Positions 1 through 64,000 of a DNA stretch of 64,000 bases are shown here, piece after piece. Numbering within the stretch: position 1 is the stretch's first letter; each line of letters begins with the position of its first letter. The notes beneath the pieces are model-generated. The model saw nothing but the letters and a program-made list of their open reading frames with translations. It searched no databases and was not told the DNA's origin. Both the position numbers and the translations under genes were made by a program. The stretch is from Aurantibacter aestuarii. Its GTDB lineage: Bacteria > Bacteroidota > Bacteroidia > Flavobacteriales > Flavobacteriaceae. Location: NCBI RefSeq assembly GCF_003008425.1, contig NZ_PXOQ01000009.1, positions 751,501-815,500 of the forward strand, given 5' to 3'.

Positions 1-57
1 CGGTAATTGTGACACCTGATTAACTGCGTTTTCTAATAGTTTTGATGAAAATTCCAT
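1..57 (-). CDS. recR: Recombination mediator RecR, N-terminal fragment
   Basis: The reverse complement opens with ATG at 57 and reads MEFSSKLLENAVNQVSQLP before leaving the window. This matches the conserved N-terminus of RecR in flavobacteria (helix followed by the Leu-Pro-Gly-Ile-Gly helix-hairpin-helix, of which only Leu-Pro is inside). RecR acts with RecO and RecF to load RecA on gapped DNA. Only 19 codons are visible, so the zinc finger and Toprim domain cannot be checked. It is divergent from the symporter gene that follows. Confidence 0.8.
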   Translation of the reverse strand, partial: MEFSSKLLENAVNQVSQLP

Positions 58-62
58 ATGTA

Positions 63-70
63 CAAATTTA
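63..70 (-). promoter_or_regulatory. Candidate -7 box for recR
   Basis: On the minus strand this reads TAAATTTG, a match to the Bacteroidota -7 consensus TAnnTTTG. Transcription would be expected to begin about 5-7 bases downstream, almost at the recR ATG at 57, so the leader would be very short or absent. No clear -33 TTG was confirmed. Confidence 0.4.
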
Positions 71-145
71 CTACATTTAAATATGCTTATGAAATACAAA
101 TTATGATTTAAGATTTGTATTTTCGGCATACAAATTAAATTGAAA

Positions 146-1618
146 ATGACGCCACTTCAAATTATAGGTTTAATTGCTATATACTTTATTGTTTTAATAG
201 CTATCTCATATTTCACAGGAAAAGAAGACAGTAACGATGCCTTTTTTAAAGCTAATAAATCTGCTCCTTGGTATTTAGTTGCTTTTGGGATGATTGGCGC
301 ATCATTATCTGGAGTAACTTTCATATCGGTTCCTGGTGCAGTAGAAGCTAATCAGTTTGGGTACTTTCAGATTGTACTAGGCTATTTTGTAGGTTATCTG
401 GTAATTGCCTATGTACTTTTACCCATTTATTACAAACTTAATTTAACTTCTATTTATACTTATTTAAATGAGCGTTTTGGGAATACCAGCTATAAAACCG
501 GAGCTATTGCTTTTTTAATAAGTCGTGTGGTTGGTGCTTCATTTCGCTTGTTTTTAGTAGCAAAAGTGTTACAATTATTAGTGTTTGATCCATTAGAAAT
601 CCCGTTTACAATTACTGTTCTTATTACAATTGGTTTAATTTGGCTTTACACTTTTAAAGGCGGCATAAAAACCATCATTTTTACCGACACTTTACAAACC
701 CTTTTCATGCTTATTTCTGTTGTAGTTACTATTGTTTTTTTAGCCAATGCATTAGACTTAAATAGTTTTTCTCAGGTTTATACTACTGTATCGGAAAGTG
801 ACATGAGCAAAATTTTCTTTTTTGAAGATCATAATAATCCCCAGTTTTTTATAAAAAGTTTTTTAGCGGGAATGTTTATAACCATTACTATGACTGGTTT
901 GGATCAAGATATGATGCAAAAGAACTTGACCTGTAAAAACTTAAAAGAAGCTCAAAAAAACATGATTAGTTTTAGTTTTATTCTGGTTTTTGTGAACTTG
1001 CTATTCTTAGCTTTAGGTTTATTGCTAACGGTTTATGCTTCACAAAATGGTATTACCGCTACTAAAGACGATTTATTTCCAACCATAGCTATGCTTCCTG
1101 AAATTGGTGTGGTTACTTCTGCATTTTTTCTTTTGGGCCTAATTGCTGCTGCTTATAGTAGTGCAGATTCTGCTTTAGCTTCACTTACAACCTCTTTTTG
1201 CATAGATATTATAGATATAGAGACTAAAGAAGAACAAAAACGTAAACGTATTAGAAAACAAACTCACATAGGATTTAGCGTTTTACTGGCTTTAGTCATT
1301 ATTGCCTTTAATTTTATTTTTACCGATGTTTCTGTGATCTGGGAATTATTTAAAGCAGCAGGTTACACCTATGGACCATTATTAGGGTTATTTGCTTTTG
1401 GAATATTCACCAAAAAACACATTAAAGATAAATGGGTTTGGGTAATTGCATTAATTGCCCCAATAGTATCTTACATTTTAAATGCCAACTCTGAAATGCT
1501 ATTTAATGGCTATAAAATAGGGTTTGAAATATTAATTGTAAATGGTCTTTTCACGTTTATTGGTCTATTATTAATTGGTCAAAAAAAACAATCACCAATA
1601 GATATTACACCTAATTAA
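146..1618 (+). CDS. Sodium:solute symporter (SSS family)
   Basis: About 490 residues of almost entirely hydrophobic segments, consistent with the 12-13 helices of the sodium:solute symporter family in the inner membrane. Two family landmarks are visible: [13 protein letters not shown] near residue 172, and the Ser-rich [10 protein letters not shown] stretch near residue 338 that lines the second sodium site in SSS transporters. A TTG codon lies two codons upstream of the ATG chosen here (MTPLQIIG) and could also serve. The substrate cannot be read from the sequence; flavobacterial members beside recR are annotated only at family level. Its last four bases overlap the convergent CoA-binding gene. 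Confidence 0.88.
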
Positions 1619-1977
1619 TATTGTTGAGTAGCTAATAACACTAATGTACACGCCACCTCTACCTCTATATTTGCATTTTCTAAAATTTTATAAAATTCAA
1701 AATTTTCGGTTCCCGGATTAAAAATAACTCTTTTAGGACTTAAAGATATTATGTAGTCGTAATACTCTACCTGTCGTTTAGGATTTAAGTATAAGGTTAC
1801 GCTGTCAATATCTTCATAAGATTTAAGGTTTGTATTTATTTGTACATCTGCTACTTCTCCGTCACGCAGACCAATTGCAACAGTTTCTATATTTTTCCCT
1901 CTTAAAGCTTTAATAGCTCGGTTAGAATAGCGGTTTGGGTTTGTAGATGCGCCTATAACTAAAGTTTTCTTATTCAT
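1615..1977 (-). CDS. CoA-binding domain protein (YccU-like)
   Basis: A 120-residue protein that is a single Rossmann-type CoA_binding_2 domain. The N-terminus [19 protein letters not shown] has the GxSxxPxR-like nucleotide loop of the family, and the second half contains the conserved IFNPGTEN stretch that follows the second strand. Length equals the usual stand-alone form. Proteins of this family bind CoA or a related nucleotide; their physiological role is not established. It is convergent with the symporter gene and shares four bases with it. Confidence 0.85.
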
Positions 1978-2186
1978 AATTATTTTTTTCAGGTTAAATT
2001 TATTTAAGCTTTTTGAAAAGAACTTAAACAGAAACGTTAAATAATGTTAAAGTCTGATAATCAGAGTAATAAAATTCAAAAAACAGCGTCTTAATAGTAA
2101 CAACTTGAAATAATAAATATTACAGATCTTTTGAATTAGTCTTCTAAATAACCTGCTAAAAATTTAATTAACCAAGTGTTAATCGA

Positions 2187-2221
2187 AAAAAATCCGATAC
2201 AAGAGCTGTATCGGATTTTTT
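2187..2221 (-). terminator. Intrinsic terminator after fabH
   Basis: A perfect 14-base stem (AAAAAATCCGATAC at 2187-2200 with its complement at 2208-2221) with a 7-base loop, flanked by A and T runs so that it can work in both directions. It lies 24 bases beyond the stop of the ketosynthase gene on the minus strand. Confidence 0.85.
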
Positions 2222-2244
2222 AATTTATAAGTTTTTCTAAGGTT

Positions 2245-3255
2245 TTACCATTTTATAATTACACTTCCCCAGGTAAATCCAGAACCAAAAGCGGCTAAAA
2301 CCACATGGTCGCCTTCTTTAATTTTTCCTTCTTCCCAAGCTTCACATAAAGCAATTGGAATAGATGCTGCGGTAGTATTTCCATATTTCTGGATGTTATT
2401 AAACACTTGGTCATCGCTTAAATCAAACTTTTTCTGAATAAATTGTGCAATACGCAAGTTAGCTTGATGTGGAATAAGCATATCTATAGCTTCTTTTGCT
2501 AAATTATTTTTAGTTAAACCTTCCATAATGACTTCACTAAAACGAACTACTGCGTTTTTAAATACAAATTGTCCATTCATATGTGGATAATAACTTTCAT
2601 CTTCTGGATCATTATCGGCTAAAATATCGTTTACCCAACGTTTACCCATACCTGGAGCTACTAACACCAATTCTTCAGCATGTTCGCCTTCCGAATGTAA
2701 ATGCGTGCTTAAAATACCTTTACTGCTATCTTCTTCTCGTGTTAACACTGCTGCTCCTGCTCCATCACCAAAAATCACGCTAACACCTCTACCTCTAGTG
2801 GTTTTGTCTAAACCATGAGAATGTAACTCACTACCAATCACCAGAATATTTTTATACATCCCGGTTTTTATAAAGTTATCGGCAACAGAAATAGCGTAAA
2901 CAAAGCCAGAGCATTGGTTACGTACATCTAAAGCACCAACTGTTTTAATATTTAAAGCATGTTGTACTTGTACACCAGGACCAGGAAAATACATATCTGG
3001 ACTTAAAGTTGCAAATATGATAAAATCGATATCATCCTTATCTAATCCAGAACGTTCAATAGCCTGTTTTGCGGCTTTAACACCCATAGTGGCTGTTGTA
3101 TCTCCGCTACCTTCTTTTACCCAACGACGTTCTTTAATACCTGTTCTTTCGGTAATCCACTCGTCATTAGTATCCATAAGTTTCGATAAATCTTCATTGG
3201 TAACCACATTGTCTGGCACATATTTACCTAAACCTATAATTTTTGAATTGTACAT
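2245..3255 (-). CDS. fabH: Beta-ketoacyl-ACP synthase III (FabH family)
   Basis: 336 residues with the full thiolase-fold catalytic triad: Cys115 in DVRNQCSGF, His263 in IPHQANLRIAQ and Asn293 in YGNTTAASIP, plus the GDGAGAAV glycine loop near 163-170 and the C-terminal AFGSGFTWG. Known FabH enzymes condense an acyl-CoA primer with malonyl-ACP to start fatty acid synthesis in the cytosol. The gene stands alone, not in the usual rpmF-plsX-fabH operon, so it may be a second copy with a different primer preference or a role in another acyl product; this is inference. It is bounded by its own terminator and diverges from htpG. Confidence 0.88.
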   Translation of the reverse strand: MYNSKIIGLGKYVPDNVVTNEDLSKLMDTNDEWITERTGIKERRWVKEGSGDTTATMGVKAAKQAIERSGLDKDDIDFIIFATLSPDMYFPGPGVQVQHALNIKTVGALDVRNQCSGFVYAISVADNFIKTGMYKNILVIGSELHSHGLDKTTRGRGVSVIFGDGAGAAVLTREEDSSKGILSTHLHSEGEHAEELVLVAPGMGKRWVNDILADNDPEDESYYPHMNGQFVFKNAVVRFSEVIMEGLTKNNLAKEAIDMLIPHQANLRIAQFIQKKFDLSDDQVFNNIQKYGNTTAASIPIALCEAWEEGKIKEGDHVVLAAFGSGFTWGSVIIKW

Positions 3256-3354
3256 AGTTCTCTTAAAATATTAGTCTAACGAAATTAGCTATTTAATACA
3301 TAGCTCTTAAGATTTCAGTCTACATTTACTATGCGTGCATAATTCCTATAAAAA

Positions 3355-3398
3355 TGTCACTTTGTCACTTCTTCGCTATTGGCATTTTTGTTGTCACT
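3355..3398 (+). promoter_or_regulatory. Sigma-54-like promoter with TGTCACT repeats before htpG
   Basis: Two perfect tandem copies of TGTCACTT (3355-3362 and 3363-3370) are followed by TTGGCA and, at the spacing expected for a -24/-12 element, TTGT (GG at 3381-3382, G of the -12 element at 3393). The canonical -12 GC is GT here. A third TGTCACT (3392-3398) overlaps the -12 part. The start codon of htpG is 79 bases further on. Sigma-54-type control is a suggestion only. Confidence 0.4.
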
Positions 3399-3477
3399 CT
3401 CATAAACAGAATAAAATTAATTTAACAACAACAGTATCTTGCAAACGCAGGATTACTTATAAAAACAAATACGTATT

Positions 3478-5394
3478 ATGGCACAAGGAAAAATTAATGT
3501 ATCTGTAGAAAACATTTTCCCTTTAATTAAAAAGTTTCTTTACAGTGATCACGAAATATTTTTACGTGAGCTAATTAGTAATGGTACGGACGCTACCTTA
3601 AAATTAAAACATTTAACTACTATTGGTGAAAGTAAAGCCGAATATGGCAACCCAATCATTGAGGTTAAAATAGATAAAGAAGGTAAAAAACTTCATATCA
3701 TAGACCAAGGATTAGGTATGACGGCTGAAGAAGTTGAAAAATACATTAATCAGGTTGCTTTTTCTGGAGCTGAAGAATTTTTAGATAAGTATAAAGATTC
3801 CGCTAAAGATTCTGGAATTATTGGACATTTTGGTTTAGGTTTTTACTCGGCATTTATGGTGGCTGAAAAAGTAGAAATCATTACAAAATCTCATAAAGAA
3901 GGTACAAAAGCCGCACATTGGACTTGCGATGGCTCTCCTGAATTTACTTTAGAAGAAGCCGATAAAACCGATAGAGGTACAGAAATTATTTTACACATTG
4001 CTGAAGATTCTACCGAGTTTTTAGAAGAAGCACGTATACGTGAGCTTTTAACTAAGTACAATAAGTTTATGCCTGTTCCAATTAAGTTTGGAACTAAAGA
4101 AATAAACGATCCAGAGCACGAACCAGCTACAATAACAGATAAAGACGGAAAGGAAACTAAAGAACCGCACCGTAAAATCACTGTAGATAATATTATAAAC
4201 AACCCTAATCCTGCGTGGACTAAGCAACCAACAGAATTAGAAGGCGAAGATTACACCAATTTTTACCGCGAATTGTACCCAATGCAATTTGAGGAGCCAT
4301 TATTCAATATTCATTTAAATGTGGATTATCCGTTTAATTTGACGGGGATTTTATATTTCCCTAAGATGACAAACGATATGAATATGCAGAAAGATAAAAT
4401 TCAGCTATACCAAAATCAAGTATTTGTTACCGACAATGTAGAAGGCATTGTTCCAGAATTTTTAACTATGCTTCGTGGTGTTATTGATTCTCCAGATATT
4501 CCTTTAAACGTATCTCGTTCTTACTTACAGGCAGATGGCGCTGTTAAAAAGATTTCATCTTACATTACTCGTAAGGTTGCCGATAAATTAAAGTTGTTAT
4601 TTAATAATAGCCGTGAAGATTTTGAAGCGAAATGGAACGATATTAAAATTGTAATTGAGTACGGAATGCTTTCCGAAGAAAAATTCTTTGAAAAAGCTGA
4701 TGCATTTGCATTATATCCAACCGTAGATGACACTTATTTTACTTACGAAGAATTAATTAATAAAATTAAAGCCAACCAAACCGATAAGGATGGCAAAACA
4801 ATTATTCTTTATGCTAGCAATAAAGATGAGCAACACAGCTATATAGAAGCTGCTAAAGCTAAAGGTTATGAAGTGTTATTATTAGATTCTCCAATTGTAT
4901 CGCACTTAATGCAAAAATTAGAAAGTACTAAAGAAAATATTTCTTTTGCACGTGTAGATGCAGACCATATAGACAAGTTAATTGCTAAAGACGAAACCAA
5001 AGTTTCTAAGTTAGATGAAGAACAAACTAAAGCTTTAGAAGAGGTTTTAAAAGCAGCTATTCCACAAGAAAAGTTTATGGTGCAACTAGAATCTATGGAT
5101 AGTGATGCTACACCATTTATGATTACACAACCAGAATTTATGCGTCGTATGAAAGAGATGCAAGCATCTGGCGGCGGTGGTGGTATGTTTGGAATGGGTA
5201 ACATGCCAGAAATGTATAATCTTGTGGTGAATACCAATTCTGAACTAGTAAGTGAAATTTTAAATACTACAGAAAAAGAAAATCAGGAGCGTTTAATTAA
5301 CCAAAGTTTAGATTTAGCACGTTTAAGTCAAGGATTGCTTAAAGGTAAAGAGTTAAGCGACTTTGTAAAACGCAGTTATGAGTTATTAAAATAA
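3478..5394 (+). CDS. htpG: Molecular chaperone HtpG (Hsp90)
   Basis: 638 residues, the normal size for bacterial Hsp90. The N-terminal GHKL ATPase domain shows RELISNGTDA (catalytic Glu31, Mg-binding Asn35), DQGLGMT and GHFGLGFYSAF; the middle domain follows from about residue 235 and contains the conserved VSRSYLQAD; the C-terminal dimerisation region carries a glycine-rich GGGGGMFGMG stretch near 562-571 before the last helices. HtpG assists folding of cytosolic clients under stress with DnaK. A monocistronic unit: it has its own upstream regulatory repeat region and a strong terminator downstream. Confidence 0.96.
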   Translation: MAQGKINVSVENIFPLIKKFLYSDHEIFLRELISNGTDATLKLKHLTTIGESKAEYGNPIIEVKIDKEGKKLHIIDQGLGMTAEEVEKYINQVAFSGAEEFLDKYKDSAKDSGIIGHFGLGFYSAFMVAEKVEIITKSHKEGTKAAHWTCDGSPEFTLEEADKTDRGTEIILHIAEDSTEFLEEARIRELLTKYNKFMPVPIKFGTKEINDPEHEPATITDKDGKETKEPHRKITVDNIINNPNPAWTKQPTELEGEDYTNFYRELYPMQFEEPLFNIHLNVDYPFNLTGILYFPKMTNDMNMQKDKIQLYQNQVFVTDNVEGIVPEFLTMLRGVIDSPDIPLNVSRSYLQADGAVKKISSYITRKVADKLKLLFNNSREDFEAKWNDIKIVIEYGMLSEEKFFEKADAFALYPTVDDTYFTYEELINKIKANQTDKDGKTIILYASNKDEQHSYIEAAKAKGYEVLLLDSPIVSHLMQKLESTKENISFARVDADHIDKLIAKDETKVSKLDEEQTKALEEVLKAAIPQEKFMVQLESMDSDATPFMITQPEFMRRMKEMQASGGGGGMFGMGNMPEMYNLVVNTNSELVSEILNTTEKENQERLINQSLDLARLSQGLLKGKELSDFVKRSYELLK

Positions 5395-5416
5395 TTATAA
5401 GAACACCATAGTTTTT

Positions 5417-5450
5417 AAAAAGCCATTTCATTGAGTTGAAATGGCTTTTT
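5417..5450 (+). terminator. Intrinsic terminator after htpG
   Basis: AAAAAGCCATTTCA (5417-5430) pairs perfectly with TGAAATGGCTTTTT (5437-5450) around a 6-base loop, followed by further T residues, 22 bases after the htpG stop codon. Confidence 0.9.
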
Positions 5451-5500
5451 CTTTATATAACTTCATCTTATAAAAATTAAGCATATCGTAATTTAACTAC

Positions 5501-5508
5501 TATCTTTG
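5501..5508 (+). promoter_or_regulatory. Candidate -7 box for the radical SAM gene
   Basis: TATCTTTG fits the Bacteroidota TAnnTTTG -7 consensus. A transcript starting about six bases later would begin at or just before the TTG at 5516 and leaves a short leader to the GTG at 5528, which favours the GTG as the start codon. Confidence 0.5.
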
Positions 5509-5527
5509 TTTAAAATTGTTTTTTATA

Positions 5528-7717
5528 GTGAAAGACTTGCTTCTTATAACGCCTCCATTTACTCAGTTAAATACACCATATCCGGCAACTGCTTATTTAA
5601 AAGGCTTTTTAAATACTAAAAACATTTCGGCATACCAAATGGATTTAGGTATTGAAGTTATTTTAGAGCTATTCACTAAAAAAACCTTTGAAAACGTTTT
5701 TAAAATTGCTTTCGAGAAAAATACCATAAGCTCAGAAAATGCGCAGCGTATTTATACTTTAAGGCATGAGTATTTAAAACCGCTTAATCAGGTTATTGCT
5801 TTTTTACAAGGCAAAAACCCCACATTTGCCAGACAAATTTGTACCGATAATTTTTTACCCAGAGCATCACGTTTTGAGCAGTTAGACGATATGGATTGGG
5901 CTTTTGGATCTATGGGATTACAGGATAAAGCCAAACATTTAGCTACGCTTTTATTAGAAGATTTATCAGATTTTATTAAAGAATGTATCGATGAGAATTT
6001 CGGGTTTTCCCGATATGCAGAACGCTTAGGACAAAGCGCCAATGCGTTTGACGATTTATATAACACACTTCAACAGGATTATACCTTTATAGATAAGATT
6101 AGTATTCAACTTCTGGAACATCAGCTACAACAAACACAACCCAAATTAGTATGTATTTCTGTACCATTTCCTGGTAATTTATATAGCGCGTTTCGTTGTG
6201 CGCAATACATAAAAGCGAACTACCCAAATATTAAAATCTCTTTAGGTGGCGGTTTTCCAAATACCGAATTGCGTGATCTTACTGAAACGCGTGTATTTGA
6301 ATTTTTTGATTTTATTACCTTAGATGATGGCGAACTACCTATAGAATTATTATACCAACATATCACGTCTAACTCAGTCGAAACAACCTTAAAACGTACA
6401 TTTCTTAAAGAAAATAACGAAGTTGTTTATAAAAATAATAGCCCAAAAGCCGATTATAAACAAGCCGACATTGGCACGCCAGACTATTCCGATTTAAAAC
6501 TCGACCAATATATTTCGGTTATAGAAATTGCCAATCCCATGCACAGTTTATGGAGCGATGGTCGCTGGAATAAACTTACTATGGCACATGGCTGTTATTG
6601 GGGAAAATGCACATTTTGCGATATCAGTTTAGACTATATCAAAATTTATGAACCCATTGCTGCTAAATTATTGGTGGATCGCATGGAGCAATTAATTGCA
6701 CAAACTGGCGAAAATGGTTTTCATTTTGTAGATGAAGCCGCTCCTCCAGCATTAATGAAAGCCTTAGCATTAGAGATTTTAAAACGTGAATTGGTGGTTA
6801 CTTGGTGGACAAATATTCGTTTTGAAAAAAACTTTACCCAAGATTTATGTTTGTTATTAAAAGCTTCTGGTTGTATTGCAGTTTCTGGCGGACTCGAAGT
6901 TGCTTCCGACCGATTATTACAACTTATAGATAAAGGCGTAAGTGTAGAACAAGTCGCACAAGTAACCAGACATTTTACCGTAGCGAATATTATGGTTCAC
7001 TCGTATTTAATGTATGGCTATCCCACACAAACCGAACAAGAAACTATAGATAGTCTGGAAATGGTGCGACAGTTATTCGAGCTTGGTATTATCCAATCCG
7101 GATTCTGGCACCAATTTGCATTAACCACACATAGTCCAATTGGCAAAAACCCAGATGCTTATGGTGTTACGCCACATTATAAAGACATTAGCTTTGCTAA
7201 TAACGATGTAGATTTTAGCGACCAAACTGGTATAGACCATAGTAAATTTAGTTACGGATTAAAAAAATCTTTATTTAATTACATGCACGGTATTGGTTTT
7301 GATTTGGATTTGCAGGATTGGTTCGATTTTAAAATACCAAGAACTACTATTACACCATTTTATATTGAAGATTGCCTAGCGGAACAACCTCAGTTTCAAA
7401 TGAAACCAAACGCCAAAATAATTTGGTTAGGTCATGAGCCATTAGTTGAAAGATTTACCAAAACAAAAAAAGGCTTTACTAACCAATTGGTTTCTTTACA
7501 ATTTCATGATAAATTAGAACGACTAGACATTACTTTAAATGAAGCTGAAGGTTTATGGTTGGTAAATCAATTAGAAGCACTTCAACCAACCAACCAAAAA
7601 TTAATAACGTTTGCTCAGTTAAAAGCAGACTTTGAAACCCAATTTGAAAATTTTGAATTATTCTGGTTTTCTAAACCTATTTTGGAATTGCAAGAATTTG
7701 GTTTATTAAGCGTATAA
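5528..7717 (+). CDS. B12-binding domain radical SAM protein
   Basis: About 729 residues from a GTG start (KDLLLITPPF), preferred over the TTG four codons upstream because of the promoter position and the typical LLLITPP first strand of the cobalamin-binding domain. The N-terminal half is the Rossmann-like B12-binding region, with LGGGFPN at about 235. The radical SAM core begins with HGCYWGKCTFC: cysteines at about 356, 361 and 364, a CX4CX2C spacing instead of the usual CX3CX2C. Later motifs include GGLEVASDRLL, matching the SAM-binding GxE region. Reaction and substrate are unknown. The pseudouridine synthase gene follows 59 bases or less downstream and is probably cotranscribed. Confidence 0.85.
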   Translation: MKDLLLITPPFTQLNTPYPATAYLKGFLNTKNISAYQMDLGIEVILELFTKKTFENVFKIAFEKNTISSENAQRIYTLRHEYLKPLNQVIAFLQGKNPTFARQICTDNFLPRASRFEQLDDMDWAFGSMGLQDKAKHLATLLLEDLSDFIKECIDENFGFSRYAERLGQSANAFDDLYNTLQQDYTFIDKISIQLLEHQLQQTQPKLVCISVPFPGNLYSAFRCAQYIKANYPNIKISLGGGFPNTELRDLTETRVFEFFDFITLDDGELPIELLYQHITSNSVETTLKRTFLKENNEVVYKNNSPKADYKQADIGTPDYSDLKLDQYISVIEIANPMHSLWSDGRWNKLTMAHGCYWGKCTFCDISLDYIKIYEPIAAKLLVDRMEQLIAQTGENGFHFVDEAAPPALMKALALEILKRELVVTWWTNIRFEKNFTQDLCLLLKASGCIAVSGGLEVASDRLLQLIDKGVSVEQVAQVTRHFTVANIMVHSYLMYGYPTQTEQETIDSLEMVRQLFELGIIQSGFWHQFALTTHSPIGKNPDAYGVTPHYKDISFANNDVDFSDQTGIDHSKFSYGLKKSLFNYMHGIGFDLDLQDWFDFKIPRTTITPFYIEDCLAEQPQFQMKPNAKIIWLGHEPLVERFTKTKKGFTNQLVSLQFHDKLERLDITLNEAEGLWLVNQLEALQPTNQKLITFAQLKADFETQFENFELFWFSKPILELQEFGLLSV

Positions 7718-7776
7718 ATATATATCTTATTAAAACACAAACACATATTGCCACACCACAAAATCTGCCAAAAAGG

Positions 7777-8595
7777 TTGCAGGACTATGGTGTTGGTATT
7801 TTTGAGTTGGCTTTTACCAAATCGGCATTAAAAAAAGCCATAAAAAAAGGTTTAATTACCGTTAATGGGCAAATAGCTACCACAGCAACCTATATTTATG
7901 GAGGCGAAAACATTACACTTACAGCATTAGAACCTACAACACAGAAAAAGCAATTTATACAAAACCTAGATGTTGTTTTTGAGGACGATTATTTAGCCGT
8001 AATTAGAAAACCCGCAGGACTTTTAGTAAGTGGCAACAAATTTAAAACCGTTACCAACGCTTTAGAGCAAAACTTAAACCGAAGCACACAACCTGATGCG
8101 ACCAAACCACAACCTGTACATCGTTTAGATTATGCCACTACAGGTGTGTTGTTAATTGGTAAAACCAAGCAAAGTATTATTGCTTTAAATACACTTTTTA
8201 AAACCAAAAACATTCAAAAAAACTATTATGCCATTACCATTGGTAACATGCCAAAAGAAGGTATAATTGCTTCTGATATAGATGGCAAAAAAGCCATTTC
8301 TCATTATAATATTTTAGACCGTGTTAATTCGGAACGTTTTAAGCTTTTAAATCTTGTAAACTTAGCTCCAGAAACTGGACGAAAGCACCAACTCCGCAAA
8401 CACTGTGCAGAACTAGGCAATCCCATTTTAGGCGATAAAGATTATGGCTTACCACATTTAATTTTAAACGGAAAAGGTATGTATTTACATGCCTATAGTT
8501 TAGAATTTATTCATCCATTTACTAAAGCATTAGTAACCATAAAAGATGAATTGCCTCTACGGTTTAGGAAGGTTTTTAAAAATAACGTTGTTTGA
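7777..8595 (+). CDS. RluA-family RNA pseudouridine synthase
   Basis: From the TTG shown, 272 residues. An N-terminal S4-like RNA-binding segment (SALKKAIKKGLITVNGQ) precedes the catalytic domain, whose motif VHRLDYATTG places the nucleophilic aspartate at residue 118; ETGRKHQLRKH and DKDYG complete the RluA pattern. Such enzymes isomerise uridines in rRNA or tRNA. The frame stays open upstream and reads ATPQNLPKRLQDYGVG, which looks like genuine protein, but contains no ATG, GTG or TTG in the intergenic part; an ATT at 7729 or 7747 could be the true start. It lies directly after the radical SAM gene. Confidence 0.85.
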   Translation: MQDYGVGIFELAFTKSALKKAIKKGLITVNGQIATTATYIYGGENITLTALEPTTQKKQFIQNLDVVFEDDYLAVIRKPAGLLVSGNKFKTVTNALEQNLNRSTQPDATKPQPVHRLDYATTGVLLIGKTKQSIIALNTLFKTKNIQKNYYAITIGNMPKEGIIASDIDGKKAISHYNILDRVNSERFKLLNLVNLAPETGRKHQLRKHCAELGNPILGDKDYGLPHLILNGKGMYLHAYSLEFIHPFTKALVTIKDELPLRFRKVFKNNVV

Positions 8596-8611
8596 GTTTG
8601 TCATTTTTTTA

Positions 8612-8628
8612 GTCTAACTTCGTTTAAC
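8612..8628 (+). repeat. Left repeat of the cassette-like unit
   Basis: GTCTAAC and CGTTTAAC occur two bases apart. Their reverse complements, GTTAGAC (9275-9281) and GTTAAACG-type sequence (9311-9318), reappear after the hypothetical gene. RYYYAAC and GTTRRRY are the core forms seen in integron attC sites, but no integrase is in the window, so only the inverted-repeat arrangement is claimed. Confidence 0.4.
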
Positions 8629-8687
8629 ATCAGAACTAAAAAATTAAAACGATTTCATATCAAGTCGTTGTGTGTAATTTGAGAATA

Positions 8688-9179
8688 ATGAATAATTTAT
8701 TAACTATATTTTTCGGAATATTTCTATCTACTACTGTTTATGGACAAGTAGATAGCTTAAAGCTTAGAAAACTTGAAATAAAAACACACAAAATTGATTC
8801 AATCTCAACAGAAACAAAAGAAATAAAAAAAATCACTGTTGATTCTGTTAAAGTTCAAATCTATGATCTTGGTGATAAAATAAAGACTATAAATTTCTTC
8901 TCGAATAGTCAATTAATAATTAATTACTATTTTGAAAATAACGAGTTAATTTCAATTAAGACCGAAGAAAAAAGTCCGATTTTAACAGATTTGTCATCCT
9001 TTACTGAATTTTATTTTGAGAACGAGAAATTAATAGGCGAGAATTATTACCGTACTGTTCGTGCATGTCTGGGGATTTCAGCCGCTACTGATTACGAATT
9101 ATATGGTTATAACCCTTTATTTACAAAAGAGTTTTTAATTGAATTTAATAAAAAAACGTTGCGGAAAATATTAGAATAA
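8688..9179 (+). CDS. Hypothetical exported protein in a cassette-like unit
   Basis: Unrecognised protein of about 163 residues. The ATG at 8688 is chosen because it starts a clean signal peptide (NNLLTIFFGIFLSTTVYGQ); a GTG six codons upstream would spoil it. The mature part is Lys/Glu-rich with alternating short strands and contains no known motif. The gene sits alone between the pseudouridine synthase and the 3' side of mazG, and is flanked on both sides by related inverted repeats and a hairpin-rich downstream region. In flavobacterial genomes small orphan genes are often found in such settings; this makes acquisition as a single-gene unit plausible, though not shown. Confidence 0.65.
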   Translation: MNNLLTIFFGIFLSTTVYGQVDSLKLRKLEIKTHKIDSISTETKEIKKITVDSVKVQIYDLGDKIKTINFFSNSQLIINYYFENNELISIKTEEKSPILTDLSSFTEFYFENEKLIGENYYRTVRACLGISAATDYELYGYNPLFTKEFLIEFNKKTLRKILE

Positions 9180-9180
9180 A

Positions 9181-9318
9181 AACTACCCACAAAAACGTAT
9201 GTAATCAATTGCTTGGTTTGTGTGTACTCGAAAAATCCTACGGATTTTCCTCTGGTTCGGTTTCTTTTTGCTAAGTTAGACCTAGCCATCGCAACTATTC
9301 ATAACCGAGACGTTAAAC
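9181..9318 (+). repeat. Non-coding right-hand repeat of the cassette-like unit
   Basis: A non-coding stretch with a small hairpin (AAAATCC-TAC-GGATTTT around 9231-9247), then GTTAGAC, CTAGCCATCGCAACTATTC and CGTTAAAC. The terminal pieces mirror those at 8612-8628. Sequence of this general appearance is, from memory, common between genes in Flavobacteriaceae; copy number in this genome cannot be seen from one window. Confidence 0.45.
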
Positions 9319-9332
9319 AAAAACCTAAAAAT

Positions 9333-9395
9333 CTAAATTTGCTTGGCTTCTTCCCAAAATACTTGTGTATTTGAAAATTTTATCAAATTTTCCAA
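9333..9395 (-). pseudogene. In-frame duplicate of the mazG C-terminus
   Basis: Immediately after the mazG stop codon the same frame continues for 20 sense codons and ends with TAG at 9333-9335. It reads LENLIKFSNTQVFWEEAKQI, repeating the VFWEEAK that ends MazG (DVFWEEAKTQ). The two DNA copies differ at a few bases. It has no start codon of its own and is best read as a partial duplication left at the gene end. Confidence 0.6.
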
Positions 9396-10175
9396 TTACT
9401 GCGTTTTGGCTTCCTCCCAAAACACATCCATTTCAGCAAGTGTCATGTCTTTTAAGTTTTTGTTTAAAGACTTGGCTTTTTCCTCTAAATACTGGAAACG
9501 TTTCGTGAATTTTTTATTGGTACGCTCTAAAGCATTTTCTGGGTTTATGTTTTTAAAACGCGCGTAGTTTACTAAAGAAAATAGTACGTCGCCAAACTCG
9601 CTTTCCATTTTATCGGCATCGTTGGTTTTAACTTCATCTTTAAACTCTTGTAGCTCCTCTTCTACTTTTTCCCAAACTTGTTCGGGTTGTTCCCAGTCAA
9701 AACCCACACCTGCCACTTTATCTTGTATGCGGTTGGCTTTTACCAATGCTGGTAAGCTTTTAGGAACGCCTTCTAGCACACTCGTTTTTCCTTTGCCTTC
9801 TTTTAATTTGATCTGTTCCCAGTTGCGTTTTACTTCGACTTCATCTTTTACCTTAACATCGCCATAAATATGTGGATGACGATGGATCAATTTCTCGCAA
9901 ATACTGTTACAAACATCGGCAATATCAAAATCTTTAGTTTCGCTACCAATTTTAGCGTAAAACACCAGGTGTAACAAAACGTCGCCCAGTTCTTTTTTAA
10001 CTTCATTTAAATCCTTATCCAAAATAGCATCGCCTAACTCATAGGTTTCTTCTATGGTTAAATGACGTAAGCTTTCCATAGTTTGTTTTTTATCCCACGG
10101 ACATTGCTCACGCAACTCGTCCATAATGGTTAATAATCTATCAAATGCTTTTAATTGCTCTGCTCTGCTATTCAT
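9396..10175 (-). CDS. mazG: Nucleoside triphosphate pyrophosphohydrolase MazG
   Basis: 259 residues from the ATG at 10175 (MNSRAEQLKAFDRLL). Two tandem MazG domains are visible. The first has the metal-binding EETYELGDAI and KKELGDVLLHLVFYA motifs near 40-80; the second has EELQEFKDEV and ESEFGDVLFSLVNYA in the C-terminal half. The enzyme hydrolyses NTPs to NMP and pyrophosphate, and in bacteria is linked to nucleotide sanitation and the stringent response. A longer upstream reading is possible but lacks conservation. A short duplicated copy of its last codons follows the stop. Confidence 0.93.
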   Translation of the reverse strand: MNSRAEQLKAFDRLLTIMDELREQCPWDKKQTMESLRHLTIEETYELGDAILDKDLNEVKKELGDVLLHLVFYAKIGSETKDFDIADVCNSICEKLIHRHPHIYGDVKVKDEVEVKRNWEQIKLKEGKGKTSVLEGVPKSLPALVKANRIQDKVAGVGFDWEQPEQVWEKVEEELQEFKDEVKTNDADKMESEFGDVLFSLVNYARFKNINPENALERTNKKFTKRFQYLEEKAKSLNKNLKDMTLAEMDVFWEEAKTQ

Positions 10176-10210
10176 GGTGTTGTATTTGCTGTTATAAAAG
10201 TACTTAAAAC

Positions 10211-10240
10211 AAAACATCCAGCAAATGGCTGGATGTTTTT
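10211..10240 (-). terminator. Intrinsic terminator of the ruvX-def-DUF5606 operon
   Basis: ACATCCAGC (10214-10222) pairs with GCTGGATGT (10228-10236), flanked by A and T runs on both sides. It lies downstream of DUF5606 on the minus strand and before mazG, so it can end that operon's transcript. Confidence 0.75.
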
Positions 10241-10259
10241 TATGATTGAATTTATTTTA

Positions 10260-10364
10260 GTTCTCGACTGCGTTCGAACGGACCATTTTATATGGTTAAA
10301 GGTCAGGCTTTTGTGGCTTCTTGATACTATTTTTTCCTATCGTCTAAAATCACTCGAAGTGACA
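10260..10364. repeat. Interspersed repeat remnant
   Basis: The stretch begins GTTCTCGACTGCGTTCGAAC and ends CACTCGAAGTGACA, both palindromic around TTCGAA or CACTTCGAGTG-like cores. This TTCGAG-type sequence is, from general knowledge, a common dispersed intergenic repeat in Bacteroidota. No coding potential is evident. Confidence 0.4.
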
Positions 10365-10417
10365 AGAGTAACCTAATTTAATAATTGTTACATTATTAAA
10401 TTATTACATTGCTACAT

Positions 10418-10870
10418 CTACTCCTCTTCTTTTGAAGCCGCTTTTTTAGAGGCTTTTGCTTTTTTAGCAGGCTTTTTCTCGTCTTCAAATTCTAACAAAT
10501 TATTTTTTTGAAGTAAGTTATACCAAGAAATTACTTTTTTAATATCACTTGCATACACACGATCTTCATCATAATCTGGTAAAACGTCAAAGAAATATTC
10601 TTCTAACTCTACCTTTGGTGCTTTATGACTTATACTGGTTTCTTTACCATTTTCTTTATCAGAAATTTTCTTAAAAACACTCTTTAAAGGCACTTCTTCA
10701 CTTAAGGTATAAATAGCAATTTCACTTAAAATACTTACGTTTTGTTGGATACCAACAGAAATACGTTTGTTATCGGTTAACGATTCTGCTAAAAAACCAG
10801 AACGTGTTTGAGTGACTAATTTATATAAACCTGGTTTTCCAGAAATGGATAATACTTTATCTAATGCCAT
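10418..10870 (-). CDS. DUF5606 domain-containing protein
   Basis: 150 residues starting MALDKVLSISGKPGLYKLV, the recognisable N-terminus of the Bacteroidota-specific DUF5606 family. A small beta-rich N-terminal domain (to about residue 55) is followed by a helical part containing LEEYFFDVLPDYDEDRVY, and a Lys/Ala/Glu tail (about 133-150) typical of low-complexity nucleic-acid-binding or spacer ends. Function is unknown. It lies 56 bases downstream of peptide deformylase, in the same orientation as def and ruvX, and shares their terminator, which suggests a link to translation or cell growth only by position. Confidence 0.82.
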   Translation of the reverse strand: MALDKVLSISGKPGLYKLVTQTRSGFLAESLTDNKRISVGIQQNVSILSEIAIYTLSEEVPLKSVFKKISDKENGKETSISHKAPKVELEEYFFDVLPDYDEDRVYASDIKKVISWYNLLQKNNLLEFEDEKKPAKKAKASKKAASKEEE

Positions 10871-10926
10871 AATTTAGTTTTTTAAAGGTTGCAAATATGA
10901 AAGGTTTACAACGGTTATGCAAATTT

Positions 10927-11517
10927 TTAACGCTTCTTTTTAGCCAGAGGAAACTTCATACGGTAATCTACATCTACTTTTCCTTTTGAAATGTTGGCAA
11001 GCTTTCCTTTTATTAAACGTTTTTTAAGTGATGATAATTTATCGGTAAACAAAACACCTTCTATATGGTCGTACTCATGCTGAAACACTCGTGCTGCCAG
11101 ACCAGACAATTCCATAGTCTTGGTGTTAAAATCTTCATCCTGATATTGCACTTTAATATTTGGTTTTCTAAACACGTCTTCACGCACTTCTGGAATACTT
11201 AAACAACCTTCGTTAAATGCCCACTCGTCTCCAGATTCTTCTAAAATAACTGGGTTAATGAAGGTATGTTTAAAATTCTTTAAAAAATTTTGCTCTTCTT
11301 CACCTAAAATTTCATCGTCTGCAAAAGGTGACGCATCTACTAGAAATAGACGAATACTTAAGCCAATTTGTGGCGCAGCTAAGCCAACACCATAAGCACC
11401 ATACATGGTATCGTACATATTTTCTATTAATGCTTTTAAATTGGGGTATTCTGGTGTAATTTCTACTGCTTTTTTCTTTAAAACAGGATCGCCATAGGCT
11501 ACTACTGGTAATATCAT
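10927..11517 (-). CDS. def: Peptide deformylase
   Basis: 196 residues with all three deformylase motifs: GVGLAAPQ (43-50), EGCLSIP with the metal ligand Cys105, and QHEYDH with His147, catalytic Glu148 and His151. It removes the formyl group from the N-terminal methionine of nascent proteins at the ribosome exit, using Fe(II) or another divalent metal. A Bacteroidota-typical insertion is present between motifs 1 and 2. It begins 10 bases after ruvX, so the two are almost certainly one transcript. Confidence 0.96.
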   Translation of the reverse strand: MILPVVAYGDPVLKKKAVEITPEYPNLKALIENMYDTMYGAYGVGLAAPQIGLSIRLFLVDASPFADDEILGEEEQNFLKNFKHTFINPVILEESGDEWAFNEGCLSIPEVREDVFRKPNIKVQYQDEDFNTKTMELSGLAARVFQHEYDHIEGVLFTDKLSSLKKRLIKGKLANISKGKVDVDYRMKFPLAKKKR

Positions 11518-11527
11518 GTACTTTTAT

Positions 11528-11938
11528 TTATAAATTGTAAAGGTAACTTTGTAAAATTATGGTGGCACTAATTTCGTCCAGCAAGGCTTTATTTTTGCGT
11601 TGCTTTTTCTTTAGTCCGCTATCTATCATGGTTTGGGCAGCCATTTTAGAGGTAAAACGTTCGTCTACACGTTTTATTGGCATCTCTGGAAAGGCATGTT
11701 TTAATCTGCCAATAAAGGGAAGAATTAAAGACTCACTTTCGCTTGGCGTATAATCCATTTGCTTAGGCTCGCCTACCAGAAATAATTCGACCTCATGTTT
11801 TGCGGTATAGTCCTTTAAATAGTCTATAACCTCTTTAGTTGCTACTGTGGTTAAACCCGATGCAATAATTTTAAGCTCGTCGGTTACTGCTAAACCTGTA
11901 CGAACTTTCCCAAAATCTATTGCTAATATACGTGCCAT
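11528..11938 (-). CDS. ruvX: Holliday junction resolvase-like RuvX/YqgF
   Basis: 136 residues, the normal size. The RNase H-like fold begins ILAIDFGKVRTGLAVTD (metal-binding Asp7) and continues with VGEPKQMD and the conserved VDERFTSKMA and LDEISATIILQSYL near the C-terminus. YqgF proteins act in 16S rRNA 5' end processing and were proposed as alternative Holliday junction resolvases. First gene of the ruvX-def-DUF5606 operon, with a candidate promoter box 36 bases upstream. Confidence 0.93.
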   Translation of the reverse strand: MARILAIDFGKVRTGLAVTDELKIIASGLTTVATKEVIDYLKDYTAKHEVELFLVGEPKQMDYTPSESESLILPFIGRLKHAFPEMPIKRVDERFTSKMAAQTMIDSGLKKKQRKNKALLDEISATIILQSYLYNL

Positions 11939-11974
11939 ACTATTTTACTATCTATTGTTTTATAGAAACGAGTG

Positions 11975-11982
11975 CAAATTTA
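11975..11982 (-). promoter_or_regulatory. Candidate -7 box for ruvX-def
   Basis: Minus-strand TAAATTTG fits TAnnTTTG, 36 bases upstream of the ruvX ATG, leaving a leader of about 30 bases. Confidence 0.5.
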
Positions 11983-12035
11983 AGGTTTATATTCGTAATG
12001 CTTAAATAATTGTACCCATTTTAAATTTGGCTTTT

Positions 12036-12043
12036 TATATTTG
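12036..12043 (+). promoter_or_regulatory. Candidate -7 box of the structured RNA before dapD
   Basis: TATATTTG matches TAnnTTTG exactly; a TTG at 12010-12012 lies 23 bases upstream, at the long end of the permitted -33 spacing. Transcription would begin close to 12049, at the left edge of the structured element. Confidence 0.5.
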
Positions 12044-12156
12044 CGTTAGCGATTGAGGCTTTGTTGGAGCTCTTTTTTGTATTCCTGAAAGGTTTTTTAA
12101 TCTTTTAGGTATAGCAAAAAAAGCGACTGCCGAAAGCGCGACCGTTAGGGAACGCC
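12044..12156 (+). ncRNA. Putative structured RNA element upstream of dapD
   Basis: A G/C-richer island in AT-rich DNA with nested complementarity. CCTGAAAG and CTTTTAGG form an inner stem with a 10-base loop; outside it CTTTTTTG pairs with CAAAAAAAG, then GCTTTG pairs with CGAAAGC, and the ends GCGTT and AACGC can close. A Bacteroidota promoter box abuts the left end. From memory, similar sequence recurs in flavobacterial intergenic regions and may correspond to a known family such as the flavo-1 motif; this could not be checked. It is either a small RNA or part of the dapD leader. The remaining bases of this 353-base gap hold no gene. Confidence 0.5.
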
Positions 12157-12257
12157 ATAATTTCAATGATTACAGTGGTTAGAGGTTAGTGGTTAGAAAA
12201 CTAATTGATTTTCGCTTTCGCTGAATTAATAACAGAAATAAAATAGACTTTAAAAAG

Positions 12258-12277
12258 ATTCCCGCATGCGCGAGAAT
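12258..12277. repeat. Short palindrome before dapD
   Basis: ATTCCCGCATGCGCGAGAAT is an almost perfect palindrome centred on GCATGC, ending 14 bases before the dapD ATG. It could be a dispersed repeat end or an RNA hairpin near the ribosome binding region. Confidence 0.4.
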
Positions 12278-12291
12278 AAAAACAACATATT

Positions 12292-13107
12292 ATGAAATAT
12301 TTACAACATACTATTGAAGCTGCTTGGGATAACCGAGATTTATTAGACCAAACTGAAACACAAAATGCCATTAGAAAGGTGGTAGATTTATTAGACGCGG
12401 GAGAATTACGTGTGGCAGAACCTGTAACAGATGGCTGGCAAGTTAATGAATGGGTTAAAAAAGCGGTAGTCATGTATTTTCCTATTCAAAAAATGGAAAC
12501 TCTAGAAGCTGGTATTTTTGAGTATCATGATAAAATCCCATTAAAACGAAATTATGCTGAAAGAGGTATTCGTGTGGTACCTAATGCAGTTGCGCGTCAC
12601 GGTGCATACATTTCTGCCGGAACTATTTTAATGCCTAGTTATGTGAATATTGGTGCTTATGTAGATGAAGGTACTATGGTTGATACTTGGGCTACTGTAG
12701 GTAGCTGTGCACAAATAGGTAAAAACGTGCATTTGTCTGGTGGCGTTGGTATTGGTGGCGTTTTAGAACCTTTACAAGCTGCTCCGGTTATTATTGAAGA
12801 TGGCGCTTTTATAGGTTCACGTTGTATTGTAGTTGAAGGTGTTAGAGTTGAAAAAGAAGCCGTTCTTGGAGCTAATGTGGTCCTTACTATGAGTACTAAA
12901 ATTATAGACGTTACTGGAGATACACCTGTTGAAACCAAAGGTGTTGTTCCTGCACGTTCTGTTGTAATTCCTGGAAGTTATACTAAAACATTTCCTGCGG
13001 GAGACTACCAAGTACCTTGTGCTTTAATTATTGGTAAACGAAAAGAAAGTACCAATAAAAAAACATCGCTTAACGATGCGTTACGTGAGTATAATGTAGC
13101 GGTATAA
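12292..13107 (+). CDS. dapD: Tetrahydrodipicolinate N-succinyltransferase
   Basis: 271 residues, matching DapD. The N-terminal helical domain (to about 100) precedes a left-handed beta-helix built from hexapeptide repeats (for example AYISAGTILMPSYVNIGAYV and the region containing GVGIGGVLEPLQAAPVIIED near 150-170). It transfers succinyl from succinyl-CoA to tetrahydrodipicolinate in the lysine and meso-diaminopimelate pathway, in the cytosol as a trimer. The glycan island begins 18 bases after its stop, so the first glycosyltransferase gene may share its transcript. Confidence 0.97.
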   Translation: MKYLQHTIEAAWDNRDLLDQTETQNAIRKVVDLLDAGELRVAEPVTDGWQVNEWVKKAVVMYFPIQKMETLEAGIFEYHDKIPLKRNYAERGIRVVPNAVARHGAYISAGTILMPSYVNIGAYVDEGTMVDTWATVGSCAQIGKNVHLSGGVGIGGVLEPLQAAPVIIEDGAFIGSRCIVVEGVRVEKEAVLGANVVLTMSTKIIDVTGDTPVETKGVVPARSVVIPGSYTKTFPAGDYQVPCALIIGKRKESTNKKTSLNDALREYNVAV

Positions 13108-13125
13108 TTTTCGCAAAGAACACTT

Positions 13126-14178
13126 ATGAAGGTTTTAATAATACAGCAAAAAATGATTGGAGATGTGCTTACAAGTACAATTTTATTTGAAGCATTACGT
13201 AAGCATTTTCCCGAAGCTCAATTAGATTATTTGGTTGAGTCCAATACTCTAGCGGTTATTGAAAATAATCCTTACATAGATAATAGTATTATACTTTCGC
13301 CCAACATACGCCAAAATAAGATATTATTTTGGCGTTTTTTAAACCAAATTAGATCGGAGAATTACACAATTGTTATTGATGTTTATTCGGTCACCACAAG
13401 TGCTTTAACCACTTTTTTTAGTGCAGCAAAGCAGCGTATATCATATAGAAAATGGTATACTAAATGTTTGTATACCAATACTATTTCACGAAGTAAAACA
13501 CCTAGTTTTAACATCAGTTTAGCTAGAGAGAATAGACTAAAATTGTTACAACCTTTAGGTATTAATCCCGACACAACACTTTCTCCAAAAATATATTTAA
13601 CCGAAATAGAAAAAAATAATGCAAGAAAACTTCTAGAGCAGTTTGAAATTTCTAAAACAAACCCCTTATATATGATTAGTGTTTTAGGAAGTAATAATTC
13701 TAAAACCTACCCTATACATTTTATGGCAAATGTGTTAGATTTTATTTGTGAGACACAACCAAATGCACAGTTGCTGTTTAATTACATACCTTCACAAATT
13801 ACCGAAGCAAAAAACATTTTTAATTTATGTAAGCCTCAAACAAAAAACTGTATCTATTTTAATTTATATGGAAAAACCTTAAGAGAATTTTTGGCATTAA
13901 CCTGGTGTTGCGATGCTATGATAGGTAACGAAGGTGGAGCTATCAATATGGCCAAAGCATTAAATACACCTACATTTACAATTTTCTCACCCTATATTAT
14001 TAAAAAGAATTGGTTTGGAGCAGTAGAATCTAAGATACACAGTGCAGTGCATTTAAATGATTACGAAACATATGATCTAAAAGCAGCAAAAAAAGATAGT
14101 GGTTATTATTATAATAGATTTAAACCAGATTTATTTTTAGAATCTTTAAATGAATTTTTGAATACAATTAAAATCTAA
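13126..14178 (+). CDS. Glycosyltransferase family 9 (heptosyltransferase-like)
   Basis: 350 residues with the GT9 GT-B fold. The N-terminus KVLIIQQKMIGDVLTSTIL is the signature of ADP-heptose:LPS heptosyltransferases, and the C-terminal half has CCDAMIGNEGGAINMAKAL, corresponding to the sugar-nucleotide binding loop where family members have DSGxxH or related sequence. The acidic GNEGG in place of the common TGxxH-type motif means the donor may not be heptose. It opens the surface-glycan island, 18 bases after dapD, and its stop overlaps the convergent YrbL-like gene by four bases. Confidence 0.85.
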   Translation: MKVLIIQQKMIGDVLTSTILFEALRKHFPEAQLDYLVESNTLAVIENNPYIDNSIILSPNIRQNKILFWRFLNQIRSENYTIVIDVYSVTTSALTTFFSAAKQRISYRKWYTKCLYTNTISRSKTPSFNISLARENRLKLLQPLGINPDTTLSPKIYLTEIEKNNARKLLEQFEISKTNPLYMISVLGSNNSKTYPIHFMANVLDFICETQPNAQLLFNYIPSQITEAKNIFNLCKPQTKNCIYFNLYGKTLREFLALTWCCDAMIGNEGGAINMAKALNTPTFTIFSPYIIKKNWFGAVESKIHSAVHLNDYETYDLKAAKKDSGYYYNRFKPDLFLESLNEFLNTIKI

Positions 14179-14768
14179 ATTTTTAAAAAATTTATTTGAT
14201 CTTGAATAGTATTGAAATGCCATCTATGGTAAGATCTAATTAATTTTCTTTTGGAAAAATAAGTAACGTAATCTGCAAAAGGAAAAAAATCAGAATGACC
14301 TAAACCGTCAATTATTACTAATTCAATTTTATTTTCATTTAGTTTTTTACAACAAATATTTCTAGCTCTTAAATCTCTTGTAAAAACTTTATACTTTAAC
14401 ATTTGGTCTTTTAAAACAGACAAAGCCTTTTCTAATTCTAAAATTGGGATAGTTTGTTGGTTTTGTAACAAATAAAATTCTAAAGTTTTCGAAATCTTAC
14501 CTGTAGACTCATCTCTAATCAAATCAAAAGTTTGTCCTATTCCCAAATTTGTAGATACTTCACCTCTATAATCTGAATAAAAAGAAGAATCATTTTTGGT
14601 GTGCTTTTTAATTTTTTTAAAATACCGCAACTCTTTATTTGTATACTCTTCCTTAACATGTGGCTTAGGTATCTTGATACATAAAAATTTGTTTTCTGGA
14701 TGTTCGTAGCAAGTTCTAATATCTCCTTCTCCTATATAATGTTTAGCAGATATATTTATCATTTTCAT
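14175..14768 (-). CDS. YrbL-like LPS-kinase-type protein
   Basis: 197 residues resembling the PhoP-network YrbL family, which has a protein-kinase/LPS-kinase-like fold. Visible landmarks are an N-terminal IGEGDIRTCYEH (glycine loop), CIKIPK (candidate ATP-binding Lys), the catalytic loop VFTRDLRARNIC with Asp and Asn in RDLRxxN arrangement, and VIIDGLG as the metal-binding Asp-Gly motif. In this context it probably phosphorylates a sugar of the surface glycan, which is inference. A second, distinct kinase-like gene lies at 17734-18492. Its stop overlaps the preceding glycosyltransferase gene. Confidence 0.75.
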   Translation of the reverse strand: MKMINISAKHYIGEGDIRTCYEHPENKFLCIKIPKPHVKEEYTNKELRYFKKIKKHTKNDSSFYSDYRGEVSTNLGIGQTFDLIRDESTGKISKTLEFYLLQNQQTIPILELEKALSVLKDQMLKYKVFTRDLRARNICCKKLNENKIELVIIDGLGHSDFFPFADYVTYFSKRKLIRSYHRWHFNTIQDQINFLKI

Positions 14769-15219
14769 ATAACAAGTTAACTAAGTATCAAAATTAAATA
14801 AATTTCTATGTATAGCGATTTTTTCAAAGTTAAAAAAGAAATAATATATATATTCAGGTTGTATTTATAACTTATTTGTATTGTTAGAAAATTTAATTCG
14901 GCTGTGTAAGTGCTGTAAAGTTTTATGTAAAACCTTTATACATGAAGATTAATATATACCATTTAATCTCTATAATACTCACTTCTCATTTTACTTTAAC
15001 ACATCCCTTTATAAGGATTTAAATTAAAACGATTAATTGTTATATACTAAAGTATATGAATAAAGAATTTAATTAAATACCGATTAATTCTAGAACACCA
15101 AGATAAATTAGTGAAAATAATAGTACCCTATTTAGTTAAGATTAGTAATAAGGTTTATTTTTTTTACTAATTTAATAGACATATATTTGAGCATTAGCAA
15201 ATAAAAAGACTATATCTTT
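14769..15219. other. AT-rich intergenic region in the glycan island
   Basis: 451 bases with no convincing gene. It holds the start region of the divergent YrbL-like gene, an AT-rich inverted repeat (TAAAGTTTTA at 14916-14925 against TAAAACCTTTA at 14928-14938), a small palindrome near 15042-15057 (ATATAC-TAAA-GTATAT), and a promoter box near its right end. No terminator was recognised. Confidence 0.6.
15182..15189 (+). promoter_or_regulatory. Candidate -7 box for the nucleotidyltransferase operon
   Basis: TATATTTG matches TAnnTTTG, 31 bases upstream of the ATG at 15220, giving a leader of about 25 bases. Confidence 0.5.
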
Positions 15220-15900
15220 ATGAAAATAATTATCCTTGCTGCAGGTATTGGATCGCGATTAGGGAATCCTTTTCCAAAACCTTTGACACCTCTTAATAAT
15301 GGAAAAACCATCATGCAAACGCAAATAGATAATATTTCAGCTTATTTTGATGTAGATTCCATTTCTGTAGTGGTAGGCTTTAAAAAAGATATTATAATGG
15401 AACGGTTCCCAGAACTTACTTATATATACAATCCTTTTTTTGACATTACAAACACCTCAAAAAGTTTATTAAAAGCCTTAAAGAAACATAAGGACGAATC
15501 TGTTTTATGGTTTAACGGAGACGTTGTTTTTGATCAAAAATTATTAAGTATACTACAACCAGCAATACAAGAGAATACTTCGTTTGTTGCAGTTAATACA
15601 AATAGAGTAGCTGAAGAAGAAGTTAAGTATACCTTAAAAAATGGTTATGTAAATGCGCTATCTAAAGAAGTAGAAAATGGATTAGGTGAAGCTGTAGGTA
15701 TTAATTACATTGCCTCTAAAGACATTAAGTATTTTATTGAGAGACTAGAACAATGTGATGCGAATGATTATTTTGAAAAAGGTTTAGAACTCGCCATAGA
15801 GAAGGATAATTTAAAATTAAGCGCTATAGACATTTCAAAATACAATTGTATGGAAGTTGATTTTGTTGAAGATTTAGCTGCAGTAAACAAATTATTTTAA
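15220..15900 (+). CDS. Sugar/alcohol-phosphate nucleotidyltransferase (LicC-like)
   Basis: 226 residues of the NTP-transferase fold. The N-terminus IILAAGIGSRLG is the nucleotide-binding signature, followed by PKPLTPLNNGKT. NPFFDITNTSKSL, WFNGDVVF (metal Asp) and the C-terminal MEVDFVEDL are shared with LicC/choline-phosphate type cytidylyltransferases. It probably makes a CDP- or similar activated alcohol or sugar. The next gene, three bases downstream, is a CDP-glycerol-type transferase, so CDP-glycerol or CDP-ribitol is a sensible guess for the product, not a proven one. Confidence 0.8.
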   Translation: MKIIILAAGIGSRLGNPFPKPLTPLNNGKTIMQTQIDNISAYFDVDSISVVVGFKKDIIMERFPELTYIYNPFFDITNTSKSLLKALKKHKDESVLWFNGDVVFDQKLLSILQPAIQENTSFVAVNTNRVAEEEVKYTLKNGYVNALSKEVENGLGEAVGINYIASKDIKYFIERLEQCDANDYFEKGLELAIEKDNLKLSAIDISKYNCMEVDFVEDLAAVNKLF

Positions 15901-15903
15901 AAA

Positions 15904-16950
15904 ATGAAATTTGTACTTTTTTGTCTAAATAACTACGCTTTTGCCATTTTAGAACCCATAAAAAAGGAACTACAAAATTTAAATTATGATTTTTTATGGT
16001 ATGTAGCACCAAAAATAAGTGCAGATTTCCCGTTTAAACAAGATCAATACACGAGTTCCATACTTAAAATAAAATCATATAATCCAGAGGTAATTTTTGC
16101 TCCAGGAAATGAGGTGCCTTACTTTTTAAGAGGTTTAAAAACTCAAATTTTCCATGGTTTGGCTGGAGAAAAAAAAGGCCATTTTAGAATCCGTAATTAT
16201 TTCGACTTATATCTAACTCAAGGTCCTTATTTTACTAAAAAGTTTAATGAGTTAAAAAAAACACATAACGATTTTGATGTTATAGAAACAGGTTGGCCTA
16301 AATTAGATATTTATGGGAAACAAAAAGATAAGTACCATGCATATAAAAAGGAATTACTTACAACCTACAATGCAAATACAATACTTTTATATGCCCCAAC
16401 ATTTTCACCAAAATTAACCTCTGCTCCTTTCTTAATTAATGAAATTAAAAATTTAGCAAAAAAAAAGAACTTTCTAATTTTATTAAAATTTCATCCATTA
16501 ATGGCAAAAGAATGGATAGATACTTATAAAAAATTAGCTAAAAGCACAAATAATATACTCTTTCAAGAAGAAAAAGATATTACCAAATTTTTATTAATTT
16601 CAGATGTTTTAATAAGTGATACTTCTTCTGTAATATATGAATTTATGTTACTTGATAAACCCGTAATAACATTTAAAAATATTTCGTCTAATATAATTTG
16701 GGAAAATAGCTTAGAGTATAATAATTTAAATGCATTAATAGATAAAACTTTATTGGAAGATGTTTTTTCAAAAAACAGAACAAATATTATAGAAAATTAC
16801 CATCCTTATCAAGACGGTCAATCGGCTAAACGAATGGTAGAAGCAGTCGTAACTTATTTAAAAGACCATAAAGTACCTTCAAAAAGAAATATTTCCTTTT
16901 TTAGAAAATTAAAAACACATCTAAAGTTGCTTAAAGCAAATGCCTATTAG
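15904..16950 (+). CDS. CDP-glycerol glycerophosphotransferase family protein
   Basis: 348 residues with the TagB/TagF-like catalytic region: TQIFHGLAGEKKGH in the N-terminal half carries the conserved His of the family, LLKFHPL the second His, and LISDTSSVIYEFMLLDKPVI the CDP-binding end motif. Known members move glycerol or ribitol phosphate from the CDP form to a wall or surface polymer. Here the acceptor is likely an LPS core or capsule-like sugar. It is translationally close to the nucleotidyltransferase before it (three-base gap) and the GT2 gene follows after 24 bases, so the three form one operon. Confidence 0.82.
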   Translation: MKFVLFCLNNYAFAILEPIKKELQNLNYDFLWYVAPKISADFPFKQDQYTSSILKIKSYNPEVIFAPGNEVPYFLRGLKTQIFHGLAGEKKGHFRIRNYFDLYLTQGPYFTKKFNELKKTHNDFDVIETGWPKLDIYGKQKDKYHAYKKELLTTYNANTILLYAPTFSPKLTSAPFLINEIKNLAKKKNFLILLKFHPLMAKEWIDTYKKLAKSTNNILFQEEKDITKFLLISDVLISDTSSVIYEFMLLDKPVITFKNISSNIIWENSLEYNNLNALIDKTLLEDVFSKNRTNIIENYHPYQDGQSAKRMVEAVVTYLKDHKVPSKRNISFFRKLKTHLKLLKANAY

Positions 16951-16974
16951 TTTTTAGATTCTAAATTATTTATT

Positions 16975-17733
16975 ATGGCACACCAATTAACTGCATTAAT
17001 ACCTACAAAAAATGAAGTAAACAATATTGAAGCTGTAATTGCTTCGGTTAGTTTTGCAGATGAAATATTGGTAGTTGATAGTTTTAGTACAGATGGTACT
17101 GTAGAAAAAGCAATGAATTTAGGTGCAAAAATTTTACAAAGAACTTTCGATTACCATGCCGCACAAAAAAATTGGGCTATTCCGCAAGCAAAACATGATT
17201 GGATATTGTTAGTAGATGCAGATGAACGGGTTACACCAGAACTTAAAAAAGAAATTATATCTGTTTTACAGCAAAAAGAAATTAAAGAAAAAGCATTTTG
17301 GATAAAGCGCATTAATCATTTTATGGGACAAAGAGTGCATTATAGTGGTTGGCGAAATGATGCTGTAATTCGCTTGTTTGATAAAAAATATTCTAGATAC
17401 GAAGATATTTTTGTGCACGAAGAAATTATTTGCACTGGAACTACTGGAAAATTAAAACACAAATTATCTCATAATACCTATAAAAATTTTGATGCTTTTA
17501 TACAAAAAATGAATAGGTATGCAACGCAACAAGCCAAGGTTTATGATCTAAAAACAGGAAAAATAACACCTTACCATTTGGTGTTAAAACCGTTTTGGGG
17601 TTTTTTTAAACATTATATTGTCCAAAGTGGTTTTCGTGATGGGTTTGTTGGATTTACCATTGGCTATATACAAGCCTATGTGGTTTTTATGCGTTATGTT
17701 AAGCTGTGGTTATTAAGAAAAAACAGAAGTTAA
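16975..17733 (+). CDS. Glycosyltransferase family 2, WaaE/KdtX-like
   Basis: 252 residues. The GT2 fold opens with LTALIPTKNEVNNIEAVIAS and DEILVVDSFSTDGT, with the catalytic-side LLVDADERVTPELKKEI (DxD-type Asp pair). The GWRNDAVIRLFDKKYSRYE stretch and the hydrophobic C-terminus are typical of the WaaE/KdtX group, which adds beta-glucose to the LPS core. Last gene of the three-gene operon; its TAA is directly followed by the TTA of the convergent kinase gene, with no spacer. Confidence 0.85.
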   Translation: MAHQLTALIPTKNEVNNIEAVIASVSFADEILVVDSFSTDGTVEKAMNLGAKILQRTFDYHAAQKNWAIPQAKHDWILLVDADERVTPELKKEIISVLQQKEIKEKAFWIKRINHFMGQRVHYSGWRNDAVIRLFDKKYSRYEDIFVHEEIICTGTTGKLKHKLSHNTYKNFDAFIQKMNRYATQQAKVYDLKTGKITPYHLVLKPFWGFFKHYIVQSGFRDGFVGFTIGYIQAYVVFMRYVKLWLLRKNRS

Positions 17734-18492
17734 TTATTTTTTCCAAAATTTTATTTTTTTCTTTAAACGACGCTTTCTGTGATATTTTTCTTGAAAATTG
17801 TTAGTGTATTTCCACATTAATTGAAATACTTTATCATAATCTTCATTAATACATTTTGCATACTCATCGCTCATGACCTCAATAATAGATTGGTGTACTG
17901 CTAATTTTGAAAAATTTTTAATACGTTCATTAAAAGAAAGTGGTTTGAAATTCATTCTATTTAAGTCCACTAAATAAAACTCGTAATTTCCGTTATTAAA
18001 ATTAATAAGTGTGTTTCCTGGCGAATGATCTAGAAAGTTTACATTGTTTTCGTGAAGTTTGTAGGTAAAACGTGTAAAAGCTCTCAAAATAGCTTCATGG
18101 TTTGGAATATTAAAATCTTTAGTTAATTCTCTAAATGTAATATCACAATCTATTTGATGACTAATATAGTAACTCTTTCCAAAGAAAAAAGCCGACTTAA
18201 ACTCATAAAAAGCAACAGGTTGAGGTGTACCGATGTTTAGATCAATAAGCTTATTTGCATAGTTATAAGAACGCTCAGCTTTACTTTTTCTTAAAAACCG
18301 ATATGCTACTTTATTAATAACATTAGGTACCTTAAAAGATTTTACATTTAGAATTTCTCCGTCTAAATTAAATAACTTCAAACTATTCCGGTCTTGATTA
18401 CCAAAAGATTCTCCTTGGGTAGAAAAATTTATAACAAAATTGTCTAAATGTGAAGACTTATTAAGGTATTTAGAATGGATTTCACGTTTCAT
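17734..18492 (-). CDS. Lipopolysaccharide kinase InaA/Kdo-kinase-like protein
   Basis: 252 residues of the LPS-kinase group. The catalytic loop HENNVNFLDHSPGNTLINF supplies the Asp and Asn, and FYLVDLNRMNF the metal-binding Asp, arranged as in KdkA/WaaP/InaA proteins; the N-lobe contains VPNVINKVAYRFLRKSKAER, including a candidate ATP-binding Lys. Flavobacterial homologues usually sit in LPS core loci beside a WaaE-like transferase, as here. Likely role: phosphorylation of a core sugar such as Kdo. Start ATG at 18492. It abuts the GT2 gene tail to tail. Confidence 0.82.
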   Translation of the reverse strand: MKREIHSKYLNKSSHLDNFVINFSTQGESFGNQDRNSLKLFNLDGEILNVKSFKVPNVINKVAYRFLRKSKAERSYNYANKLIDLNIGTPQPVAFYEFKSAFFFGKSYYISHQIDCDITFRELTKDFNIPNHEAILRAFTRFTYKLHENNVNFLDHSPGNTLINFNNGNYEFYLVDLNRMNFKPLSFNERIKNFSKLAVHQSIIEVMSDEYAKCINEDYDKVFQLMWKYTNNFQEKYHRKRRLKKKIKFWKK

Positions 18493-18580
18493 AAATTCAA
18501 AATTACAATTTATTGAAGATATTTAAGTGAACCTCTCTGTAATTCTTAAAGTTTTATTTATTTTGTTTAAAATTTCAAGT

Positions 18581-19660
18581 ATGCCACACATCTTTCTAGA
18601 ATCTCATAATATAAATAACTTATATTTTGGATTAGGTCAATATAATAAACAGCTTATTGAGGCATTACATATAGAAATTTTAAAACAAAATGATGATTTA
18701 GAATTTACGGTAATGAGTTCTAGAAAATCATCTTTTTCTAAAAAAATTTTAAACGATTTTAAGCATAAGTCTTATAAATCTATTTACCGCAAAAAATGGT
18801 TTAGAATTAGAAAAAAATATGACTTATGGCATTCTCTAAATCAAAATACAAAAATTGAGCCTTATCACAACATTCCATATCTACTTACAGTGCATGATGT
18901 CAATTTTATGGAAGAAATGACCGGCGAAAAATTAGAGAAACATAAAAAACGCTTTGAAAATAAGTTGGCTCGTACCAATGCAATTACTTATATTTCTAAT
19001 TACGCTAAATCGATGACACATAAATACTTTAATGTTCCTAACGTTAAAGAGTATGTGATCTATAATGGCAGTGCAAATATTAGTAATAAATTAGTAGAAA
19101 CGCATGAACCCGAGCATGCTATAAAAGGAAAATATTTGTTTTTTATAGGGGAATTTTTAGAGAAAAAAAATATTCATACCTTAATTGAAATGCTTGTGCA
19201 TTTACCTGATTTCACCTTGCTTTTAGCTGGTAAAAACACTACTACTTATGCCGATAAGTGTCGACAATTAATTGAAGCCCTAAATCTCCAAGAACGTGTT
19301 ATTATAACAGGAAAGATTAGTGAAGAAGATAAGTGGTTTCATTATAAAAATTGTACTGCGTTTGTATTTCCTTCATTAAGGGAAGGGTTTGGATTACCGC
19401 CAATAGAAGCTATGCAATTTGGAAAACCAGTTATTCTATCCAACAAAAGTGCATTACCTGAAGTTGGAGGTCCACACGCTTATTATTGGGAACATTTTGA
19501 ACCTAAATATATGGCTGAATTAGTTATAAAAAGTTTAGACAATTTTCAATCCAACCAATTACTTAAAAGTGAAGCAATAAAAACATATGCACAAAGTTTT
19601 TCTTGGAGTAAAACAGCTAAAGAATATATACAGGTTTATAAAAGTTTATTACTTAAATAA
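18581..19660 (+). CDS. Glycosyltransferase family 4-type
   Basis: 359 residues from the ATG at 18581 (MPHIFLESHNI); an upstream in-frame extension is hydrophobic but unlike family N-termini. GT-B fold with LGQYNKQLIEAL in the acceptor half, LLTVHDVNFMEE, and the C-terminal donor motif FPSLREGFGLPPIEAMQFG containing the E-x7-E pair. It should transfer a nucleotide-linked hexose to the growing surface oligosaccharide. It shares 12 bases with the convergent neighbour. Confidence 0.83.
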   Translation: MPHIFLESHNINNLYFGLGQYNKQLIEALHIEILKQNDDLEFTVMSSRKSSFSKKILNDFKHKSYKSIYRKKWFRIRKKYDLWHSLNQNTKIEPYHNIPYLLTVHDVNFMEEMTGEKLEKHKKRFENKLARTNAITYISNYAKSMTHKYFNVPNVKEYVIYNGSANISNKLVETHEPEHAIKGKYLFFIGEFLEKKNIHTLIEMLVHLPDFTLLLAGKNTTTYADKCRQLIEALNLQERVIITGKISEEDKWFHYKNCTAFVFPSLREGFGLPPIEAMQFGKPVILSNKSALPEVGGPHAYYWEHFEPKYMAELVIKSLDNFQSNQLLKSEAIKTYAQSFSWSKTAKEYIQVYKSLLLK

Positions 19661-20503
19661 AAATTTAAACCACTGCCCAAAATTTTTACCAAAAATATAG
19701 CTTTTACTAGGTAGAATCTCTTCATAGTTTAGTGTCTCACTTAAATCCTCTATATTTTTAGCTTTTATTAATTCTAAGGATTTCCATTTTTCTGGTTCTA
19801 TATAAAAAAAATCTTGCATTTGTTTATAATTGGAAGCGTTAACCGATTTCCATTTTTCCATAAAACCACTATTAACTTGAGTATCATGACCCCAGTTATC
19901 TAGCTTTTGCTTTAACTCTTCTTCTGTTCTAGATAAACATTCATGAAGTACTACAAAAGGCTTATAAATAATTTGCTGTTTACATTTACGCCCCACTTTA
20001 AACTCTGGTTTATTCGTGGTAACCAAAACTCGGGTAGGTTTTGAAACCACAAGAAATCCTTCGTCTACTTTTTTATAAATATTATAAAGAAAAACAGCTA
20101 TTTGAATGCCTTTTTTAGAATTTAAAAGTTTGTTTTGGGTTAGTAAATACTTTGTAAATTCATTAAAATTAATAAAGTATTCATCTGCATCTAATTGAAT
20201 ACACCAGTTTTCTAAACCCATTTTTTCACTTAATAATTTCCGTTCTCTTACCTCACATTGCATAGAGCTTAAACCAGGAATATAAAAGTCATCTCTATAA
20301 ATAATTATTTTAGAGTGTTTATCATAACTTTTTAACCAATCAAAAAAAGAATCTTCAATAACAAACTGCTCACCTTTCCAAGTGTTAAAATTTGCATCTA
20401 ATGCCAAAAATATCTTATCTGAATGGTTATAAACGAAAGGAATTGCTTTTTTTAATAACTCATAATCATAAGATACTAAAAAACCAACATGTATTTTATT
20501 CAT
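19649..20503 (-). CDS. Glycosyltransferase family 2-like protein
   Basis: 284 residues, more divergent than the other transferases in the island. VGFLVSYDYELLKKAIPFV resembles a GT2 start without the usual PxYN motif, and CIQLDADEYFINF is the DxD-type metal site. KCKQQIIYKPFVVLHECLSRTEEEL suggests the acceptor-side His found in WaaE-like enzymes. Donor and acceptor are unknown. Neighbours on both sides are on the opposite strand and its stop lies inside the preceding gene. Confidence 0.65.
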   Translation of the reverse strand: MNKIHVGFLVSYDYELLKKAIPFVYNHSDKIFLALDANFNTWKGEQFVIEDSFFDWLKSYDKHSKIIIYRDDFYIPGLSSMQCEVRERKLLSEKMGLENWCIQLDADEYFINFNEFTKYLLTQNKLLNSKKGIQIAVFLYNIYKKVDEGFLVVSKPTRVLVTTNKPEFKVGRKCKQQIIYKPFVVLHECLSRTEEELKQKLDNWGHDTQVNSGFMEKWKSVNASNYKQMQDFFYIEPEKWKSLELIKAKNIEDLSETLNYEEILPSKSYIFGKNFGQWFKFLFK

Positions 20504-20573
20504 ATAAAACTTATATCATACTATTATACTAACATCTATTTAATTTTATTTAATTTTGAAAAAAATAGATATC

Positions 20574-21464
20574 ATGGATGTTTCTATAATAATTATTAAC
20601 TATAACTCTTCTAGTTATACGTTAAAGTGTATTGAAACTATTATCAAATATACTAAAAGTCTAACTTATGAAATTATTGTAGTTGATAATAATTCAAAGA
20701 CATCTGAGCTACAAGACTTAAAAAATGGAATTGAAAATTATACTGTTAAGTTAATTGAAAGCAAAATAAATTTAGGGTTTGGCGGAGGAAACTCTTTAGG
20801 CTATCAATTTAGCAAAGGAAAATATTTAGCTTTTGTAAATAACGATGTAGAGTTTCTTGAAAACTCTTTACTAAAACTTTTAAATTATATAAAAACAGAC
20901 TCAAAAATTGGATGTCTTGGCTTACCTCAAATAAATAGTAATCATAAACCTTTTATATATAGTTACAGACAATTTCAAGGTATTTCATATCAATTATTTA
21001 AACAACCTAAGCCATACTCCTATTACTCTAAATTACATCAAAGTGATTTAAAAACACCTTTTGAAGTAGATTTGGTCTCTGGTGCATTTATGTTTTTTAA
21101 AACTGAAGCCTACAAGGCTTGTGGAGGATTTGACACTAACATTTTCTTATACTACGAAGAGATGGATATTGGGGAACGACTTAGAAAATCTGGATACCAA
21201 ACTGTTTTTTATCCTGATGGTATTTTTTTACATCATCTTGGTAAGAGTTCTGTTAATGTAAAAATGAAAGTAGAGTTTACTATCGCATACTTATATGTTA
21301 TCCAAAAAAACTATAGTTATTGGTATTACAAAACTATACAAACCATATTATTTTTTAAATATGGTATGAAAGCACTAGCTAAACCAAAAAAATACGGTCA
21401 ACCATTTGCCATAGTTGCCAAAGGTGGAAATGGATTAGCTTATAGTTTACGCGTTAAGAATTAA
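20574..21464 (+). CDS. Glycosyltransferase family 2 (rhamnosyltransferase-like)
   Basis: About 296 residues from the ATG at 20574, which begins DVSIIIINYNSSSYTLKCI, the normal GT2 N-terminus; a TTG six codons upstream is less likely. EIIVVDNNSK, LGFGGGNSLGYQFSKGKYLAFVNN and the DVEF metal site are in order, and GAFMFFKTEAYKACGGFD with YYEEMDIGERLRKSGY is the pattern of rhamnosyltransferase-type GT2 enzymes. It overlaps the next convergent gene by 11 bases. Confidence 0.85.
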   Translation: MDVSIIIINYNSSSYTLKCIETIIKYTKSLTYEIIVVDNNSKTSELQDLKNGIENYTVKLIESKINLGFGGGNSLGYQFSKGKYLAFVNNDVEFLENSLLKLLNYIKTDSKIGCLGLPQINSNHKPFIYSYRQFQGISYQLFKQPKPYSYYSKLHQSDLKTPFEVDLVSGAFMFFKTEAYKACGGFDTNIFLYYEEMDIGERLRKSGYQTVFYPDGIFLHHLGKSSVNVKMKVEFTIAYLYVIQKNYSYWYYKTIQTILFFKYGMKALAKPKKYGQPFAIVAKGGNGLAYSLRVKN

Positions 21465-22680
21465 TTATTTGCAGTAGCGTTTTTTCAGTTTCTATAAGGG
21501 AAAATGGTTTTAGAATGTCTTCACATTTTGAACTTACTTCTTCCCAGCTTTGCTTGTTTTCGTATAAATTTAAAATTAGCTGAGCAAAATCCTTAGCGTT
21601 ATTAGCCACCATTTTTGATCTAACACTACCAAACTCAAAACCTTCTTCTCCTACATCTGTAGTAGCAAGTGGCAAGCCATGTTCTAAACTTTGTCCTATT
21701 TTACCTTTAATACCAGCTCCAAAACGTAATGGAGCAACAAAAACACGTGATGAATTTATAATAGTATCAATATCATCTACAAAACCCATTATATTAAAGT
21801 TAGGTGACTGATAAGATTTTATTTGATTGGTTATAGTGCTTCCAACAATATTAATTTTAATATCGGGATGGCTTTTCCAAACTAAAGGCATAATTTCTTC
21901 AAATAAAAATTTAACAGCATCTATATTTGGCTCATGTTTAAAGCCACCAATAAACAGCAAATCTCTACGCTTTTCAAAAGGTTTAAAATACTTATTTTCT
22001 GAAATATAATTATGTATATTACTCAGTACCAATACTTTTTCTTTTTGTTCAAAATGTTTTTCTAGTAGAACTTTATCGGTATTTGAGATAGCAATTATGG
22101 CGTCTGCTTTTTTGCAATTATCCAATTCAATTTTTAAAAACTTATTAGCTTCGGATTTACTATACTTATTTTTAGAAAGTTCAAATTCACGCATAAATCT
22201 AACATAGTGAAAATCAACCATATCAAAAACTAATTTTGTGTTTGGGTTACAGGTTTTAATTAAATCATGATATGTATAAAAAATATTAGGGCGATGCAAC
22301 CAAGCTGTATTTAATTTAAAAGCTATTTTTTTTATAAATAGTTCTTTTGTTACTAATTTATTAGCTTCTACTTTAGGTTCATAAACGTTAACGCCTAATG
22401 ATTTAAAATAATTTATGTAGGTGCTATGGTATTTGTATTGCTTTAAATCTGCTAATAAGAAAACTCCAACGTCATTTTTTATAAGCAGTTTTATTATTTC
22501 TGTTAAACGGCGAGAGCCAGAATCTTTATTATATTCAGGAATAATTTCATCTACAATTAAAACATTATGAGATTTAAATGTATAATCTTCAAGCTTAAAA
22601 AAAGCTTCTTGTTTTATGAGTTTTTTCTTGAGTTTTAGATTTTTAAAATAGGTTTTAATTTTTTTATATAGCATCTTCAA
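21454..22680 (-). CDS. Glycosyltransferase (GT4/GT1 fold)
   Basis: 408 residues. An N-terminal basic helix is followed by HNVLIVDEIIPEYNKDSGSRR, a GT-B start seen in methyltransferase-linked glycosyltransferases. The C-terminal domain has LLFIGGFKHEPNIDAVKFL and VAPLRFGAGIKGKIGQSLEHG, the donor-binding motif of Glyco_trans_1_4-type enzymes. Its first 17 bases overlap the end of the upstream gene, so translation of the two is probably coupled. Donor not identifiable. Confidence 0.82.
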   Translation of the reverse strand: MKMLYKKIKTYFKNLKLKKKLIKQEAFFKLEDYTFKSHNVLIVDEIIPEYNKDSGSRRLTEIIKLLIKNDVGVFLLADLKQYKYHSTYINYFKSLGVNVYEPKVEANKLVTKELFIKKIAFKLNTAWLHRPNIFYTYHDLIKTCNPNTKLVFDMVDFHYVRFMREFELSKNKYSKSEANKFLKIELDNCKKADAIIAISNTDKVLLEKHFEQKEKVLVLSNIHNYISENKYFKPFEKRRDLLFIGGFKHEPNIDAVKFLFEEIMPLVWKSHPDIKINIVGSTITNQIKSYQSPNFNIMGFVDDIDTIINSSRVFVAPLRFGAGIKGKIGQSLEHGLPLATTDVGEEGFEFGSVRSKMVANNAKDFAQLILNLYENKQSWEEVSSKCEDILKPFSLIETEKTLLQIINS

Positions 22681-23800
22681 AAAAGGTATCTAATTGTTTA
22701 TAAACGCTTGAAGTACTTAATGTTTGATTATAAAATGAAACTGCTTCCGTTTTATTTTTATCATAAAAGTCTTGATTGTCCATAAGTCTATTAATATAAT
22801 CTGCAAATTCATTAGCCTTGTTGGTTACAAGACAACCATTTGATGTCTTGTTTAGTAAACCATCAACACCGCGTTTATTACAAACAACAGGTAGACCAAA
22901 GGACAGTGCCTCTACTACTTTTATTTTTAGTCCAGTACCTGTAAACATTGGACAAATAGCAATTTTAGATTGCTGATAAAATGGTTCTAATTGCTCTGCA
23001 AATGGTACACAAATTACATTGTTGGAAGCTTTAACTACTTCTGTAATTTTACCAATAATTGTGATATTAATATTTGGATTGAGTAAGGGTAATACAGAAT
23101 CCATAAACCAATTGATGGCAACTATGTTATGATGATTTTTACTAGCAACATAAATAACATCAATTTCACTTTTTATAGTAGTTTCGCATTTATTTATTTT
23201 ATTAGCATGTGGAATTAGATATGATTTTTTATTTAAAAACTGAGAATACAAAAAATCTTCTTCTATAGATATACTCCAAACATAGTCAAACAAATTAGCA
23301 ATTGAAATTTCTTTATTGAATAAATCTGGCCTATTGAATTGTGCTGATAAAAAGTCATGTGTATCCAAAATTTTTATAGCTTTTCCAAAATCAATCTCAT
23401 CTATAAGTCTGTAATTATACGCGTACGAAATAATTACAATATCGTAACTTTCCTTTGCAATAAAGGTCTTAAGATCTTTAATTTGCCCAAAGCGAATTCG
23501 GTCGAACACTTTTTTATAATTGTTAAATAGACTTTTATACAATAGGACAATTCTGGAGAATGCATATTTAAGACCTGAACGTTTTCTTCTTTTTAAGAGT
23601 GTCCCTCGTCTAATTAAATTATTTTTTGTTAGCGTTTCAATATCATTTAATGTAAATGCATTCTTAATATGAGACTCTTGAGCTACAAAATCTACTTGAA
23701 ACCCTTTAAACTTAAAATATTGAAGCAATTGATAAGCTCTTAAGTTATTTCCTTGGTTATGACTTAATGGATTTTCTGGATAGAAATAAAGAAGTTTCAT
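22664..23800 (-). CDS. Glycosyltransferase (GT4-like)
   Basis: 378 residues. The N-terminus LLYFYPENPLSHNQGNNLRAY is the nucleotide-sugar transferase start that recognises acceptors with a Gly/Asn loop, and the C-terminal half contains ICPMFTGTGLKIKVVEALSFG, equivalent to the donor motif of the downstream gene. The two proteins look related, suggesting an old duplication. It overlaps that downstream gene by 17 bases and lies three bases after the GT2 gene, making a three-gene operon on the minus strand. Confidence 0.82.
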   Translation of the reverse strand: MKLLYFYPENPLSHNQGNNLRAYQLLQYFKFKGFQVDFVAQESHIKNAFTLNDIETLTKNNLIRRGTLLKRRKRSGLKYAFSRIVLLYKSLFNNYKKVFDRIRFGQIKDLKTFIAKESYDIVIISYAYNYRLIDEIDFGKAIKILDTHDFLSAQFNRPDLFNKEISIANLFDYVWSISIEEDFLYSQFLNKKSYLIPHANKINKCETTIKSEIDVIYVASKNHHNIVAINWFMDSVLPLLNPNINITIIGKITEVVKASNNVICVPFAEQLEPFYQQSKIAICPMFTGTGLKIKVVEALSFGLPVVCNKRGVDGLLNKTSNGCLVTNKANEFADYINRLMDNQDFYDKNKTEAVSFYNQTLSTSSVYKQLDTFFEDAI

Positions 23801-23803
23801 AGT

Positions 23804-24985
23804 TTATCGTTTCAATCTAACAATTGATATTACCAATTTATAAAATAGATTTGAAGTAATTATTAAATTTTTAGTTTTTGCAAATTGCTTTATTAATTTA
23901 AAATATGAAATAGGCTTGTTTTTAGAATTTAGATGAGGATAAACCACTTCTACACCAATTCTTCTTAAGCGTTCCATGAGTTTAGCATCTAATTCTTTTT
24001 TCAAGACCAAAAACACTTGCCTCGAAGCGATATCGTGATTTTTAATAAGTGAGTTTACTAGGCTATCATTTATCTTATCTGATAAATAAACTTTTCCTAC
24101 TGTAAGGTAGTTTTTTGCTAAGGAATGATATGAATATCTAGTTTCTGGCAAGTATTGTTCTAATTCTTTTTTCCATTTTGCAAGGAATTGAAATCTATTT
24201 TTTTTCAATAACATTGCTTTTTTATCATTTTTTTCTGCTGTATATGAGATGCTTTCAAAATGAACTAATTCTGCAAACGGATTGTAAATAATATGTTTTT
24301 TAAATTTATGTTTTAAAGTGATGCACAAATCTGTTTCTTCGTAATAGGCAGGTAAAAATTTTTCGTCTAATTGTACCAAAGTTTGATCTGGAAAAAATCG
24401 TTTAAGTAAAAGACAATAACCAGAACAATAATCTACTAATTTTAAAGATTGATCGAATGGCGAATCTGGCTTATGACCTCTACCTAAATTTGTTGTTACA
24501 CCATTTTTAAATATTACAGAGCCAGCCTCTAAAATAATATTTGTGGGATGCATAGCTTTACTACCTACAGCTCCAACATTATTAAACTTTGAAAAGGTAC
24601 TTAATAACTCTTGTAACAAATTAGGAAATACAATTACATCATTATTCAATAACAATATATATTCTCCTACAGACGATTGAATTCCTAAATTAATGTTTTT
24701 TAAAAAACCTAAATTCTGTCTATTATTTATAATTTTTAATCCTGCTATTTTTTCTAATAATTCAAGAGTATTATCTGTACTATTATCGTTAATAATAATA
24801 ATTTCTGAATCGATACATTTTAACTCTGTTTTTAATGACCAAAGACAATTTAATGTATAGAGAATTTGATTGTAAACAGGAATAATTATCGATACTTTTG
24901 GATTTGAACTAATTTTTAAGTTAAACTTAAAGTTTAACCCTTCGAAAAAATCAAAATCGTGAAAATTATAATTAACTTTATCCAT
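23804..24985 (-). CDS. Glycosyltransferase family 2 with C-terminal extension
   Basis: 393 residues. PKVSIIIPVYNQILYTLNCL begins the GT2 domain near residue 29, with EIIIINDNSTDNT, LGFLKNINLGIQ and LLLNNDVIVFPN, and later YEETDLCITLKHK. The last 100 residues are a separate helical region without a recognised fold. First gene of the minus-strand three-gene operon. It is divergently arranged with the GT2 gene at 25092. Confidence 0.83.
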   Translation of the reverse strand: MDKVNYNFHDFDFFEGLNFKFNLKISSNPKVSIIIPVYNQILYTLNCLWSLKTELKCIDSEIIIINDNSTDNTLELLEKIAGLKIINNRQNLGFLKNINLGIQSSVGEYILLLNNDVIVFPNLLQELLSTFSKFNNVGAVGSKAMHPTNIILEAGSVIFKNGVTTNLGRGHKPDSPFDQSLKLVDYCSGYCLLLKRFFPDQTLVQLDEKFLPAYYEETDLCITLKHKFKKHIIYNPFAELVHFESISYTAEKNDKKAMLLKKNRFQFLAKWKKELEQYLPETRYSYHSLAKNYLTVGKVYLSDKINDSLVNSLIKNHDIASRQVFLVLKKELDAKLMERLRRIGVEVVYPHLNSKNKPISYFKLIKQFAKTKNLIITSNLFYKLVISIVRLKR

Positions 24986-25091
24986 ATAATTTATTGCAAA
25001 ACTATCTAACTATACAATATTAAAATTATTAAGCTTAACAATAGAATAAAAAAGATATTAATTCTAATATTTTTAAACCAAAATTTTTATT

Positions 25092-25913
25092 ATGAATTCG
25101 TTAGTTTCCGTTATCATCCCTTATTACAATAATGAAACTACCATTAAAGAGACTATAGAATCTGTTTTAAACCAGACCTATAAATTTATAGAAATAATTC
25201 TTGTAGATGATGGCTCTAGAGTTGAACTCCACGAAATTATCGGAGCTACATTTGATAAGCAAAACTTGACATATTTAAAACAAGAAAACTCAGGCGTTTC
25301 AATTGCCAGAAATAATGGTGCAAGAAAAGCAAAGGGAGAATTTTTAATTTTTTTAGATGCAGATGATCTTATTAAACCTAGTTATATAGAAAAATGCATT
25401 CAGAAGTTTGACCTTCCAGACACTAAAATTGTTTACACCGACGCTAGAATGTTTGGCAGGTGTACAGAACTTTGGAATCTACCTGTTTATACTAATTTTA
25501 GAGATTTTTTAAAAGATAATATTATATACATAAGTGCGGTAATTAGAAGAAATGATTTTATAAATGCAAACGGCTTTGATACCGAATTAACTCACTATGA
25601 GGACTGGGATTTATGGATTTCTATTTTAAAAAATGGAGGAAATGTCATAAAAATTAATGAAGAACTTTTTCTGTACAGAAAAACTGAATTTTTAACTTCT
25701 GCTACAGACCAAGCAGACAAGTCCAACAACATCAGAGCCATAAATAGACTTAAAATTTTTTTAAAGCATCATGATATATATTCAAAATATTACACCAATT
25801 TTGAAAATATGTTTTTTAAATATTTAGCTTATGAAGAGAGAAAAAAGAAAATTTCTTTTACTAAAAAATTGAAGCATAAATTAAAAGCGATATTTACTAC
25901 AAAAAATTCTTAA
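25092..25913 (+). CDS. Glycosyltransferase family 2
   Basis: 273 residues: SLVSVIIPYYNNETTIKETI, EIILVDDGS, VSIARNNGARKAKGEFLIFL and the DADD metal site, with HYEDWDLWISILKNGG as the catalytic-base region. The lysine-rich C-terminus may associate with the membrane. The substrate is unknown. It overlaps the convergent gene by 17 bases, the longest such overlap in the island. Confidence 0.84.
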   Translation: MNSLVSVIIPYYNNETTIKETIESVLNQTYKFIEIILVDDGSRVELHEIIGATFDKQNLTYLKQENSGVSIARNNGARKAKGEFLIFLDADDLIKPSYIEKCIQKFDLPDTKIVYTDARMFGRCTELWNLPVYTNFRDFLKDNIIYISAVIRRNDFINANGFDTELTHYEDWDLWISILKNGGNVIKINEELFLYRKTEFLTSATDQADKSNNIRAINRLKIFLKHHDIYSKYYTNFENMFFKYLAYEERKKKISFTKKLKHKLKAIFTTKNS

Positions 25914-26901
25914 TCATCTTCTTGTACAAACGTTTTTTAAATTTAAAGTCTAATGAATTGTAGAAAGGTTTACATGATTTTTTAAGAAATGTAATTACTT
26001 GAAAATCTATTTTTTTTGATTTAAACAAGTAAACTTCTCGGGCCTCATTAATTATAATTTCTAACTCATTTCGAAATTCTAAATTCATTTCATAATCTAA
26101 AATTTCTTTACCTGCTTTTAAAACGTCAATCAATTTAATATTTTCTAATTGAGTTTGATATTTTAAAGCATATAAATAAATAAGGCTTTCTGAGAAAGTA
26201 TACTGTTTTTCAAATAGTAAATTAAATAACTTGTGTCTTACTTTAAAATGTAAACTTTCAAGTTTGGTGTTTGCTGTATGGCTAACATTAGTATCGTGCC
26301 ACCTGTAATTTACAAGTACTTTTTGTAGATTATAAAAAGTATATTGTTTTGTAGCTTTGGCTAAAAACTCATAATCTTCTATAGGAAAATAACTTTTATC
26401 AAAAGAAATAGTCTCAAAAACTTTTTTCCTAACTATAGCAGTTGGAAAACCAATATGACTGTCTACCAAAAAACGAGCTTTTATTTGCTGGTTTTCCGGT
26501 TTGTGTTTTATAATCTGTGATTCAATAGAGGTTCCAAATAATTTAAACCAAGTTCCGCAAATATCTATTTCCGGATGTGTTTGCATATAATTAACCTGAG
26601 TTTCAAAACGTTTAGGCAAATACACATCATCTGCATCTGCAAATGCTATAAGATGAGTTTTAGCTTCTTTAACCGCAAAAGAACGAATAAAGGCAGGCTT
26701 TTTATTTTCTTTAAAATCAAAAACCTGTATTCTACTATCTTGTGCTGCAAAATCATTAATAATGTCTAAACTACCATCTGTAGAACAATCATTTAAAATT
26801 AAAAATTCAAAATCCTGATAGGTTTGGTTTAAAATACTTTCAATAGATTCTTTCAAGTATTTTTCAGCATTAAAAACAGGCATTACAACCGATAAATTCA
26901 T
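25897..26901 (-). CDS. Glycosyltransferase family 2
   Basis: 334 residues: NLSVVMPVFNAEKYLKESIE, EFLILNDCSTDGSLDIIN, AFADADDVYLPKRFETQV (DxD) and FPIEDYEFLAKATKQY. The GT2 core covers roughly the first 220 residues; the remainder is helical. It is the last gene of the glycan island and is divergent from the tsaC-type gene, with 77 bases between them. Confidence 0.84.
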   Translation of the reverse strand: MNLSVVMPVFNAEKYLKESIESILNQTYQDFEFLILNDCSTDGSLDIINDFAAQDSRIQVFDFKENKKPAFIRSFAVKEAKTHLIAFADADDVYLPKRFETQVNYMQTHPEIDICGTWFKLFGTSIESQIIKHKPENQQIKARFLVDSHIGFPTAIVRKKVFETISFDKSYFPIEDYEFLAKATKQYTFYNLQKVLVNYRWHDTNVSHTANTKLESLHFKVRHKLFNLLFEKQYTFSESLIYLYALKYQTQLENIKLIDVLKAGKEILDYEMNLEFRNELEIIINEAREVYLFKSKKIDFQVITFLKKSCKPFYNSLDFKFKKRLYKKMIKNFL

Positions 26902-26978
26902 AATTTTAAAAAGCTAATAACATTTAACTATAATTCTAACAAATATAATTTTAATTTCGCTTTTACATTGCATATTGT

Positions 26979-27527
26979 ATGATTTCTAAGGCTAAAACCA
27001 TTTTACTAAACCAAAAAACTCTACTATACCCTACGGATACGGTCTATGGTATAGGTTGCGATGCGACCAACGAAACTGCTGTAAAAAAAATTTACACTTT
27101 AAAACAACGTGATGACAGCAAAGCATTAATCTGTTTGGTAAATGATGTGGCTATGCTAAAAAAATATATAAAGCATGTTCCAAACGAAGCTTTAGAGCTT
27201 TTAAAAAACGTCATTAAACCAACAACTATTATTTACAACCAACCCATTGGTCTAGCCTCTAATTTAATCTCTCAAGACAACAGCATAGCAATAAGAATTG
27301 TAACACAAGGATTTGCTCATGAGCTTATTACTGCATTTGGCAAACCTATTGTGTCTACTTCCGCTAATATTTCGGGGGAAGCTACTCCAAAAACATTTGA
27401 TGAAATTAGTGAGCAAATTTTAAAAGGTGTAGACTATGTCGTAAATTTGTCTGTAAATCAAAACAATTCCCCATCTCAAATTCTAAAACTAGAACTTGAT
27501 GGAACAATTACAGTAATAAGAGCTTAA
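26979..27527 (+). CDS. L-threonylcarbamoyladenylate synthase (Sua5/YciO/YrdC family)
   Basis: 182 residues. TLLYPTDTVYGIGCDATN, LKQRDDSKALICLV and KPIVSTSANISGEATP are the three defining motifs of the YrdC fold. Enzymes of this family make threonylcarbamoyl-AMP from threonine, bicarbonate and ATP for the t6A modification of tRNAs reading ANN codons. There is no Sua5 C-terminal domain, so it is TsaC-sized. It heads an apparent operon with the CCA-adding enzyme (24-base gap) and heme A synthase. Confidence 0.87.
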   Translation: MISKAKTILLNQKTLLYPTDTVYGIGCDATNETAVKKIYTLKQRDDSKALICLVNDVAMLKKYIKHVPNEALELLKNVIKPTTIIYNQPIGLASNLISQDNSIAIRIVTQGFAHELITAFGKPIVSTSANISGEATPKTFDEISEQILKGVDYVVNLSVNQNNSPSQILKLELDGTITVIRA

Positions 27528-27551
27528 AAAGCTCTATTATAAATAGTATCA

Positions 27552-28967
27552 ATGAACCATAAAGACGCTTTACAACATTCTATTTTTAAATATATTACGC
27601 AAGCTGCACAACAATTAAATATAGAAAGCTATGTTATTGGTGGCTTTGTTAGAGATTATTTATTACAAAGAGGAAGTGCTAAAGACATTGATATAGTTGC
27701 AGTTGGCAGCGGAATAAACTTAGCCAAAGCAGTTGCAAAACTACTTCCTGAGCGCCCAAATGTACAGATATTTAAAACTTATGGGACCGCTATGCTTAAG
27801 TATAAAGATATTGAGGTCGAATTTGTTGGAGCGCGTAAAGAATCTTATAATGAAGATAGCCGAAATCCTGTTGTCGAAAATGGGACACTTCAAGACGACC
27901 AGAATCGAAGAGATTTTACTATAAATGCGCTAGCCCTAAGTTTAAATGAAAACACTTTTGGGGATTTATTAGATCCGTTTAATGGGATTGCAGATTTAAA
28001 GTCGAAACTAATCCGTACTCCACTAAATCCAGATATTACCTATAGCGACGATCCATTACGTATGATGCGTGCTATACGTTTTGCTACACAACTGGATTTT
28101 ACAATTGAAAAAAACTCTTTAGAGGCTATTTCAAAAAACAGCGAGCGTATTAAGATTATAACCAATGAGCGTATTGTGGTGGAGTTACATAAAATTCTTG
28201 AAAGCAAAGTGCCTTCTATTGGATTTTTACATCTTGAGCAAACAGGCTTATTAGAATATATTTTACCAGAATTAACTGCTTTAAAAGGCATAGACGAAGT
28301 TGAAGGACAGAAACATAAAGATAATTTTTATCATACCTTAGAAGTAGTAGATAACATAGCACAAAATACTGATAATCTTTGGCTTCGATGGGCGGCTTTA
28401 CTACACGATATTGGGAAAGCTCCCACAAAAAAATTCAGTAAAAAAGTGGGTTGGACATTTCACAGCCACGAGTTTGAAGGTTCAAAAATGGTCTATCAAT
28501 TGTTTAAACGCTTAAAAATGCCTTTAAATGATAAGATGAAGTTTGTCCAGAAAATGGTTTATATGAGCTCAAGACCCATAGTTCTAGCACAAGATATAGT
28601 TACAGATTCTGCAGTTAGACGTTTGGTGTTTGATGCAGGAGATTATGTGGATGATTTAATGACGCTTTGTGAAGCCGACATTACGACTAAAAATCCTAAA
28701 AAATTCAACAAGTATCATAACAACTTTAAAATTGTTAGAGAAAAAATTATAGAAGTTGAAGAAAAAGATAGTATAAGAAATTTTCAACCACCTGTTTCTG
28801 GTGAAGAAATTATGGCTACCTTTAATATAAAACCATCCAGAGAAATAGGTCAGATTAAAGAAGCCATAAAAGAAGCTATTTTAGAAGGAGATATTCCAAA
28901 CGAGCATGACGCAGCATTTCAGCTCATGCTAAAAAAAGGGAAAGAATTAGGTTTAACGGCTCAATAA
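27552..28967 (+). CDS. CCA tRNA nucleotidyltransferase with HD domain
   Basis: 471 residues. The class II nucleotidyltransferase head has [21 protein letters not shown] (catalytic Asp pair) and [13 protein letters not shown]; the neck reads [17 protein letters not shown] central HD domain ([12 protein letters not shown] near residue 280) is of the kind linked to phosphohydrolase activity. The protein would add or repair the 3' CCA of tRNAs, needed here since the tRNA-His in this window is not encoded with CCA. Poly(A) polymerase activity cannot be excluded by sequence alone. Confidence 0.92.
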
Positions 28968-28976
28968 ATTAAACGT

Positions 28977-30002
28977 ATGAAACGTTATTTCAGAAATATT
29001 GCTAAAACGGCTTTAGTACTTATCTACCTTGTAATTGTTGCGGGTGCTGTGGTAAGAATGACAGGCTCTGGAATGGGTTGCCCAGACTGGCCTAAGTGTT
29101 TTGGCTATTATGTCCCACCAACTTCTGCAGAAGAACTAGAATTTAAACCAAATCACGATTACCAGAAAGGTATTATTATTGTTGAAAACGAATCGTTATT
29201 AGTTGCTAAATCAAATTTTAAATCATCCGAAAAAATCAATACTACAAATTGGGATACTTACACTAAACACGACTATGCCATTTATAATCCAACCCATACC
29301 TGGGTGGAATATGTAAATAGATTAATTGGAGCACTTTCTGGCATACCAATATTAATATTTACTTTTATTTCATTCTGGTTCTGGCGTAAAAATAAATGGA
29401 TTACTATAATCTCCATACTTACAGTTTTTGGTATGGCTTTTCAAGCCTGGTTAGGTAAAACTGTAGTTGATTCTAATTTAGCCCCATATAAAATTACTAT
29501 ACATATGGTTATGGCATTGGTTATTGTAGCATTTATACTTTACCTTATTTATGCCTCAAAAAAAACCTTCAAATTACATAAATATGATAAGTCGTTTAAG
29601 ACATTAATTGTAATTGCTATTGCGTTATCCTTAATTCAAATTGTTTTAGGTACACAAATACGCCAAGATGTTGATGAACAAATAAAATCTATTGGTTACA
29701 ATAAAACACTTTGGCTTGATCAGCCAGATTTTAAATTTTACATTCATCGCACATTTTCTGCTATTGTTTTACTTATTAATCTAGCGCTACTTTACTTAAA
29801 CAGAACCCGTTTTTTAGGATATAACAAGTTATACTTTGTTTTGGTTTTAATTCTTGCTGAAGTGGCCACAGGTATTGCCATGTATTACTTCCATTTTCCA
29901 TATTTATCTCAACCTATACATTTAGTATTGGCTAGCATGCTTATTGGAGTACAGTTTTATATCTTTTTGGAATGCCGATCTAAAAAAGAGAAAATCGCTT
30001 AA
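28977..30002 (+). CDS. ctaA: Heme A synthase (COX15/CtaA family)
   Basis: 341 residues with eight predicted membrane segments. The N-terminal VVRMTGSGMGCPDWPKCFG carries the conserved cysteine-containing loop, HTWVEYVNRLIGAL (about 107-120), KITIHMVMALV, YIHRTFSAIV and QPIHLVLAS supply the heme-binding histidines of the two four-helix bundles. It oxidises heme O to heme A for cytochrome oxidase in the inner membrane. It is nine bases after the CCA-adding enzyme and ends the tsaC-cca-ctaA group. Confidence 0.94.
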   Translation: MKRYFRNIAKTALVLIYLVIVAGAVVRMTGSGMGCPDWPKCFGYYVPPTSAEELEFKPNHDYQKGIIIVENESLLVAKSNFKSSEKINTTNWDTYTKHDYAIYNPTHTWVEYVNRLIGALSGIPILIFTFISFWFWRKNKWITIISILTVFGMAFQAWLGKTVVDSNLAPYKITIHMVMALVIVAFILYLIYASKKTFKLHKYDKSFKTLIVIAIALSLIQIVLGTQIRQDVDEQIKSIGYNKTLWLDQPDFKFYIHRTFSAIVLLINLALLYLNRTRFLGYNKLYFVLVLILAEVATGIAMYYFHFPYLSQPIHLVLASMLIGVQFYIFLECRSKKEKIA

Positions 30003-30020
30003 AAAAAGAAGTAACAATAG

Positions 30021-30028
30021 TATATTTG
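30021..30028 (+). promoter_or_regulatory. Candidate -7 box for the pRiA4b ORF-3-like gene
   Basis: TATATTTG matches TAnnTTTG 24 bases before the ATG at 30052, so this gene may be transcribed separately from ctaA. Confidence 0.45.
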
Positions 30029-30051
30029 CCAATCAAAAAAATTCATAATTT

Positions 30052-30570
30052 ATGATATACAGATTTAGAGTTATATTAGATAATGACACCAAAGAAGATA
30101 TTTTTAGAGATATCGAAATTAGAATGACCGATACCTTAGAGGATTTACATAATAGTATTGTTCAGGCTTTTGGATTTGATGGTTCTGAAATGGCGTCCTT
30201 TTATTTAAGTGACGACGACTGGACTCAAGGTGAAGAAATTTCTTTGTTTGACGTAAGTGACAGTATGGACTCTGTAAGACTAATGAATGAAAGTATTTTA
30301 GATGATACGGTTCATAAAAAACAAACCAAGCTTATTTATATTTATGATTTTTTAAGCATGTGGACTTTCTTTGTGGAATTAGCTGAAATAGTAGATGAAG
30401 AAGCTGGAATAGACTATCCAAATTTAATGTTTGTTCATGGTCAAATTCCTGATGCTGCTCCAGATAAAGTGTTTGAAGCAGAAGATGATGATTTTGATTT
30501 AGACGACTATGATGATGATTTTGACGTTGAAGATTATGATAATCTAGATTTTGATGAAAATTGGAATTAA
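30052..30570 (+). CDS. pRiA4b ORF-3-like (IS1096 TnpR-type) protein
   Basis: 172 residues. MIYRFRVILDNDTKEDIFRDIEI and DTLEDLHNSIVQAFGFDGSE are the ubiquitin-like pRiA4b ORF-3 fold that databases often label as IS1096 passenger protein TnpR. In Bacteroidota it is a chromosomal housekeeping-like gene, and no transposase or element ends are present here. The last 30 residues are almost entirely Asp, Glu and Phe (acidic tail). Function is unknown. A strong terminator follows within five bases. Confidence 0.82.
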   Translation: MIYRFRVILDNDTKEDIFRDIEIRMTDTLEDLHNSIVQAFGFDGSEMASFYLSDDDWTQGEEISLFDVSDSMDSVRLMNESILDDTVHKKQTKLIYIYDFLSMWTFFVELAEIVDEEAGIDYPNLMFVHGQIPDAAPDKVFEAEDDDFDLDDYDDDFDVEDYDNLDFDENWN

Positions 30571-30572
30571 AT

Positions 30573-30609
30573 AAAAAAATCCCCAAAATTATTTTTGGGG
30601 ATTTTTTTT
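30573..30609. terminator. Bidirectional intrinsic terminator
   Basis: AAAAAAATCCCCAAAA pairs with TTTTGGGGATTTTTTT around a 4-base loop. It lies between the stop codons of two convergent genes and can end both transcripts. Confidence 0.92.
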
Positions 30610-30620
30610 AAACTTATCTA

Positions 30621-31778
30621 CTAATTAGTAATAGATATTGATCCGGTCATTGTAGAGCTAAACTCACTATTATAAAATAAATTGTCTGGTGCATTATCTG
30701 GTACGATAAACTCAAGTGTTCCAGTTTCATTACCATTTCCAGAAACACCATCATTATAACTGTCTGCTATTCCATTACCTTGAATAGTTTTAATATAAAA
30801 AGGCTCTCCTGTAACATTTAAATTAAGAATATAAGTGTTTCCTCTTATAAATGTTAGGTTTGGATTTTGCGCATCCATTAGTCCATTTCCATTAAATATG
30901 TATGCCGTATCATCCACATTCGTAACATCGTAACTTATGGTTTGAGGTATAAAAACACCTTCATTACTTCCAATATTTGTTGTGGCAACAATAGCCATGG
31001 TGTTATCAGGTTCCTGAATATTGATATGACCATTATATTCTAGTAAATCATCAAAACCAAAGAATTCTGTTGTTCCATCCAAGTTTGATAAATTAGTTAT
31101 ACTTAAACCAGTTTCTCCATTAACATCATTAAAAGTAAATGTAATAGAGCCAGTTGTAACTACATCATTTTCTCTCAAATTTGCTAAATAACTTGTGCCA
31201 ACAATTGTTCCCTGCAACTCTAAAACAGCTAAAGCTTCTCCATTATTTCTTTCAAAAAAATTAGCTGTGCCACTTATCCCCGATAAATCAACCTCACTAA
31301 GATTATAAAACTTTACTTCTCCTGTTAAATCATTTTGACCAATATCGCCCTGAGCAACTAAAGTATTCAAATCGCTTTCACTTTGGTGCACATTAATGTA
31401 ACCATCAAAATTTCTTAAAGTATTATAGTCAATTGGAGTTCCATCATCTAAAGCACTTACAGTTACTGTACTTTTTCCTGAAATTCCACTTACAGTGCCA
31501 AGTGTTAAGGCTATGGCTCCTGTTTCAGCAGCAGTATTGAAATGTAGGTGTGCAGGGTGCATTTCACCTTCAATAGTATTAGACAATTCTAATTCTATTG
31601 TTACTGTTCCATTTGTGTTTTCAATAAAAGTTGCAAAACCAGTTATTGCAGGATCCGAAACAGAACCCAAATCATATACCTTTGTATCTCTTTGATTTAA
31701 GATATCTGTATTTTCATCGCTCTCACAATTAAATAAAACTCCAAATAGAATAAGGCTTAACAATAATTTCAACTTCAT
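30621..31778 (-). CDS. CHRD domain-containing exported protein
   Basis: About 385 residues from the ATG at 31778 (KLKLLLSLILFG); a second ATG lies two codons upstream. The N-terminus is a signal segment ending LFNCES, possibly a lipoprotein Cys although not a textbook lipobox. CHRD-type sequence is recognised at MHPAHLHFNTAAETGAIAL and GYINVHQSESDLNTLVAQG, with a second, weaker CHRD repeat ending HINIQ. The last 95 residues form another domain (TFIRGNTYILNLNVTGEPF to the end) resembling a cupredoxin-like beta sandwich. Cellular role unknown; surface or periplasmic location is likely. Confidence 0.8.
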   Translation of the reverse strand: MKLKLLLSLILFGVLFNCESDENTDILNQRDTKVYDLGSVSDPAITGFATFIENTNGTVTIELELSNTIEGEMHPAHLHFNTAAETGAIALTLGTVSGISGKSTVTVSALDDGTPIDYNTLRNFDGYINVHQSESDLNTLVAQGDIGQNDLTGEVKFYNLSEVDLSGISGTANFFERNNGEALAVLELQGTIVGTSYLANLRENDVVTTGSITFTFNDVNGETGLSITNLSNLDGTTEFFGFDDLLEYNGHINIQEPDNTMAIVATTNIGSNEGVFIPQTISYDVTNVDDTAYIFNGNGLMDAQNPNLTFIRGNTYILNLNVTGEPFYIKTIQGNGIADSYNDGVSGNGNETGTLEFIVPDNAPDNLFYNSEFSSTMTGSISITN

Positions 31779-31903
31779 AGTCATAAAAAAATTTTAAGGT
31801 AAATATAAACATTGTCTACAAGAATTCAACATAAATCAAAAAAGCTGTAACAATTATGACAGTTTATCGTCGAACCATTAAACCACAAAACATCAAATTT
31901 ATT

Positions 31904-32806
31904 TTGGACACTATTCTTAGCATTAACAATTTATCGAAAAACTACGGTAAACTTAAGGCTGTAAACAACCTTTCTTTTACCATAAATAAAGGTCATGTTT
32001 ATGGGATTTTAGGGCCAAACGGTAGCGGAAAATCGACTACTTTAGGTATCGTTTTAAACGTTGTAAACAAATCTGGAGGTACATATAGTTGGTTTGATGG
32101 AACTATTACAACCCATGAAGCCTTAAAAAAAGTAGGAGCCATCATTGAGCGCCCTAACTTTTACCCATATATGTCCGCTTATAAAAACCTAAGACTCGTT
32201 TGTAAAATTAAAAATATAGATGAGTCAAAAATTAATGAAAAACTTGAGTTAGTTGGGCTATTAGAACGTAAGGACAGTAAATTTAAAACCTTTTCTTTAG
32301 GAATGAAACAGCGTTTGGCAATAGCGTCTGCACTGCTAAATGATCCTGAAATTTTAATTTTAGATGAGCCAACAAATGGGTTAGATCCACAAGGAATACA
32401 CCAGATAAGAGACATTATTAGAAAAATTGCTGGGCTTGGAACTACAATTTTATTGGCTTCTCACTTACTTGATGAAGTTGAAAAGGTTTGCTCACATGTG
32501 GTGGTACTAAGAAAAGGAGAAAATTTATATACTGGTCGAGTAGATGAAATGATTTCTACTAATGGTTTTTTTGAATTAAAAAGCGAAAACTTAGAAGCTT
32601 TAGCTCAGTGTTTAGAACAGCATCAAGTTATTAAAAACATAAAAATTACTGATGATTTATTAACAGCTTATTTAGAAGACGAATTATCGGCAAAAGACTT
32701 AAATGAGTTTTTATTTCAACAAGGTATTACCTTAACACACTTAGTTAAACGAAAAGAAAGTCTAGAAGAGCAATTTTTACAACTAACCAATAAAACAGAC
32801 CATTGA
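31904..32806 (+). CDS. ABC transporter ATP-binding protein
   Basis: About 300 residues from a TTG at 31904 (DTILSINNLSKNYG), chosen because the ABC domain starts here; an ATG 16 codons upstream at 31856 gives an unconserved extension. Walker A GPNGSGKST (about 37-45), signature SLGMKQRLA, Walker B ILILDEPTNGLDP and the switch His in LLASHLLDEVE are intact. The C-terminal extension (about 215-300) is typical of NatA/antibiotic-type exporters. It works with the permease gene, whose ATG overlaps its stop codon by one base. Confidence 0.88.
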   Translation: MDTILSINNLSKNYGKLKAVNNLSFTINKGHVYGILGPNGSGKSTTLGIVLNVVNKSGGTYSWFDGTITTHEALKKVGAIIERPNFYPYMSAYKNLRLVCKIKNIDESKINEKLELVGLLERKDSKFKTFSLGMKQRLAIASALLNDPEILILDEPTNGLDPQGIHQIRDIIRKIAGLGTTILLASHLLDEVEKVCSHVVVLRKGENLYTGRVDEMISTNGFFELKSENLEALAQCLEQHQVIKNIKITDDLLTAYLEDELSAKDLNEFLFQQGITLTHLVKRKESLEEQFLQLTNKTDH

Positions 32807-33642
32807 TGATACGTTTATTACATATAGAATTTATAAAGCTTTGGAATAACCGAGCTAGCAAAGTATTAATATTAGCTTATTTTATTTTATTAGCTTGTAT
32901 TGCTTTAATTGCATCGATAAAATTTAATATTGGTCCAATTAAATTTCACTTAGCCGAACAAGGAATTTTCAATTTTCCATATATATGGCATTTTAACACC
33001 TACGTCGCAGCCTCATTAAAATTCTTTTTGGCGGTTGTTATAGTTTCAATGATGGCTAACGAATACAGTAATAAAACCATAAAGCAGAATCTTATTGATG
33101 GGTTAAGTAAAAAAGAGTTTATTGCTTCAAAATTCCTAACTGTAATAGTATTCTCATTAATTTCAACAATTTTTGTATTCATCATATCATTACTATTAGG
33201 TTATAGTTTTTCAAGTATTACGGAACCCTATCATGTTTTTTCAGATTTAGAATATTTAATAGCATTTTTTATAAAACTAGTTGGTTTTTTCTCCTTTTGC
33301 TTATTCTTAGGCATATTAATTAAACGTTCGGCATTTGCTTTAGGTTTTTTGTTTGTGTGGTTTGTAGGTGAAAAAATAGCTTACGGGTTTTTAAGATTTG
33401 AAATTGAAGCTACCAAAAATAACTGGGAGTCTATTACGCAGTTTTTCCCATTAGAGTCTATGTCAAATCTTATAAAGGAACCAATAACTCGTTTAGGTGC
33501 CGCAAAAGAACTTGCAAAACAAGTTGGAGAAAAATATTCATTTGACTATGCTGTACATTTTCATGAATTATTAATCGTTGTCGGTTGGATTAGCATTTTT
33601 ACAATTTTATCCTATACACTGCTGCAAAAAAGAGACTTATAA
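32806..33642 (+). CDS. ABC transporter permease
   Basis: About 278 residues, six predicted membrane helices, ABC-2 type. The start ATG at 32806 is part of TGATG with the ATPase stop, so translation is coupled. MANEYSNKTIKQNLIDGLSK in the first half is the conserved cytoplasmic coupling segment of this permease type. The exported substrate is unknown. No third gene follows; the next gene has its own promoter. Confidence 0.85.
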   Translation: MIRLLHIEFIKLWNNRASKVLILAYFILLACIALIASIKFNIGPIKFHLAEQGIFNFPYIWHFNTYVAASLKFFLAVVIVSMMANEYSNKTIKQNLIDGLSKKEFIASKFLTVIVFSLISTIFVFIISLLLGYSFSSITEPYHVFSDLEYLIAFFIKLVGFFSFCLFLGILIKRSAFALGFLFVWFVGEKIAYGFLRFEIEATKNNWESITQFFPLESMSNLIKEPITRLGAAKELAKQVGEKYSFDYAVHFHELLIVVGWISIFTILSYTLLQKRDL

Positions 33643-33689
33643 TGCTTATAATTTAACATTTAGTCGAATACTCATTCTATTTTTTGTAA

Positions 33690-33697
33690 TATCTTTG
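33690..33697 (+). promoter_or_regulatory. Candidate -7 box for the first T9SS type B gene
   Basis: TATCTTTG matches TAnnTTTG and ends five bases before the ATG at 33702, giving a very short leader. Confidence 0.45.
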
Positions 33698-33701
33698 TTA
33701 C

Positions 33702-36700
33702 ATGATGAGATTGACCTACTTTATAGTTTTTACATTATTACTCCTTGCCACTAATATTACTGCACAGCAACAAGCTTCCAATTGGTATTTTGGTAACAAT
33801 GCGGGAATTAATTTTGATGCAAATAATAATATTACAAATTTGAATAATGGACAACTCTCTACTATTGAGGGCTGCACATCAATATCAAATGAAAGCGGAC
33901 AGCTTTTAATGTATACAGACGGAAAAACTGTTTATAATGCTGCACATACAGTAATGCAAAATGGTAATGGATTAAAAGGGGATCAATCTAGTTCTCAGTC
34001 TGCAATTATTGTACCTAAACCAGGAGATCCAAATATATACTATATATTCACTGTAGGGTCTAATCAAGGGGTTTTAGGCCTTAACTACTCTACTGTAGAT
34101 ATGACAGGTGATAATGGACTTGGTGTCGTTATCCAAAAAAACTTTAATTTAATACAAGCTTGTGCTGAAAAAGTTTCTGCTGTTCTACAGGATTGCAATA
34201 CTGGAAATATATGGGTCTCTGCGTTTTCAAGTGTCAGCGGAACAAATGTAAGTCAAATGAACACCTTTCATTCTTTTGAAATTTCAAATACAGGAGTGAA
34301 CCCACTAGCAGTTAAAAGTGTATTTACTAATATAAATATAAGTGAATTACGTGGAAATTTAAAATTCTCACCTGATGGAACCAAAGCAGCAAGTGCAAAC
34401 ATAGGATCGGGATTATTACTTCTAGACTTTGATGTTAATACAGGACAATTTAGCAATTTAGAAATTCTTTCTTTTACTTCTAGTTATAATAAACCTTATG
34501 GTGTAGAATTTTCTCCAAATAATAGATTTCTTTATGTGGCTGCCTCAAATGATTTTTTTAGTTCAAGCCCATCCGATAACAACAATGCAGCGAACCATTT
34601 ATCTTCGTTGACTCAATTCGATGTTAATGCTGCTAATGTTTCAAATAGTCAAGTTGTATTAGATGAAAGAAATCTTTATAGAAGTAGTCTACAATTAGGT
34701 CCAGACGGAAAAATCTATAGATCTATGAGCAGTTCTTATGATACAGGCTTACCTTCATTAAGTGTTATAAATAATCCAAATGAATTGGGTTTCGCTTCAA
34801 ATTATTTGCACGCTGCCATACCACTAAATAATTTATCAAGACAGGGTTTACCGCCATTTATAGCTTCTTTCTTTAAAGAAAGTATAGACATTACTCCTAA
34901 CAATATGACCTCTGACATTAATCTTCCTTTATGTACTGGAGATTCTTATACTTTAGAGGCAGAAGTAGTACCTAATGGTGTTTATGAGTGGTATCAAAAT
35001 GACATACTACTTCCAACACCAACACCACAAAATGAATTAACAGTAACTGAAGCAGGCACCTATAAGGTTATAATTGGTAACACAAATGGGGACTGTAATG
35101 TTTTAGAAGGTCAGGCTATTGTAACTTATTATGATATACCAATTGCCTCAACTCCAAACCCTTACTTTATTTGTGATGATAATGACGATGATTTAGCTAA
35201 TTTTGATTTAACTGTTCAAGATTCATTCATTTTAAATGGTCAAGATCCAAACATTTATCAAGTATTATATTTTACAAATCAAGTAAATGCCAATAACAAC
35301 ACTAATCCTATAATAGGCACGTATCAAAATACAAGTGTACCTCAAACTATATATGCTAGAGTTCAAAATATAGGAAACCCAGATTGCTTTGCGTTAACAC
35401 AATTTCAAATTGGGGTTTACGATACTCCAGAAATAGTTTCATTAGCTAATTTTGAAGCTTGTGATGATACTTCTGACGGAGATGATGCTAATGGACAAAC
35501 TACAATAAACCTATCTGCATTTAATGCTTCCATTTTAGGATCACAAAACGCTTCAGAATTTACTATTACCTATCACATAGATGAAAATGGAGCCATTAAC
35601 GATTCTGGAAATTTGGGTAACTCTTATTACAACACAACACCATTTAATCAGACATTATATGTTAGAATTGAAAACAATTTAAATGAAGACTGTTATGAAA
35701 CCGCTTCTTTTCAAGTTACTATTAATCCAGTACCTACAGCAAATAATGTTACTTTAAAACAGTGTGACGAAGATGGCGTTTCAGATGGAATTACTCAATT
35801 TAATTTAAATGAGGCTTTTGATGAAATTACAAATAGTAGTACTACCAGCACAATTATTTTTTATGACACTTTAAATAATGCAAATGCTGAAACTTCGCCA
35901 ATCTCTGCAGAAAACTACACCAATACCTTACCAAATGAAACTGTTTACGCAGTTGTGACAAATGACTCTACTGGTTGTAAAAAAATAGCTGAAATTAATT
36001 TAGAAATTAGCAACACTCAAATTAGTGATTATACTGCTCCAGAAGTTTGTGATGAATTGGGTTCTGAAGACGGTATGAATACGTTTGATTTAAATAGTTT
36101 TACAAGTATAATTTTAAATGGTTTACCAGGTGGTATTACTTTAAATTATTATGAGACTTTAGATGATGCTGTTTTAGAAAACAATCCATTACCATTAAGT
36201 TATACCAATACAACTCCATACAATCAAATTATTTATGCGAGAGCAGAAAGTGGTAATGACTGTTTTGGTATTAATGAAATAACTTTAACAGTTAATCCTA
36301 GACCACAATTAGATGATGATGAGCTAATTTATTATTGTTTAAATGAATTTCCTATTACACAAACATTAGACAGTGGTTTAATTGGAGACCCTAATAATTT
36401 TGATTTTAGTTGGACTACCGGAGAAACAACACCTTCTATAGAAGTAAACCAAGTTGGGGTATATACCGTTACGGTTATTAACCCTAATACAGGTTGCCAA
36501 AAATCCAAGACAATAACAATAGAAGCATCAGATATTGCAGTAATTACTCAACCTATTTATGTAAATGATGGTAATAGTTTAAATAATGTTGTTGACGTTA
36601 GTGTAACTGGTAGCGGTACTTACGAGTATGGCTTATTAAATCAAAATGGAGATTTTTACGGATACCAGGAAACAGGTTTATTTTATTATATCCCTGCTGG

Positions 36701-37031
36701 AATCTATACCGTTATGGTTAAGGATATCAAGAATAATTGTGGAATTGCAGAGCAAACTATATCTGTAATTGGTTTTCCTAATTTCTTTACACCAAATAAC
36801 GATGGATTTAACGACTTTTGGCAAGTTAATGGTGTAAACGAAATTTTTCAGGCAGATGCAGAAATTTATATTTTTGATCGCTACGGAAAATTATTAACCC
36901 GAATTAATCCTACTGGTCCAGGTTGGGATGGCACTTATAACGGAATACCTATGCCTACTAACGACTATTGGTTTATGGTAACTTTAGAAGATGGAAGAGT
37001 TTATAAAAATAATTTCACTTTAAAAAGATAA
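33702..37031 (+). CDS. T9SS type B secreted protein with beta-propeller and 4 Cys/Asp repeats
   Basis: 1109 residues. Signal peptide ending NITAQQ; then a WD40-like propeller region (about 22-400) with NWYFGNNAGINF and KFSPDGTKAASA. After an Ig-like stretch come four tandem repeats of about 85-95 residues from about residue 487, each beginning with Cys-Asp in a D/N/G-rich loop followed by a FDL/INL-type strand and carrying a second Cys near its end. A further Ig-like segment precedes the gliding motility-associated C-terminal domain (about 1026-1109: FFTPNNDGFNDFW, FDRYGKLL, GWDGTYNG, FTLKR). It should be secreted and surface-linked by the type IX system. First of four consecutive related genes. 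Confidence 0.88.
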   Translation: MMRLTYFIVFTLLLLATNITAQQQASNWYFGNNAGINFDANNNITNLNNGQLSTIEGCTSISNESGQLLMYTDGKTVYNAAHTVMQNGNGLKGDQSSSQSAIIVPKPGDPNIYYIFTVGSNQGVLGLNYSTVDMTGDNGLGVVIQKNFNLIQACAEKVSAVLQDCNTGNIWVSAFSSVSGTNVSQMNTFHSFEISNTGVNPLAVKSVFTNINISELRGNLKFSPDGTKAASANIGSGLLLLDFDVNTGQFSNLEILSFTSSYNKPYGVEFSPNNRFLYVAASNDFFSSSPSDNNNAANHLSSLTQFDVNAANVSNSQVVLDERNLYRSSLQLGPDGKIYRSMSSSYDTGLPSLSVINNPNELGFASNYLHAAIPLNNLSRQGLPPFIASFFKESIDITPNNMTSDINLPLCTGDSYTLEAEVVPNGVYEWYQNDILLPTPTPQNELTVTEAGTYKVIIGNTNGDCNVLEGQAIVTYYDIPIASTPNPYFICDDNDDDLANFDLTVQDSFILNGQDPNIYQVLYFTNQVNANNNTNPIIGTYQNTSVPQTIYARVQNIGNPDCFALTQFQIGVYDTPEIVSLANFEACDDTSDGDDANGQTTINLSAFNASILGSQNASEFTITYHIDENGAINDSGNLGNSYYNTTPFNQTLYVRIENNLNEDCYETASFQVTINPVPTANNVTLKQCDEDGVSDGITQFNLNEAFDEITNSSTTSTIIFYDTLNNANAETSPISAENYTNTLPNETVYAVVTNDSTGCKKIAEINLEISNTQISDYTAPEVCDELGSEDGMNTFDLNSFTSIILNGLPGGITLNYYETLDDAVLENNPLPLSYTNTTPYNQIIYARAESGNDCFGINEITLTVNPRPQLDDDELIYYCLNEFPITQTLDSGLIGDPNNFDFSWTTGETTPSIEVNQVGVYTVTVINPNTGCQKSKTITIEASDIAVITQPIYVNDGNSLNNVVDVSVTGSGTYEYGLLNQNGDFYGYQETGLFYYIPAGIYTVMVKDIKNNCGIAEQTISVIGFPNFFTPNNDGFNDFWQVNGVNEIFQADAEIYIFDRYGKLLTRINPTGPGWDGTYNGIPMPTNDYWFMVTLEDGRVYKNNFTLKR

Positions 37032-37063
37032 AGCATTATATTTAAGCATCTTATATCTTTAAA

Positions 37064-38896
37064 ATGCTTAAAAAATTATTTTTTCTATTTTTTTTATATT
37101 CAGGAGTTTTTTTCGCACAAGAAATTACGAGCTTCCAACAATATAACGGGCGTTACGACTATACAGCTATAGGAAACACTTTAAACCCTGCAGAAAATAA
37201 TTTAGATGGAAGTTTTTGTCAGTTGTTAAGCTCATCTTCAGCCGACTTAAATTTAGATCCCGCAAACGAAATAATTGCTGCTTATTTATTTTGGGCAGGT
37301 TCTGGAATGGGAGATGAAACCATTACATTAAACAATCAAGATTTCACTTCCGAACAAACTTTTAATGTGTTCTATAACGAATCTCCAACTTCATCTCTAC
37401 CCTATTTTTCTTGTGTTGCAGATATTACGTCCTTTGTACTTTCTGAAGGTAACACCAATTATACACTTTCAAATTTAGATGTCTCTAATGTGTTGACACC
37501 TAACACCACTTATTGTGGAAACCGAACTAATTTTGCTGGCTGGAGTATTTATATTATTTATAGAAACGATAATTTACCACTAAACCAAGTAAATCTTTTT
37601 GTGGGTTTAGATATTATTAATCGATTTGTTCCAGAAAAAGAAATCATTATAGATAATTTAAATGTGTTAGATAACCAAGATGCAAAAATTGGATTTTTAG
37701 CTTGGGAAGGTGACAATGCATTAAATTTTGGAGAAAGCCTTCTAATTAACGATAATATCTTATCTAATCCTCCATTAAATAATTCAGATAATGCATTTAA
37801 TGGCACAAATACCTTTAGCAATAGTAATACCTTATTTAATATGGATTTAGATGTGTATGATATAGAAAACAACATAAATGTTGGAGATACACAAGCTACA
37901 ATAAAGCTAACCACTGGTGGATTTGACAGTAATGGTTTCTATAGAGCAGATTTAATTATTTTAAATAATATTATTACCGTTTTAAACAGTCAGGTTCCGG
38001 ATGCCTCAGTAGAAAATTTGAATGTTGATGTGGCTTGTAATACTAGAGAAGTTTCATTAATCTATGATATTACTAATTTTAATTCTACAGAAGCACTTCC
38101 TGCTCAAACAGCGATTGCCATTTATGCTAACAGTACATTAATTGGACAGTCTCAAACCTTTAATAGTATTAATATTGGAGATTTTGAAACACATCAGGAA
38201 ACTTATATAGTACCAGATCAAATTCCATTAGATTTTACTTTAACTATTGTTGTTGATGATGATGGTGCTGGAAATGGTAATGTTTTAGAAATACTGGAAA
38301 CTAATAATTCTGCTCAAGATAATGTAGTATTGTTTCCTGCACCAATGATTATTCCACTTAACCTCTTTGAAACATGTATAGAAACAACCAATGTCTATTA
38401 TTTTAATTTAGAAGACGCATTAACACCTACACTTCAAAACAGCTATCTATCTTTTTCTTATTTTGAATCCTTAGAAGATTTAAATCTACAGCAAAATGAA
38501 ATTTTAAATATTACCAATTACAGTAGTCAATTTTTCCCTGAAGTTATTTATGTTTTAGCAGAAAACACTTCTTGTTTTGATATTATTACTATAACCCTTC
38601 AAATAGATAACTGTCCTCCATTTGTTTCAACAGGAATTTCTCCAAACAATGATGGCTTAAATGATATATTGAATATTAATTTTTACAATAATAACAATCC
38701 AGTTTATGATTTATATATCTATAATCGTTATGGCACGCTTACTTTTATTGGATCTCAAAATCAACCTTGGGATGGAACTTCTAACCGTGGTATAAATAAA
38801 GGTAAAATTTTACCTGTTGGCACTTATTACTATGTGTTAAATGTAAATAACAGCCCTGAAAAGCAATTAACAGGATGGGTTTACCTTAATAGATAA
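37064..38896 (+). CDS. T9SS type B secreted protein with CARDB-like domain
   Basis: 610 residues; signal peptide ending GVFFAQ. The N-terminal 300 residues form a domain seen in several Bacteroidota surface proteins (ADLNLDPANEIIAAYLFWAG, GWSIYIIYRND, KIGFLAWEGDN, GGFDSNGFYRADLIILNN). A CARDB-like beta sandwich follows (VENLNVDVACNTREVSLIYD to about 425) and then one degenerate Cys repeat. The C-terminal sorting domain begins about residue 518 (GISPNNDGLNDIL, IYNRYGTL, WVYLNR). It lies 32 bases after the first gene of the cluster and is the least repetitive member. Confidence 0.86.
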   Translation: MLKKLFFLFFLYSGVFFAQEITSFQQYNGRYDYTAIGNTLNPAENNLDGSFCQLLSSSSADLNLDPANEIIAAYLFWAGSGMGDETITLNNQDFTSEQTFNVFYNESPTSSLPYFSCVADITSFVLSEGNTNYTLSNLDVSNVLTPNTTYCGNRTNFAGWSIYIIYRNDNLPLNQVNLFVGLDIINRFVPEKEIIIDNLNVLDNQDAKIGFLAWEGDNALNFGESLLINDNILSNPPLNNSDNAFNGTNTFSNSNTLFNMDLDVYDIENNINVGDTQATIKLTTGGFDSNGFYRADLIILNNIITVLNSQVPDASVENLNVDVACNTREVSLIYDITNFNSTEALPAQTAIAIYANSTLIGQSQTFNSINIGDFETHQETYIVPDQIPLDFTLTIVVDDDGAGNGNVLEILETNNSAQDNVVLFPAPMIIPLNLFETCIETTNVYYFNLEDALTPTLQNSYLSFSYFESLEDLNLQQNEILNITNYSSQFFPEVIYVLAENTSCFDIITITLQIDNCPPFVSTGISPNNDGLNDILNINFYNNNNPVYDLYIYNRYGTLTFIGSQNQPWDGTSNRGINKGKILPVGTYYYVLNVNNSPEKQLTGWVYLNR

Positions 38897-38945
38897 AGGT
38901 TGTTAACATAAAAAGCAATAAATTTGTACAGACATTAAAATATTT

Positions 38946-41900
38946 ATGAGTAAGTTTTTAAAACATATTAAATTTATAGTAATAACAATACTTTTTTTCT
39001 CGAGTAACTTTTCTATAGGACAACAAATCACTACAGATAGTTCAAATTCTCTTCAGGATTTAATACAGAATAATTTAGCTAGTGGCTGTGTAGAGATTAG
39101 TAATATCAGTTCTTCTGTAAATGGTTCTGTAAATAATTTAGATAGCTTTGGCTTGTTTAATCGCGCTAATTCCAATTTTCCTTTTGAAAGTGGTATTATA
39201 TTAACTACGGGAGATGTTAATGAAGCCGGAAACACAACAATTACCTCTGCTCTAAATTCTGGAAGTGCCTCTTGGGGAAATGATCCCGACTTAAATACTG
39301 CATTAGGAAGCTCTGAGACTTTTATAAATGCAACGTCTATTCAATTTGATTTTATTTCTGGAACTGATTTAGTTGAGTTTAATTATATTTTAGCATCCGA
39401 AGAATATTTTGGCAATAATCCTTGCGAATATTCTGATGGATTTGCTTTTTTAATAAAAGAAACCGGTACAACTAATCCATTCGTAAATATCGCTTTAATT
39501 CCGGGAACAACCACACCTGTAAATACCACAACCATTCATAATGAAATACTTCCCAGCGGAAACGATGCAGGTTGTGCTGCTGTTAATGAGCAATATTTTG
39601 AAGGTTTTAATATTGGAGACACCAATTATAATGGCAGAACGACCGTATTAACAGCATCTGCTGCAGTTACAGCAAACGTTACCTATACTATTAAACTTAT
39701 TATTGCCGATGCTCGAGACCAGTTTTTTGATTCTGCGGTATTTATCCAAGCCAATAGTTTTGATAATACAGTGGACTTAGGTCCTGATATTTTTACCTGT
39801 AATGACGCCGCTTCTTTAGATGGGACTGTATTAAACTCAAACGCAAGTTACACCTGGACATTAAATGGTACGGCATTACCATCATTAAACGATATGCCTA
39901 TAGTTTCAGTTAATCAGTCAGGAACCTACGAAATTACTGTCTCTATACCTTTAAATGGTAGCACTTGTACTTTTTCGGATTCTGTTGTTGTAAATTTAAA
40001 TAATATTGAAACTGGCCCTATTTTATCGGATTTAGCATTATGTGATGACCCTACTAACGATGGGCTTGAAGTTTTTGATTTTTCTTCTGCTGAAACGCAG
40101 ATGACTTCAAATTTACCACAACCTGAAACATATACCATAAGCTATCATTCTACAAACGCTGATGCCATTTCTGGAAATTCACCTATTCCAAATCCAAATA
40201 ATTACACTAATAACACAAGTCCAGAACTTATATTTATTAGAGCTGTAAATAGTCAAGGCTGTATATATGTATCTACCTTTAACTTAATAGTAAATGAATT
40301 TCCTATAATTACAGACCCAACAGATCCATTTACAATTTGCGCCAATGATGGAGGTGCTTTTTTACCAGTTTTAGATGATGCTATTACTGGCATGAATCCT
40401 AATTTTTTGGTAACTTATCATAATACACCTGGAGACGCTCAATCGGGAAATAATCCATTAACCTTTCCTTACACACCTGCTTCAACCCCAGAAATTGTTT
40501 ATATTAGAGTAACTACAAGTGCAGGATGTTTCGATACGGGAGATGTAGAGCTTATTGAAAATGACAACCCTGTTATTAATACCGAAGTACAACAAATTGA
40601 TGCTTGTATGTTTGAAGCAGATTTTGCAGCATTCGATATTACAAGTGTTGAGGCTGATATTTTAGGTGGATTAACAGGCGTTACAGTAACCTATCATGAA
40701 AATTTACCAGATGCCAATACAGGCAATAATCCAATTCCAGACCCAACTAATTACACCAATATAATTCCTGAAGAACAACTCGTTTATATTAGAGTCGTAG
40801 ACGATGCATCTGGTTGCGCAACCATTCATCCTATAGAATTACATACCTTTTTACTTTATACAGGTACAGACTTTATAATTACACCTGCTAGTCCTGTGGA
40901 ATATGGTGAGTGTGATAATGATTTTGACGGTATGGTAGAATTTGATTTAACAACTATTGCAGGATTTATTTTAAATGATGTCGATGATACTACAGTATTG
41001 TTTTATGAAAATGACCCTGTAACTAATCCTTCTGAACCAGAAATTGACCAAACAGTACCTTATATTATTAATGGTGACACCACAATATTTGTAAGACTAG
41101 ATCGTGTAGGTCCTACTTGTTCTTATAATAATAATATTACACTTATCATTTTTGATGGTGTTGCAGTAAACCCTTTAACAGCTCAAGATTATTGTGATAA
41201 TGATGACGACTTATCTGAAGTCCCTGTCAATTTCACGGATTTCGAACCCTATTTAGATTCGGAAGTTACATCTTCTGGGACTTTTAATTATACTTTTTTT
41301 CCAACACTACAAGACGCGGAAGACGACACTAACCAATATGGAACTTCTCAAGTTATTTTCCCAGTTAGCAATCCACAAAGCTTTTTTGTTACAGTTACAA
41401 ACCAACTTACAGGATGTATTGCTATAGAAGAGTTATTAATTAATTTTCTACCAGCACCAAGCTTAAATCCTGCAAATATTATTTATAGATGTAATGCAGA
41501 TGGTACCAGCGATGCTGTGATAGATTTAGAAACCGTAATCCCTGAAATAAATAATGGTGCTGGATTAAATTTCACATTTTACACAAATAATCTAGATGCA
41601 GAAAGTGCAACAAATGCTATAACCACACCAACAGCATATAACACAAGCTCAACCACTTTATTTGCTCGTGTTGAAAACGCAAGTACAGGTTGTTTTGATG
41701 TCCAATCTTTTGAAATTATAGTAAACCCTAAACCTGTAGTTCCAACTATTGAAGACTATGTTGTTTGTTTAAATCCTGGGGACACTCAAGGTGAATTCTT
41801 TTTTGAAATGGAAAAAGATGCCGAAATTTTAGGAGCTCAAACCGGCATTCAAGTCTTTTACTTTTCTTCTCAGTCGGGTGCAGACAATTATGATCCTGCC

Positions 41901-43883
41901 AATGGAATGACTGCCGATTTAATTGATAAAACAATAGCTTATCAGACTTCAAACGCAGTAGAAACAATATTTGTTCGAGTTGAAAACATAAACGATCCTA
42001 GCTGTGCAACCGTTGGAGATTTTGAAATTAATATTGGTCAAATCCCTATTTATAACACCGCTTTTGGAAATTTTGGCACTTGTGATGATGCTTCGAATGA
42101 CGGCATTGCCACTTTTGATTTATCTAACTTTTCAACTGTACTTCAACAAGGATCTTCTCAAAACTTAACTATTACTTATTATTTTACTGAGCAAGACGCT
42201 ATTGACACAGTCAACCCTATACCGGACATTACAAATTTCACCAATACACAAAATCCACAAACCTTATATTTTAATATAGATAACGGTACTATATGTGATG
42301 GAGTAGATAATTTTGAAATTCTTGTAAACCCGATACCTTCTGGAGTTACTCCTGCTCCATTAACAGTTTGCGACACTAATACTGATGGAATAGCTCAATT
42401 TGACTTAACAGCTGTTGAAGATGAAGTACTTTCTGATTTAGGTGTAAGACAAGATGATATTGAAGTAAACTATTTCCCTTCTCAAACAGATTTTGATAAT
42501 AATACCAATCAAATTCCTACTGCAAATGTGACTAATTATACTAATATCTCTAACCCGCAAACGGTTATCATTCAAATTCTAAATACATCAACAACATGCT
42601 TCGACACTGTAGAACTGGTTTTAAATGTAGAAGTGCCTCCAACGTTAGAAACTAACTTAAATTTTGAAACTTGCGACAATACTGCGTCTACTTTCGATTT
42701 TAACGACATCACAGAAGCTTTAATAAATACTCAAACGAATGTTGTGTTAGAGTTTTATGCTTCCCAAAATGATGCGACCACTCAAAATAATCCATTAAGT
42801 AATCCATTTACCTATAGCGCTACAAATACTACTTTGTTCGTTAGGGCTAATTTCTCTGGTAGTGATTGCTTTAATATAACTAGTTTTAATCTACAAGTCA
42901 ACCCAAGACCTTCAGTGGGAATCGTAAACAACTTAGTGACTTGTGATACGGATTATGATTTTATGGAACCATTTGACTTAAGTATTCAAACTCCTGCTAT
43001 ACTTGGCGCACAAAACCCTGCCAACTTCAGCGTTAATTATTTTAACTCGCAACAAGATGCAGATGATAACACCAATGCTATAACAGATTTAAATGTTGTT
43101 TCAGAGCATAACCAAGTGTATTTTATTAGAATTGAAAATAATACAACAGGTTGTTATAATACGACCACTTTTAGTACTATTGTAAACAGAAAACCTGTAG
43201 TAGAACTTGATGACAAACCGCTTTGTTTAGATAATTTACCATTAGTTATAAATGCCGACACTGGCTTTTCTACAGATACTTATTTATGGTCTACAAACGA
43301 AACGACAGCTCAAATAGAAATTAACTCTATTGGCTCCTATACATTAACTGTTACAACTGCTCAAGGTTGTTCTACAACAGATTCGTTTGATGTTATAGAG
43401 TCTGAAGCCGCAACTATAGAGTTTACTCAAACCGTAGATTTTGCAGACCCTAATTCTATAACTATTGAAGTTTCTGGAATTGGCGATTATTTATATCAAT
43501 TAGATGGTGGATTACCACAAACTTCCAATGTATTTAATGATGTGTCCCATGGAGCTCACATTATTACAGTTATAGATCAATTAGGGTGTAATTCGGTTAC
43601 AAAAGAAGTCATTGTAATAGATGCTCCACTATTTTTTACACCAAATGGAGACGGTTATAATGATACTTGGCATATTACTGGAGTTGAACAATTAAATGGT
43701 ACCATAGTTTATATTTTTGACCGCTATGGTAAGTTATTAAAAACTTTATTACATAATTCTCCTGGTTGGAACGGTTTTTATAATGGCTATTTAATGCCTG
43801 GAAGTGACTACTGGTTTTTAGCTTTAGTAAAAAAGGATGGAATTGAATTTGAAGTAAAAGGTCATTTTGCTTTAAAGCATTAA
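38946..43883 (+). CDS. T9SS type B secreted giant protein with choice-of-anchor L domain and 11 repeats
   Basis: 1645 residues. A signal peptide ends NFSIGQQ. The choice-of-anchor L domain spans about 27-275 (FNYILASEEYFG, GFAFLIKE, ALIPGTTTPVN). An Ig-like stretch leads to eleven tandem repeats from about 365 to 1418, each with an initial Cys-Asp/Asn/Gly loop, a conserved aromatic-Tyr strand (for example ITYYFTEQDA) and a second Cys. Another Ig-like domain precedes the sorting domain from about 1561 (FFTPNGDGYNDTWHI, FDRYGKLLKTL). GWDG of the sorting domain is GWNG here. It should be exported by T9SS. The gene is the third of the cluster. Confidence 0.88.
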   Translation: MSKFLKHIKFIVITILFFSSNFSIGQQITTDSSNSLQDLIQNNLASGCVEISNISSSVNGSVNNLDSFGLFNRANSNFPFESGIILTTGDVNEAGNTTITSALNSGSASWGNDPDLNTALGSSETFINATSIQFDFISGTDLVEFNYILASEEYFGNNPCEYSDGFAFLIKETGTTNPFVNIALIPGTTTPVNTTTIHNEILPSGNDAGCAAVNEQYFEGFNIGDTNYNGRTTVLTASAAVTANVTYTIKLIIADARDQFFDSAVFIQANSFDNTVDLGPDIFTCNDAASLDGTVLNSNASYTWTLNGTALPSLNDMPIVSVNQSGTYEITVSIPLNGSTCTFSDSVVVNLNNIETGPILSDLALCDDPTNDGLEVFDFSSAETQMTSNLPQPETYTISYHSTNADAISGNSPIPNPNNYTNNTSPELIFIRAVNSQGCIYVSTFNLIVNEFPIITDPTDPFTICANDGGAFLPVLDDAITGMNPNFLVTYHNTPGDAQSGNNPLTFPYTPASTPEIVYIRVTTSAGCFDTGDVELIENDNPVINTEVQQIDACMFEADFAAFDITSVEADILGGLTGVTVTYHENLPDANTGNNPIPDPTNYTNIIPEEQLVYIRVVDDASGCATIHPIELHTFLLYTGTDFIITPASPVEYGECDNDFDGMVEFDLTTIAGFILNDVDDTTVLFYENDPVTNPSEPEIDQTVPYIINGDTTIFVRLDRVGPTCSYNNNITLIIFDGVAVNPLTAQDYCDNDDDLSEVPVNFTDFEPYLDSEVTSSGTFNYTFFPTLQDAEDDTNQYGTSQVIFPVSNPQSFFVTVTNQLTGCIAIEELLINFLPAPSLNPANIIYRCNADGTSDAVIDLETVIPEINNGAGLNFTFYTNNLDAESATNAITTPTAYNTSSTTLFARVENASTGCFDVQSFEIIVNPKPVVPTIEDYVVCLNPGDTQGEFFFEMEKDAEILGAQTGIQVFYFSSQSGADNYDPANGMTADLIDKTIAYQTSNAVETIFVRVENINDPSCATVGDFEINIGQIPIYNTAFGNFGTCDDASNDGIATFDLSNFSTVLQQGSSQNLTITYYFTEQDAIDTVNPIPDITNFTNTQNPQTLYFNIDNGTICDGVDNFEILVNPIPSGVTPAPLTVCDTNTDGIAQFDLTAVEDEVLSDLGVRQDDIEVNYFPSQTDFDNNTNQIPTANVTNYTNISNPQTVIIQILNTSTTCFDTVELVLNVEVPPTLETNLNFETCDNTASTFDFNDITEALINTQTNVVLEFYASQNDATTQNNPLSNPFTYSATNTTLFVRANFSGSDCFNITSFNLQVNPRPSVGIVNNLVTCDTDYDFMEPFDLSIQTPAILGAQNPANFSVNYFNSQQDADDNTNAITDLNVVSEHNQVYFIRIENNTTGCYNTTTFSTIVNRKPVVELDDKPLCLDNLPLVINADTGFSTDTYLWSTNETTAQIEINSIGSYTLTVTTAQGCSTTDSFDVIESEAATIEFTQTVDFADPNSITIEVSGIGDYLYQLDGGLPQTSNVFNDVSHGAHIITVIDQLGCNSVTKEVIVIDAPLFFTPNGDGYNDTWHITGVEQLNGTIVYIFDRYGKLLKTLLHNSPGWNGFYNGYLMPGSDYWFLALVKKDGIEFEVKGHFALKH

Positions 43884-43925
43884 GTTTTTAACGTTTTATT
43901 TTAGAATTAACATTCGGTAGTTGGT

Positions 43926-43933
43926 TACCTTTG
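43926..43933 (+). promoter_or_regulatory. Candidate -7 box for the fourth T9SS type B gene
   Basis: TACCTTTG matches TAnnTTTG, 17 bases upstream of the ATG at 43951; it supports that ATG over an earlier in-frame codon at 43921, which would lie before the transcript start. Confidence 0.5.
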
Positions 43934-43950
43934 CACTCCAATTACGAAAA

Positions 43951-46281
43951 ATGAAGCAGATTACTAAAATTCTATTTTTAATGCTACCATTTTGTGTCTT
44001 ATCGCAAAATGTGTTAACCGACTCGCAAGCGTTTACACCTCAGCAACTTATAGAAGACATTCTTATAGACAGTAATTGTATAGAAAATGTGGTAGTTACA
44101 AATGCTGTAAGCGGCGATTTTGGAGACTCAGAACGTAGTTATGGTTATTTTGATGCAACAGGAACCAGTTTTCCTTTTCAGAGTGGTATAGTTTTAAGCA
44201 CAGGACGATTATCTAACGTTCAAGGTCCAAACGACAATTTAAGTGACGACGATGGAAATAATTGGACTGGAGATACCGATTTAGAAATTGCTTTACAGGA
44301 AACCAACACTTTAAATGCCACAATATTAGAGTTTGACTTCACTTCTATTGCTAACGAAATTAGCTTTCGTTATATTTTTGCTTCAGAAGAGTACCAAGAA
44401 AATAATCCAAACACGTGTAATTTCTCAGATTTATTTGGTTTTTTAATTCGTCCAATAGGTTCTACAACTTATCAAAACATAGCTCTTGTACCAGGCACTA
44501 ATACGCCCGTAAAAGTTACTACAGTACACCCGGAAATTCCTAATGGATGTTCTGCTATAAATGAAGCTTTTTTTGACACTTTTAACAACAGTTCTGCTCC
44601 TATAAATTTTAATGGACAGACAAAAATTTTAACTGCTACTGCAACAACTATCCCAAATCAAACCTACCATGTTAAGCTCGTTATTGCAGACGAACAAAAT
44701 TTTAGATTTGATTCTGCTGTATTTTTAGAAGCTGGAAGTTTTAAATTAAGCTCTAATTTAGGTCCTGATAGATTATTAGAAAATAGAACAGCATTATGCG
44801 GTACAGAAACATTACAATTAGATGCTTTTCAAACCAATGCTGTAGCCTACCAATGGTTTAAAAATGGGGTTCCAATTACTGGTGCTATAAATAGCACCTA
44901 CACTGTGGTAGATAATGGAATTTATAGCGTAGAGGTCACTTTAAACAATACCTGTATTTCTGAAGGTGAAATTGTTGTAGAGTACGCAAATTTACCAACA
45001 GTAAATAATATTAATGTCTTTGAATGTGATGCCAATCAAGATGGAATCACAACTTACAATTTATACAGTTATGAAAGTGATATTATAACAGATCAAGCTG
45101 ATAGTATAATTAACTTCTATTTAAATCCAACAGATGCCGAAAATGGTATTGATGAAATTACGAACCCTAATACTTATACTAATACTAGTGCAAATCAGAC
45201 TATTTACGCTTTAGTTACAAGCCAACTTACAAACTGTAGTACTATTGCATCAATTACTTTAGGCACTTCAAATAACAGTTTAAATATTTCAGATGTTTCA
45301 GTTTGTGAAGATGATGTTATAGATGGTTTTACCACTTTCGATTTAAACACGATTACCACAGACATACAATCACAAATTCCTCCAAATGCTACCGTGCGGT
45401 TTTTTGCAACAGAAACAGATGCATTAAATGGAACTAATCAACTTAATGTTAATTTCACGAATACTACCGCAAATTTTCAAACCATTTTTGTAAAGGTAAA
45501 TGATACTTCTAACAACTGTTTTGCGATTTCTCCTGCAAATTTAATGGTGCTAGAACGCCCAGAAGTAGAAGCAGATTATACCACATCCTATTGTGAGACC
45601 AATTTTCCGGACTCTATAACACTAACAGGAGAGGTTATTAACCCACAATCTAATTATAGTTATCAATGGTTTTTAAATAGCACTTTATTAAATGAAACCA
45701 GCACAACGCTAAATGCAAATATGGCTGGTATTTACACTTTTGAAGTTACAAACAGCAATCAATGTATAGCAACCCAAACTATTACCGTTAATCCAATAAA
45801 TGCACCTATAATAAGTTCTGTTGATTTCACAGAGTTAACTGAAAATAATACGGTAACCATTAATCTGGAAAATAATGGAGATTTTGAATTTGCATTAGAC
45901 AATCCCAATTTGTTATATCAAAACTCAAATGTATTTACAAATGTGTCTCCTGGCATTCATATAGCTTATGTAAGAGAAAAGAATGGCTGCGGTTTTGCAC
46001 AACAAACTATCTATATATTAGGATTCCCACAGTTTTTTACACCTAATGGAGATGGTTTTAATGATTTCTGGAAACCTCTTGGAATTTCTAAAAATTCTAA
46101 TATCGATTTAGATATTAAAATTTTTGATCGTTATGGTAAATTATTAAAGCAAGTTGCCCCTTTTGGTTCAGGTTGGGACGGCACGTTTAATGCAAACCCA
46201 ATGCCTACAAATGATTATTGGTATATAATTACCAGAACAAACGGCACTACATATACAGGACATTTTACATTAAAGCGCTAA
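43951..46281 (+). CDS. T9SS type B secreted protein with choice-of-anchor L domain and 2 repeats
   Basis: 776 residues from the ATG at 43951 (MKQITKILFLMLPFCVLSQ, a clear signal peptide). The choice-of-anchor L domain (about 20-265; FRYIFASEEYQE, LFGFLIRPIG, ALVPGTNTPV) is related to that of the preceding gene. One Ig-like domain, two Cys/Asp repeats from about residue 356 and another Ig-like segment follow. The sorting domain begins near 690 (FFTPNGDGFNDFW, FDRYGKLL, GWDGTFNANPMPTNDYW, FTLKR). It looks like a compact paralogue of the eleven-repeat protein. Confidence 0.88.
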   Translation: MKQITKILFLMLPFCVLSQNVLTDSQAFTPQQLIEDILIDSNCIENVVVTNAVSGDFGDSERSYGYFDATGTSFPFQSGIVLSTGRLSNVQGPNDNLSDDDGNNWTGDTDLEIALQETNTLNATILEFDFTSIANEISFRYIFASEEYQENNPNTCNFSDLFGFLIRPIGSTTYQNIALVPGTNTPVKVTTVHPEIPNGCSAINEAFFDTFNNSSAPINFNGQTKILTATATTIPNQTYHVKLVIADEQNFRFDSAVFLEAGSFKLSSNLGPDRLLENRTALCGTETLQLDAFQTNAVAYQWFKNGVPITGAINSTYTVVDNGIYSVEVTLNNTCISEGEIVVEYANLPTVNNINVFECDANQDGITTYNLYSYESDIITDQADSIINFYLNPTDAENGIDEITNPNTYTNTSANQTIYALVTSQLTNCSTIASITLGTSNNSLNISDVSVCEDDVIDGFTTFDLNTITTDIQSQIPPNATVRFFATETDALNGTNQLNVNFTNTTANFQTIFVKVNDTSNNCFAISPANLMVLERPEVEADYTTSYCETNFPDSITLTGEVINPQSNYSYQWFLNSTLLNETSTTLNANMAGIYTFEVTNSNQCIATQTITVNPINAPIISSVDFTELTENNTVTINLENNGDFEFALDNPNLLYQNSNVFTNVSPGIHIAYVREKNGCGFAQQTIYILGFPQFFTPNGDGFNDFWKPLGISKNSNIDLDIKIFDRYGKLLKQVAPFGSGWDGTFNANPMPTNDYWYIITRTNGTTYTGHFTLKR

Positions 46282-46432
46282 AATGCTCAAAAGAAATTCA
46301 AATCTTCTTAATTTCTGTTAAATATTTAATGATTTTACTAATATTATATTAAATTCATAATTAAAATATTCATTTTAACATTATTTTGATGGTATCACTA
46401 ATTACAAGGTGGTATATTTAAAATAAAAAACC

Positions 46433-47428
46433 ATGAAATATTTAAATTACTTTTTTGCCTTTCTATTTTTAATGACGAGTTGTTCAAGTGATGATGATGC
46501 AGTTACTGTTGTCAACAATACTCCAGAACCTTCAAATCAAACTCTTACAGGAACTATTAGCAGTTCCAATCAATTTTCAATTTTAAATAATGCTTTAGAA
46601 CTAACAGATTTAAAAACAGTTTTAGATGCTAATATATTTACCGTTTTGGCTCCAAATAATACAGCATTTGAAGCCTTTTTAACGGCAAACTCTTACAATA
46701 GCATAAATGATGTTCCCGTAGGTTTATTAGAAAATATTCTTTTAAATCATGTAATTAATAATCAAGTATTAAGATCTGAAATAGAATTTAACGAATCTGG
46801 TTACATTAAATCAAATGCAAATGGACCATTAAATGAAAAATTAGATATTTATTATAATATTAATTTAGCTAACAGCATTAATGGTCTTGCAAATTTTGCA
46901 AGTGATGAGATTGTTACAGAAACTGGTGTTATTCATGAAATAGATGCACTATTAACTTTACCTACTGTATATGACATGTTAACTGCAAATCCTGAGTTTA
47001 ATGTATTGATTCAAACCATGACAAATGATGCTCCAAATACAGATTTCGAAGAAATATTAAACCGATTATTAGATAATAATTTAGACGGCTTAAATCCAGA
47101 TTTCACCTTATTTGCTCCAAATAACTCAGCATTAAATGCAGTTGATACTTCAACTTTTAATGAAAGTCAAATCACTAATATTTTATTACACCATGTAGTT
47201 AAAGATGATAATATTGTATATACTGAAATTACAGCAAACGGTTCGCTAACTAAACCAACTTTACAAGGAGAAGATATTACCATTTTTACCTCTACTTCTA
47301 CAGGCATAGATGCAACTATTACAGATGGTGCTGGAAATACTGATATTACCATTATAAATAAAGGAATTCAAACTATAAATGGAATTATATATATTTCTGA
47401 GAAAGTTTTAATACCGGCACAATTCTAA
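46433..47428 (+). CDS. Fasciclin (FAS1) domain lipoprotein
   Basis: 331 residues. MKYLNYFFAFLFLMTSCSSDDD is a lipoprotein signal with the Cys followed by a Ser/Asp tract, as expected for Bacteroidota surface lipoproteins. Two FAS1 domains follow: about 40-180 (FTVLAPNNTAFEAFL, LLNHVI, GVIHEIDALL) and about 180-331 (FTLFAPNNSALNA, LLHHVVKDD, GIIYISEKVLIP). FAS1 proteins mediate adhesion or bind glycans. It is monocistronic with a terminator 20 bases downstream and a TATATTTA box near 46412. Confidence 0.92.
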   Translation: MKYLNYFFAFLFLMTSCSSDDDAVTVVNNTPEPSNQTLTGTISSSNQFSILNNALELTDLKTVLDANIFTVLAPNNTAFEAFLTANSYNSINDVPVGLLENILLNHVINNQVLRSEIEFNESGYIKSNANGPLNEKLDIYYNINLANSINGLANFASDEIVTETGVIHEIDALLTLPTVYDMLTANPEFNVLIQTMTNDAPNTDFEEILNRLLDNNLDGLNPDFTLFAPNNSALNAVDTSTFNESQITNILLHHVVKDDNIVYTEITANGSLTKPTLQGEDITIFTSTSTGIDATITDGAGNTDITIINKGIQTINGIIYISEKVLIPAQF

Positions 47429-47448
47429 AATAATTTATAATTATATTA

Positions 47449-47481
47449 AAACGCCAAGTTTGAAATGAAACTTGGCGTTTT
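47449..47481 (+). terminator. Intrinsic terminator after the fasciclin gene
   Basis: AAACGCCAAGTTT (47449-47461) pairs perfectly with AAACTTGGCGTTT (47468-47480), followed by a long T run. Confidence 0.93.
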
Positions 47482-47569
47482 TTTTTCTTAAGAGTTTAAA
47501 TTAATTTTGATGAGTTTAAAATTTTGTTACAAAACACTATTTATTTATTAAAAATTTCAACTCCATATT

Positions 47570-48601
47570 TTGAAAAAACAAAAAGCTAAATTAATATTTA
47601 AAATACTATTAATTTCAGGAACAATAATTTCACTATTTTTTGTTCCTTGGATAGTAGTTAAGGCTTGGATATTACCGTTACCAAACACAATACAGGAACA
47701 AGCAGAAGAAGCTGTATCTAATGGATTTGATGGTATATTAATTTATGTAGATCTACCTAACAAACCTCCAAAATATTATACTGCAGGTTGGCATGATAAG
47801 AAGAATAAAATACCAGCAAAACCCAATGCCTTATTTAAAATTGCAAGCATAAACAAACTCTATATAGCAGCTGCTATTACAAAACTAGTTTACAATAATA
47901 AACTCTCATTAGAAAAAACATTAGCAGATTATCTCCCCGAAGTGTCTAAGCACATTGAAAATGCCAACATAATCACCTTAAAAATGTTAGTGCAACATAG
48001 AAGTGGAATTCCAAACTTTACAGACACCAAAAATTATTGGGCTAATCCAAAAGCAACAAATACTGAAAAGCTTAATCTTATATTAGACTTGCCTGCAAAT
48101 TTTGAACCAGATAGTAGTTATGAATATAGTAACACAAATTATGTGTTGCTTACTGAAATAATTAATAAAGAACTGGGCTATCCATACTTTGAATTTATTC
48201 AAAAAGAAATTCTTGATCGGTTAGATTTAAAGAACACGTTTGAGTCTATTAAGAAAGTGAATTTAAATCGAGTTATGAGTGGTTATCATATTGGATATGA
48301 ATATGATTTAAAAACAGATGATATTGGTATGGTTTCTACTATTGAAGATACTGGTATTTTTTTAAGAGCATTAAACTCTGGTAGTTTATTTGATGCAAAT
48401 GAAAAAGAACTTTACGCTACTTTATATGAATTTGAACATAAAGGGTGGGTTCCAGGCTATCAAAGTATTGCCAAATATCATACAGATTTAGATGCAGTCG
48501 TTGTACAATTTACTAACACTACCGATGCTAACTTATATTACTGGAATTTGGCAGATGTTGAATATATGCGAATTATTAAGATTTTAAAAAAGCAACTTTA
48601 A
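47570..48601 (+). CDS. Serine hydrolase (class C beta-lactamase fold)
   Basis: 343 residues from a TTG start; no ATG gives a full N-terminal membrane segment. A single transmembrane helix (about 9-30) anchors the enzyme outside. The active-site SxxK is Ser93-Ile-Asn-Lys96 in KIASINKLY, and the second motif is Tyr186-Ser-Asn188 in SSYEYSNTNYV; the third HKGW-like motif follows near the C-terminus (FEHKGWVPGY). Family members are D-Ala-D-Ala peptidases or esterases rather than resistance enzymes. The exact substrate is unknown. Confidence 0.87.
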   Translation: MKKQKAKLIFKILLISGTIISLFFVPWIVVKAWILPLPNTIQEQAEEAVSNGFDGILIYVDLPNKPPKYYTAGWHDKKNKIPAKPNALFKIASINKLYIAAAITKLVYNNKLSLEKTLADYLPEVSKHIENANIITLKMLVQHRSGIPNFTDTKNYWANPKATNTEKLNLILDLPANFEPDSSYEYSNTNYVLLTEIINKELGYPYFEFIQKEILDRLDLKNTFESIKKVNLNRVMSGYHIGYEYDLKTDDIGMVSTIEDTGIFLRALNSGSLFDANEKELYATLYEFEHKGWVPGYQSIAKYHTDLDAVVVQFTNTTDANLYYWNLADVEYMRIIKILKKQL

Positions 48602-48806
48602 CTCTAAAACTTCTATTTCTTTAGCTAATCACTTTTATTACATTAAATAAATAGTTAAAAATTTTAACATCCGTTTATAACTTATGTTAATTATGTTTAA
48701 TATTCTTTTAAAATACTGCTAAATGTGAAACCATAATTATTTTAAGTAGTTCTTTATTAGTAACTTATAAATAAGACAAAATTATTAACCTCAAAAATTT
48801 ACTATT

Positions 48807-48992
48807 ATGAACAAGGATCAATTTAAAGGAAAATGGAAACAGATTAAAGGTGATTTTAAACAAAAATATGGAGATATTACCAACGACGAATATACTGAAG
48901 CTGAAGGCGACTTTGATAAGTTAGCTGGTAAGGTTCAAGAGAAATACGGTAAAACAAAAGAAGAATTAAAAAACGAAATTGAAAACTGGTAA
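48807..48992 (+). CDS. CsbD family stress protein
   Basis: 61 residues, MNKDQFKGKWKQIKGDFKQK onward, with the paired helical repeats and GDFDKLAGKVQEKYG that define CsbD. Proteins of this family are small, hydrophilic and induced under general stress; their molecular function is not known. The preceding 205 bases contain no other gene. A hairpin terminator follows within 20 bases of the stop. Confidence 0.93.
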   Translation: MNKDQFKGKWKQIKGDFKQKYGDITNDEYTEAEGDFDKLAGKVQEKYGKTKEELKNEIENW

Positions 48993-49007
48993 GATTTTCA
49001 ATTTTAA

Positions 49008-49044
49008 AAAATGCCCAATTCTAAATTAGAGTTGGGCATTTTTA
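49008..49044. terminator. Intrinsic terminator between csbD-type gene and guaB
   Basis: AATGCCCAATTCT pairs with AGAGTTGGGCATT with one G-T pair and a short loop; A and T runs on the two sides allow use from both convergent genes. Confidence 0.85.
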
Positions 49045-49062
49045 ATTTTTACTTTATATCAA

Positions 49063-50535
49063 CTATCTCGAATAATTTGGAGATTCTTTAGTAATGGTAA
49101 CATCATGAGGATGAGACTCGTTTATACCACTTGCCGTAATTTTAACAAAACGACCAGTGTCTTTAAGTGTTGCAACATCTTTAGCACCACAATAGCCCAT
49201 ACCAGCTCTTAAACCGCCAATAAACTGGTGAATACTCTCAAATAAATCACCTTTATAAGGTACACGACCTACAATACCTTCTGGAACCAGTTTTTTAATA
49301 TCGTCTTCCACATCTTGGAAATAGCGATCTTTACTACCTTGTTTCATAGCTTCAACAGACCCCATTCCTCGATATGACTTAAACTTTCGTCCTTCGTAAA
49401 TAATCGTTTCGCCTGGAGATTCTTTTGTTCCTGCAAATAATGATCCTAACATGACCGTATCTGCTCCTGCCGCTATGGCTTTAGGGATATCTCCTGTATA
49501 TCGTATTCCACCATCTGCAATTACTGGCACTCCAGAACCTTTTATGGCTGCAGCCACTTCTAATACTGCAGAGAATTGAGGAAAACCTACTCCTGCCACT
49601 ACTCTAGTTGTACATATAGAACCTGGACCAATACCTACCTTAACTGCGTCTGCTCCTGCTTCAACTAAATATTTTGCTGCTTCTGCAGTAGCAATATTAC
49701 CAACGACCACATCTAAATCTGGAAATTTCGCTTTTACAGCTTTTAATACAGAAACTACTCCTTTGGTATGTCCATGTGCCGTATCAATAATAACAGCGTC
49801 TACACCAGAGTTAACCAGTGCTTCTGCTCTTTCAACTGCATCTCCGGTAACGCCTAAGGCTGCTGCCACACGAAGTCTACCATAAGTATCTTTATTAGCT
49901 ATAGGTTTTTGAGTTAATTTGGTAATATCTCTAAACGTAATTAAACCTTCCAGTTTGTTATTATCGTTTACGATTAAAAGTTTTTCAATTTTATTTTCTT
50001 GTAAAATAGCTTCAGCATCTTTTAAAGAAGTACCTACTGCAGCAGTAACTAAATTTTCTTTAGTCATCACTTCTACAATAGCACGTGTATTTTCATGCTC
50101 GAAACGCAAGTCACGATTGGTTACTATACCTTTTAGTAATCCTTGGTCGTCTACAACTGGAATACCACCAATACTATGCTCACGCATGGCTTGTTTAGCA
50201 TCGTTAACTGTAGCGGTTAATGGTAAAGTAACTGGATCTATAATCATACCACTTTCAGCACGTTTTACTTTACGTACTTCTAGAGCTTGTTGCTCTATAG
50301 TCATATTTTTATGTAACACTCCTATTCCTCCTTCACGAGCAATAGCAATAGCCATAGCACTTTCGGTTACCGTATCCATAGCAGCGGAAACGATAGGAAC
50401 GTTAATGGTAATATTTCTAGTAAATTTGGTTTGAATATTTACTTCTCTTGGAAGTACTTCGGAAAACGCAGGAACTAATAATACATCGTCGTATGTCAAT
50501 CCTTCGCCTACAATTTTATTCTCGTGTGCAGTCAT
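49063..50535 (-). CDS. guaB: IMP dehydrogenase
   Basis: 490 residues. The TIM-barrel catalytic domain is interrupted by two CBS domains (about 95-210). The catalytic loop [11 protein letters not shown] puts the nucleophile at Cys308, and [26 protein letters not shown] and [11 protein letters not shown] match the substrate and flap regions. It converts IMP to XMP with NAD, the first committed step of GTP synthesis. Monocistronic, with a TAnnTTTG box 27 bases upstream and a shared terminator downstream. Confidence 0.97.
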
Positions 50536-50561
50536 GTTGCAATTACTGTTATAATTGCATG

Positions 50562-50569
50562 CAAATATA
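50562..50569 (-). promoter_or_regulatory. Candidate -7 box for guaB
   Basis: Minus-strand TATATTTG matches TAnnTTTG, 26 bases upstream of the guaB ATG. Confidence 0.5.
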
Positions 50570-50601
50570 CACTATTTTAATGTATTAAGTTTAAGAGAAC
50601 T

Positions 50602-53025
50602 TTAAATCTTTATCTGTAAAGTGACATAATAGTTTCTTGGCGCCGATGGAATTATTCCCGGACCAGGATAACCTGTTGCTCGTCTTGTAAAATAACTGTT
50701 ATCTAAAACGTTGTTAATACCTGTTTCTAGCTTAAAGTGTTTGTAACTGTAACTTAAAGACAAATCTAAAATATCATATTCTGGAATCTCACCAACAACT
50801 CCGCTTAAATCGGCTTCCTTAGAGTTGGTGGCATCTGTAAATTGCTGTGATAAATAAGAGTATTGTATGTTAAACAACACGTTTTTATAGCCAAATCTTA
50901 AGCCGGTTTTCAGGTTTAATTCCGGCACAAACTCTACACGATTACCTTCTATACCATTTTGTTCGCTTGCTGTGTATTCTGATTGAATTACAGAGGTATT
51001 TGCAAAATAATTAAACCTAAAATTGTTTCCTAAACCAATAATCTTCTTCAGATTAAAATCTACTAAAGACTCTAATCCGTAAATAACTGCATCTCCCACA
51101 TTACCACGCTCACTTACAATACGACCAAAAGAATTAACTTGTTGTGTAAAACCAATACGATCATTATAAAATAAGCCAAAAATATTAGCGTCGTAAGACA
51201 CATAATTTTTAAGATTTCCACGTAATCCAACATCGGCTGTAAAACCTCTTTCATCGGTTATATTTGGATCTATTTGAAATGATGGATTGGTTATATTAAT
51301 ATCTGAAAATGTGACTGAACGGTAATTTTGTGAGATATTAGCATAGGTTTCAAAATTAGAACTTGGTTTATAACTTAGTCCTAAACCTAAAAGTACAAAT
51401 GAACGGTCAAATGTTTTATTATTTTCTACCGTTTCCTGAAAAATAACATTTCCAGCATTATCTGTATTTATATTTTGAAAAGCACCTTCACTTTCAGTCT
51501 TAATATATTCAAACCTAAATCCTGGTGTTACCGAAAATTTATCAGACAGATATAAAATATTTTCACCAAATACAGATACATTTAAATTTGGCAAATCAAA
51601 TTGTGACTGGTTTGGGTAATTTGGAAATGTTTCCGTAGCAAAATCAAAATCAGGTTGAAAGCTAGCACTTCCTGGACCTTGTTGCTCTTTATTATTCGCT
51701 TTATAAAACTTGGTACCAATTAAAAAAGTGGCATCTTTATTAAACAATTGATATTTACTTAACAGTCGGGACTCAAAACCGAAATTATTATAATCGCCCT
51801 TAATTAAGTCGCGTTCATTGCCAGGATCTTCTTGATCTACACGGTTTACTCTGTAACCCAACGCATATCGTGATGCATTTAAGCCGAAGAAATTAAAAGT
51901 AAAATTGGTGTTTTCTGAAAATTGGTGCGCCAATTTTAGATTATACAACAACCAGTCCACTTGAAACCAGTTTCTAGCACGATTGCTTTGCAATGGATTG
52001 TTATTAAATTGTCGATCTGTTAACCCACCAGCTTGCTGTGCTAAATAGCGTAAATAAGTAACCTCACCTTCAATTTTCGTTTGATCTGAAATTTGATAAC
52101 CTAAGTGCGTAAACACATTTTTAGATTCAAACTCGCTATTAGGTCTAAAACCATCTCCTTTCTTGTAATTGAAAAATGTATAATAACTTAATTTTCCTTT
52201 TGTACCACTAAGACTGGTAAAATTGGTATATAAACCAAAGCTACCTAAAGTGTTTCTTAACGTAATATCTAACGCCTTATCTTGGTTAGGAGTTTTGGTT
52301 TTAAAGTTTATTAAACCTCCAAACTGGGTTCCATACTGTAAAGATGCCGCACCACGAATGACTTGAATTTCCTCCAAACCTTCAGCTGCAGTTGCGTAAT
52401 AACTTTCTGGGTAACCTAGCACATCTGCACTAATATCGTACCCATTTTGTCTAGTATTAAAATTTGCGGTACGATTAGGGTCTAAACCACGACCTCCAAT
52501 ATTTAACTGTAAGCCGGCATCGTCATTCTGGTAAATATTTAATCCTGCAACTTGTGCGTAGATTTGTCTGGCATTATTAGAAGCTAAATTAGCCATAGAC
52601 TGCTCCACTAAAACCACTTCTGTTTTTTTACCCGCAAAAATAGACGTGCCTTCCACGTCTCTTAATCGTTTTAACTCAAAGACTTTTTCTTTTCGTGCAG
52701 TAATTTCAACTTCGGAAAGTGTTTCAGACAAATCCAATAATGTCACATTTACAATAGATGTATTTTTTGTGTTTATTGAAATTTCTTCAACTTGATATTC
52801 AAATGAAAAAAATACTAATGTGATTAATTCCTTAGTGGTTTCAAATTGATAAAAACCATCTGTATTAGTTTCAGCTAAAACACCAGAAGATTTATCGTAC
52901 ACCTTAACACCAGAAATTGGCTTGTTGGTTTCTCTAAAAACCACAGTCCCGCTTACCGTTTGTTGTGCGTAACCCGAAATGGCTATAAAAAATAAAATTA
53001 AAAATTTAAAGTCCTTTAATTGCAT
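50602..53025 (-). CDS. TonB-dependent outer-membrane receptor
   Basis: 807 residues. Signal peptide ending ISGYAQQ; a carboxypeptidase-like regulatory domain follows (about 22-105: VSGTVVFRETNKPISGVKVY). The plug (about 130-260; QLNIGGRGLDPNRTANFNTR, GLEEIQVIRGAASLQYGTQFGG) precedes the 22-strand barrel, ending with the aromatic NYYVTLQIKI. The form is FecA-like, and the operon with imelysin and DUF4856 suggests an iron or heme compound as ligand; this is by context. Last gene of its operon; its first 20 bases lie inside the HTTM gene. Confidence 0.9.
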   Translation of the reverse strand: MQLKDFKFLILFFIAISGYAQQTVSGTVVFRETNKPISGVKVYDKSSGVLAETNTDGFYQFETTKELITLVFFSFEYQVEEISINTKNTSIVNVTLLDLSETLSEVEITARKEKVFELKRLRDVEGTSIFAGKKTEVVLVEQSMANLASNNARQIYAQVAGLNIYQNDDAGLQLNIGGRGLDPNRTANFNTRQNGYDISADVLGYPESYYATAAEGLEEIQVIRGAASLQYGTQFGGLINFKTKTPNQDKALDITLRNTLGSFGLYTNFTSLSGTKGKLSYYTFFNYKKGDGFRPNSEFESKNVFTHLGYQISDQTKIEGEVTYLRYLAQQAGGLTDRQFNNNPLQSNRARNWFQVDWLLYNLKLAHQFSENTNFTFNFFGLNASRYALGYRVNRVDQEDPGNERDLIKGDYNNFGFESRLLSKYQLFNKDATFLIGTKFYKANNKEQQGPGSASFQPDFDFATETFPNYPNQSQFDLPNLNVSVFGENILYLSDKFSVTPGFRFEYIKTESEGAFQNINTDNAGNVIFQETVENNKTFDRSFVLLGLGLSYKPSSNFETYANISQNYRSVTFSDINITNPSFQIDPNITDERGFTADVGLRGNLKNYVSYDANIFGLFYNDRIGFTQQVNSFGRIVSERGNVGDAVIYGLESLVDFNLKKIIGLGNNFRFNYFANTSVIQSEYTASEQNGIEGNRVEFVPELNLKTGLRFGYKNVLFNIQYSYLSQQFTDATNSKEADLSGVVGEIPEYDILDLSLSYSYKHFKLETGINNVLDNSYFTRRATGYPGPGIIPSAPRNYYVTLQIKI

Positions 53026-54367
53026 CGTTAAATGGTAATAACCAGTTTTTAGGTTTAAATGATTCGTTTTCTTTATACAGATTTACTGTTGTATTAATAT
53101 AGGGCTGACTCGGTCTTCCGTTTAAAGACACGTAAGACTCGGCATAAACTTCTATGTTTTGATGACCTTGACTTTTAAAGTGATCTCCCAAAAAATGAGC
53201 ATATTCTAGTATAAAATCGGGTTGACTGCTCATTTGCTTTTCTTGAAACGCCGTTAAAAAATCTGAATTATCGACGTAAAAATACGACCCACTTTTAGCA
53301 TTTACAATTTTAAAGGTCGTTAATGCATTTTTTTCCATAAGCATGACGCGCCATGAAAAGCGATAACCTTCTTCGGTCCAAAATAATTCATTTGGATATG
53401 CCAAATAACGAAACGGAACCACCAATTGAAACACAAAAAAAACAGACACTATGGAAATAAGTATTTTTTTATTTTTTAGCGAATAGTGCTCTAAGTGTTG
53501 AAGTTTTAATGTTTCTTTTTGAAGCAATAGTCGTTTTATTAGTGCTATAATTTTTAAATGAAAGTTTGCTTCAAAAAAGATCAACGTAGAAACAATCATA
53601 ATAAATGGAAACATCCCGATAGGAAACAACACTCTTGTAAAAACGTGAAATATGACAACAAGTATAAATGCAAAAGGTCTTGTTTTTTTATAAAGTAGTA
53701 AAAAAGGAATACTTAAGTCGTACAACATACCACTCCAGCTCATAGCATAATGAAACCAATCTTGATGCATGAAATGTTCTCCTATAAATGGTAAATCGTA
53801 CTTAGATGGTAACCATATTTTTAATGGCATAGCTTTAAATAACCAGTCGCTGTTAAGTTTAGCTAAACCTGCATAGAAATAAACCAATCCTAGTAATAGT
53901 TTTATACTATCTATAGTCCAATTTGGCACTTTTAAATATTTTTTTTTTGCCCAGTAACTGTCTATAGAAAACCTAGCGTTAGCCGGTAAAAAAATCATTA
54001 AAAAACTTAAAATACTTATAAAGTAATAATGATTTAAATAGGTGGTTTTATCCATAAGCTCTATATAGGTAAAGCTTAAGAAAAAAGTAATAATAGCCCA
54101 TCTATATTTTAAACCAAGTGCTACACAAAACGACGATAAACCACAAATAATAAAAATAACATAGGTGAAATTCCCTAGTGGTTTAACCCATTCAAATCCA
54201 TAATACGAAAAATGAAATTCTGGCTGTATATATAGTAAATCTATCCAACCATTTGCCCAGAAGCGCACAATACTTAAACACATCATTAAACCAAATAGCA
54301 ATCTAAACACTACAAGTGGTGCTGCATTGGTTTGTGTATTTAAATATGTTCTAATTTGTTCTTTCAT
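53006..54367 (-). CDS. HTTM domain (vitamin K-dependent carboxylase-like) membrane protein
   Basis: 453 residues from the ATG at 54367 (MKEQIRTYLNTQTNAAP); the upstream reading would run through a terminator hairpin. The N-terminal 290 residues contain about eight membrane helices with the HTTM signature (VVFRLLFGLMMCLS, YFISILSFLMIFLPAN, YFYAGLAKLNSDWL), homologous to vertebrate gamma-glutamyl carboxylase and bacterial relatives. The C-terminal 150 residues are periplasmic (FSWRVMLMEK onward). In Bacteroidota iron loci such proteins accompany imelysin and a TonB receptor; their biochemical role there is not known. Confidence 0.86.
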   Translation of the reverse strand: MKEQIRTYLNTQTNAAPLVVFRLLFGLMMCLSIVRFWANGWIDLLYIQPEFHFSYYGFEWVKPLGNFTYVIFIICGLSSFCVALGLKYRWAIITFFLSFTYIELMDKTTYLNHYYFISILSFLMIFLPANARFSIDSYWAKKKYLKVPNWTIDSIKLLLGLVYFYAGLAKLNSDWLFKAMPLKIWLPSKYDLPFIGEHFMHQDWFHYAMSWSGMLYDLSIPFLLLYKKTRPFAFILVVIFHVFTRVLFPIGMFPFIMIVSTLIFFEANFHLKIIALIKRLLLQKETLKLQHLEHYSLKNKKILISIVSVFFVFQLVVPFRYLAYPNELFWTEEGYRFSWRVMLMEKNALTTFKIVNAKSGSYFYVDNSDFLTAFQEKQMSSQPDFILEYAHFLGDHFKSQGHQNIEVYAESYVSLNGRPSQPYINTTVNLYKENESFKPKNWLLPFNDAIKGL

Positions 54368-54372
54368 GCAAA

Positions 54373-54405
54373 AAAAAACTCTAACCAAAGAGTTAGAGTA
54401 TTTTT
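54373..54405 (-). terminator. Intrinsic terminator or attenuator before the HTTM start codon
   Basis: Read on the minus strand, ACTCTAAC (54399-54392) pairs with GTTAGAGT (54385-54378) and is followed by at least eight T residues, ending only about three bases before the HTTM ATG at 54367. It sits 18 bases beyond the imelysin stop. This would reduce transcription of the last two operon genes. Confidence 0.75.
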
Positions 54406-54422
54406 AATAATTGTATGACGAA

Positions 54423-55529
54423 TTAATCACCATCGTTATCTTGATATCCAGAATCTAAGCTTATTTGAAAAGCACCCATCATGTCCACTTTTAAAGACAC
54501 CACTGCTAATTGTAAAGCATCGTAAGTCTGAGTCATTTTAGTATTATCTGTCTCCACTTGAGAAGCTAAATTAGCATCTAAATTTTGAAATGTAGTACGT
54601 GCGTTATTAAAACGAGTATTTATCGTTTCAGACAAATCTGTTCTTCCTAGAAAACTTAAGTAAGACACGAAGCTGGTTCCAGTAGAAGTACTGTTGTAAG
54701 CTTCACCGTTAAAGAAATCTTGTGTAGCATTTAAAGCTTCATCTAATAATACTTTTGAATAAATTTTAGAATAAAAACCTTCTACTTTATCGCTAAAAGT
54801 AGCTCCCGCAGAAAATACGCCTGCTGGTGTACCTATTTTTGCTTTTCTTAAATCTCTCTCGTAATAATTAACGTAATCATTAACAATTTTGTTAACAGAA
54901 CTTGTAGAGCTATTTCCTGTTTGTGCAACAAATGAATCACGGTAATTGCTTGTCCAGTCATTTAAAACGGTTTCCGTTAATAACTGCATTCGATTGATTA
55001 CATCAGATAAATAATTTTGATAGTTTACATCTGCATATTTAGCCACTATTGAAGCATCATCTGCTGCAACACCATATAATAAATAATCTACTGCCGGAAA
55101 ACCAACTGCATCTTGATTATTTACAGAAGTCAAATCGTAAGAACCAATACTAATATTGTTTTCAATATCTGCAACAGTGGTTGGATAAATATTCATTTGC
55201 AGGTTATACTGAATTTCTTCAGCCTTTCCTACATAAAACATATCTACCGACTGGTACACTTTATAAGCTTCTAACCATGAGGCACGTAAAGTCTCTAAAT
55301 TAGCTTGATTAGGAGTTGCTACAAATACATCTTTGTCTGTTTTTAAGGTAGATAACTTAGCTTCCAAATCCGTATAAGCCGGAATGATAATATTATCTGC
55401 CCAGTTAACCAATAATGTGGAGCGGTCAAAACCGTCTCCATTAGAACTTGACGAAGAATCATCATCACTAGATGAACACGCTAATACTAGCGCAAAAACA
55501 AAGCTTAAACCTGCAATTTTTTTTAACAT
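54423..55529 (-). CDS. Imelysin family lipoprotein
   Basis: 368 residues from the ATG at 55529 (MLKKIAGLSFVFALVLACSS, a lipoprotein signal ending in Cys and a Ser/Asp tract). Imelysin/IrpA fold: NWADNIIIPAYTDLEAKLSTL near the start and duplicated helical bundles. The position of the family GxHxxE motif reads GFPAVDYLLYG, so the His and Glu are Pro and Asp; metal binding or peptidase activity at this site is doubtful. Imelysin-like proteins of this kind are iron-regulated surface lipoproteins. Has a TATCTTTG box of its own before it. Confidence 0.9.
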   Translation of the reverse strand: MLKKIAGLSFVFALVLACSSSDDDSSSSSNGDGFDRSTLLVNWADNIIIPAYTDLEAKLSTLKTDKDVFVATPNQANLETLRASWLEAYKVYQSVDMFYVGKAEEIQYNLQMNIYPTTVADIENNISIGSYDLTSVNNQDAVGFPAVDYLLYGVAADDASIVAKYADVNYQNYLSDVINRMQLLTETVLNDWTSNYRDSFVAQTGNSSTSSVNKIVNDYVNYYERDLRKAKIGTPAGVFSAGATFSDKVEGFYSKIYSKVLLDEALNATQDFFNGEAYNSTSTGTSFVSYLSFLGRTDLSETINTRFNNARTTFQNLDANLASQVETDNTKMTQTYDALQLAVVSLKVDMMGAFQISLDSGYQDNDGD

Positions 55530-55563
55530 ATTAAAAGTCTTTAAAGTTTTCTTTTTCAGTGTG

Positions 55564-55571
55564 CAAAGATA
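55564..55571 (-). promoter_or_regulatory. Candidate internal -7 box for the imelysin gene
   Basis: Minus-strand TATCTTTG matches TAnnTTTG, 34 bases before the imelysin ATG. An imperfect inverted repeat (GCAACCGTTTA at 55577-55587, TAAACAGTTGC at 55598-55608) lies just upstream. Its presence suggests the gene can be transcribed apart from DUF4856. Confidence 0.45.
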
Positions 55572-55633
55572 ATTAAGCAACCGTTTACAAACAAATATAA
55601 ACAGTTGCTATTATCCGACTAACACATCTTTAT

Positions 55634-56839
55634 TTATAAGGCTTCTGCCACAGTAAATCCGAATCTATCTGCGATAGTTTGAGATAAACTATCCAAGGTT
55701 GCTGGAGTTACTTCCCAAAACCCGTTACCTGTAGTTAATTGCGCTAAAAAGGCATTTACTTCAGTATTATTAAAGTACGCCTCTTGTGTATTTGGTTCTC
55801 TTGTAAATTGTAAACTATAAATAAACCCAAAACCTTCAGATAAAGCATGAAATGCTCTTGCAGGATCGTTTGCTGCTAATGACGTTTTAGTGCTTTGTAA
55901 GTAATAAACAGCTCTAACTGCTGGAATTTTAGAAATTTCAGCTCTAATAATTTGAGCTTGTTGGTCTCTTACGGTATAATCTTTTGCAACAATTGCCGCA
56001 CGACCTAACTTAAAAGCATTGTAAATATTTGTGGCTATACCTGTAAAGTCTGCATCAGACTCCATACGCTCTAAATATTCATTTAAAAAACTATCCACGC
56101 CTAAAACTGGAGTTTCAGCATCTAATTCTGCTCCATATAAATATCCAAATGCTTCATCCCATTTGTGCTCCATAGTAGTATAGTTCTTTCCAGACTCTAA
56201 AACTCCCGCATTATTATCGGCCACATTAGTCCCCGCATCTAAAACACTAGAACTTAAATAATTGTTTAACATTTGATCTATCATTAAACCTCCAATAATT
56301 CCTTTAGAGATTACTTGGTTTAATTCGATTCCCTTAGCATCCAAATAGCGAATAGACCCGCCACCTGCTTGTTGTAACTGTCCAGCTACTCCTGCAGATG
56401 CATTGGTGTTCCAATTAGGAAATACAGTATTAGCCTGGCTAGAAATCCAAGTTTCAAAATCAGTTTTTATAGTATTAGACAAGGTTGTGTTTGCAGCAAA
56501 AAAATCGTTAGAAGCTGCTATTTTGCTTTTAATATTTTTATCGGAAGCATTCAAAGTAGCATCAGAGAAATCAGAATTTCCTGCCTGATGATCGAACATA
56601 CTTAATAAACTTGCTTCTGTATTAGTTTCTACTAATAATGCCGAAGTTAACTCTTCTGCCATAGCAATACGGGTACTTTGACCAGAGTAACTCACAGAAG
56701 TTTGATTGTTTCTTGAAAATTGATATGTTGGTGGAGCTGTAACCCCATTATTGGTTTGTGGTACAAAGGAAGCATCATCGTCACTTGAACATGAAAGGAT
56801 TGAAGAGGCTACAAATAAACTTAATACTAATTTTTTCAT
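55634..56839 (-). CDS. DUF4856 domain-containing lipoprotein
   Basis: 401 residues. MKKLVLSLFVASSILSCSSDDD is a typical lipoprotein signal. The mature protein is one DUF4856 domain: PTYQFSRNNQTSVSYSGQSTR, MEHKWDEAFGYLYGAELD and the C-terminal LTTGNGFWEVT. It is helical and distantly recalls imelysin in the GFIYSLQF region. DUF4856 lipoproteins regularly lie next to imelysin, HTTM and a TonB receptor in flavobacteria. First gene of the operon; two palindromic boxes lie within 120 bases upstream. Confidence 0.9.
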   Translation of the reverse strand: MKKLVLSLFVASSILSCSSDDDASFVPQTNNGVTAPPTYQFSRNNQTSVSYSGQSTRIAMAEELTSALLVETNTEASLLSMFDHQAGNSDFSDATLNASDKNIKSKIAASNDFFAANTTLSNTIKTDFETWISSQANTVFPNWNTNASAGVAGQLQQAGGGSIRYLDAKGIELNQVISKGIIGGLMIDQMLNNYLSSSVLDAGTNVADNNAGVLESGKNYTTMEHKWDEAFGYLYGAELDAETPVLGVDSFLNEYLERMESDADFTGIATNIYNAFKLGRAAIVAKDYTVRDQQAQIIRAEISKIPAVRAVYYLQSTKTSLAANDPARAFHALSEGFGFIYSLQFTREPNTQEAYFNNTEVNAFLAQLTTGNGFWEVTPATLDSLSQTIADRFGFTVAEAL

Positions 56840-56854
56840 TTTGGTAAGTTGCTT

Positions 56855-56876
56855 TTATTTAGACTTATTATAAATA
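56855..56876. promoter_or_regulatory. Palindromic operator copy A (Fur-like) before the iron operon
   Basis: Imperfect palindrome with arms TTATTTAGA and ATAAATA, centred about 27 bases upstream of the DUF4856 ATG. It is nearly identical to copy B at 56929-56951. Its composition resembles Fur boxes reported for Bacteroidota; the binding protein is inferred. Confidence 0.5.
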
Positions 56877-56928
56877 GTTTGTTATTTCTGACAGCAAAAA
56901 TAAGAAGCAATTTAACTTTACACAAAGT

Positions 56929-56951
56929 TTATTTAGATTAATTTTAAATAA
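56929..56951. promoter_or_regulatory. Palindromic operator copy B (Fur-like) before the iron operon
   Basis: Arms TTATTTAGA and TTTAAATAA around TTAAT, the better of the two palindromes. It lies 53 bases further upstream than copy A and shares 18 of 22 bases with it. Two operators suggest cooperative repression of the operon. Confidence 0.5.
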
Positions 56952-57022
56952 AAAATTTAACTAATTGAATTTAGGGTAGTTAAGCTCAATAATTTAACAA
57001 TTTGATAAAATAGCAATAAGGA

Positions 57023-57886
57023 TTAATGGTAAGTATTAAAAATTTTAGAAGCTTCGTTATAAGAACTTTCAAAGCTCATGGCATTTAAAGTATTCCTCTT
57101 TTTTGTAGTTAAATAAGATAATACTTTTTCGGTTGGCATGTTACCAGTTAATTCATCTTTAGCCATAGGACAACCTCCAAAACCTTGTATGGCACCATCA
57201 TATCTTAAACAACCTGAAGTATAAGCAGCATCAATTTTTTCAAACCAAGTATCGGGAGTTGTGTGTAAATGGGCTCCAAACTCAATTTTAGAATATTGAG
57301 GGATTAAATTAGAAAATAAGTATGAGATATTTTCTGGGTTTGAACTACCAATCGTATCGCTTAAAGACAAAATTTTAACGCCCATTTTACTTAAGCGCTC
57401 AGTCCAATCACCTACAATATCTACATCCCACGGATCACCATAAGGGTTTCCAAAACCCATAGAAATATAAACTACAACTTCTTTATTATGCTGCTCGGCT
57501 AAATTTAAAATTTCCTGAAGAGTAATAATTGATTGCGCAATGGTTTTATGTGTGTTACGCATTTGGAAATTTTCTGAAATTGAAAACGGGAAGCCTAAAT
57601 ATTGAATTTCTTTATGCTTACAAGCCTCCTGTGCACCTCTAGTATTGGCTATTATGGCTAGTAATTTACTTTTTGTAGTGCTCAAATCCAATTGAGATAA
57701 AACTTCTGCAGTATCGACCATTTGAGGAATGGCTTTTGGAGAAACAAAGCTACCAAAATCTATGGTATCAAAACCTACACGAAGTAAAGATTGGATATAT
57801 TGTACCTTTTGTGCAGTAGGTATAAATTGCTTTATACCTTGCATAGCATCACGTGGGCATTCAATAATTTTTACCTCTGGTTTCAT
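57023..57886 (-). CDS. Hydroxymethylglutaryl-CoA lyase
   Basis: 287 residues. The N-terminus VKIIECPRDAMQGIK corresponds to the HMGL-like catalytic start (with the Arg-Asp pair), and the active-site signature GAIQGFGGCPMAKDELTGN, with catalytic Cys, is near residue 240-255; HLHTTP provides the metal-binding histidines. It cleaves HMG-CoA to acetyl-CoA and acetoacetate in leucine catabolism. Stand-alone gene; its TAnnTTTG box lies only six bases before the ATG, so the message is probably almost leaderless. Confidence 0.92.
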   Translation of the reverse strand: MKPEVKIIECPRDAMQGIKQFIPTAQKVQYIQSLLRVGFDTIDFGSFVSPKAIPQMVDTAEVLSQLDLSTTKSKLLAIIANTRGAQEACKHKEIQYLGFPFSISENFQMRNTHKTIAQSIITLQEILNLAEQHNKEVVVYISMGFGNPYGDPWDVDIVGDWTERLSKMGVKILSLSDTIGSSNPENISYLFSNLIPQYSKIEFGAHLHTTPDTWFEKIDAAYTSGCLRYDGAIQGFGGCPMAKDELTGNMPTEKVLSYLTTKKRNTLNAMSFESSYNEASKIFNTYH

Positions 57887-57891
57887 GACAT

Positions 57892-57899
57892 CAAATATA
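57892..57899 (-). promoter_or_regulatory. Candidate -7 box for the HMG-CoA lyase gene
   Basis: Minus-strand TATATTTG, six bases from the ATG at 57886. Confidence 0.45.
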
Positions 57900-57940
57900 G
57901 TAATTTGATTAGCTTACGAAAACGTTTTCTAAATTTTAAT

Positions 57941-58561
57941 TTAACTCAGAATTAAGTAAAGAGCAATTGCTATAAAAACAAGAATTTGCAACCATTTCAA
58001 AATCAAACCAATAGAATTATTTTGTTTAATATATGTTGAAATGCTTCCTGCTAACAAAGCTAAGCCCACAAAAATAATAAAAGACGTAATCATAAATAAA
58101 AACCCTAACACATAAAACTGATATATGGTGTTTAAAGATTTACTAAACAAAAAAGCCGGAAAAAAAGATAAAAAAAACAATGATACTTTTGGGTTTAATA
58201 CATTCATTACAAACCCCTGCTTAAATAATTGACTCATTGTTTTTCGAGGAATATTATTGTTATTTAAAACTAAATTTGAAGAACTTTTATACACTTTATA
58301 AGCCAAATAAATAAGATAAATGGCACCACACCATTTTATTACAGTAAATAACCATAATTGTTCTTTAATTATTATTGACATTCCAAATGCTACAAAAGTT
58401 GTATGTACCAAACAACCCGTAATTAAACCTCCAACTGTTGCTATACCATACTTTTTTCCATGAACTATACTTTGCATCATAACATAAATGTTGTCTGGAC
58501 CTGGAGAGAATGCTAAGGCAGAAGTTGCTATTATAAATGAGACTAGAATCTCAAAATTCAT
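57941..58561 (-). CDS. LysE/RhtB family exporter
   Basis: 206 residues with six hydrophobic segments. FSPGPDNIYVMMQSIVHGKKYG near residue 18-40 is the LysE/RhtB signature, and MNVLNPKVSLFFLSFFPAF (about 115-133) is the second conserved element. Members export amino acids or their analogues such as homoserine or threonine; the exact substrate cannot be told from sequence. Stand-alone and divergent from the next gene. Confidence 0.9.
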   Translation of the reverse strand: MNFEILVSFIIATSALAFSPGPDNIYVMMQSIVHGKKYGIATVGGLITGCLVHTTFVAFGMSIIIKEQLWLFTVIKWCGAIYLIYLAYKVYKSSSNLVLNNNNIPRKTMSQLFKQGFVMNVLNPKVSLFFLSFFPAFLFSKSLNTIYQFYVLGFLFMITSFIIFVGLALLAGSISTYIKQNNSIGLILKWLQILVFIAIALYLILS

Positions 58562-58665
58562 GTTATTGGATTTTGGAAAAGTTCAAAATGTGAAATTACT
58601 ATAAATTAAGAAAAAAATACTGCTTTTTTAAATTTTCATTAACAGCTAAACTCATAGGCAACGCT

Positions 58666-58673
58666 TATATTTG
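58666..58673 (+). promoter_or_regulatory. Candidate -7 box for the kinase-like gene
   Basis: TATATTTG matches TAnnTTTG, 20 bases before the TTG start at 58694. Confidence 0.5.
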
Positions 58674-58693
58674 AGAAACAAACCAAACCAGTC

Positions 58694-59965
58694 TTGAAAT
58701 ATATTAAATACGTCTTACTTATATTTATACTAACTTTTGTAGTAGCTGTCTACGCTTCTCTCTACACTGTAAATAAATTTCCACAATTCTCAAGACCAGT
58801 TAGTATCAATTTAAATGAAACACATGTACTCGATTTAGATAGCATAACTGTAGTGGCTACGACACAATATCAAGCCAATAGCTTTAAAAAATTTATGCAA
58901 GGTCGTCATTACAGAAAAGCATGGGAAACACCTATAAAAGTGCCTGTTCTAAATATGAATAGTTATGGAAATGGTTTGACTCCTATAAAAAAAGGAGGTG
59001 GAAAACAAACTAAATCTCTTAAACTTAGTTCTAAAGATTCCTTTGTGTATTCTCTTAGAAGTGTAAATAAATTCCCACAACCTTTAGTTCCAGACTTTGC
59101 AAAAAAAATAGGCTTAAGTAATATTGTTATAGATGGCATTTCTGCTCAACATCCTTATGCAGCCTTGATTGTAGCTAATCTGTCAAGCCAAATTGGACTT
59201 CTTAATACGCAACCACAACTCTATTTTGTACCAAAGCAGAATGGTTTAAATACCTATAATGATGAATTCGGTAATAAGTTATACCTGCTTGAATTTGAAA
59301 CCGAAAATAAAAATTTCACACATTTAGAAAATGTAAAAAGTGTTGTGGAAACAGATGATTTACTAGAACTCAAACAGAAACACATGAGTAACGTAAGTAT
59401 AGATAAAGCGTTTTTTATTAAAAGTAGACTGTTTGATTTTATAATTGGCGATTGGGATAGACATGCTAAACAATGGGGTTGGGTTTTAGTAGAAGAATCC
59501 GATAAACTCGTCGCTAAAGCTTTAGCTGCAGACAGAGATAATGCTTTTTTTTATGTAGATGGTGTAATTCCATCTATTATTTCCAACCGTTTTGTTGTGA
59601 GCGACTTACAGGCTTTTGAAAAACAGATTAACTATGTTCCTGCATTGGTGGAACCAAATGACCGATATTTTTTACAAAACACATCAGAGAAAATTTTTAT
59701 TACTCAAGCTCAAATTCTTCAAAGAGAGTTAACTGATGAAATTATTGAAAATGCTTTTAAAATTTGGCCTAAAACATTTAGAGATTTAGATGCCAATACA
59801 CTAATTGAGAAGATAAAAAGCAGAAGAAATCAAATTGTATCCTATGCTAAAACCTTTAAAGCTCATATAGATAAAAAAGGTCTAATAGAAGAGCCACTTA
59901 AAGGATGTGAAGATTTAAATTTAATTAGTCCGTTACAAAAATGCTTTGATTGCAACAACCAGTAA
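58694..59965 (+). CDS. Membrane-anchored Fam20/CotH-like kinase-fold protein
   Basis: 423 residues from a TTG start (KYIKYVLLIFILTFVVAVY, a single N-terminal membrane anchor); the remainder should lie in the periplasm or outside. No named family could be assigned. A glycine-rich IKKGGGKQTKSLKL with SLRSVNKFPQ follows at about 97-122 and suggests an N-lobe. FIIGDWDRHAKQWGW at about 250-264 (Asp253, Asp255, His257) and AADRDNAFFYVDG at about 279-291 resemble the catalytic DRH and metal-binding loops of Fam20C and spore-coat CotH kinases. The same pattern occurs in C-terminal parts of some Bacteroidota phosphoesterase-BamA-like proteins. Activity is inferred only. C-terminal Cys pair near the end (KCFDC). 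Confidence 0.7.
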   Translation: MKYIKYVLLIFILTFVVAVYASLYTVNKFPQFSRPVSINLNETHVLDLDSITVVATTQYQANSFKKFMQGRHYRKAWETPIKVPVLNMNSYGNGLTPIKKGGGKQTKSLKLSSKDSFVYSLRSVNKFPQPLVPDFAKKIGLSNIVIDGISAQHPYAALIVANLSSQIGLLNTQPQLYFVPKQNGLNTYNDEFGNKLYLLEFETENKNFTHLENVKSVVETDDLLELKQKHMSNVSIDKAFFIKSRLFDFIIGDWDRHAKQWGWVLVEESDKLVAKALAADRDNAFFYVDGVIPSIISNRFVVSDLQAFEKQINYVPALVEPNDRYFLQNTSEKIFITQAQILQRELTDEIIENAFKIWPKTFRDLDANTLIEKIKSRRNQIVSYAKTFKAHIDKKGLIEEPLKGCEDLNLISPLQKCFDCNNQ

Positions 59966-59979
59966 ATTTTTATTTAAAA

Positions 59980-61011
59980 TTATCGGTTTAATAACGCTTT
60001 ATTAATATCTTTTATAAGTTGTGGTCCTTCATAAATAAATCCAGTATAAACCTGAACCAAATCTGCTCCAGCATTTATTTTTTCTAAAGCATCTTTGGCA
60101 CTGTGAATGCCTCCTACTCCAATTATTGGAAATGCCTTGTTACTTTTTTCAGACAGGTAACTAATTACTCGTGTACTTTTATTTTTAATGGGCTGTCCAC
60201 TTAACCCCCCATTGCCTATTTCTTGTAAACGAGATTCACTTGCTTTTAAATCTTTTCTATCTGTAGAAGTATTACTAGCAATCACACCATCCAAATTGGT
60301 TTGCATTACTAACTCAATAATTTCATCTAATTGTGTGTCGTTTAAATCTGGTGCTATTTTAAGTAAAATAGGCTTTTGTTGACTAAATGTATTATTTGCT
60401 TTTTGTACTGTTTGTATAAGCTCAATTAAATAGTCCTTATCATTTAGTTTAGCGTGACTTCCTACATTAGGACAGCTTACATTTAAAACAAAATAATCTA
60501 CATAAGGATGCAACGCATTAAAACATTCTAAATAATCTGCAGTGTAGTTTTCTGGAGTGGTTTGTGTGTTTTTACCAATATTACCGCCAATTATTAGATG
60601 ACCTTTATTCTTTTTAAGTTGCTTAATAGCCGTCTCCAATCCATTATTGTTAAAACCCATTCGGTTAATAATGCCCTTATCGTCCTTTAATCTGAATAAA
60701 CGCTTTTTAGGGTTTCCTCCTTGTGCTTTTGGTGTTACAGTACCAATTTCAATAAAACCAAAGCCGAAATGCGCCAATTCATTGTAAAGCACTGCATTTT
60801 TATCGAATCCTGCCGCTAATCCAACAGGGTTTTTAAAAGTTAAGCCAAAAAGTTGTCGCTCTAGACGTGGATCTTCAACTTTATAAAGTGTTTTTAATAA
60901 TGCAGAAATCCCTGGTATTTTTGATAAATTCTTAATTAGAGAAAAGGTGAAATGATGTACTTTTTCAGGATCGAAAGAAAATAAAATAGGTCGTATTAAC
61001 GCTTTATACAT
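59980..61011 (-). CDS. pyrD: Quinone-dependent dihydroorotate dehydrogenase
   Basis: 343 residues from the ATG at 61011 ([20 protein letters not shown]); a start six codons upstream is less likely. The N-terminal helical membrane-associating segment of class 2 enzymes is present. The FMN barrel shows [13 protein letters not shown], the catalytic-Ser region [11 protein letters not shown] and the C-terminal [17 protein letters not shown] with [17 protein letters not shown]. It oxidises dihydroorotate to orotate in pyrimidine synthesis at the inner membrane. Divergent from pepT. Confidence 0.95.
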
Positions 61012-61026
61012 CGTTTTATGTTTATG

Positions 61027-61034
61027 CAAAAATA
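61027..61034 (-). promoter_or_regulatory. Candidate -7 box for pyrD
   Basis: Minus-strand TATTTTTG matches TAnnTTTG, 16 bases upstream of the ATG at 61011, supporting that start. Confidence 0.45.
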
Positions 61035-61115
61035 CTACGCTTTAAAAAATTGGACAATTAAAAAAGATAAAAACCTTTAAAATTGTATTTTTATACTTTA
61101 AAACTTTCTCTCAAT

Positions 61116-62366
61116 ATGATTTCTAAAGAACACATTATAAAAAGATTTATTAGTTATGTCACTGTAGATACGGAAGCAGACCCAAATAGCAGTACAACAC
61201 CAAGTTCGGCTAAACAATGGGATTTAGCTAATGCTTTAGTGGATGAACTAAAGCAAATAGGTATGTCTGATGTAACCATAGACGAAAATGCCTATATAAT
61301 GGCAACTTTACCAAGTAATGTAGAGAATGAAGTTCCTACTATTGGCTTTATTTCTCATTTTGATACGACCCCAGATTTTACTGGCAAAGATGTAAAACCA
61401 CAGATTGTAGAAAATTATAATGGCGAAGATATTATTTTAAATAAAGATGAGAACATCATTTTATCTCCAGATTACTTTGAAGATTTACTTCTTTATAAAG
61501 GACAAACCTTAATTACCACAGATGGTACGACTTTGCTTGGTGCAGATGATAAAGCAGGAATTACAGAAATTGTATCTGCAATGGAGTATTTAATACAGCA
61601 TCCAGAAATTAAGCATGGTAAAATTAGAGTTGGTTTTACTCCAGATGAAGAAATTGGGCGTGGAGCTCATAAATTTGACGTTGAAAAATTTGGTGCAGAT
61701 TGGGCTTATACAATGGACGGTAGCCAAATTGGAGAGTTAGAATATGAAAATTTTAATGCGGCAGGAGCTGTTGTAAAAGTTAAAGGTAAAATTGTACATC
61801 CTGGATATGCCAAAGGTAAAATGGTGAACTCTATGTACATAGCAAGTGAATTTTTAAACTCTTTACCTAGGTTAGAAACTCCAGAGCATACTAGTGGATA
61901 TGAAGGTTTCTTTCATCTTTATGCTATTAAAGGCGAAGTAGACGAAACAACTTTAGAATATATCATAAGAGATCACGATAAAGATCATTTTGAAGCAAGA
62001 AAAGAAGCCATGCTTAATTTAACAGCAGAAATTAATGCGCAGTATGAGCGTGAAGTTGTTACAATTGTTATAAAAGACCAATATTATAACATGAAAGAAA
62101 AAGTAAAACCTGTTATGCATATTGTAGATTTAGCAGAAGAAGCTATGTTACAATTAGACATAAAACCTCTTATTAAAGCTATTAGAGGTGGTACCGATGG
62201 ATCCCAGTTAAGCTATATGGGCTTACCTTGTCCTAATATTTTTGCTGGAGGACATAATTTTCACGGACGTTACGAATATGTTCCTGTAGAAAGCATGATT
62301 AAGGCCACACAAGTAATTTGTAAAATAGCAGAATTAGCTGCAACAAATAATTATAAACATGAATAA
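61116..62366 (+). CDS. pepT: Peptidase T (tripeptidase)
   Basis: 416 residues from the ATG at 61116 ([15 protein letters not shown]), where the family normally starts. M20 metallopeptidase motifs are complete: [13 protein letters not shown] (first metal His/Asp), [11 protein letters not shown] (bridging Asp), [10 protein letters not shown] (catalytic Glu pair) and [15 protein letters not shown] for the last metal His. It releases the N-terminal residue from tripeptides in the cytosol. The next gene overlaps its end by eight bases. Confidence 0.96.
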
Positions 62367-62778
62367 TACACTTAGAAATATTCTAGCTGTGGTGTTAGGC
62401 TGGTTTGCAGGAAGCATAGTAAATATGGCCTTAGTGCAGCTAGGATATTACATCTACCCTATTCCTAATGTAGACACTAATAATCTAGAAGCATTAACTA
62501 ATGTTATGCCTAGTTTAAGTTCAAAACATTTTATTTTTCCTTTCTTAGCACACGCTGTAGGTACACTTGTTGGTGCATTTATAACAGCATTAATAGTTTT
62601 AAAATATAAAGTAAGGTTTGCACTTGTTATAGGTACCTTATTTTTTATTGGAGGAATTATAGTAAATATGATGCTACCAGCTCCAACTTGGTTTAAAGCG
62701 GTAGATTTACTTCTAGCTTATATGCCTATGGCTTTTGCTGGAGGCTTTCTAGCAAAATCATTAAAGAAAACTCACTAA
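62359..62778 (+). CDS. Small conserved membrane protein of unknown function
   Basis: 139 residues with four predicted membrane helices (about 6-28, 59-80, 85-105 and 113-133). Its sequence [21 protein letters not shown] starts the first helix and is strongly hydrophobic; [21 protein letters not shown] makes the second. No family name could be given with confidence. Its ATG lies inside pepT (overlap of eight bases), so translation is coupled. A terminator follows. Confidence 0.8.
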
Positions 62779-62790
62779 AGCTCACAAAAA

Positions 62791-62818
62791 AAAGCTTCTC
62801 TAAAAATAGAGAAGCTTT
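62791..62818. terminator. Intrinsic terminator after the pepT operon
   Basis: AAAGCTTCTCTA (62791-62802) pairs with TAGAGAAGCTTT (62807-62818) around a 4-base loop. A run of A precedes it, so it can also end the tRNA-His transcript from the minus strand. Confidence 0.85.
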
Positions 62819-62827
62819 GTTCTTTTG

Positions 62828-62901
62828 GGTGGAAGACGGGATTCGAACCCGCGACCCTCGGTACCACAAACCGATGCTCTAACCAGCTGAGCTACAACCA
62901 C
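62828..62901 (-). tRNA. tRNA-His (GTG anticodon)
   Basis: The minus strand folds as a cloverleaf: D arm GCTC/GAGC, anticodon stem TCGGT/ACCGA with loop TTGTGGT and anticodon GTG, T arm GCGGG/CCCGT. The extra G at -1 (62902) faces discriminator C, the identity element of tRNA-His. CCA is not encoded. In the acceptor stem GTGGTTG against CTTCCAC, positions 5-68 and 6-67 are both U-U. Confidence 0.93.
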
Positions 62902-62977
62902 CATTTTAACACCTAAAATAGTGCGAGTGCAAATGTAATTGATTTAGTAAAAATCACAAACATTTTTTTATATTTTT

Positions 62978-63694
62978 TTATTTTAAATTAAATAAACTCT
63001 CTACAGCCACATAACGTTCTGCAGTAAACCCTTCTGCATAATCGCTATTAATTAATCTACCCAAGTCATTTGCTCGGTATTTTATACTGTCTAAAAAATT
63101 CTTGCTCGTAATTGGTGTTTCTGCTTCTTTATTTTCTGGATCATAAAACTGAGTTTTATAAGCCATCACACTTTGCATTTTAACATCTATATAAGATGAG
63201 ATATCCACTACAAAATCTGGTTCAATAGTTTTCCACTGAATATAATGATATACTTGTTTTGGACGCCATTTATCTTGGCGCTTTGCATTAAGTGTAGTTT
63301 CAATTTTTACTAAACCACTTAAAAAACAAGCATCACTTACTAGTTTACTGCCTTTTCCATGATCGATATGTCGGTCATCAATAGCATTACAAAGTACAAT
63401 TTCTGGTTGGTACTTTCTTAGCATTTTAATGATTTCAAGCTGATGTGTTTTATCATTTACAAAAAAGCCATCTGCAAAACCTAAATTCTCTCTTACTTGA
63501 ACTCCTAAAATCTTGGCCGCATTTGCTGCTTCTTCTTTACGAGTAAACTCTGTACCTCTTGTTCCTAACTCACCTTTTGTTAAGTCTATGATTCCAACTC
63601 TTTTTCCGTTAGCTATTTCTTTAGCTAGAGTACCTCCACAGCCTAACTCTACATCGTCTGGATGAGCTCCAAATGCCAAAATATCTAATTTCAT
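62978..63694 (-). CDS. bshB1: Bacillithiol biosynthesis deacetylase BshB1
   Basis: 238 residues. AFGAHPDDVELGCGGTL (zinc site AHPDD at 10-14), DLTKGELGTRGT and AIDDRHIDHGKGS are the LmbE/PIG-L family motifs in the BshB1 form. It deacetylates GlcNAc-malate to GlcN-malate, the second step of bacillithiol synthesis, in the cytosol. It starts three bases after the rlmF stop, so the two share a transcript. Confidence 0.95.
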   Translation of the reverse strand: MKLDILAFGAHPDDVELGCGGTLAKEIANGKRVGIIDLTKGELGTRGTEFTRKEEAANAAKILGVQVRENLGFADGFFVNDKTHQLEIIKMLRKYQPEIVLCNAIDDRHIDHGKGSKLVSDACFLSGLVKIETTLNAKRQDKWRPKQVYHYIQWKTIEPDFVVDISSYIDVKMQSVMAYKTQFYDPENKEAETPITSKNFLDSIKYRANDLGRLINSDYAEGFTAERYVAVESLFNLK

Positions 63695-63697
63695 GTC

Positions 63698-64000
63698 TTA
63701 TAGTTTAAATGAATTTAACGCGTCTTCCTTTAAATAGGTCCATAATAACATATGACTTGTTTTTTTTCCTAAAGTCATTTTAATAACCTTTACTTGTTCA
63801 GGTTCATACTTTTTTAAAACGACTTTCATTGGTCTAAGCAGATCTTTGTCTGAAACTAAAGTTGTAAACCATGCCACGTTTGTTTTAATTAAACTACTGT
63901 CGTAAATATAATTTTGAATAAAGGCTTTTTCGCCTCCATCATACCAAAGTTCGTTTGCTTTACCACTAAAATTTCTACCCGTATTTGGATCTAATTTAAG
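63698..64000 (-). CDS. rlmF: 23S rRNA adenine(1618)-N6-methyltransferase RlmF, C-terminal part
   Basis: The minus strand is open from the window edge for exactly 100 sense codons to TAA at 63698-63700. It reads LDPNTGRNFSGKANELWYDG, then GGEKAFIQNYIYDSSL, NVAWFTTLVSDKDLLRPM and a tail ending LWTYLKEDALNSFKL. NELWxxGGExxFI and WFTTLVSKxxNL-type motifs identify RlmF, which methylates A1618 of 23S rRNA. The SAM-binding domain is outside the window. It lies directly before bshB1 in one operon. Confidence 0.87.
   Translation of the reverse strand, partial: LKLDPNTGRNFSGKANELWYDGGEKAFIQNYIYDSSLIKTNVAWFTTLVSDKDLLRPMKVVLKKYEPEQVKVIKMTLGKKTSHMLLWTYLKEDALNSFKL

What the first reader, a model, noticed from the sequence alone, without database searches (positions are those of the whole stretch)
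33702..46281. Four adjacent T9SS type B proteins carry 4, 1, 11 and 2 copies of one Cys/Asp-rich repeat
Each repeat of about 85-95 residues begins with Cys-Asp in a D/N/G-rich loop (as in CDDASNDGIATFDL, CDTNTDGIAQFDL), has a middle aromatic strand before a D-A pair, and ends with a second Cys near a short beta strand. The loop recalls DxNxDG calcium sites and the two Cys could form a disulphide outside the cell. Repeat number differs widely between neighbours, as expected for unequal crossing over and growth of a stalk. I do not recognise a named domain for it.
Basis: partly seen in the sequence, partly recalled or inferred. Interest (0 to 1): 0.6.

Follow-up and report, generated by a model that had tools for sequence, protein, structure and literature searches.

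The report
Surface stalk proteins, fixed repeat numbers
Four neighbouring genes of a flavobacterium-like bacterium encode cell-surface stalk proteins built from an uncatalogued two-cysteine repeat, and the repeat numbers 4, 1, 11 and 2 turn out to be kept in related genera instead of drifting, so the stalk lengths probably matter to the cell.

Summary
In detail: four adjacent type B T9SS proteins carry exactly 4, 1, 11 and 2 copies of one repeat, both Cys present in 18 of 18. No Pfam or NCBIfam family covers it, and no convincing PDB sequence match was found. AlphaFold2 gives separate, confident units (pLDDT 95); the nearest solved structures are tandem Ig-like domains, including the T9SS-secreted grappling-hook protein GhpA.

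The evolutionary reading fails. Among orthologues picked by score and length, A has 4 units in 18 of 18, D 2 in 18 of 18, C 11 in 19 of 20, B 1 in 17 of 20. Each C unit's nearest relative is the same position in another genome (198 of 198). Calcium is open: the strict loop motif is in 3 of 18 units.

Best explanation: surface-anchored proteins, probably adhesins, of fixed reach, with disulphide-clamped Ig-like stalk units. No porP/sprF gene is linked; the CTDs of A, C and D resemble those beside one unlinked PorP/SprF subclass, so a shared shuttle is predicted. Adhesion, disulphide and shuttle use are inferred.

The parts
33702..37031 (+). A: type B T9SS protein, 4 units (1109 aa)
35157..36317 (+). 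A units 1-4 (35157-35441, 35445-35744, 35748-36029, 36033-36317)
36768..37028 (+). A type B C-terminal sorting domain
   Evidence: TIGR04131, 114 bits
37064..38896 (+). B: type B T9SS protein, 1 unit (610 aa)
38360..38602 (+). B unit 1
38636..38893 (+). B sorting domain, of the other CTD group (48 bits)
38946..43883 (+). C: type B T9SS protein, 11 units (1645 aa)
39063..39761 (+). C N-terminal choice-of-anchor L domain (presumed tip)
   Evidence: NF038133, 153 bits
40026..43205 (+). C units 1-11 (40026-40319, 40323-40586, 40590-40892, 40896-41174, 41178-41471, 41475-41747, 41751-42062, 42066-42350, 42354-42653, 42657-42923, 42927-43205)
   Evidence: units 8-9 modelled
43617..43877 (+). C sorting domain
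   Evidence: 103 bits
43921..46281 (+). D: type B T9SS protein, 2 units (786 aa as called from TTG)
44092..44742 (+). D N-terminal choice-of-anchor L domain (presumed tip)
   Evidence: NF038133, 163 bits; model
45010..45573 (+). D units 1-2 (45010-45285, 45289-45573)
46021..46278 (+). D sorting domain
   Evidence: 110 bits
31856..33642 (+). ABC transporter-like ATPase and membrane protein directly upstream; neighbour kept in 15 of 21 loci with a C orthologue, the other six being cut off inside the cluster

Best explanation
A conserved locus for four cell-surface proteins of fixed reach, probably adhesins. Shown by calculation: each has a type B T9SS sorting domain; C and D carry an N-terminal choice-of-anchor L domain; between the ends lies a stalk of tandem units predicted as Ig-like domains; the number of units per protein is kept across genera and each position keeps its own identity. 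Inferred: the proteins leave through SprA, are collected by a PorP/SprF barrel and stay on the outer membrane; the stalk lifts the N-terminal domain off the surface. The two Cys of each unit probably form a disulphide. Cys1 lies in the first strand and Cys2 at the start of the last, so about 71 of about 95 residues lie inside the covalent loop, and a pull along the chain would bypass them. That would make the stalk hard to unfold, as isopeptide bonds do in Gram-positive adhesin stalks. A, C and D, which have no linked porP/sprF gene, are predicted to share one unlinked PorP/SprF shuttle; B, whose sorting domain is of another group, is predicted to use another.
For: Sorting domains and SprA in the genome. 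Fixed counts: A 4 in 18 of 18, D 2 in 18 of 18, C 11 in 19 of 20, B 1 in 17 of 20. Same-position identity 53% against 28% within a protein; 198 of 198 C units nearest to the same position, 323 of 334 for all four proteins together. In C the tip (69%) and sorting domain (69%) are kept better than the units (43-57%), as in a tip-stalk-anchor design. Model of units C8-C9 pLDDT 95.2, pTM 0.84, same elements in both units; nearest solved structures are GhpA fragments and Ig tandems. Cys pair. The distance from Cys2 to the next Cys1 is 25 with SD 1.1 (485 junctions, 97% at 23-27), while Cys1-Cys2 is 71 with SD 3.6 (619 units): the link along the chain is what is kept constant. Shuttle: ten type B domains but three PorP/SprF genes in the genome; A, C, D are 41-59% identical in CTD to each other and to three large paralogues, B only 23-34% to these but 43-48% to two others; six sampled PorP/SprF genes of other genomes are 51-81% identical to the C3 one and 20-24% to the other two, and five of the six lie beside a CTD that is 48-60% identical to A, C and D but 29-36% to B. 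Published: orphan type B substrates share one orphan shuttle in F. johnsoniae (PMC12618676, passages); type B proteins are held by PorP-like proteins (PMC9143113, passages).
Against: No structure coordinates were available, so the Cys-Cys distance was not measured. Coupling analysis is ambiguous: the Cys pair ranks 9 of 4005 but its columns hardly vary, and the pair 4-86 (rank 27) places strand A by the far half of the last strand, which does not favour a clamp at its start. VIA-align Z is at most 6.9, below the level of 8 under which only a common arrangement may be shared. The choice-of-anchor L model has no Foldseek match at E <= 0.001. Adhesion is not shown for any of the four. In F. johnsoniae the CTD of one orphan substrate gave mostly static foci, with helical movement in 3% of cells.
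Confidence: 0.6

Rival explanations
1. Expandable repeat stalks: the numbers differ because unequal crossing over keeps adding and losing units.
For: Tandem units in head-to-tail order. One C orthologue has 14 units and Kordia B has 2. Shorter A-like genes with 1, 2, 4 or 6 units occur beside A in several loci. Large paralogues in the same genome share 2.9 kb of repeat DNA at 99.9-100% identity.
Against: Counts are kept in orthologues; units within C are 28% identical and no C unit out of 198 is nearest to another position.
Confidence: 0.07
2. The arrays are rows of different ligand-binding domains (multivalent adhesin or glycan binder), not a mere stalk: every position keeps its own sequence because each binds something.
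For: Position-specific conservation; Ig-like units also match Ig-like domains of a Bacteroides glucan-binding surface protein (6e57, Z 6.0, rmsd 2.9 over 79).
Against: Units are the least conserved folded part of C, 43-57% against 69% for tip and CTD; the most conserved columns are the Cys, the Asp loop and core residues.
Confidence: 0.2
3. The four proteins assemble with each other into one surface complex or fibre; fixed counts reflect lateral contacts at set heights.
For: Gene order and close spacing (32, 49 and 37 bases between the ORFs), joint conservation of A, B, C and D; T9SS-secreted GhpA forms a heptamer (PMC11205867, passage).
Against: B lies in none of L035, L041 and L042, where C is kept; in L047 the order is A, D, C, B. 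No interaction data.
Confidence: 0.13

Closest known systems
T9SS type B substrates (TIGR04131), such as SprB of Flavobacterium johnsoniae
   Same: C-terminal type B sorting domain; large repetitive surface protein; SprA in the genome. [quoted passage not shown]
   Different: No porP/sprF gene beside them; fixed unit numbers; nothing here shows a part in gliding.
[quoted passage not shown]
   Same: Several type B genes without a linked shuttle and, as predicted here, one unlinked PorP/SprF for several.
   Different: Their sequences could not be compared; whether they contain this repeat is unknown here.
Grappling hook protein GhpA of Aureispira (PDB 9fls, 9flp, 9flx and others)
   Same: Best Foldseek match of the two-unit model (E 1.3e-5, TM 0.44, 14% identity); a T9SS-secreted surface protein of a gliding predator (PMC11205867, passage).
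   Different: No sequence match from either profile; VIA-align Z 6.6 is tied with animal Ig tandems.
Cross-linked Ig-like stalks of Gram-positive adhesins and pili (Mobiluncus adhesin, Spy0128)
   Same: Chain of Ig-like domains, each with an internal covalent link; isopeptide bonds there join first and last strands and are thought to protect against tension (PMC10619420, passages).
   Different: Here the presumed link is a disulphide and is not shown; other secretion and anchoring system.

Membership tests
T9SS type B substrate | C-terminal TIGR04131 domain over the curated cut-off | tested here: met
   A 114, B 48, C 103, D 110 bits; cut-off 35
T9SS type B substrate | N-terminal Sec signal peptide | not tested
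   Hydrophobic N-termini seen by eye in the ORFs; no predictor was run
T9SS type B substrate | T9SS translocon in the genome | tested here: met
   SprA, 2713 bits
T9SS type B substrate | Secretion depends on a PorP/SprF shuttle | not testable with these tools
   Three PorP/SprF genes exist in the genome, none in the window's contig
SprB-SprF type pair | porP/sprF gene directly downstream | tested here: not met
   None in the window's contig; none in the 21 loci with a C orthologue, as far as these reach
Choice-of-anchor L (NF038133) | Match over the curated cut-off of 27 bits | tested here: met
   C 153 and D 163 bits; A and B have no such hit
Ig-like families of Pfam (Ig_2, PKD and others) for the repeat unit | Profile match of the unit over the gathering score | tested here: not met
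   No hit over cut-off for six units alone nor over the units in the whole proteins; Ig_2 and PKD come close only outside the units
Ig-like fold (structural sense) | Fold match of a single unit to solved Ig-like domains | tested here: inconclusive
   Unit 2: Z 6.0-6.1, rmsd 2.9-3.3 over 79-83 residues; E 1e-5 for the pair; Z under 8
DxDxDG-type calcium loops | Contiguous D-x-[DN]-x-[DN]-G after Cys1 | tested here: not met
   3 of 18 window units; 27% of 577 distinct loops against 1.8% in shuffles: a minority have it, most do not
GhpA grappling hook proteins | Detectable sequence homology | tested here: not met
   Profile A1 gave two chance rows at E >= 5, profile A2 none at E <= 10

The most novel reading that the evidence does not exclude
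The locus encodes a set of surface rods of graded, genetically fixed heights (4, 1, 11 and 2 units, plus one flanking Ig-like domain on either side in A, C and D), kept at those heights across genera, made rigid by one disulphide per unit, and mostly delivered by a single unlinked PorP/SprF shuttle. Unit number acts as a ruler for the reach of different tips, in contrast to the large paralogues of the same genome, whose repeat DNA is nearly identical between copies.
Probability: 0.35. Interest if true: 0.65.

Novelty: new variant of a known kind. Interest (0 to 1): 0.45.

Why it matters
Tandem repeats in bacterial adhesins are usually taken to vary in number. Here a four-protein set keeps its numbers while the units have diverged to 25% identity, so length and position seem to be under selection. 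That makes a question testable: does T9SS surface architecture depend on defined reach? The unit is widespread in one family of Bacteroidota, absent from the domain libraries searched, and could be registered as a new domain. The linked prediction, that several type B proteins share an unlinked PorP/SprF shuttle, extends the F. johnsoniae orphan-shuttle result to other genera.

Tried and rejected
Unequal crossing over as the present process: rejected for C.

Named domain for the repeat: Pfam and NCBIfam scans of the four proteins and Pfam scans of six units plus two other stretches gave no hit over cut-off in the units. PADLOC and PHROGs were not searched. PDB sequence searches with profiles A1 and A2 gave two rows at E >= 5 (interferon gamma) and none.

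Calcium loop: weak in the window (3 of 18), but above shuffles in the wider set; left open, not rejected.

Residue coupling as a test of the disulphide: inconclusive, partly against the simple clamp geometry.

Fold of the choice-of-anchor L domain: jelly-roll-like matches only (VesC Z 8.5 rmsd 2.9 over 129; laminarinase Z 8.0; gingipain adhesin domain K2 Z 6.9, Foldseek E 2.5e-3), no match at E <= 0.001, so no ligand is claimed.

Literature: searches showed, in titles and abstract beginnings, no paper on this repeat or locus; 'type IX secretion' with 'choice-of-anchor L' gave 0 papers. Only open-licence PMC papers are held.

Rows dropped before counts: L047 (12 detections at the loose threshold); proteins under set bit scores and lengths, which leaves out the split C of L040 (4 + 7 units), the masked C of L037 (10 units found), shorter A-like genes with 1, 2, 4 or 6 units, and a D-like gene of L035 with 0 units (477 to 479 bits range; 479). 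The loci come from one scan with C as query, so they favour genomes with a C like the window's. In one search the CTD of the C12 gene was missed by my motif. In one search the PorP/SprF genes of L096-L099 were missed by my motif and were not compared.
Full report
Observation. The four ORFs at 33702-46281 are as described, and the repeat count of 4, 1, 11 and 2 is exact. Both Cys are the only invariant columns of the 18 units. Mean identity between units is 25%. Cys-Asp opens 12 of 18 units, and a strict DxNxDG/DxDxDG loop is in 3 of 18.

Families. All four proteins match TIGR04131 and Pfam CHU_C at the C-terminus; C and D match choice-of-anchor L (NF038133) at the N-terminus. The repeats match no Pfam or NCBIfam family over its cut-off, and no PDB chain convincingly by sequence. 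The N-terminal parts of A and B have no family hit over cut-off.

Distribution. The profile of the 18 units matches 23 of 40 relatives, own genome included: 20 of 25 genomes of the same family and 3 of 15 of other families of the order. Over the phylum sample it matches 40 of 296 genomes: 28 of the same family (own included), 6 of one other family of the order, 6 of other families of the class.

Fixed numbers. In the unnamed relatives C has full-length matches of steady length, for example 1654, 1624, 1615, 1634, 1643, 1622, 1653 and 1628 aa open frames at 39-59% identity; one genome also has further copies of 2189, 1641 and 1634 aa. In loci fetched with C as query (57 loci, plus one) the unit numbers of orthologues chosen by score and length, window included, are: A 4 in 18 of 18; B 1 in 17 of 20, 2 in three Kordia; C 11 in 19 of 20, 14 in Algibacter; D 2 in 18 of 18. 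Left out by that choice are shorter A-like genes with other counts, a split C in Lacinutrix himadriensis (4 + 7 units), a masked C, and one D-like gene without units. The locus sits behind the same ABC transporter gene pair in 15 of the 21 loci with a C orthologue; the other six loci end inside the cluster. Order varies in places: L047 has A, D, C, B, and B was not found in L035, L041 and L042.

Position-specific descent. For 18 C proteins with 11 detections each (one of 19 was dropped for a twelfth), same-position units are 52.8% identical on average, units of one protein 28.0%; 198 of 198 have their nearest relative at the same position in another genome. With A, B, C and D together it is 323 of 334. 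So the arrays were complete before these genera parted, and have not been reshuffled since. In C the choice-of-anchor L domain (69%) and the sorting domain (69%) are kept better than the units (43-57%).

Structure. AlphaFold2 on units C8-C9 with 150 rows gives pLDDT 95.2 and pTM 0.84; each unit has a short first strand with Cys1, a helix, a strand, a short helix, and two long strands, Cys2 lying just before the last. Foldseek's best PDB match is a GhpA fragment (E 1.3e-5, TM 0.44), with Ig tandems close behind. VIA-align gives Z 6.9 for NCAM2 and 6.6 for GhpA, none at 8 or more, so only the general Ig-like arrangement is claimed. The choice-of-anchor L domain of D is modelled at pLDDT 83.6; its matches are jelly-roll-like and weak.

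Cysteines and spacing. Among 629 units detected in the loci and window, Cys1 is found for 619 (602 in the column, 17 nearby) and Cys2 for 629 (623 in the column, 6 nearby); of the ten without Cys1, eight are cut off or masked and two are internal. Of 488 units under 80% identity, 470 have no other Cys in match columns. The step from Cys2 to the next Cys1 has median 25 and SD 1.1 (485 junctions), the step within a unit median 71 and SD 3.6 (619 units). The flanking short Cys-Cys domains of A, C and D keep this step at 24-26. One window junction (C unit 3 to 4) is 32. I infer that the chain from Cys2 to the next Cys1 is the load path and that the loop inside each Cys pair is shielded. The coupling analysis neither proves this nor fits it neatly.

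Export and anchoring. The genome has SprA, ten type B sorting domains and three PorP/SprF genes. Two of the three lie directly behind type B genes (C12, C4). The third, at C3:1886-2770, lies about 1.5 kb behind the sorting domain of a large paralogue, with an opposite ORF between. A, C and D have CTDs like those of the three large paralogues; B resembles the C4 and C6:241587 genes. Six PorP/SprF genes sampled from other genomes are of the C3 kind (51-81% identity), and five of them lie beside a CTD of the A/C/D group; the sixth is at a contig start. None of the 21 loci with a C orthologue shows a PorP/SprF gene as far as it reaches. This matches the published F. johnsoniae case, where three orphan type B substrates share one orphan shuttle (PMC12618676, passages). 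There, one such CTD gave mostly static foci and helical movement in 3% of cells, so a gliding role cannot be assumed.

Contrast within the genome. Short contigs C14, C15 and C16 share 2.9 kb of repeat DNA at 99.9-100% identity, and C14 also shares 1.56 kb at 100% with the ends of C3 and C4. They encode large type B proteins with the same unit plus other repeats. These arrays are nearly identical between copies, unlike those of the finding. The assembly is a draft and its contigs end there, so their true number and order are not known.

Verdict. A real, uncatalogued Ig-like repeat in a conserved set of T9SS surface proteins. The adhesin role, the disulphide and the shared shuttle are inferences with stated tests.

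Noticed in passing
L019, L020, L021, L023, L024 (G000 contigs C14, C15, C16, end of C3, start of C4): Large type B T9SS paralogues share up to 2.9 kb of repeat-coding DNA at 99.9-100% identity while their upstream parts differ; the contigs break there. It could be gene conversion, recent duplication or exchange of N-terminal parts, or partly an assembly effect.
   Followed up: partly
L022:1784-2824 (G000:C3): A PorP/SprF gene of a subclass only 21-22% identical to the other two of the genome, found beside group A/C/D sorting domains in other genomes.
   Followed up: yes
L040:9923-14811 (Lacinutrix himadriensis): The C orthologue is split into two ORFs with 4 and 7 units: frameshift, sequencing error or true fission.
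   Followed up: no
L032:5539-7995, L036:5543-8002, L044:5515-7974 and others: An extra A-like gene of about 820 aa with 4 units between A and B, absent from the window.
   Followed up: no
L027:663-1368 (G000:C12): Near-identical direct DNA repeats (89-93%) in a type B gene rich in Asp/Gly, directly before a PorP/SprF gene: an array that looks recently amplified.
   Followed up: no
window 46433-47428: ORF resembling a fasciclin-domain lipoprotein (by eye) directly downstream of D.
   Followed up: no
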